This document shows, piece by piece, positions 1-33,767 of a stretch of DNA of 33,767 bases. The DNA comes from Xanthobacteraceae bacterium (GTDB taxonomy: Bacteria > Pseudomonadota > Alphaproteobacteria > Rhizobiales > Xanthobacteraceae): the NCBI GenBank assembly GCA_030037065.1, contig JASHRW010000156.1, forward strand, positions 1-33,767. Reading direction: 5' to 3'. A program made the translations under genes and the position numbers. Below the pieces are notes generated by a model. The model was not told the DNA's origin, did no database searches, and saw only the letters and a program-made list of their open reading frames with translations. Positions within the stretch are counted from its first letter, which is position 1. The number at the start of each line of letters is the position of its first letter.

Positions 1-137
1 TTGCACCTGCTGACACGCTGCACTCATTTTTTGCCGCCTGCCTATTATCTAGGCGCATGTTTGACGTGGCGCTCGGCTACTGGCTGTACGCTGAGGCTAC
101 TTTCATAAATATCAACAATTTAGGCCTCGCACCGATT

Positions 138-153
138 TGGCATGGGGTTTGCG
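138..153 (+). promoter_or_regulatory. Candidate sigma-54 (RpoN) -24/-12 promoter for the urt-ure operon
   Basis: TGGCATG-GGGT-TTGCG; GG at 139-140 and GC at 151-152 separated by exactly 10 nt, matching TGGCAYR-N4-TTGC; about 60 nt upstream of the urtA ATG (212). Confidence 0.55.
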
Positions 154-211
154 GTAGTGATCTCGAAAGGCGAGCGCCATCCCGTCGCTTGCCCTCCAGA
201 GAGGGTCACCC

Positions 212-1528
212 ATGTCCAGTACATCGACAACAACTTTCCGACTCACGCGCCGCCGCTGGCTGAAGGGTGCCGGCGGACTTGCCCTTGGGCTTATGGCGCC
301 GATACCGGCGTTCGCCGAGGACACCATCAAGGTCGGCATTCTGCATTCCCTGTCCGGTACTATGGCGATCAGCGAAACTACCCTGAAAGACGTCATGCTC
401 ATGCTTATCGCCGAGCAAAACAAGAAGGGGGGATTGCTCGGCAAGAAGCTTGAGCCGGTAGTAGTCGATCCGGCATCGAACTGGCCACTTTTCGCGGAGA
501 AGGCCCGCGAGCTGATCAGCAAGGACAAGGTCGCCGCCGTATTCGGCTGCTGGACCTCGGTGTCCCGCAAATCGGTGTTGCCGGTGTTCAAAGAACTCAA
601 CAACATCCTGTTCTATCCGGTGCAATTCGAGGGCGAAGAGAGCGAGCGCAACGTCTTCTATACCGGCGCCGCGCCCAACCAGCAGGCCATTCCGGCGGTC
701 GATTATCTGGCCAGCAAGGACGGCGGCTCGGTGAAACGCTGGGTGTTGGAGGGCACCGATTACGTCTATCCGCGCACGACCAACAAAATCCTCGAGGCTT
801 ACCTTAGGGATGTGCTCAAGGTGGCGCCCGAGGACATCATGATCAACTATACCCCGTTCGGCTTTTCCGACTGGCAGACCGAAGTCTCCAGGATCAAGGC
901 GTTCGGCTCGGCCGGCAAGAAGACGGCCGTGGTCTCGACTATCAACGGCGACGCCAACGTGCCGTTCTACAAGGAGCTAGGCAATCAGGGCATCAAGGCG
1001 ACCGACATCCCGGTAGTGGCGTTCTCGGTCGGCGAGGAGGAGTTGGCAGGCCTCGATACAAAACCGCTGGTCGGACATCTCGCCGCCTGGAATTACTTCG
1101 AGTCGATAAAGACGCCGGCAAACGAGGAATTCATCAAGGAATGGCACGCCTTCACCAAGAATCCGAAGCGCGTGACCAACGATCCGATGGAAGCGCACTA
1201 CATCGGATTTAACATGTGGGTGAAGGCGGTGACAAAAGCCGGCACGACCGACCCCGACAAGGTGATCGCCACGTTACCCGGCATCAAGCAAGCCAATCTG
1301 ACCGGCGGCGTCTCGACCATGCTGCCCAACCACTACATCACCAAGCCAGTCTACATCGGCGAAATCCGCGCCGACGGCCAGTTCGACGTGGTGTGGAAGA
1401 CCAAAGGGCTGGTACCCGGCGAAGCTTGGTCACGCTACTTGCCCGGCTCCAAGGACCTCGCCGCCGACTGGGTCACCCTCAATTGCGGCAACTACAACAA
1501 GATCACGAAGAAATGCGGCGGGGCATAA
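212..1528 (+). CDS. urtA: Urea ABC transporter substrate-binding protein
   Basis: 438 aa; Tat-like signal TRRRWLKGAGGLALGL; IKVGILHSLSGTMAISE; first gene of urt operon. Confidence 0.95.
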   Translation: MSSTSTTTFRLTRRRWLKGAGGLALGLMAPIPAFAEDTIKVGILHSLSGTMAISETTLKDVMLMLIAEQNKKGGLLGKKLEPVVVDPASNWPLFAEKARELISKDKVAAVFGCWTSVSRKSVLPVFKELNNILFYPVQFEGEESERNVFYTGAAPNQQAIPAVDYLASKDGGSVKRWVLEGTDYVYPRTTNKILEAYLRDVLKVAPEDIMINYTPFGFSDWQTEVSRIKAFGSAGKKTAVVSTINGDANVPFYKELGNQGIKATDIPVVAFSVGEEELAGLDTKPLVGHLAAWNYFESIKTPANEEFIKEWHAFTKNPKRVTNDPMEAHYIGFNMWVKAVTKAGTTDPDKVIATLPGIKQANLTGGVSTMLPNHYITKPVYIGEIRADGQFDVVWKTKGLVPGEAWSRYLPGSKDLAADWVTLNCGNYNKITKKCGGA

Positions 1529-1558
1529 ACGCTTCGTCCGCCACCTAACATGCGATCC

Positions 1559-1586
1559 CGTGAGGGCGGTGACATCCGCCTTCACG
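1559..1586 (+). promoter_or_regulatory. Intergenic stem-loop between urtA and urtB
   Basis: CGTGAGGGCGG-TGACAT-CCGCCTTCACG: 11-bp stem (one G-U wobble), 6-nt loop, no downstream U-tract. Confidence 0.65.
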
Positions 1587-1609
1587 CATCGAAGCCGGGG
1601 ACCATCGCA

Positions 1610-3220
1610 ATGAGTTTCGGCCGAGCTTGCCTCGTCGCGCTGTTATTTGTCTTTGCTCTCTGCGTTGGCCACACTGCCGCGCGCGCTGCGACGGTTGACG
1701 AGGCGCTCGCCCACTTCACCGCCGACGATTTCGATCAAACCGAAATCGGCATCAACGAGGTGGCCGCGAGCGGCAATCCGCGTGCGGAAATCATTTTGCG
1801 GGCGCTGCAGAACGGTCAATTGATGTTTTCCGCCGCCCGCAAGGCGGTCTATATCCAGGATGATTCTGGAAAGCTTGTCGACGCCGCCACCGGTCAGGCA
1901 ATCGCCGACCCGTCGCCCGACGATCTTGACAATGTCCGCATCAATAACCGACTGCGCGGAACCATCGACGCGGCGCTTGGCACACTCACGCTGCTCTCAA
2001 AGAATCCGGCCACACGCTATAAGGCCGCACAGGCGGTGTTCAAGTCGCATGAGCCGAGCGCGTTGCCGACCCTTGAAAAAGCGATCGCGCAGGAAGCCGA
2101 CAACAGCGTCAAGCAGGCGATGGAGCAGGCGCGTGCCGCCATCCTGCTTAACATGCCGGGCGTCAGCGATGCGCAAAAGCTTGCCGCCATCGCTGTTCTC
2201 CGCGACCGCGGCGACCAGGATGCGCTCGCGCTATTATCCGACCTTCCTGCGCGCGAATCGCCGACGGTCGCCCACGCCGCCTTGGATGCAATCCACGCAA
2301 TTCAAGCCCGGCTCGCCGAATGGGATGCCGTGCAGAACGCCTGGTACGGGGTCTCGCTGGGCTCGGTCCTGTTGCTCGCCGCAATAGGCCTCGCCATCAC
2401 TTTCGGCGTGATGGGCGTGATCAACATGGCGCACGGTGAAATGGTGATGCTCGGCGCTTACGTCACCTTTGCCGTTCAGGAAGCGATCCGCGGCTACGAT
2501 CCGGCGTTGTTCGATTATTCGCTCGCCATCGCGATTCCCCTCGCCTTTCTGTTCTCCGGCATTGTCGGCATCCTGATCGAACGCAGCATCATCCGCTTTC
2601 TCTACGGAAGGCCGCTGGAAACGCTATTGGCGACATGGGGCTTGTCGCTCGTGCTGCAGCAGGCGGTGCGCACGATATTCGGCGCGGACAATCGTAACGT
2701 TGGTAATCCCAGCTTCATGAGCGGCGCCTTCAATCTTGGCGGTATCACTGTCACCAACAATCGGCTCTGGATCGTCTGCTTTGCGCTGGTCGTATTTGTG
2801 GCGTTGATCGGAATTTTGCGCTTCACGCGACTTGGGTTGGAAATGCGTGCGGTGACGCAGAACCGGGCCATGGCGGCGTCGATGGGAATCCGCACGAGCC
2901 GCATTGACGCGCTCACCTTCGGATTGGGGTCCGGTATTGCCGGCATTGCCGGAGTGGCGCTGTCGCAGATCGACAATGTCAGCCCCAATCTCGGCCAGGG
3001 CTATATCATCGACAGCTTCATGGTGGTGGTGTTCGGCGGCGTCGGCAATCTGTGGGGTACTTTCGTCGGATCGTTCCTGCTCGGCATCGCCAACAAATTC
3101 CTGGAACCCTATGCCGGCGCAGTGCTTGGCAAAATCACTATTCTCGTTCTGATCATTCTGTTCATCCAGAAGCGGCCGCGGGGGCTGTTCGCTCTTAAGG
3201 GCCGGGCGGTCGAGGCATGA
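1610..3220 (+). CDS. urtB: Urea ABC transporter permease UrtB (start 1610 preferred over the upstream in-frame start at 1550)
   Basis: LIV-type permease C-terminal half (GVMGVINMAHGEMVMLGAY...) with the N-terminal periplasmic extension typical of UrtB; MSFGRACLVALLFVFALCVG signal-like start. Confidence 0.93.
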   Translation: MSFGRACLVALLFVFALCVGHTAARAATVDEALAHFTADDFDQTEIGINEVAASGNPRAEIILRALQNGQLMFSAARKAVYIQDDSGKLVDAATGQAIADPSPDDLDNVRINNRLRGTIDAALGTLTLLSKNPATRYKAAQAVFKSHEPSALPTLEKAIAQEADNSVKQAMEQARAAILLNMPGVSDAQKLAAIAVLRDRGDQDALALLSDLPARESPTVAHAALDAIHAIQARLAEWDAVQNAWYGVSLGSVLLLAAIGLAITFGVMGVINMAHGEMVMLGAYVTFAVQEAIRGYDPALFDYSLAIAIPLAFLFSGIVGILIERSIIRFLYGRPLETLLATWGLSLVLQQAVRTIFGADNRNVGNPSFMSGAFNLGGITVTNNRLWIVCFALVVFVALIGILRFTRLGLEMRAVTQNRAMAASMGIRTSRIDALTFGLGSGIAGIAGVALSQIDNVSPNLGQGYIIDSFMVVVFGGVGNLWGTFVGSFLLGIANKFLEPYAGAVLGKITILVLIILFIQKRPRGLFALKGRAVEA

Positions 3221-4377
3221 CGCACGCGGCGACGCACCCTCTCATCCGCTCGCTTGATCGGGGCGCTGTGCTTTTCGTAGCTGCTATGGCCACGATTGCC
3301 GTTGCCGTGCCCGTGCTCAATCTGGCCGTTCCGCCGACGTCGGCGCTGCACGTGTCCACCTACTTGGTGGCGCTGTTCGGCAAATACGCCTGCTATGCAC
3401 TGTTGGCGCTATCGATCGATTTGATCTGGGGCTATTGCGGCATTCTCTCGCTCGGCCATGGGGCATTCTTCGCGCTCGGCGGCTACGCCATGGGCATGTA
3501 TCTGATGCGCCAGATCGGCACCCGCGGCGTCTATGCCAATCCGATCCTGCCGGATTTCATGGTGTTCTTGAACTGGCACGAATTGCCGTTTGCTTGGTAC
3601 GGATTCCAGCACTTCGCCTATGCGGCGCTGATGGTGGTGCTGGTGCCGGGCGCGTTGGCCTTCGTGTTCGGCTGGTTTGCTTTTCGCAGCCGGGTCACGG
3701 GCGTCTACCTGTCGATCATTACGCAGGCGCTCACTTATGCTCTGATGCTCGGCTTCTTCCGCAACAATTTCGGCTTCGGCGGCAATAACGGACTGACGGA
3801 TTTTAAGGACATTCTCGGCTTCAAAGTCGAGGCCGAGACCACTCGCGCCGCGTTGTTTTCGATCTCGTGCCTCGCAGTGATCTTGGGCTTTTTCGTCTGC
3901 CGCACCGTCGTAAGTTCCAAGCTGGGCAAGGTGCTGATCGCGATCCGCGACGCCGAGGCGCGCACCCGCTTTCTCGGCTATCGCGTCGAATCCTACAAAC
4001 TCTTCGTGTTCACTTTGTCGGCGTGCATAGCCGGCATCGCCGGCGCGCTTTACGTGCCGCAGGTCGGCATCATCAATCCGAGCGAGTTCGCGCCCGGCAA
4101 TTCCATCGAGGAGGTGATCTGGGTCGCGATCGGCGGACGCGGCACGCTCGCCGGCGCGGCGATCGGCGCGGTTCTGGTCAATTATGCCAAAACCTACTTC
4201 ACTTCCGGAATTCTCGCGCCGTATTGGCTCTACATACTGGGCGGCCTGTTCATAGCCGTGACGGTTTTGCTGCCGCGCGGCATCGTCGGCAGTCTGCTCC
4301 ATTGGACGGCGCTACGCCGCGATCGGGCCTCTGCCGCCGCCGAGGAAGGCGTCGCGGAGCCGCTTCCGGCGGAATGA
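3217..4377 (+). CDS. urtC: Urea ABC transporter permease UrtC
   Basis: 386 aa LIV-type permease (LSIDLIWGYCGILSLGHGAFFALGGYAMGMYLM); 4-nt overlap with urtB. Confidence 0.94.
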   Translation: MTHAATHPLIRSLDRGAVLFVAAMATIAVAVPVLNLAVPPTSALHVSTYLVALFGKYACYALLALSIDLIWGYCGILSLGHGAFFALGGYAMGMYLMRQIGTRGVYANPILPDFMVFLNWHELPFAWYGFQHFAYAALMVVLVPGALAFVFGWFAFRSRVTGVYLSIITQALTYALMLGFFRNNFGFGGNNGLTDFKDILGFKVEAETTRAALFSISCLAVILGFFVCRTVVSSKLGKVLIAIRDAEARTRFLGYRVESYKLFVFTLSACIAGIAGALYVPQVGIINPSEFAPGNSIEEVIWVAIGGRGTLAGAAIGAVLVNYAKTYFTSGILAPYWLYILGGLFIAVTVLLPRGIVGSLLHWTALRRDRASAAAEEGVAEPLPAE

Positions 4378-4387
4378 GGATCGGCCG

Positions 4388-5179
4388 ATGAAAGTTCAAG
4401 AACGATTGGAGATAAAAGAAGCTGCGGCGATGGCAGCCTTCGAACGGACCCTTCTGTTCATCGAGGGGGTTACGGTGTCGTTCGACGGTTTCCGCGCCCT
4501 CAACAATCTTTCGCTATCCGTCGAACCCGGAGAGATGCGTGCCATCATCGGCCCGAATGGCGCCGGCAAGACGACGATGATGGATGTCGTCACCGGCAAG
4601 ACCAGGCCGGACAAGGGCGCGATTATTTTCGACCAAAAGCACGATCTGGCGCGGCTGGACGAGGCCGAAATCGCGCTGCTCGGCATCGGCCGGAAATTTC
4701 AGAAGCCAACCGTGTTCGATAGCCACACGGTGTTCGACAACATCGAACTTGCTCTCAAAGCCGATCGCCGCGCGCGCGCGACGCTGTTTTGGAAGGAGAG
4801 CGCGAATGAGAGCAGGAGCGTAGAGGAACTTCTCAAAACCGTCCGCCTCTCCGCGCTGCGCGATCGCCTCGCCGGCAGCCTGTCGCACGGCCAGAAGCAG
4901 TGGCTCGAGATCGGCATGCTGCTGGCGCAGGATCCGAAATTGCTCCTGGTCGACGAACCGGCCGCCGGTATGACAGATGCCGAAACGCGACAAACTGCGG
5001 AACTGCTTAGAGAAATTAACCGCGAGCACACCGTGATCGTGGTCGAGCACGATATGGCATTCGTGCGCGAGCTTGGCGTCAAGGTTACTTGTCTGCACGA
5101 AGGCTCCGTGCTCGCGGAAGGCTCGATCGACGATGTCTCGACCAACGAACGTGTCGTCGAAGTCTATCTGGGACGCTGA
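4388..5179 (+). CDS. urtD: Urea ABC transporter ATP-binding protein UrtD
   Basis: Walker A GPNGAGKTT, signature LSHGQKQWLEIG, Walker B LLLVDEP. Confidence 0.94.
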   Translation: MKVQERLEIKEAAAMAAFERTLLFIEGVTVSFDGFRALNNLSLSVEPGEMRAIIGPNGAGKTTMMDVVTGKTRPDKGAIIFDQKHDLARLDEAEIALLGIGRKFQKPTVFDSHTVFDNIELALKADRRARATLFWKESANESRSVEELLKTVRLSALRDRLAGSLSHGQKQWLEIGMLLAQDPKLLLVDEPAAGMTDAETRQTAELLREINREHTVIVVEHDMAFVRELGVKVTCLHEGSVLAEGSIDDVSTNERVVEVYLGR

Positions 5180-5182
5180 AAC

Positions 5183-5878
5183 ATGCTCGACGTGAGCGCC
5201 ATCGATCTGCATTACGGCGCCGCACAGGCGCTACGCGCGGTATCGCTCAAGGCCGAGCCCGGCAAAGTGACCTGCGTGCTCGGCCGCAACGGTGTCGGCA
5301 AGACGAGCCTGCTCGATGCGCTCGCCGGGCAGCAGCCGGTGAGCAAGGGCACGATCATCTGGGAAGGCAGCGACATTACCGCGCTGCGGCCGCCGGAACG
5401 CGCCCGCCGCGGCATTGCCTACGTACCGCAAGGCCGGGAGATCTTTCCGCTGTTGAGCGTTGAAGAAAACCTCAAGACCGGTTTCGCGCCGCTCAAGCGG
5501 GATGAGCGCGACATTCCTGAAGACGTGTTCTCGCTGTTTCCGGTATTGAAGACCATGTTGCGCCGACGCGGAGGTGACCTGTCCGGCGGCCAGCAGCAGC
5601 AATTGGCGATCGGCCGGGCGCTCGTCATGCGGCCTCGGCTGCTCCTGCTCGACGAGCCGACCGAAGGCATTCAGCCGTCGATCATCAAGGACATCGGGCG
5701 CGCCATTGCCTATCTGCGCTCGCTCGGCAAAATCGCCATCGTCCTGGTCGAACAATATCTCGACTTTGCCCGCGAACTCGGCGACCATTTCGCCGTCATG
5801 GACCGTGGGGCTATCGTTTATTCCTGCGGCCGCGACGGCCTCGACGAGGGCGCGTTGCGGCGCGCCATGGCAATCTGA
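5183..5878 (+). CDS. urtE: Urea ABC transporter ATP-binding protein UrtE
   Basis: Walker A GRNGVGKTS, signature LSGGQQQQLAIGRAL, LLLLDEPTEGIQPSII. Confidence 0.95.
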   Translation: MLDVSAIDLHYGAAQALRAVSLKAEPGKVTCVLGRNGVGKTSLLDALAGQQPVSKGTIIWEGSDITALRPPERARRGIAYVPQGREIFPLLSVEENLKTGFAPLKRDERDIPEDVFSLFPVLKTMLRRRGGDLSGGQQQQLAIGRALVMRPRLLLLDEPTEGIQPSIIKDIGRAIAYLRSLGKIAIVLVEQYLDFARELGDHFAVMDRGAIVYSCGRDGLDEGALRRAMAI

Positions 5879-5889
5879 ATTGCGCAACG

Positions 5890-6747
5890 ATGCAAGTTCG
5901 TGAACATCCTGCCATGACCGCGCACGCGCCGCTGCCGGCCGAGATCTTTGCCGGCAATCGCGGCCTCGGCCGCATTGCACTCGATGTCGTCGGAGTGGAC
6001 GGCGTGAGCCGGCGCGGGCGCGTGCACGAGGCCGGCATGCTGCGGGTGCGCTTTCCGAACGGCGAGACAGACGGCGCACTCGATGCCGTGCTCATCAACA
6101 GCGCCGGCGGCCTAACCGGCGGCGACCATTGTACTATCGAGTTAAAGGTCGAGGCCGGCGGCAAGCTGACCGTCACCACGGCTGCCGCGGAGAAAATCTA
6201 CCGCTCGCTCGGGCCGGACGCAGACATCGACGTCAAGCTCGCGATCGGCGGGGGCGGCGCGCTCGCCTGGCTGCCGCAAGAAACCATCCTGTTCGATCGG
6301 GCGCGGCTGCGCCGCACCATCGACGTGGCGCTCGCGCACGGCACCCGGCTGCTGCTCGCCGAGGCGGTGGTCTTCGGCCGGTCGGCGATGGGCGAGACGG
6401 TCCAGTCGGGCTCTTTTTCCGACCGCTGGCGCGTGCGCGTCGATGGCGCGCTGGTTTTTGCCGAGACCGTCCGCCTCGACGGAGGGATTGCGCAACGGCT
6501 GGCCGTGCCGCCCATCGGTGGCGGCTGCGTCGCCATGGCGACTGTGCTGAGCATTCCCGGCAGCGACGAGGCCGTCGCCGCGGTTCGCGCAGTGAAGGAC
6601 AGCTTCATTGGAGAAGTTGGCGCTTCGGCCTGGAATGGGCTTGCCGTGGTGCGCCTGATCGCCGCCGACGGCGCCGCGCTCCGTCGCGACCTCGTCGCCG
6701 TCCTGCGCGCGCTTGATGCTCCCCTGCCGCGGCTCTGGTTGAACTGA
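5890..6747 (+). CDS. ureD: Urease accessory protein UreD
   Basis: [27 protein letters not shown] motif; position between urtE and ureA. Confidence 0.94.
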
Positions 6748-6748
6748 C

Positions 6749-7051
6749 ATGCAGCTCACCCCGCGCGAGAAGGACAAGCTGTTGATCGCCATGGCCGCGA
6801 TGGTGGCGCGGCGGCGGCTCGAACGCGGCGTCAAGCTCAACCACCCCGAGGCGGTCGCGCTCATTTCCGATTTCATTCTCGAAGGCGCCCGCGACGGACG
6901 CAGCGTCGCCGAGCTGATGGAGCATGGCGCCCATGTGCTCACGCGCGCCCAGGTCATGGACGGCATCGCCGAGATGATTCACGACATTCAGGTCGAAGCG
7001 ACGTTTCCCGACGGCACCAAGCTCGTCACGGTCCATCGGCCGATCAGGTGA
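6749..7051 (+). CDS. ureA: Urease gamma subunit
   Basis: 100 aa [39 protein letters not shown]. Confidence 0.97.
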
Positions 7052-7059
7052 GGAACGAC

Positions 7060-7365
7060 ATGATCCCCGGCGAGTATTTCATCCAGGACGGCATGATCGA
7101 ACTCAACAAGGGCCGGCGCGCAGTCACCCTTTCGGTCTCCAACACCGGCGACCGGCCAATTCAGGTCGGCTCGCATTATCATTTCTTCGAGACCAACCCG
7201 GCGCTCAAATTCGACCGCAAGAAAGCGCGCGGCATGCGGCTTGACATTGCGGCCGGGACGGCGGTGCGCTTCGAACCGGGGCAAACCCGCGAAGTCACGC
7301 TGGTGCCGGTTGCCGGCAAGCGCACGATCTACGGCTTCCGCCAGGCCGTCATGGGCAAACTCTGA
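7060..7365 (+). CDS. ureB: Urease beta subunit (ORF extends to GTG at 7048; ATG 7060 preferred)
   Basis: [44 protein letters not shown]. Confidence 0.96.
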
Positions 7366-7374
7366 GGGATCGCC

Positions 7375-9087
7375 ATGCCGGCCAAAATAACGCGCTCCGT
7401 CTATGCCGACATGTTCGGGCCGACGACCGGCGACCGCGTGCGGCTCGCCGACACCGATCTCATCATCGAGGTGGAAAAGGATTTCACCACCTACGGTGAG
7501 GAAGTGAAATTCGGCGGCGGCAAGGTCATTCGCGACGGCATGGGGCAGAGCCAGATAACCAACACTCGCGGCGCGGTCGACACCGTCATCACCAACGCGC
7601 TCATTGTCGATCATTGGGGGATCGTGAAGGCCGATGTCGGCACCAAAGATGGATACATTTTCGCCATCGGCAAAGCCGGCAACCCGGACATCCAGCCGAA
7701 TGTGACAATTATCATCGGACCCGGCACGGAAGTGATCGCCGGCGAGGGTAAAATCCTCACCGCCGGCGGGTTCGACACCCACATTCATTTCATCTGCCCG
7801 CAGCTCATCGACGAAGCGCTGATGTCGGGCATCACCTCCATGCTCGGCGGCGGCACCGGGCCTGCGCATGGCACCTTCGCCACCACTTGCACGCCGGGTC
7901 CGTTCCACATCGCACGCATGATCCAGGCGGCGGATGCGTTCCCGGTCAATCTTGGCTTTGCCGGCAAGGGCAACGCCTCGCGGCCGGCGGCGCTCGAGGA
8001 AATGATCAAGGCCGGCGCCTGCTCGCTCAAGCTGCACGAAGACTGGGGCACCACGCCTGCGGTGATCGACTGCTGCCTCTCAGTCGCCGACGATTACGAC
8101 GTGCAGGTGATGATCCATACCGACACGCTCAACGAATCCGGCTTCGTCGAGGACACGATCGAGGCGTTCAAGGGCCGCACCATCCACGCCTTTCACACCG
8201 AAGGCGCCGGCGGCGGCCACGCGCCCGACATCATCAAGGTGGCGGGGCTTAAGAACGTGCTGCCGTCGTCGACCAATCCGACGCGGCCCTACACCAGGAA
8301 CACCATCGACGAGCACCTCGACATGCTGATGGTGTGCCACCACCTCGATCCGTCGATCGCCGAGGATTTGGCGTTCGCCGAAAGCCGTATCCGCAAGGAA
8401 ACCATTGCCGCGGAAGACATTTTGCACGATATCGGCGCGCTTTCGATGATGTCTTCGGATTCGCAAGCTATGGGCCGCGTCGGCGAGGTTGTCATTCGCA
8501 CTTGGCAGACCGCCGACAAGATGAAGAAACAGCGCGGCCGGTTGAAAGAAGAAAAGGGCGACAACGACAATTTCCGCGCCAAACGCTACATCGCGAAATA
8601 CACCATCAATCCCGCGATCGCGCACGGTGTTTCGAAACTCATCGGCTCAGTCGAAACAGGCAAGCTGGCCGATCTCGTGCTGTGGTCGCCCGTCTTCTTC
8701 GGTGTCAAGCCAGATTGCATCATCAAGGGTGGCTCGATCGTTGCCGCGCCAATGGGCGATGCCAATGCCTCAATCCCGACGCCGCAACCGGTACACTATC
8801 GGCCAATGTTCGGAGCCTTCGGCCGGGCCCGTACCGCATCGTCGGTCGTGTTCACGTCCAAGGCCGCATTGAAAACCGGGCTCGGCCGCAAGCTCGGCAT
8901 CGAAAAGAAACTCGTTGCGGTGGCGAACACGCGCGGCGGAGTTTCCAAAAAGAGCATGATCCACAATGACGCCATGCCCGAGATCGAGGTCGATCCGGAA
9001 ACCTACGAGGTACACGCCGACGGCGAGCTCCTGACCTGCGCGCCAGCGGAGGTGCTGCCGATGGCGCAGCGTTATTTCCTGTTTTGA
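7375..9087 (+). CDS. ureC: Urease alpha subunit
   Basis: 570 aa; [23 protein letters not shown] (carbamylated Lys), [22 protein letters not shown] active-site flap. Confidence 0.98.
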
Positions 9088-9111
9088 TCCGCAATGGCGC
9101 GGCAAGGCTCC

Positions 9112-9579
9112 ATGCGTGCGATCTCGATCAAACAATTATCGACATGGTCCGGCGAGCCGGCCGATCACGCGGTGCTCAATTACGACGACCGCCAGCGCCG
9201 CCGTGTCGCCATGACTGGAACCAAGGGCACCGCCTTCCTCCTCGATCTGCCAACCAGTGCTTCGCTCCACGGCGGCGACGCGCTGGTGCTCGAAGACGGG
9301 CGTCTGATCGAGGTCATAGCCGCGTCCGAACCGCTTCTGGAAATCCGCTGCGCCGATGCAAGACACCTCGCGCGTCTCGCTTGGCATTTGGGCAACCGGC
9401 ATTTGCCTGCACAGATACTGGGTAATGCGGTTCGCGTCCGGCGGGACCACGTCATTGCGGAGATGGCGGTCGGGCTTGGCGCCCGCGTGATCGAAATTGA
9501 GGCGCCGTTCGACCCCGAGGGCGGTGCTTATCAATCCTCGCATCTCCACAACCACGAACATGTCCCCGACCACGGCTAG
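9112..9579 (+). CDS. ureE: Urease accessory protein UreE (ORF start 9094; internal ATG 9112 more likely)
   Basis: [13 protein letters not shown] motif; short His-containing tail [14 protein letters not shown]. Confidence 0.92.
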
Positions 9580-10351
9580 GACACGCGCCCTTCTGTGTCT
9601 CTCACCGCGCAAGCGCGCTCGCCGGCCGGAATCCGACTTGCACAGGAGCGAGGATGTGTCGTTCTCCTCCTGTGACCAGGAAGCGCTATACCGATTGATG
9701 ACTTGGCTGTCTCCGGCCTATCCTGTCGGGGCCTTTTCATATTCGGCCGGCATCGAATGGGCGGTCGAGGCCGGCGACATCAAAAGTGCAGAAACACTGC
9801 GGAATTGGATCGAGGCAATGCTAACCGACGGTGTCGGCATGAGCGACGGCATTTTTTTTAGCCACACGCACCGTGCCATCGCGTGCGACGACGACGCCTC
9901 ACTTGTGGAAGCCGCCGAGCTTGCTGCGGCGTTTGTTCCGACACGCGAGCGCTATGGCGAGACCATCGCACTTGGCCGCGCCTTTCTTGAAGTGACCGGC
10001 GCCGCGTGGCCTTGCGACGCGCTCGATCGGCTGCAGAGGATTTGGCGGGGACCCTTCTCCTACCCGATCGCCGTGGCGGCAGCCTGCGCCGGTCACGGGA
10101 TTCCACTCGCCCCCGCATTGCACGGGTTTCTGACGGCGATCGCGTCCAACTGGGTTTCGGCCGGTGTGCGTCTAATTCCGCTCGGGCACACCGAGGGCCA
10201 ACGCGCGCTCCATGCACTCGAACCCGCGATCGCGAAGTCAACGGAGCGTGCATTGGCTGCACGGCTCGACGACGTGAGTACGGCGACGTTCCGCGCCGAT
10301 CTGGCAAGCATCAGGCACGAAACCCAGTACACCCGCCTATTCCGCAGCTGA
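9560..10351 (+). CDS. ureF: Urease accessory protein UreF (start uncertain; ORF opens at 9497, in-frame ATG at 9560)
   Basis: [27 protein letters not shown] conserved UreF motif. Confidence 0.92.
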
Positions 10352-10384
10352 AGGAATGACAAATGTCGAGCCAAGAGACCGAAC

Positions 10385-11005
10385 ATGCCTAGCCCGAACG
10401 GACCGCTGCGCGTCGGCATCGGCGGACCGGTCGGCTCCGGCAAGACCGCGCTGATGGATGCGCTGTGCAAGACGATGCGCAAGCGCTACGACATCGCTGC
10501 CGTGACCAACGACATCTACACCAAGTGGGACGCCGAGTTTCTGGTACGCGCCGGCGCACTCGATCCCGACCGTATTGTCGGCGTCGAGACCGGCGGCTGC
10601 CCGCATACCGCGATCCGCGAGGACGCCTCCATGAACCTCGCTGCCGTCGCCGACATGCGCGCCAAGTTTCCCGATCTCGATCTGGTGCTGATCGAATCCG
10701 GCGGCGATAATCTCGCTGCGACCTTTTCGCCTGAACTTGCGGACTTGACGATCTACGTAATCGACGTGGCAGCGGGCGACAAAATCCCCTCCAAGGGCGG
10801 ACCCGGCATCACCAGGTCGGATCTGCTTATCATTAACAAGATCGATCTTGCGCCTTATGTCGGCGCGTCGCTGTCGAAGATGGAAATGGACGCGAGGCGC
10901 ATGCGCGGCGGGCGACCATTCGTGATGACCAATCTTCGTCGCGGCGACGGCGTTAAGAGCATCGTTCGTTTCATTGAAACGACGGGCGGCCTCTGCGATC
11001 CTTAG
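10385..11005 (+). CDS. ureG: Urease accessory GTPase UreG
   Basis: [58 protein letters not shown]. Confidence 0.97.
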
Positions 11006-11029
11006 ACACGCCATCCTAAATCGCAGGCC
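10988..11029 (+). other. Potential stem-loop overlapping the ureG stop codon
   Basis: GGCC(TC)TGCGAT ... ATCGCAGGCC; 10-bp stem with a 2-nt bulge and about 20-nt loop; no U-tract. Confidence 0.3.
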
Positions 11030-11144
11030 AGAGGTTATGCCAACCCACGCAGTGTCCGCCTCACCCTGAGGCATCCGTGCCAGTCGCACTCGCGCCGACC
11101 GTTAGGCCGAAGTTAGAGCCGTGCTCTCATCAATGTTTGTCCGG

Positions 11145-11275
11145 CGTCACCTTCAAGTGGAAGGATTACCGGATCGAGGGCCCGGCCGTTACAAGACCAT
11201 GACCTTACCGCGCATGAGTGCATCCACGCCCTGTCCATGCTGCGGTGGCCGCATGGTCACGACAATGCTCCGCGT
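11145..11275 (+). pseudogene. IS91-family transposase remnant (C-terminal fragment, frameshifted and internally deleted)
   Basis: VTFKWKDYRIEGP / GPGRYKTMTL (frame change) then PCPCCGGRM; these blocks resemble the C-terminal region of IS91-type transposases and match the 24.4-24.9 kb fragment. Confidence 0.65.
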
Positions 11276-11294
11276 CATGCCCGGCAAGTCTTCC

Positions 11295-12308
11295 TCAGGC
11301 TGGCCGCTGTGATTGCGGCGGTCCGCGCGGTCGCCGCCGAAAGGAGAGTCCAAGCGCAGTCAATTGCCGCCGCAGATACGGAGCATCGAGCACGGCGACG
11401 GTGAGCAGAATGAACCCAATGACTAAGTCATGCGCCACTGGCGGCGCGGCCAGCGCGTTGAGGCCCGAACGCAGCACGGTCAGCGTCAAGACGCCGGCGG
11501 CGATGCCGAACGGCGTGCCGGCGCCGCCGCCGAGCGACACACCGCCCAGAATGGCTGCCGCCGCCGAGGGCACCAGCACGTCGGAGAGACCGGTCGGCGC
11601 GGCTGTCGCCAACCCATAACTCAACAACGCGCCACCGAGCGACGCGCAAGCGCCGGAAAAGGTAAACGCACCGAGCACGAGCTTTTTGACGCCGACGCCG
11701 GCGATCATCGTCGCCCTGCGGTCGCTTCCGACCGCGATGAAATCGCGCCCCAGCCGCGTGGCGTTGAACGTAACGGCTGCCAAGATGAAGACGCCCACCG
11801 TCACCAGGCTTCGCAGCGAAAAAATATCGGCCAGCGGCTCGTTGAGTGCCATGCTGAAGTCGAGATTGTTGGCGGAGAGATCAGTGTCGTGGGTAATCAC
11901 GAACGACAATCCGCTGGCGGTGAGCAGTCCGCCAAGCGTGACCGACACCGAGCCGAGATCGAGCGCGGTGATGATAAGTCCTTGCGCGAAGCCGAAGCCG
12001 GCGCCGATGGCGATGGCGCTCAATATGCCGAGCCAGGGATTGGTCTCGCCGGTGAGCAGGGCCACGCATCCGGCCAATCCGTAGACGGTCGCGACTGACA
12101 GGTCGAACTCGCCGATCAGCATGGTCAAGCCAAGCCCCAGCGCGACCAGCGCGAAGCCAGCGAATGACTGCAGCGTGCTGTAGGCAGTTGCGATGGTCAG
12201 AAAGCGCCCCTGTCCGCCGTCGACGGCCGCTAGCAGCACGATGACCGTCGCCAGAATGAGATACGGTCTGACGGCTGGCCGGAGCAGACGATTGGACATG
12301 GCGTTCAT
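11295..12308 (-). CDS. Sugar (ribose)-type ABC transporter permease
   Basis: RbsC-like hydrophobic protein (GEFDLSVATVYGLAGCVALL); ATG at 12308 overlaps upstream stop (ATGA). Confidence 0.88.
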   Translation of the reverse strand: MNAMSNRLLRPAVRPYLILATVIVLLAAVDGGQGRFLTIATAYSTLQSFAGFALVALGLGLTMLIGEFDLSVATVYGLAGCVALLTGETNPWLGILSAIAIGAGFGFAQGLIITALDLGSVSVTLGGLLTASGLSFVITHDTDLSANNLDFSMALNEPLADIFSLRSLVTVGVFILAAVTFNATRLGRDFIAVGSDRRATMIAGVGVKKLVLGAFTFSGACASLGGALLSYGLATAAPTGLSDVLVPSAAAAILGGVSLGGGAGTPFGIAAGVLTLTVLRSGLNALAAPPVAHDLVIGFILLTVAVLDAPYLRRQLTALGLSFRRRPRGPPQSQRPA

Positions 12309-13282
12309 CCCCGCCGCCCGGAATAAAGAATGATGACTAAGAGGACGATCAAGCCGGTCACCAGGTAGCGCCATTCCTCCTCGAAGCCGTGCAGCAGCAG
12401 CACATCCTGGATCATGGCGATCGCGCCAACCCCGATCAGGGTACGGATCATCGAGCCGTCGCCGCCGCCGATCGGCGTGCCGCCGACCAGTACGGCAGCA
12501 ATGGCGTCATAATCGTAATGGAGGGCGTATTCCATATTCGCTTGGCTGTAGCGCAGCGAAAGCAGAATCCCGCAAACCGCAGTGAATAGGCCGGCCCAAA
12601 GGTAGGCGCCAGTCAGCGTGCGGACGATCGGCAATCCGGTAGCTTCCGCCGTGTGCAAACCGCTGCCGATCAGGAGGAGGTTGCGGCCGAACACCGTGAA
12701 TGTGAGGATGATCTGGCCGATCACGATGAGCATGATGAACGCCAGAAACTCGATCGGGACGCCGAACAGCGTACCTTGGAGCGCAGCAGCCCCCGCATTG
12801 GGCAGATAGTTGATGGTTTCGTTGTTGGTGATCCAGGACGCGGCGCCGTAGATCAGGATATTGGCGGCAATCGAGACGATGATCGGATTGGCGCGGATCG
12901 AACCGACGATGAACCCTTGGAATCCGGTCACCAATCCGCCCAGCAGCAGCGCGCAGATCAACGCTGGAATGAGGCCGGCGGCATTCAGCGTCGTCGCAAA
13001 AGCGACCCCGGAGATTGCCGCTGTGCCGCCCAGCGCGAACGACATGATGTTGCCGCCGATAGTGATAAAAGTCATGCCGGCAGCCACGCAGCCGATGACC
13101 GAAGCGGTCGCCAAGAGCGACGTCAGGCTCGGCATGGACAGAAAGCTCGGCGTCAGCACGGCAAACAGCAGCAAGGCGCAGAGCACGGCGGCGCGCGCCT
13201 TTGCCCTCGGATTGCGCGTCAGCGCCGCCAGATAGGGCACCGGCGCCGGCCTGTTGGGAATGACCGGCAGCTCGGCGCTCAC
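12305..13282 (-). CDS. Sugar (ribose)-type ABC transporter permease
   Basis: 325 aa RbsC-like; TIGGNIMSFALGGTAAISG, GGTPIGGGDGSM. Confidence 0.88.
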   Translation of the reverse strand: MSAELPVIPNRPAPVPYLAALTRNPRAKARAAVLCALLLFAVLTPSFLSMPSLTSLLATASVIGCVAAGMTFITIGGNIMSFALGGTAAISGVAFATTLNAAGLIPALICALLLGGLVTGFQGFIVGSIRANPIIVSIAANILIYGAASWITNNETINYLPNAGAAALQGTLFGVPIEFLAFIMLIVIGQIILTFTVFGRNLLLIGSGLHTAEATGLPIVRTLTGAYLWAGLFTAVCGILLSLRYSQANMEYALHYDYDAIAAVLVGGTPIGGGDGSMIRTLIGVGAIAMIQDVLLLHGFEEEWRYLVTGLIVLLVIILYSGRRG

Positions 13283-14775
13283 GACGCCGCCTCGCTGACA
13301 GCGGTCGGGTGCGTTATGTCGGCCAGGATAGCCGACATGTTGATGCGATCACGCGCGTATTTGGCAACTATTCTGCCGCGATACATGGTCACGACGGTGT
13401 CGGCGATGCCGACCACTTCTTCGAGATCGGACGATGTCATTAACAGCACGTGGCCTGCCGCGCAGAATTGGCGTAACAGCCGATAGATTTCGGCGCGCGC
13501 GCCAACGTCAACGCCGTGGGTCGGCTCATTGATCAGGAGCGCCCCCGCTTGCTCGCCGCCCAGCGCACGCGCAAACAGCACCTTCTGCTGGTTGCCGCCG
13601 CTCAGATAGAAGGCGTTGGAGTCGAGGCGCGTGGCGTCGACCATGACCCGTTTGCAGATATCGGCGCCGAAGCGCCGCAACCGGCGCCATGACAATAGGC
13701 CGACGCGGGTGAAGCGAGGCAGCCGGGCGGCGACCACGTTTTCGAGCACGCTGCGATGAAAGATGCCTTCCTTCGCCCGATCTTCTGACACGAAGGTGAT
13801 GTTGCGCGCGACCCGTTTGGCGATCGATCCCAGCGGCAATGGTCGGCCGTCGAGCGTTACCGTGCCGGTCGCTTCCGGTACCAGGCCGGCCAGCGATCGT
13901 ACTATGGTCGCGGCACCGGCGCCGACCTGACCGGCAATGCAGGTGATCTGCCCGCGCGGTGCCACCAATGAGAAATCATTGACCAGCCCCGGAATTCGCA
14001 AATCGCTAATGACCAACGCCTGCATCGCCGGCGGTTGTCCGGTCGGCTCCGGATACATTTCGTCAAACCCGCGGCCGAGCATGAGCTCGATCAGCTTCTG
14101 CCGGTTGATCTCAGCGATCTGGTGCGTGGCAACGTCCTTGCCGTTGCGCAGCACGGTGACGGAATCGCAGATGTCAAAGAACTCGCCGAGACGGTGCGTG
14201 ACATAGAGGATGCTGCGCCCTTCGGAGCGAAGGCCGCGCAGCGCTGACATCATGCGCTCGATCTCGATATCGGAAAGCGTCGCGCTCGGCTCGTCCAGAA
14301 TCAGAATGCGGGCATCGCGGACCAGAAGGCGAGCGACCTCGACGATCTGGCGTTCGCCGATAGTGAGGTCGCTCACCGGACGGTCGAGATCGTAATCGAC
14401 GGCAAGGAGACGCAACGCCTCCGCGGCACGCCTACGGAATCTGACGCGCCGATGCAGAAACGGCACTGCCCGATTGCCGAGCCAGATATTGTCGAGGATC
14501 GACAGATGCGCCACCAGGCTGAGCTCCTGGGCCACCATCGCGAGCCCAAGCTCCTGCGCCTTTTGCGGGCTGTCGATCGCCTGTGTTCGTCCGTCTATTT
14601 CGATCGTGCCGCTATCGGGGTGAAAGACCCCCATCAAAAGCTTCATCAGCGTGCTTTTGCCCGCGCCGTTCTCGCCGCAGACGCCGCGAATTTCGCCGGC
14701 GGCGAGCGAAAACGACACCCCACGAAGAGCCTCGACAGGGCCGAAGCTCTTCGTCAGTTGATTGGCAACAAGCAT
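13279..14775 (-). CDS. Sugar ABC transporter ATP-binding protein (tandem nucleotide-binding domains, RbsA/MglA type)
   Basis: Walker A GENGAGKSTLMKLLMG; LILDEPSATL; second domain SGGNQQKVLFARAL, LLINEPTHGVDVGA. Confidence 0.93.
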   Translation of the reverse strand: MLVANQLTKSFGPVEALRGVSFSLAAGEIRGVCGENGAGKSTLMKLLMGVFHPDSGTIEIDGRTQAIDSPQKAQELGLAMVAQELSLVAHLSILDNIWLGNRAVPFLHRRVRFRRRAAEALRLLAVDYDLDRPVSDLTIGERQIVEVARLLVRDARILILDEPSATLSDIEIERMMSALRGLRSEGRSILYVTHRLGEFFDICDSVTVLRNGKDVATHQIAEINRQKLIELMLGRGFDEMYPEPTGQPPAMQALVISDLRIPGLVNDFSLVAPRGQITCIAGQVGAGAATIVRSLAGLVPEATGTVTLDGRPLPLGSIAKRVARNITFVSEDRAKEGIFHRSVLENVVAARLPRFTRVGLLSWRRLRRFGADICKRVMVDATRLDSNAFYLSGGNQQKVLFARALGGEQAGALLINEPTHGVDVGARAEIYRLLRQFCAAGHVLLMTSSDLEEVVGIADTVVTMYRGRIVAKYARDRINMSAILADITHPTAVSEAAS

Positions 14776-14802
14776 GGTGCAGCACGAACCTGACGCGGAT
14801 GC

Positions 14803-15795
14803 TCAGTAGGTGCAGTCTGCCGCCCAGGTGTCGACATTGCTCTTGTTGATCGCGTGGACGTCGGCGACGAAATGCTTCGGCAGCGTCTTGCCGTTGAAAT
14901 AGTCGGCAATCAATTCCGCCGACAACTTGCCGAGCTTGACCGGCGCCTGGGTACCTGAGGCGTATTCCTTGCCTGATTTGATGAGAGCGACGGTATCCGG
15001 CGTGCAGTTTGTGCCGACGACGATCAGCTGGCCCTTGCCGGTGCCGAGCGGAATGTGCGCGGCTTCCGCGGCGCGAATGATCGCGGCGGTCTGGTTGTCG
15101 GCCCATCCGATCACGGCATCTAGTCCGCCCTGGGGTGCGAACCGCGCGAACAGCTGTCCGGCAATCGTCTCGCTCTTGGCGGTATCCCAGAACGCATCCT
15201 CGGTGGCTACAACCTTCACCTCTGGATGATTTTTCAGCACCGCGTTGATGGCTTCGAGCCGGGTCTTTCCGACGCCTTCGGCCAGCGCGCCGGTAATCAA
15301 AGCAATCTTGGCCTGATCGCGGCCGCCTTCCTTGAGTGCCTGCAGCACAGCCTCGGCGCCGAGGCGACCAAGCTTGACGTTGTCATCGCTCACCTCGGTG
15401 ATGTAGAGATCTTCGACGCCGGCCTTGATGCCGTTGTTCATGATGACGACCGGCACGCCGGCCTTCTTGGCGCGGACCAATGCCGGCACGATGGCGCTTT
15501 GCGACGCTGTCATGACTGCCAATAAGTCGAACTTTCGCGCAATCGCATCATCGAGTTGCTGCGATTGCTGGGCCGGGTCGTACTCATTGTCGAACTGCGT
15601 CGGTACCAGCCCTAGTTCCTTAGCCCGCGAGATGAAGGATTTGTTTTGCGCGGCGACATAGGGGTTCGTCGGGCCGGTGTCGAAATAGGCAACTTTCTTG
15701 CCGGCTGCGGCGTCGGCATTGGCCGCGGTGAGCGAAACGATGATGCCGAGCGCGCCGAGCGCGACGCTGGCGGAAGTCGTACGCAGAGTTTTCAT
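14803..15795 (-). CDS. Sugar ABC transporter substrate-binding protein (RbsB / periplasmic-binding-protein type)
   Basis: Start MKTLRTTSASVALGALGIIVSLTAANADA signal peptide; KKVAYFDTGPTNPYVAAQNKSFISRAKELG. Confidence 0.9.
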   Translation of the reverse strand: MKTLRTTSASVALGALGIIVSLTAANADAAAGKKVAYFDTGPTNPYVAAQNKSFISRAKELGLVPTQFDNEYDPAQQSQQLDDAIARKFDLLAVMTASQSAIVPALVRAKKAGVPVVIMNNGIKAGVEDLYITEVSDDNVKLGRLGAEAVLQALKEGGRDQAKIALITGALAEGVGKTRLEAINAVLKNHPEVKVVATEDAFWDTAKSETIAGQLFARFAPQGGLDAVIGWADNQTAAIIRAAEAAHIPLGTGKGQLIVVGTNCTPDTVALIKSGKEYASGTQAPVKLGKLSAELIADYFNGKTLPKHFVADVHAINKSNVDTWAADCTY

Positions 15796-16013
15796 GTGCT
15801 CTCCCCTCGATTCCGGAATGGGGCCAGCACTTCGGAGGTCAGTACGGGCCGTTCGATCAAACCGGCCTTCGAGAGACACCCTATGACGCTGCCTCCTGTT
15901 TGAAAATGGATGCACGGGGCCGAATCGTTGTCAAGGAACGCGGAGCCGTCTGCGGCATTCCAGCCGCCGGCGATGCAGCGGCCTTGTCGGCGGTCGCATC
16001 GCATCGTACACGC

Positions 16014-16880
16014 TTACTTCGGCATATGATGCGTCAGGTAATGGGCGGCGATCTCGTCGCTTGTGGTGAGCCAGACTCCCTCGTGTCCGGCGATATAGGC
16101 GAGCGCCTTTTCCAGATATTTTTGCCGGAACGGCACGCTGACGATGAAGGGATGCAGGCAGAGCGCCATGACCCGGCCCGACTGCGCGCTTTCCTTATAG
16201 AGCTGATCGAACTGATCGACGACAATCTGATAGAATGCCTCGCCCGACAGGCTCTTGCCGACGAATAGGCTCACGTCGTTGATCTCGATCGAGTAGGGCA
16301 CCGAGATCATGCCCGGAACGTTGATGGGAAACGGCTGGTCGTCGGCGCACCAGTCGAGGATATAAGTCAGGCCGAGCTCTTTGAGGATGCGCGGCGTCTC
16401 GAACGTCTCGGTCAGTGCCGGGCCGAGCCAGCCCCTGATGCTATGTCCGGTGCCAGCCGCGATCGTGTCGACCACCTCCTTGAGATACTGGCGCTCTTCG
16501 TCGGCGTTCATGCCGGCTTCGAAGGTTGAATTGTCTCGACCATGGGCCAACCATGCCCATTTGCGCGCTTTGCCGGCGTCGATGATCTGCGGATACTGCC
16601 GGCAGACGGCGGAATTGAGCAACACCGAGGCACGGATTTTGTACCTGTCCAGCGCCTCGATCATCCGCCAGATGCCGACCCGCACGCCGTAATCGCGCCA
16701 GCCGTAATTGAGCGGATCGGGCTGCAGCATCGCCGTGCCGCCGAAAATGCTCGTTGACGGCTTGTCGACCTGATAGTGCTCGATGTTGAGACCAACATAG
16801 AACGCGACGCGCGCGCCGTTCGGCCACGTCAGTCTGGGCCGGCTGACGATGGGCGAATAGTCGTAAAGCCGATTGTCCAT
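16014..16880 (-). CDS. Polysaccharide deacetylase-family protein (PuuE/allantoinase-like branch)
   Basis: MDNRLYDYSPIVSRPRLTWPNGARVAFYVGLNIEHYQ; HGRDNS; GWLGPALTET; WCADDQPF; LHPFIVS. Confidence 0.82.
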   Translation of the reverse strand: MDNRLYDYSPIVSRPRLTWPNGARVAFYVGLNIEHYQVDKPSTSIFGGTAMLQPDPLNYGWRDYGVRVGIWRMIEALDRYKIRASVLLNSAVCRQYPQIIDAGKARKWAWLAHGRDNSTFEAGMNADEERQYLKEVVDTIAAGTGHSIRGWLGPALTETFETPRILKELGLTYILDWCADDQPFPINVPGMISVPYSIEINDVSLFVGKSLSGEAFYQIVVDQFDQLYKESAQSGRVMALCLHPFIVSVPFRQKYLEKALAYIAGHEGVWLTTSDEIAAHYLTHHMPK

Positions 16881-16893
16881 GGGATAATTGCCT

Positions 16894-17565
16894 TTAGATT
16901 GAGGTCGCGGAATTGTGGCCGAGCTTCTCAAGGTAATTCAGCGCTTCATCGGCGCCGACAACGTCGGCGTATTTCGCGTCGAGGTCGAACAGGCTCTGCG
17001 CATGCGCTGCGGCAGAGCGGTCGCCGACGGCTTCGCGCACCACCACCGGCCGGAAGCCATTCTGACAGGCGTCGACCGCGGTGGCGCGGACGCAGCCGCT
17101 GGTCGTGCATCCGGTGATGATCAAGGTGTCAACGCCGGAGGTAAGCAGCTTCGGCACCAGGTCGGTGCCGAAGAAGCACGACGCATATTTCTTGTAGAGG
17201 AGGATGTCGTCTTTGCGGAAGTCGAGGCGCGGATCGAGCTCCCAGCCGCTGCCGTCGGCCTTCAGGCTGGTCACGCCTTTCATCTTGCGCGCCCAGATTC
17301 CGGCATCCCTGACGTCGGACTCGTCGTAGCGCACGCTGGAGAAAATCACCGGCCGGCCGCGCGCATGCGCCGCAGCCAGCAGCGGTGCGATTGCGGCGAG
17401 CTGCGGCTCGAGATCGGCGCCAAGCGGCGCACTCGGATCGGTGAAGGCCTTGAGCATGTCGATGATAATCAGCGCCGGCCGCTCGCCGAAGCCGATGCGC
17501 TGGCCGAATCCGCGCTCGGCAAAGAATTCCGCGTCGCTTTTACTGCTCTGCGCCGACCCGCTCAT
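16894..17565 (-). CDS. Isochorismatase-family cysteine hydrolase (N-carbamoylsarcosine amidase-like)
   Basis: Candidate catalytic triad D (ALIIIDMLKAF), K (LYKKYASCFFGT), C (ITGCTTSGCVRATAVDA). Confidence 0.88.
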   Translation of the reverse strand: MSGSAQSSKSDAEFFAERGFGQRIGFGERPALIIIDMLKAFTDPSAPLGADLEPQLAAIAPLLAAAHARGRPVIFSSVRYDESDVRDAGIWARKMKGVTSLKADGSGWELDPRLDFRKDDILLYKKYASCFFGTDLVPKLLTSGVDTLIITGCTTSGCVRATAVDACQNGFRPVVVREAVGDRSAAAHAQSLFDLDAKYADVVGADEALNYLEKLGHNSATSI

Positions 17566-17991
17566 GCCAACCTCTTCCTGCGCGCGTCAATAAGCTTTCG
17601 AAAGCAGGCAGATTGCCGCCCCACGAGGCGACTAGAAACGAACACCAATTTTTCAATCGTGTCCAGAACGCGCAAGTCGAGCAAGCCGCATCAGCGGGCT
17701 ACGCTACCGCGGTTGGTGAGCCGTGTCGCAGGCGCTGCTCCTCCAGATCAGCGGTCTGTCGGACAGCCATCACAGAATACGCAAGCCCGCTACGATGTCG
17801 GTCCGACCACGCAATCTACACAGTGGTTAAACTGACGATAAGCGTCGGCTCTTCGCGCCTTCGCCCCACCCGCGCCCGATTGCCGCAGGTGCATATCCAC
17901 CTGGACGCCGACGTCCAAACCTATCAGAGGTAGGTGCATACTCGCCGGCCACCGCAGAAGTATGTGAATTGTAATCTTTTGGCCGCTCCAC

Positions 17992-18813
17992 ATGCACCGT
18001 CCGCGAACTCTATGTCTTATTTCGCACTACTTTGGCTTCGCGGAAGATATTCCCGGCGGATTTATTGGGGGCTCTCATGACCAAGCACGGCGTGCTCGAC
18101 GCGAGCGCGCGGTGAAGCGCACGATTGTCTGGCTCAAGCGATTATCTTCCCTCTTACGCGTAGAGATTGCCGTGGGCGGCATGCCGGGCAAAAACATTTT
18201 GCCGATAGACATCGACTGCTCTGATCGCATCGTCTCCAGTTTTCACATCATTTGGCACCTTCTTGCCGAAGCTCAACGCCAGTTCGATAATTATGACAAT
18301 ATCATGGTGCTGGAGGACGATATTCTGGTCCCTAGCAGCACGATCCGCCGAATGCTGGACGCGAGGCCCGAACTTGTGGGTACGCATGACATTATCTTTC
18401 CCAACCGAATTGAATTGGCCTACGGTCTCCCTGTAGCTGTTGATTTAATCGTGTGGCCGGGATGGAAGGGGCAATCAATCACTTGGCGCGGACGAAAGTG
18501 GTATGAGGCGAATAACCCACATTCCGGATTTTTGTTTATCGGCAAACATCAAGCTGATAAGTTTCTCGCGATAGATTTTGCAAATCCGACTCGAACGATT
18601 GGGGAGCTTACAACGTCCGCATTTGAACGAGCTCATTCTGGCTACAGGTTGTTTCGCGAAAAACGGCTGATTCCCCGACACTATATCTTTCATCAAGATT
18701 CCTGGTGTGTGCGCGCTGGCATGCATCCTGGCAAAATTGTTGAAGGATTTTTTCGTAGCTACGCGGATCCGATTCTCTTCTCGCGTTCAACTTCCCCAGC
18801 CAAAGGGCAATAG
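17992..18813 (+). CDS. Glycosyltransferase-like protein of unknown specificity
   Basis: 273 aa; NIMVLEDDILVPSSTI (DxD-like acidic motif in a beta-strand context); visibly AT-richer than neighbours. Confidence 0.6.
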   Translation: MHRPRTLCLISHYFGFAEDIPGGFIGGSHDQARRARRERAVKRTIVWLKRLSSLLRVEIAVGGMPGKNILPIDIDCSDRIVSSFHIIWHLLAEAQRQFDNYDNIMVLEDDILVPSSTIRRMLDARPELVGTHDIIFPNRIELAYGLPVAVDLIVWPGWKGQSITWRGRKWYEANNPHSGFLFIGKHQADKFLAIDFANPTRTIGELTTSAFERAHSGYRLFREKRLIPRHYIFHQDSWCVRAGMHPGKIVEGFFRSYADPILFSRSTSPAKGQ

Positions 18814-18948
18814 ACGTCTCCAGCGAGGCGAACTGAGGCGATGTCCTCGAAATTCTTTCTCCTGCAACAAGATCCATTACTGCGCCCATTGCCAAACACA
18901 CTAAAAGCCGCTGGATCGCCGGTGCGCCGCAATGGGAGCACCAAGGCG

Positions 18949-19347
18949 TTATACTTTCGGACCGAGAACGGCGGTCGCCTTGATCTCGATCAGCGCGTCC
19001 TTGCGAATGAGGCCGGCGACCAAAACCCCGGTCGCCGCGGGATACCGCGGCCCTTTGAAGAACTCGCGGCGGACCTCGGCCGTACGTCGATAGTCGGTCA
19101 GGCTGAGAAAATATTCGGTGGTCTCAACAATATTGTCGAACGACGCGCCGGCTTGGCGCAGGATGCGGCCGAATTTTTCGAAAATGAATTGCGTCTGCGC
19201 GACGATGTCGCCCTTGCCGACGATGGCGAGATCATCGTCGACCGCCGTCGTGCCAGAAATGAACAGCAGATTCCCGGCGCGCACCGCCGGCGAAAACGTC
19301 AGCTTGTCCGACCAATGCGCCGGCGTGATCGGTTGATAAATCGCCAT
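18949..19347 (-). CDS. RidA (YjgF/YER057c/UK114) family protein
   Basis: 132 aa; AGNLLFISGTTAVDDD, Q..FIFEKFGRILRQAGASFDNIVETTEYF. Confidence 0.9.
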   Translation of the reverse strand: MAIYQPITPAHWSDKLTFSPAVRAGNLLFISGTTAVDDDLAIVGKGDIVAQTQFIFEKFGRILRQAGASFDNIVETTEYFLSLTDYRRTAEVRREFFKGPRYPAATGVLVAGLIRKDALIEIKATAVLGPKV

Positions 19348-19505
19348 GGTTCCCTCTCGCAGACTGGATTGCCATTACACCGGACGCAGCGCAGTCATCG
19401 GCAATCCCGCTGATGAATAACGTTCCTTGAAGCGAAAGCGGGAATCCAGCGTCCAAACGAACTGGGTCGCCTCGCTGGACGAGGGCGAAGCGAGCCAGCA
19501 CCGAA

Positions 19506-21134
19506 TCACTCTCGGGCGCGCAATTTGAAGCGCTGGATTTTTCCGGACTCGGTCCTCGGCAGGCTTTCCACGACCTCGACTTCACGCGGATAGGCATGAT
19601 CGCCGACCATACGGCGCACAATTTGCTCAATATCCTTGGCGAAAGTCGGTCCCGCGCTTTGCCCTGGGCGCAGCGTGACAAAGGCTTTGACGATCTCGCC
19701 CTTATGCGCGTCGGATTTGCCGACCACGGCGGCCTCGGCGACGGCGGGATGATGCAGGATGGCGCTTTCCACTTCGAACGGGCCGATGCGGTAGGCAGAA
19801 CTTTTGATGACATCGTCGGCCCGGCCTTCGAACCAGAAATATCCCGCCGGATCGCGTCGCGCCAGATCGCCGGCAGTGATCCAGCCGTGGCGGAAGAGAA
19901 GCTCCGTGCGCGCGGCGTCCTGCCAATAGCCGAGCGCATAGAGACCCTGCTCGCTCGGGCGCTGCGCCAGATAGCCGACTGCGCCAAACGGCAGCTCGTG
20001 GCCATCGTCGTCGACGATGACCATGGCGAAGCCCGGCATCGGCAACCCCATCGAGCCCGGCTTCACCTCGGCATCGAGCGCATTGAAATTGCCGAGCGGC
20101 AGTCCGTTTTCGCTCGAACCGAAATGGTCGCGCGGAACGATGCCGAGGCCTTCGGCAAAGAAGCGGATGACTTCGGAATTCAGCGGCTCGCCGCAACTGC
20201 TGATCGCGCGCAAGCGCAGATCGTAGCGTGCCAGTTCCTTGGCGCCGAGCGCCATTACGCCGCGCAGCAATGTCGGCACCGTTGCCACGTTGCTGACGCG
20301 CTGCTCTTGCAGAAATTGCAAAAAGTCCCGCGGCGTCGGCGCGGCCTCGTAACTGAACACCGGAACGCCCATCGCCAGCGCAGCATGGTAGCAAACGAAA
20401 CCGTAGCCCCAACCGGGATCACCGGTAGGCCAGAACATATCGTCGGCTTGGAGGTCAACGCCGTAGCGCAAATAGGGTCTGGTTGCGGCAAGAAAATTGG
20501 CGGCGATCGCGACACCTTTCGGCGCGCCGGTCGAGCCGGACGTGTACAGGATCACAGCAGGGTCGTGACGGCGGCACGGCTGTGGGATGCAGACGTCCGT
20601 TTCGCCGGCGACCGCGCGATGCAGATCGATATCGCCCGCCCTTAAGCCCACGCCACCGGGACCTGCGATCGTCACCACGGCGATGTTTTCCATGTCGGGA
20701 ACACGGCCGCGGTAGTCGTGATGTGTGCAGACGACCTTTGCCGCGCAATTGAGCAACCGGAAGCCGACGGCATCGGGGCCGAAGCCGGTGAAGACCGGCA
20801 CGTAAACAGCGCCGGCCTTCCAGGCGCCGATCATCACCGCGATGGTTTCCGGCACGCGCGGCAGTACGCCGGCAACACGGTCTCCTTTGCGCACGCCGAG
20901 CGCGCGCAACAGATTGGCTATCCTGTTGCTCAGCAAGCGCAAGTCCCGATAAGTCACGACGACTTTGGAGCCGTCTTTGCCGACCCAGTGCAGCGCTACG
21001 CGCATGCCACCGGCGTGCCGATCGACGATGGTGCGGCCGAGATTGATGGGCTCTTGCTCATGCCAGCCAAGGTTGGAATCGACCGCGCTCCAGTCGAAGT
21101 CGCGCACCGCATCGGCGTAACTCGGCTTGGGCAC
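19506..21134 (-). CDS. AMP-dependent acyl-CoA synthetase (acetyl-CoA synthetase-like)
   Basis: YTSGSTGAPKGVAIA; GRADDVIKSSAYRIGPFEVESAI; PRTESGKIQRFKLR. Confidence 0.93.
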   Translation of the reverse strand: MPKPSYADAVRDFDWSAVDSNLGWHEQEPINLGRTIVDRHAGGMRVALHWVGKDGSKVVVTYRDLRLLSNRIANLLRALGVRKGDRVAGVLPRVPETIAVMIGAWKAGAVYVPVFTGFGPDAVGFRLLNCAAKVVCTHHDYRGRVPDMENIAVVTIAGPGGVGLRAGDIDLHRAVAGETDVCIPQPCRRHDPAVILYTSGSTGAPKGVAIAANFLAATRPYLRYGVDLQADDMFWPTGDPGWGYGFVCYHAALAMGVPVFSYEAAPTPRDFLQFLQEQRVSNVATVPTLLRGVMALGAKELARYDLRLRAISSCGEPLNSEVIRFFAEGLGIVPRDHFGSSENGLPLGNFNALDAEVKPGSMGLPMPGFAMVIVDDDGHELPFGAVGYLAQRPSEQGLYALGYWQDAARTELLFRHGWITAGDLARRDPAGYFWFEGRADDVIKSSAYRIGPFEVESAILHHPAVAEAAVVGKSDAHKGEIVKAFVTLRPGQSAGPTFAKDIEQIVRRMVGDHAYPREVEVVESLPRTESGKIQRFKLRARE

Positions 21135-21136
21135 GG

Positions 21137-21619
21137 CTACTCCCCTACCGGCGTTGGGACGCCGCCGCGCCGGCGAATGCGGTAGACGTGCTGACCTTCC
21201 AGCACTGTCTCGTCGTGCTGATTGATCAGCCTGACCCTGATGGCGAGCGTGCCCCAGTCCCTGCCCTGCCGCAGCTCGGCGCTGGCGACTTCGAATTGCG
21301 AGCGCACCATATCGCCCTTGAACACCGGCCGTTGAAACGTCGCGCTTTGGCTGAGCATCGCCACCATCGAGGCTTTCAAATGCTCCGACAGCGGCGCCGC
21401 GCCGAGCGCCGTGAGCGCCATCAGATGCAGACCGTGCACGATCGGACGGCCGAACTGCGTCGCCTTGGCGTAGTCGTCGTCGTAATGGATTGGATGATTA
21501 TCACCGGTGAGCGCGGCGAACGACAGTACATCGTCTTGCGTGACGTGCCGCGACGCGCCCGGGAAAATTTGGCCAGGGCTGAAATCATCGAGGAAGAGCT
21601 GCTTGACTTCTTGTTCCAT
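21137..21619 (-). CDS. MaoC-family (R)-specific enoyl-CoA hydratase/dehydratase
   Basis: From MEQEVKQLFLDDFSPGQIF; FAALTGDNHPIHYDDDYAKATQFGRPIVHGLHLMAL. Confidence 0.9.
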   Translation of the reverse strand: MEQEVKQLFLDDFSPGQIFPGASRHVTQDDVLSFAALTGDNHPIHYDDDYAKATQFGRPIVHGLHLMALTALGAAPLSEHLKASMVAMLSQSATFQRPVFKGDMVRSQFEVASAELRQGRDWGTLAIRVRLINQHDETVLEGQHVYRIRRRGGVPTPVGE

Positions 21620-22157
21620 TCGGCTCCTCCGGTGCAAGGTAGCATGTTTTTCGACTGAACGGCAGCCGCCCGCACCGCGGACTCCCGCTTGCCGGGAGAA
21701 GATTTGGGCTGAGGATCTCACGTTTGAGAGAATCTGTGACAAACGGTCCGGCTCGATTCGGAAATCAAGATTTTTGCGGAGCACGTCCGAAGTGCCTCCG
21801 ATTTCCGACATGGCGGCCGATGGCGACAACGACCCATCCCGTTGATTGGCCGTCGGCATTTGCTGCGTTGCAACGACGCCATTAAATCGCGGCTACGCAG
21901 GTTTACGCGAACTCTGTCGCGCCCGGCCTGAGCACGCCTACAGCGAGTCCGCACCGGGTATATACCTGGGGCGATGTGCCATCAGTAATGTTGATTACAC
22001 AGTATCCTAAATGGCTTTGCGATCAAGACACACATAACTAAATCTAGATCAGGCAGCCGTTAGGTGGCAGCACTCGTATTATGCAATGTTGAGGAAGCGA
22101 GCGCAGGACTTAGCGGACTTGTGCATTGAATTCGTGCGGAACGGCTTGTCGCGGGCC

Positions 22158-22406
22158 TCAATGCGGTTTCGGCGGCGCATCCATCTGGATGATCGTCGCG
22201 CTGTTGTTGCCGCTGTGCTGCTCGATACGCGTATAGCCGGGGCGTCGTTCGATCTGCACCTGGGCCGGCATGCGACCGCCGCTCTGCAGGACGATCGCCG
22301 TGTTGCCGCCGTTTGCCACTCTTGTCTCGGTCGTTCCGTTGGCCGCATTGGCAAGCGACGGCAACAGCGCAACGCCGGCGATCGCAAGTGCGAAGATGAG
22401 CTTCAT
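22158..22406 (-). CDS. Small secreted curlin-associated or divergent curlin-like protein
   Basis: 82 aa; signal MKLIFALAIAGVALLPSLANA; NGGNTAIVLQSGG ... HSGNNSATIIQMD; ATGA overlap with upstream curlin gene. Confidence 0.6.
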   Translation of the reverse strand: MKLIFALAIAGVALLPSLANAANGTTETRVANGGNTAIVLQSGGRMPAQVQIERRPGYTRIEQHSGNNSATIIQMDAPPKPH

Positions 22407-22765
22407 GCCCACCGTCCCGATTGCGAGATGCTCGACCGGTTGAGGCTGCCGACCTGCGTCGATATCGCCGAATTCACTCCGCCGCTTTGCTTGAGTACGG
22501 CCGAGGTCGTGACGCCGACTTGTATGTTGGTGGCGATGTTGCTGGCGCCGGTCTGCGAGACGCTGCTCGAAACCGAATTTCCCGCCTGGACGACCCCGGC
22601 GAAATTGACCTTTCCGGTTTGCTGCAGCGTGACTGACGGATTGGTGCCGACCTGCACCAATCCATAGACGTTGACCGCGTTTGATTGCACGACGTTGACC
22701 TGGGCGAAGCTCGCGCCCGGCAGCAACGCCAGAATCCAGGCCGCCAAACACATCCTTATCAGCAT
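22403..22765 (-). CDS. Curlin-repeat protein (CsgA/CsgB-like)
   Basis: RBS GGAGGAG before ATG 22765; signal MLIRMCLAAWILALLPGASFA; about eight 11-aa units QVGTNPSVTLQ/QTGKVNFAGVV/QAGNSVSSSVS/QTGASNIATNI/QVGVTTSAVLK/QSGGVNSAIST/QVGSLNRSSIS/QSG. Confidence 0.82.
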   Translation of the reverse strand: MLIRMCLAAWILALLPGASFAQVNVVQSNAVNVYGLVQVGTNPSVTLQQTGKVNFAGVVQAGNSVSSSVSQTGASNIATNIQVGVTTSAVLKQSGGVNSAISTQVGSLNRSSISQSGRWA

Positions 22766-22864
22766 TTGGTTACTCCTCCGCATGCCATCCGCAGCGCCAC
22801 GCGCGGATGGGCAAATGACCCACGCCGACACCGAGGCGGCGGCGCGGGTCCTCGGTTGCGAGCC

Positions 22865-23128
22865 TTATCGCCTCTGGGTAATGATCGAGTTGTTGACCAA
22901 GCCAGCCTGCCCAACCCCCGCGGCGTTATGGTAGCCGCTCTGGCCGACGTATGAGTTGTTGACGAACCCGATCTGGGCGGTCGTCGCGGCATTCCGCGCG
23001 CCCGATTGCGAAACGGCCGAGTTGTTGAAAGCACCCACCTGGATGGTGGTCGCGGTGTTCGACTGCGCGAATGCGGCGGTCGCGAACGCCAGCGACACGA
23101 CGGCCGCCAATACCATAGACTTCGACAT
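22865..23128 (-). CDS. Curlin-repeat protein (CsgA-like)
   Basis: RBS AGGAG; signal MSKSMVLAAVVSLAFATAAFA; five 11-aa units QVGAFNNSAVS/QSGARNAATTA/QIGFVNNSYVG/QSGYHNAAGVG/QAGLVNNSIIT. Confidence 0.85.
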   Translation of the reverse strand: MSKSMVLAAVVSLAFATAAFAQSNTATTIQVGAFNNSAVSQSGARNAATTAQIGFVNNSYVGQSGYHNAAGVGQAGLVNNSIITQRR

Positions 23129-23283
23129 CTGTCAGCTCCTGTTGACGCGTGGGACCTTCATCAATGAGGAGGGGAAGGCAGGTCGTTGGGCCTTCGTCCC
23201 AGGCAAACTGTTTACCATTAATAATGCGGAGTCAACGCATAGTACGTATTTTATGGTCTAATCAAATATGGTTACGTCCTATA

Positions 23284-23302
23284 CGATAATTGCGTATTAT
23301 CG
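23284..23302. promoter_or_regulatory. Inverted repeat in the intergenic region between the curlin cluster and the antitoxin-like gene
   Basis: CGATAAT-TGCGT-ATTATCG, perfect 7-bp arms, 5-nt spacer. Confidence 0.4.
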
Positions 23303-23408
23303 GCTTTCTCGTGGACAGAGCGCCGCCGGCGACGGCCTTTCGCCGCGGGCCGTGAAAGGTGGAGGGAACGAGACCCGGCCGCCCAAAAACGAAAGCTGGA
23401 GTGGGGCG

Positions 23409-23636
23409 ATGAAAAGAGTGACTTCCGCTGACTTGATCCGCAATTTCGGGCCATACAGCGATGCGGCCTTGAGCGAGCCGATTTTCATCACTAAGAACGG
23501 CCGTGACCGACTGGTGTTGATCGGCATCGATCAGTTCAATGTGTTCCAGCACGCGCTGGACGCGCTAGAGGACGAGAAGGCGAGCGGGGACAAAACACCC
23601 GTGCGGCAAAAAGTCTCGCCGCGCCGCGCCCGGTGA
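23409..23636 (+). CDS. Type II antitoxin, Phd/YefM-like (orphan)
   Basis: MKRVTSADLIRNFGPYSDAALSEPIFITKNGRDRLVLIGIDQFNVF resembles the Phd/YefM N-terminal fold; no toxin-like ORF adjacent. Confidence 0.7.
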   Translation: MKRVTSADLIRNFGPYSDAALSEPIFITKNGRDRLVLIGIDQFNVFQHALDALEDEKASGDKTPVRQKVSPRRAR

Positions 23637-23673
23637 CGGGATGAGCTTTCAACACAAATAAATCGAGGACTTA

Positions 23674-23964
23674 ATGGCAGCTTATGTGATTTTCGACGTC
23701 GATATTCGCGATCCAGGGCGGTACCAAGAATTCATGTCAGGCGTGAAGCCTGCCTTGGAGACGGCCGGAGCTAAATATCTCGCGCGTGGCGGCGCTCATA
23801 AGGTTCACGAGGGAGATTGGGAGCCTCGAAGGATTGTCTTGTTGGAATTTCCATCAATCGAGGCCTGGGAGTCATTCTATAATGGCGCAACATACCAAGG
23901 ACTCAAAAACGTAAGAGATGCTTGCAGCTCGGCCCGTCTGGTCAGCGTGGAGGGACTTTCCTGA
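23674..23964 (+). CDS. DUF1330 family protein
   Basis: 96 aa; MAAYVIFDVDIRDPGRYQEFMSGVKPALETAGAKYLARGG ... RIVLLEFPSIEAWESFYNG. Confidence 0.9.
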   Translation: MAAYVIFDVDIRDPGRYQEFMSGVKPALETAGAKYLARGGAHKVHEGDWEPRRIVLLEFPSIEAWESFYNGATYQGLKNVRDACSSARLVSVEGLS

Positions 23965-24392
23965 CTGGCTTTTTCAGGGTCGTACATTTTGATATCTGCC
24001 TTTTGCAGGTTGTGTCATCGACAGGCTTGCTGATGATATTTGCTTGTTGGGTAGAGCAGCAGAATTCGCGGTTCGGTTGCGGCACTTGGCCGTAATTATT
24101 GGTCGGGTCCGTGCTGCCGGATCACGCGGATGCCCTGGCGGAGCGTGAAGCGCTGATCGGAATAATTGGCAATCGTTGAAGAGCCTGTTGCGCCTTGCGC
24201 TGCAAAGGTACCTGTGAGGGACAAGTTACCGGTCGCCGCGTTGCGGCGCCAGAGGCGAGCCGGTTCCTATGGCGACGGTGTGGCCGGCGAAGGCTATGAG
24301 TTGTTGGCGTTTTTGCGCGGTTGGTTGGTTGTTTGAACAGATTCTGCCGGCGCCGGCCGACGGCCCGGAAAGCCAGCGAGCAAACTTGTTGG

Positions 24393-24910
24393 CTAGCGGC
24401 TTTTGTATGCGTATGACGTGTCGATCCTGACGGCGATGATTGGCCCCGTCGGTTGATGGCGTGGCGTCGATCCACGTTCGAACGTCTCGATGATAAACAT
24501 GCGTCCGCCGCGGCAGCGACAGGTCTGCGCGGAGACTGCGCCAGCGGAGTGATCGGTATCGGCGGGGTTCGCGTTGCGGCTTTTGCGCGCCGGGCAATTG
24601 GCGCGCGCGGGCGACGTTGTCAGCGGCGAAAGTCTTGGCGAACAGGCCGTAGTGGCGGATGCGATGGAAGCCTCGCGGCAGCACATGGATGAGGAAGCGG
24701 CGGATGAACTCGTCGGTGGTGAGCGTCGTGGTCTTGTATCGATCGGGCCCTTGGCTCCTATAGTTTTTCCATTTGAAGGCGACGGCTTTTGTCATCGAGC
24801 GCGAGCAGGCGGCTGTTGGCGATGGCGACGCGGTGGGTGTGGCGGGACAGATACGCGAGCACTGCGTCGGGTCCGCCGAACGGCTTTTTGGCATAGACCA
24901 CCCATGCGGT
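24393..24910 (-). pseudogene. IS91-family transposase remnant (C-terminal part, multiple frameshifts)
   Basis: WVVYAKKPFGGPDAVLAYLSRHTHRVAIANSRLLALDDK (frame 1), KAVAFKWKNYRSQGPDRYKTTTLTTDEFIRRFLIHVLPRGFHRIRHYGLFAKT (frame 2), CRCRGGRMFIIETFERGSTPRHQPTG (frame 3). Confidence 0.85.
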
Positions 24911-25024
24911 TTAGTCCCCCTGGCACACCGCGGACGCGCCCATGCCGTTCGGCGATGCCCGCTGGCGGAGGCAAAGCGGACATTCGGCCAGCGCCAGCCG
25001 TAACCACTTGCGGTGGTTAAATCT

Positions 25025-26371
25025 CTATGCCCGATAGAAGACGTGGGTCAGCGCCAGGGCAATCTGGGGGAAGGCGGAAAACACCGCGACGAAGCCGAGG
25101 ATGATGATCAGGAACGGCAGCACCGCGAGGACCAGGTCCTTGAGACCGATGTCGGGCGCGATGCCCTGAATGATGAACAGATTCAGTCCGACCGGCGGGT
25201 GAATGAGGCCGGTCTCCATGACGAGGCTCATATTGACGCCGAACCATACCGGGTCGAAGCCATGCGCCAGAAGTCCCGGCATGACCACCGGGGTGATCAT
25301 CAGCACGATGGCCACAGGCGGCAGGAAGAAGCCCGCCAGGATCACCACGACATCGATCCAGAACAGGAACTCCCATTTCGACATCTGCAGGCCGACCAGC
25401 CACTGGGTCGCGTTCTGGGTGATGTAGAGATAACTCATGACGTAGCTGAAGAGGAACGCCATCGCGATGATCATCATGACCATCGAGGCGTATTCGGCGG
25501 TGCCGAGCAGGATCTTCTCGATCTCACGCCAGCGATAGCAGCGGTAGACGATCGCCACCATGACAAGCGTGGCGAAGGCGCCGACGCCCGAGACTTCGGA
25601 GGGCGTCGCGTAGCCGCCATAAAGCGCCAGCATCACCACGGCGATGATGCTGAAGAACGGCAGCAGGCGCGGCAGCGATTCGACGCGCTCGCCCCAGCTG
25701 AAATGCTCGGCTGCTATCTTGGTGGCCGGCGTGGCCAATGACCGTCCCGGCATGCGCGCGCGGCGCTGGTCGAAATAGCAGCGCGCGATGACCCAGATCG
25801 CGAACAGCGACATGAGCGACAGGCCCGGCACGATGCCGGCGAGGAAGAGCCGGCCGATCGATTGCTCGGCGACGATGCCGTAGAGGATCAATGTCACCGA
25901 GGGCGGGAACAGAATGCCGAGCGTGCCGCCAGCGGCGACGAGCGCCCCGGCGAAGCCTGGGGAATAGCCGCGGTTGCGCATCTCGGGCACGCCCATGGCG
26001 CCGATCGCCGCCGCGGTCGCGCTGCTCGACCCGCACATCGAGGCGAAGATGGCGCAGCCGATGACGTTGGCGACGCCGAGCCCGCCCGGCAATCTGTGCG
26101 TCCAGCGGTAGACCGATTCGTAGAGGTCCGCCGCCGCTCGCGTTCGCCCGACCGCGATGCCCATCAGCATGAAAAGGGGAATCGCCAGCAGGGTGAAATC
26201 GTCCATGCCTTCATAGAGCGTCTCGGCGAGCTGGCCCACATTCGCGGCCGGCATGAACACCAGCATGAACGCGACCGAGACGCTGCCGAGCGCGAACGCA
26301 ACCGGCATGCCCGACAGCAGCAGGATCAGCGCTATGACGATGAAGAGAATGCCGATCTCGCCCGGACTCAC
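25025..26371 (-). CDS. TRAP transporter large permease subunit (DctM-like)
   Basis: GTG start at 26371 in a GTGA overlap; VSPGEIGILFIVIALILLLSGMPVAFALGSV; GNP-type multi-TM protein. Confidence 0.9.
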   Translation of the reverse strand: MSPGEIGILFIVIALILLLSGMPVAFALGSVSVAFMLVFMPAANVGQLAETLYEGMDDFTLLAIPLFMLMGIAVGRTRAAADLYESVYRWTHRLPGGLGVANVIGCAIFASMCGSSSATAAAIGAMGVPEMRNRGYSPGFAGALVAAGGTLGILFPPSVTLILYGIVAEQSIGRLFLAGIVPGLSLMSLFAIWVIARCYFDQRRARMPGRSLATPATKIAAEHFSWGERVESLPRLLPFFSIIAVVMLALYGGYATPSEVSGVGAFATLVMVAIVYRCYRWREIEKILLGTAEYASMVMMIIAMAFLFSYVMSYLYITQNATQWLVGLQMSKWEFLFWIDVVVILAGFFLPPVAIVLMITPVVMPGLLAHGFDPVWFGVNMSLVMETGLIHPPVGLNLFIIQGIAPDIGLKDLVLAVLPFLIIILGFVAVFSAFPQIALALTHVFYRA

Positions 26372-26937
26372 CGCCCCTCGCCCTCGCCGCCGCGGGAGCC
26401 GATTTCCTCGACGATCTGTATGATGTATTCGAGCGTGATCAGCACCATGCCAACCCCGATCAGGGTATAGGGAATCCACAGGTGCGGCGCCCAGGTCGAA
26501 TCCGTGGTCCAGCCCTGGCTCCAGGCCTGCCAGTCATATTGCAGCACCATGACCGCGACGAACAGGCAGAGCAGCGCCGAGAGGATGTCGCCAGCGAAAA
26601 TCCGCCGCCGATTCCAGCGCGCCGGCATCAACGTCTGCAACACCTCCGTTCCGATATGGCCGCGCCGCATCTGGGTGTAGTTGGCGGCGAGGAACGTGGC
26701 GCCGATCAACAGAAAGATGTTGAGCTCGAGATTCCAGGTGTGCGGCTCGCGCAGATAATAGCGCCAGATCACCTCATTGGTGATGATGACCGCCGACGCC
26801 ATGATGAGCAGGCCGGCGACGATGCCGCCGACATAGTTGAGGGCCCTCACGGTCCGGCTAAAGCCGCGCCACAGCCGCGCCGGACCGCCCGCCTGGGATG
26901 GTGGCGCGGCGCCAGCGCCGCCCTCGTCTGCGCTCAT
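26368..26937 (-). CDS. TRAP transporter small permease subunit (DctQ-like)
   Basis: 189 aa, four hydrophobic segments; between DctP and DctM genes. Confidence 0.88.
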   Translation of the reverse strand: MSADEGGAGAAPPSQAGGPARLWRGFSRTVRALNYVGGIVAGLLIMASAVIITNEVIWRYYLREPHTWNLELNIFLLIGATFLAANYTQMRRGHIGTEVLQTLMPARWNRRRIFAGDILSALLCLFVAVMVLQYDWQAWSQGWTTDSTWAPHLWIPYTLIGVGMVLITLEYIIQIVEEIGSRGGEGEGR

Positions 26938-27947
26938 GCGACCGTGGTGGCCATGTCGAGCAATTTCTGCCCGTCCGAAACCTGCTGGGCGAAGCTCTTC
27001 CAGGCGCTTTGTTGCGCGAGCTTTTTCCAGGCGTCGAACTGCTGGCGGTCCATGTCATGGACATGGTCGCCGGCCTTGCCGAACACCGTGGCGACTTTGG
27101 CGTCGTCGGCCTTGCACGACGACAGCACGAAGCCCTGCAGCGAGTGGCCGACCTCCATCACGATCTGCTGCTGCGCCGGCGTCAGGCTGTCGTAGGTATG
27201 TTTCGACATCAGAAGCGGTTCGAACATGTACCAGAAGGTAAATTTCCGGGCCGTGGTGACGTCCTTCGCCACCTCCTCGAGACGGAAGCTCATCAGCGAC
27301 GCGCTCGAGGTCCACAGCGCATCGACCACGCCCGACTGCATCGCGTTGTAGGTCTGGTTCGAGGGGAAGGTCGAGATCGAGGCCCCAGCCGCCTGCAGCA
27401 TCAGCTCGATCATCTTGCCGGCGCCGCGGGTCTTGAGGCCTTTGACGTCGGCCGGCAGCAGGATCGCCTTGTCGCGCGAGGCAACGCCGCCGCCTTGCCA
27501 CACCCAGGTGACGAGCTGGGCGCCGTGATCGTTGAGATATTTCGCCAGCCACTTGCCGATCGGAGCATTTTCCCAGGCATAGCCCTGCTCATAGCTCTCG
27601 ATCAGCGCCGGCATCAGAGTAAGATTGGTCGCCGGCAGCTTCCCGCCCGAATAGGCCAGCGGATAGACCGCCATGTCGAGCGCGCCCGACGCCATGGCGT
27701 CGAATTGCTGCACCGGCTTAAAGAGGGATGAGCCGGGATAGATCTGAAAAGTCAGGGCGCCATTCGTGCGCTTCTCGACCTCGGCGGCAAATTTTCGCGC
27801 CAGCACGTCGCGGAAGTCGATATTGGCGGGGAACTGATGCGAGATTTTGAGGACCCGCGTTGTGGCCGACCGCGCCGGACGTGCAAGGCCGCCGACGAGG
27901 GCTGTGCCCAAGGCGCTGCCGAGGAATTGTCGCTTCGTAACCTTCAT
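26934..27947 (-). CDS. TRAP transporter substrate-binding protein (DctP-like)
   Basis: 337 aa; Tat-like leader TKRQFLGSALGTALVGGLA; LKISHQFPANIDFRDVLARKFAAEVEKRTNGALTFQIYPGSSLFKP. Confidence 0.92.
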   Translation of the reverse strand: MKVTKRQFLGSALGTALVGGLARPARSATTRVLKISHQFPANIDFRDVLARKFAAEVEKRTNGALTFQIYPGSSLFKPVQQFDAMASGALDMAVYPLAYSGGKLPATNLTLMPALIESYEQGYAWENAPIGKWLAKYLNDHGAQLVTWVWQGGGVASRDKAILLPADVKGLKTRGAGKMIELMLQAAGASISTFPSNQTYNAMQSGVVDALWTSSASLMSFRLEEVAKDVTTARKFTFWYMFEPLLMSKHTYDSLTPAQQQIVMEVGHSLQGFVLSSCKADDAKVATVFGKAGDHVHDMDRQQFDAWKKLAQQSAWKSFAQQVSDGQKLLDMATTVA

Positions 27948-28437
27948 GATGCCTGCTCCTCCCTTGGCGTTCGGCTGGTTTGATCTACGGTCGCATTGCG
28001 GAAACCAGCGAGCCCATTATTTTGAACCAACTCAGCATCGATTGCCGACACTGGGGCAGAAAGTCTACAACCTTCCGCCCGGCAGAAGCAAAGCTGGGAA
28101 CACTGTATCCTATGCGGCAAGTTGCCATGGTCGCGAACGGCAACAGCGTCACGCAGCATGGGCAGCGTTGCGCTGATCTGCTCGGGAAGCTGATGCTGTT
28201 GCGCGGCGCGCCCGCGCAGGTGCCGCAGAGGATCCCCGACGAGACGGGCGACTGCGCAACGCAACAGACCTTGTGAGGCGGTGTCCTAACCGTTCATCAC
28301 AAGGTCGTGGGCGGGTCATTCAACTCAGCGCGGCATCCGGTCGGAGTGGCCGTTAACGCCAAATTCCTTACGGCGATGCAGGAAATCCATATGGATGCGC
28401 TATCGGATGCCGGAGTCGGTGAAGCAGCAATATCAGT

Positions 28438-28707
28438 TCAGCTCTTGATTTGCACGTACCCATGGTCTCTCATGCAGCTGACAAAATCGTCTACCATGGC
28501 GCGGCTGTAACCGCCCTTTTCCAGCTTGCCGTTGTCTGCTCCGTCGGTCCTCTGTATTTCGTCTCTGCAATCGAGACTGTCGATATCCAATAATTCGGAG
28601 TTAACGGCCTGCCCCTCTACGCGAGTCCACGCCGTTGGAAGTGGAAATGTCGCCTGTTCGGTGCAAGCGCCTAGTGCCAAGGTCGAGACGAGTAAGAGCA
28701 TACGCAT
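28438..28707 (-). CDS. Small putative lipoprotein
   Basis: MRMLLLVSTLALGAC lipobox; C-terminal SRAMVDDFVSCMRDHGYVQI. Confidence 0.65.
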   Translation of the reverse strand: MRMLLLVSTLALGACTEQATFPLPTAWTRVEGQAVNSELLDIDSLDCRDEIQRTDGADNGKLEKGGYSRAMVDDFVSCMRDHGYVQIKS

Positions 28708-29056
28708 GAAGCCCACACTCCCGCGTAGATGTCTTTTTTGAGATTAATTGGAAAACCCTAATGCGTCGTGTATTGGCCGGCGTCGCAGGCTGCGCTCATT
28801 CTGGTAATACACATACGCGAGCGACGGCCGTCACCCTCACGCACGATGAAGCGGGTAGCGTTGTCCTCGGTCGACCGGGGCGGCGGGAAGCGGCGGCGAT
28901 CGGACGCTACCTTAAGCGGCCCCAATGCATGGCGTCAGCGGCCGTGCCGTGCACCGCGTATCAGGTCGAAGACGGCGAGAGGCGCTTTTGCGCGCACGAT
29001 TGCCTTGCTATCGACCAACCACGACCGCGCCCGCAGCGCCGCCACAACTGCGGCGG

Positions 29057-31270
29057 TCAGCGGAAAGCGCTCCCTGTCGTAAAATTGCGTTGCAAAAAAG
29101 GGGTGGATAAGGCGTCCAGCAACGGCTGAAGGAACGACACATACTGTTGCGCGCGGCCGATCGCGCTTCGATAGATCGGTTCGCGCACTTGTATGGCGCT
29201 TGCGGTGTGCACGGCCCGCGCGGTCTTATGAAAGGCGAGGCAGCGGTCATTCCATTCGAGATCGCAATGAGCGATGATCCGTCGCGCTTGGCCTTCTAGA
29301 TCGACCACAACGTCCTCATACTGCACATCGAGGATTCGGCCCGTGGGCAATATCCGTCGCCAGTGCCCCATCATGCGCTGATATTGCCGGTAGTAGCGGC
29401 CGAGCTCGGCCAAATCGTAGGTCTGATACTGACCGTTCGCGAACAGCTTCGAAAAGCATGAAAAGCAGGTGTCGAGGGGATCACGCACGGCGTGGATGAT
29501 GCGCGCGTTAGGCAACATCAGATGGATGAGCCCTGCGAGACGAAAGTTAGATGGCATTTTGTCGGTGACGCGTGTTGCATTCGGCGCTATTTGGGTGATC
29601 TCGGATACATAGCGCGCCCCAGCACGCTGCAACTCGTTCCGCGACAAGAGCGTCATGATATCCGGAAAGGGCAACGAGTGACCGGAGGATGCACCCATGC
29701 CTGCCGCCAGCAGGTTAAGTTTTGGCAGTTCGCCGCCGCCGAACACCTGCGGATGACTAGCGAGAATCTGCTCGATGAGGGTCGTGCCCGAACGCGGCAT
29801 GCCGACGATGAACACGGGCACCGACGAGGGCTCGCCAGCGCCGGCAAGGGCCTGCATGAGTTCTAGCGTGAAAACCTCCACAATGCGCTGAAGTCCTACG
29901 AGAACCAGGGTTTCGTCATAGTGTATTTCCCTGCGCTTGAGCGCGTTGCCGGCGAGCAGCTGCCGTATCGTATCGGCGCGGCGGCCGAGATCCTCATAGG
30001 CCTTTGCTAAGGTGAAGTGCAGATCGATCTGTTTCTTGACCGGCAGAGCTTCGATATTTCGCGCCAACTCCTCCAGGATAGCCAAATCCGCATCGCCGCT
30101 ATCGAAACGCTTGAGGTCGGTCATATTGAGGAAGTAAGAGGGGTTTCGTGGCGCCAATTGCAGCGCCCGTTCCACGGACCCTCGCGCATCCGCAAAGCGG
30201 CCAAGGAATTTCAGCGTCGCGCCGAGACTATTATGGGCGTCAGCGAAGTCGGGCTTGAGCACGATGGCGTGACGATAGGCTGCCTCGGCCTCCGCTAACC
30301 TGTCCTGGTGGTCGCGCAATTGGCCGAGATTGTAGTGCGTTTCAGCCATATTTGGCTTGAGCGCAATAGCTTGCCGATATGCGGTCTCGGCCTCTGCCAG
30401 CCTATCTTGTCCTCGCAACACGTTGCCGAGATTGGATATCGCCTCCGCAAAGTACGGCCGCAATGTCATCGCGTGACGCAGCGACTTCTCGGCGTCGTCC
30501 AGTCTGCCAAGTTCGAGGAGAATGTTTCCCAGTACGTTGTGGGCATGAGCAAGCAGCGGCTTTAGTGCGATGGCCTGCCGGCACTCGGCCTCTGCTTCAG
30601 TTAGTCTGCTTTGCGCCTTGAGCACTACCGCGAGGGTGACGAAAGCCTCAGCGTAGCGCGGGTTCAGCGATATTGCGTGACGCAGGGTTCTCTCTGCCTC
30701 TTCCAATACACCAAGGCGAAAGAGAGTCTCTCCCAGATTACTGTGAGCCTCCACGAGGTCCGGATCCAGCGCAATGGCCTCCCGGTGTGCGGCCTCCGCG
30801 TCACCAAGTCTGGCTTGGCATTTGAATACAATCCCCAAGTTCGTGCGGCTTTGTGCCCATTGCGGGTTGAGTCTGATCGCGGATCGCAATGCCTCCTCGG
30901 CCTCCGCTAATCTGCCGATTTCGCAAAGCGCGTTCCCGAGGTTGTTAAAAGCCTCGGCATAATCCGGCTTGAGCGCGATAGCCCGTTGGTACGCTGCCGC
31001 CGCGTCAGCAAACTGCTCCAATCCGGCAAGCGCCGCACCACGATTGTTATGAATCTCGGGGATGTTGGAGTTGACTGACAGAATCCTGTCGTACAGTGCA
31101 ATGGCTTGCGCCAATTGTCCTGATTGTTGACATCTCACGGCTTGACTGAATCGCAGGCTCACAATGCTGGATATCGAGGCGGACTTTTTTCCGATCGGCA
31201 CAGGCCGCGCGGCCTGCTGGGCGTATCTGCCGATCTCTCGACTCTCTGCCCGCCGCATTTTGCGATTCAT
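29057..31270 (-). CDS. TPR-repeat / sulfotransferase fusion protein
   Basis: 737 aa; ten 34-aa TPR units then PVFIVGMPRSGTTLIEQILASHPQVFGGGEL (5'-PSB-like) and NARIIHAVRDPLDTCFSCF (3'-PB-like). Confidence 0.92.
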   Translation of the reverse strand: MNRKMRRAESREIGRYAQQAARPVPIGKKSASISSIVSLRFSQAVRCQQSGQLAQAIALYDRILSVNSNIPEIHNNRGAALAGLEQFADAAAAYQRAIALKPDYAEAFNNLGNALCEIGRLAEAEEALRSAIRLNPQWAQSRTNLGIVFKCQARLGDAEAAHREAIALDPDLVEAHSNLGETLFRLGVLEEAERTLRHAISLNPRYAEAFVTLAVVLKAQSRLTEAEAECRQAIALKPLLAHAHNVLGNILLELGRLDDAEKSLRHAMTLRPYFAEAISNLGNVLRGQDRLAEAETAYRQAIALKPNMAETHYNLGQLRDHQDRLAEAEAAYRHAIVLKPDFADAHNSLGATLKFLGRFADARGSVERALQLAPRNPSYFLNMTDLKRFDSGDADLAILEELARNIEALPVKKQIDLHFTLAKAYEDLGRRADTIRQLLAGNALKRREIHYDETLVLVGLQRIVEVFTLELMQALAGAGEPSSVPVFIVGMPRSGTTLIEQILASHPQVFGGGELPKLNLLAAGMGASSGHSLPFPDIMTLLSRNELQRAGARYVSEITQIAPNATRVTDKMPSNFRLAGLIHLMLPNARIIHAVRDPLDTCFSCFSKLFANGQYQTYDLAELGRYYRQYQRMMGHWRRILPTGRILDVQYEDVVVDLEGQARRIIAHCDLEWNDRCLAFHKTARAVHTASAIQVREPIYRSAIGRAQQYVSFLQPLLDALSTPFLQRNFTTGSAFR
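30122..31141 (-). repeat. Tandem 102-bp coding repeat encoding about 10 TPR motifs
   Basis: Period-34 aa pattern ...AEAxxxYRQAIALKPxxAExHxNLGxxL... Confidence 0.85.
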
Positions 31271-31718
31271 GTGGTTTGCTCATCCGGTCCAAGGATTATC
31301 GCGGCCACACTTGGCGAAGACACCGCCGGAGGGGTTGTCTCTCGCCGCTGCCGGCTTAAACACGTTATGGACCGATGGCGGGCGAGGTACGCTCGGAATG
31401 GCCATGGCGATACGCCGATGTCGTTCCGTCGCCCCGGCTTCTTCTCGTGCAGGTTTGGTAAACGCTTGGTTAATGAAGCGGGCGCCTGCCCAAACGTTAG
31501 CGGATGGCACGCATGGCTGGCGCAAGGGTCTGATACGCTCGACCACCGAAGAGAACTGACTGTATCGCTAACAATAGCGCTTTCGGTTGAACCAAAATTG
31601 CCAGATTTCCCAGCAATTCTGCCCGTGGAAATCCTACCCGGTGGACGTAGGCATCAGTTGCAGAGCTTGCCGTGCATGGCTCAACCCTGCACCCTGTGAA
31701 GCACAAAGGATCCAGGCA

Positions 31719-31943
31719 ATGAGATTGTTCTTGATAGTGTTGGCCATTGGTGCGGTGACGACGAGCGCTCACGCGCAAGGCTTTGGCGGCACGGGCGGCG
31801 GAGGGGTCGGCGGTCGACATCATCAACAGCAAAAGGCCGCTAAGACCGCAACTCCGAAGCCAAAGGTTGATGAAAAAGCGTACACCGCCGCCCTCAAGCA
31901 ATTACCCGATAAACCCTATGATCCATGGCGCGGCGTGCATTGA
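31719..31943 (+). CDS. Small secreted Gly/His/Gln-rich protein of unknown function
   Basis: MRLFLIVLAIGAVTTSAHA signal peptide then QGFGGTGGGGVGGRHHQQQ; conserved-looking tail YTAALKQLPDKPYDPWRGVH. Confidence 0.65.
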   Translation: MRLFLIVLAIGAVTTSAHAQGFGGTGGGGVGGRHHQQQKAAKTATPKPKVDEKAYTAALKQLPDKPYDPWRGVH

Positions 31944-32341
31944 CGGCTTGGCTATTTGATCTGTTTCCATGCTGGTGAGCGAATAAGGCGCGATCGCGGC
32001 GGGCGCGAAATCCTCCACCAAATGTGGCGCGCCGACGGGTTGCCGATTTGCCGCGCTGGACCGACCACTGTGCCGCCCAGGGCGGCGTGAGGGCCGGAAG
32101 CGGCGGGCGTAGGGGGTAGCATTTAGCTAATTCCGGCCTCTACAATATTTGCGGTGAAGCTCACCGTCCCCGGAAAGGCGCGTATCCGAGCAGGTCGCTC
32201 GTTTCGTCGACATCGGTTGCGGCGATGAATGACGGATTCTGTGAGCCTCTCTATCGCCGAGCCGGTTTGTAATCCTGCGGTAAGATTCCCGTAATCTCGA
32301 GTTTTTTAAGGCCACGAGACGGGCTGATCTGGAGCCGCGCA

Positions 32342-33367
32342 TTGGATGCGATCATCGACCTTCGTCGGCTAGGCATTGCCAGCCACGAATTGCAGATTTG
32401 CGTCATTGTTTGCGGGCTGCATCGCTCGGGCACCTCTGCGGTCGCGCGACTGGTCAATCTACTTGGCGCAGACATTGCGGGCGATCTTAGCCCCAATGGT
32501 CCGGATAACCCTCGCGGATTTTGGGAGTCGGATGCTGTCGTCAGAATTCATGATCGCTTATTGAAGGCCCTCGACCCGTCCCATGATGGGTCATTATTCG
32601 ATCCGATGCCGCTGTGGTCTGATTGGCTGATGACGGACGCCGTGCGACAAGCAAAACGCCAGCTCAGCGACGTAATTGAAAAGGACTTTGCCCACAGTCG
32701 GTTATTCCTCGTCAAAGATCCTCGCATTTCACGTCTACTGCCGCTGTGGGTCGAGCTGTTAGCCCACCTTGGGATCGCGCCGATTATCGTCATACCGTTT
32801 CGCAACCCCCTAGAAATGGCGGCATCATTGGCGCTACGCGATCATGTGTCCCTGCCCAAAGCCTTGCTCCTATACCTGCACGCCTACTTAGAAATAGAAC
32901 TTGCGAGTAGGGTGCTGCCACGCGTTTTTGTCCGTTACGATCATCTGCTAGAGGACTGGCGTCCGTTCGCGAGGCGTCTCAGTCAACTCTCTGGTGCCCA
33001 GGTTTCCTCGCCGTCGGAGCAAGTTGCGTTGGAGATCGATGACTTTCTTACGACCGATCTTTACCATCACAGGTTCAGCCGCGAACAAATGCTGCGACAC
33101 CCGGAAATCCCAGCCGGCATTGCCGATATGTTCGACGCGATGGACGAAGCGGAGAAGAGCGGCGACGAGAGCAAATTGCGCAGCGTATTCGATCGCCTTG
33201 GCGCGAATGCTGATGGGACAGCTCAGTTGTATCGTAGATACGTGATCTTTGAATTACTGGATTTGCGGCAGCAGCTGATGCGCATGCGTGAAGCCTTCGA
33301 GTCGAGCACGAGCTGGCGTGTGACTGCCCCGCTGAGGTGGCTGAAGTTGTGGATACGCCGAAAATGA
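32342..33367 (+). CDS. Sulfotransferase-family-like protein
   Basis: CVIVCGLHRSGTSAVARLVNLLGADIAGDL (P-loop-like), NPRGFWES, APIIVIPFRNPLEMAASLA; C-terminal SSTSWRVTAPLRWL. Confidence 0.8.
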   Translation: MDAIIDLRRLGIASHELQICVIVCGLHRSGTSAVARLVNLLGADIAGDLSPNGPDNPRGFWESDAVVRIHDRLLKALDPSHDGSLFDPMPLWSDWLMTDAVRQAKRQLSDVIEKDFAHSRLFLVKDPRISRLLPLWVELLAHLGIAPIIVIPFRNPLEMAASLALRDHVSLPKALLLYLHAYLEIELASRVLPRVFVRYDHLLEDWRPFARRLSQLSGAQVSSPSEQVALEIDDFLTTDLYHHRFSREQMLRHPEIPAGIADMFDAMDEAEKSGDESKLRSVFDRLGANADGTAQLYRRYVIFELLDLRQQLMRMREAFESSTSWRVTAPLRWLKLWIRRK

Positions 33368-33527
33368 CGACTCGGGCACTGCCCCCGGCACCTCCGTCAT
33401 CCGGAAACACCGCCGATAACCTAGCAACAGCCCGGCTGGATATTCAATTCCGAACACGCTGATACTTGGCGCGATCCTGCCAAGGCCAAGCTGGGCCCCT
33501 TGAAAGCCCTTTTGGCTCCCGTTTTTT

Positions 33528-33560
33528 GGAAACAGGGAGATTTTCCACGGGAAACAGGGG
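33528..33560 (+). repeat. Short direct repeat GGAAACAGGG (two copies) in apparently non-coding terminal region
   Basis: GGAAACAGGG at 33528-33537 and 33550-33559; related GGAAAAACAGG near 33648. Confidence 0.35.
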
Positions 33561-33767
33561 CTGCTGGGAACTGAAGGTGGGCTATTGGCGAGGGAAATGA
33601 GAGCCTTAACCGCTTATCGCGAAAACAAAATAACAGGCGAGAAACACGGAAAAACAGGCACGCGGTTTCGGCTGTCAAATTGCATTCCATTTCACACGGC
33701 AGATTTTTAAGTGGCTTTGCCGGGGAAGCGCGGCGTTCCTGGTCTCGTCTTTTTGCAGCGGTTTTTG

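Follow-up and report, generated by a model that had tools for sequence, protein, structure and literature searches.

At positions 22158–23128 of the window, that is, the whole 33,767-nucleotide stretch of DNA that was analysed, three genes on the minus strand encode small secreted proteins, with coordinates and strand as the earlier note had placed them. The window is contig C251 of G000, a MAG assigned to the Xanthobacteraceae (4.39 Mb in 445 contigs, 87% complete, 3.6% contamination), and the host is a soil-type alphaproteobacterium; the label "rhizobial" attached to the locus holds as taxonomy only, nothing pointing to nodulation. The features of concern are:

22158–22406, minus strand: the third gene, 82 aa, secreted, putative degenerate mini-curlin, in ATGA overlap with curB
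22403–22765, minus strand: curB, 120 aa, signal peptide followed by about 4 curlin repeats
22865–23128, minus strand: curA, 87 aa, signal peptide followed by about 2.5–3 curlin repeats
23129–23408, no strand: intergenic region from which curA and the Phd-like gene diverge, with a leader block before curA found conserved by alignment
23409–23636, plus strand: Phd/YefM-type antitoxin-like protein, 75 aa, Pfam PF02604
29057–31126, minus strand: TPR and sulfotransferase protein (Pfam TPR and Sulfotransfer_3), a doubtful member of the cluster

Curli are sticky amyloid surface fibres, and CurA and CurB are secreted curlin-repeat subunits of this (Csg) system. Signal peptides are obvious by eye at the start of all three proteins, and one ATGA provides both the stop of curB and the start of the third gene, so that the arrangement described earlier is borne out. 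In the curlin HMM search that had been proposed as a check, Pfam Curlin_rpt (cut-off 20.7 bits) matches CurA at 3.1e-8 (33.9 bits) and CurB at 5.2e-11 (42.7 bits), while the third protein, counted until now with a cluster of curlin make-up, stays below the cut-off (0.013, 15.8 bits) and appears degenerate and curlin-like only. CurB also matches the curlin-repeat protein of PDB entry 8c50 at 6e-17 (phmmer). The spacing Q-x10-Q occurs five times in mature CurA and eight times in CurB, compared to 0.5 and 0.8 in composition-matched shuffles, of which 0 out of 5000 reached the observed count; the AF2 model of CurB (pLDDT 46) is too poor for confirmation of a solenoid. The curlin cluster is real and of a known kind, in variant form. 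Among its neighbours, which are urea-transport, urease, ABC-transporter, acyl-CoA synthetase, MaoC and TRAP-transporter genes (most were named from their translations, and Pfam served for MaoC and the TPR-sulfotransferase), there is no csgD-, csgE-, csgF- or csgG-like ORF, in agreement with the claim that the window lacks csg secretion genes.

For the genome that claim does not stand. A PF03783 search of G000 returned a single CsgG (89 bits), whose gene on contig C273 adjoins a sister copy of the cluster; the protein has 378 aa and a lipobox, and the CsgG chains of solved PDB structures match it at 3e-20. In the HfaA/HfaB/HfaD holdfast anchor of Caulobacter, a CsgG-family lipoprotein exports small amyloid-like proteins; assignment of the C273 protein to HfaB was rejected, as it scores 24 bits there and 79.5 bits against CsgG. 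Directly upstream of csgG lies a gene for a 210-aa curlin. The end of C273 overlaps the start of contig C302 over 851 bp at 97% identity, and on this overlap rests the joining of the two contigs; beyond it, C302 carries the third gene, curB, curA and a divergent Phd-like gene in the order seen in the window, the identities being 61% (third), 58% (CurB), 64% (CurA) and 68% (Phd-like). The shared order and these identities suggest that the window holds a paralogous subunit block without the long curlin and the csgG of the sister locus. The proposal that export depends on a remote CsgG thereby gains support, the channel being encoded on another contig and linked to the putative paralogue.

The other secretion factors, for which a genome search had likewise been proposed, did not turn up: neither CsgE nor CsgF has a Pfam match in this incomplete MAG, CsgF is not found beside CsgG in G000 or in its congener G019, CsgE is found in none of the fetched loci, and an iterated CsgH profile detects no CsgC/CsgH beside the subunits in the window, on C302, in the C273 stretch or in the G019 loci. 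Compared to the E. coli protein, the CsgG of C273 carries G/D/L at the positions aligned to Y51/N55/F56 and about 16 additional residues in the second transmembrane hairpin. Loss of Y51/N55/F56 was considered as the reason for the loss of CsgF and dropped, because CsgF-bearing alphaproteobacterial CsgGs differ at these positions, too.

Some further genes accompany the CsgG-linked loci. A gene for an outer membrane β-barrel protein lies at the side of the locus in both G000 (L010:4508–5284, minus strand; PF13505) and G019 (L045:1676–2452, plus strand). The nearest paralogue of the window's TPR-sulfotransferase in its own genome (C302:2550–4499; 45%, 530 bits, the next scoring 158) adjoins the sister curlin locus, and the orthologue in G019 is positioned beyond csgG; between the two G019 genes lies an ORF whose 104-aa product is secreted and matches no Pfam family (L025:5971–6285, plus strand).

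Within the genus, 20 genomes including G000 were compared, and only G000 and G019 contain curlins, the third family and CsgG. In G019 there is a single copy linked to CsgG, in the order curA-curB-third-curlin207-csgG, with the Phd-like gene divergent. Pairwise dN/dS values are 0.2–0.4 at a dS of roughly 1, which reflects constraint in all copies; for the window copy against C302 they are 0.29–0.41, indicating that purifying selection acts on the window's curlin genes. That the window cluster is a decaying, unused duplicate is therefore very improbable: it does lack the 210-aa curlin and the csgG of the sister locus, but its ORFs are all intact, the dN/dS values are those just given and conservation extends to the leader of curA. 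Divergence is much the same in each pairing of the three copies (window–C302, window–G019, C302–G019), from which either an old split or origin of the window contig from a related strain would follow. It is unlikely, though clearly more probable than decay, that the contig belongs to another strain or species and was binned into the MAG, the supposed paralogue then being an orthologue with its own csgG elsewhere. Besides the equal distances, this reading could draw on strain heterogeneity at the C273/C302 junction and on the MaoC gene beside the cluster, for which no close orthologue was found in 12 congeners searched; against it speaks the contamination of only 3.6%, and the tetranucleotide correlation of the window with C302/C273 is 0.90–0.93, the same as between C302 and C273, although the congener G019 looks alike and composition cannot separate an old split from related-strain origin. 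The dovetailing contig ends themselves (L010:1–851 and L011:7482–8332, 97% over 851 bp) point to a mixture of strains within the MAG. Use of the flanking MaoC gene as an empty-site marker in the congeners was rejected, again for want of a close orthologue.

The region upstream of curA is conserved as well. In the alignment of the window, C302 and G019, a leader and ribosome-binding-site block, GCGTCAACAGGAGC, is identical before curA in the three loci; a scan for sigma-70 promoters and terminators found none. The Phd-like protein matches PF02604 at 5.5e-7 with 29.7 bits, the cut-off being 29.8, and its gene is found divergent beside curA in the window, C302 and G019 and in no other fetched curlin locus. 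The ORF following it (23674–23964, 96 aa) reads, from its translation, unlike a known toxin. Control of curli by an antitoxin has a precedent in E. coli, where MqsA acts on csgD (PMC4894380), which makes it a reasonable guess that the Phd-like protein is a candidate regulator of the curA promoter.

The third protein appears to be a degenerate mini-curlin, with some 2.5 repeats. It contains five curlin-type half-repeats, N-x-A-x-V-x-Q, in an 11-residue register, two of them perfect; this register was reached in 0 of 3000 shuffles (by a score written after the pattern had been seen), with CsgH and CsgF as controls at chance level, so that it supports the mini-curlin reading short of proving it. 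AF2, run on two sequences, places five strands at the half-repeat sites with low confidence (pLDDT 67, pTM 0.49); a Foldseek search of the models against the PDB gave no match for the third protein and was uninformative, and searches of plasmids and viral contigs with the third protein found nothing either. The idea that the protein is CsgH or CsgF was rejected: PF21112 does not match it at E values up to 10, while L144:8982–9380 is matched at 1.8e-10, and its profile shows no similarity to that of CsgF and gives an hhalign probability of 2.6% with that of CsgH. The protein would most likely be a minor subunit, perhaps of the CsgB type, starting or capping the fibres; a CsgH-like inhibitory role is possible. 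More doubtful, if still worth considering, is that it represents a CsgC/CsgH-type anti-amyloid chaperone in new sequence guise and not a fibre subunit. It does stand where CsgH would, next to the subunits, and no examined locus has both proteins (see below), but, apart from the negative profile searches, the mature protein contains no cysteine, whereas a distant Cys pair is a defining feature of CsgH homologues (PMC4838910), and the curlin register is present in the third protein and not in CsgH.

A survey of 399 genomes of the family found curlin repeats in 59 and CsgG in 25; 23 have both and 36 curlins only (overlap counted by hand from two lists). The curlin-only genomes, 33 of genus g24 and 3 of g22, are nearly all at least 99% complete and have no Pfam CsgG. 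These counts fit the account of Dueholm et al. 2012 (PMC3521004), according to which csgC, csgD and csgE are missing in all Alphaproteobacteria and csgF also in about half of the genera, with only curlin subunits recognisable in many. As CsgF is so often absent there, its lack does not disqualify a locus from the wider curli family (PMC3521004). In RefSeq, CsgG is missing in only 2% of CsgA-bearing genomes (PMC10192328), by which measure the present family is unusual. The loci fetched comprised 20 from the family that carry CsgG and 20 others, mostly curlin loci without CsgG. CsgF adjoins CsgG in 20 of 20 other fetched CsgG loci of the family and in G058 and G068, not in G000 and G019. Each of the 22 CsgF-bearing loci was matched by the iterated CsgH profile, as were CsgG-less loci from g22 and from other families, but the 11 CsgG-less g24 loci and the G000, G019 and window loci gave no match. 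A profile of the third family (window, C302, G019) matches the last gene of all 11 fetched CsgG-less g24 clusters at 4e-15 to 7e-9, in a first-round search, the iterated profile having drifted into all curlins. The third family is thus present exactly where the CsgH profile finds nothing, and is missing from every examined locus with CsgF or CsgH; the two proteins exclude each other in the loci examined, and the third protein takes the place of CsgH there.

Upstream of the g24 clusters, in 10–11 of 11 loci, a MacA/MacB-like gene set is found divergently, for example a MacB-type permease, ABC ATPase, HlyD-type adaptor and LuxR-type regulator at L157:1335–5076 (minus strand); it is a candidate exporter or plain synteny. 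CsgG-less G411, also of g24, encodes between two tandem blocks of curlin and third genes a 488-aa ORF (L164:9204–10670, minus strand) with a signal peptide, about 3.5 curlin repeats (Q every 11 residues) and an autotransporter β-domain (PF03797, 6.6e-40), possibly a self-exporting curlin. A Methylobacterium plasmid match to this fusion was discarded, as it reads like an autotransporter of GDSL type and lacks curlin repeats.

From the g24 loci another explanation for the window arises, namely that its cluster belongs to a CsgG-independent class whose subunits are secreted by other machinery, for instance an autotransporter or an exporter of MacAB type, while CsgG would serve the sister locus only. 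The near-complete genomes lacking CsgG, the third family ending every fetched g24 cluster, the MacA/MacB-like genes and the G411 fusion are all in its favour; nevertheless it is rather improbable, about on a par with misbinning, since both G000 and G019 have csgG joined to a third-type cluster, neither MacAB nor an autotransporter is found next to the cluster in the window, and the MacAB linkage within one genus may be synteny.

On balance, the window is judged to carry a second, channel-less curli subunit block, which most likely exports through the CsgG of the sister locus without CsgE and CsgF, with the third protein as minor subunit or stand-in for CsgH. CurA and CurB would reach the periplasm by Sec, exit by the CsgG pore whose gene accompanies the sister block and stack outside the cell as β-solenoids into amyloid fibres; the third protein would start or cap the fibres, or hold subunits back in place of CsgH, and the Phd-like protein may control the curA promoter. 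In support, CsgG is present in the same genome, linked to a sister block of the window's gene order, and such a cluster of third type also lies together with csgG in G019. Against it stand the fragmentation and contamination of the MAG with its strain-level overlap, by which the window contig could be misbinned, and the g24 clusters without detectable CsgG, so that such clusters can exist without the channel. More tentatively, the loci might form a separate curli class in which the mini-curlin replaces CsgH and CsgE and CsgF are missing, the g24 members lacking even CsgG and using another exit route, with the G000 and G019 loci as the link to classical CsgG-dependent curli.

Like the csgBA/csgDEFG system of E. 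coli K-12, the G000 loci comprise curlin-repeat subunits and a CsgG lipoprotein channel, but with the divergent residues and longer hairpin of that channel and with no CsgE or CsgF found. Like the CsgH and CsgC chaperones (PMC4838910, PDB 2N59), the third protein is small, secreted and encoded beside curlin subunits; the missing cysteines and PF21112 match and the 11-residue register set it apart. Also close are the alphaproteobacterial loci described by Dueholm et al. 2012 (PMC3521004), Rhizobiales curlin genes without csgD and csgE, often without csgF and many of them curlin-only; their extra gene is csgH, whereas here an unrelated mini-curlin is found instead and the sister copy is accompanied by a divergent CsgG that lacks CsgF at its side. 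Curlin loci devoid of CsgG have been described before in Alphaproteobacteria, those of Rhizobiales in 2012 (PMC3521004), which qualifies the description of such compact loci as poorly characterised. Apparently new are the third protein, its combination in one locus with a divergent CsgG that has no CsgF, and the conserved Phd-like gene in divergent orientation. The extent of curlin export free of CsgE, CsgF or CsgG in Alphaproteobacteria has been a standing question since 2012, for which one genome with the same subunit block with and without linked CsgG offers a natural contrast; the third-protein family provides a sequence marker by which the CsgG-less class can be traced, as well as a candidate replacement for CsgH, and both questions become testable.
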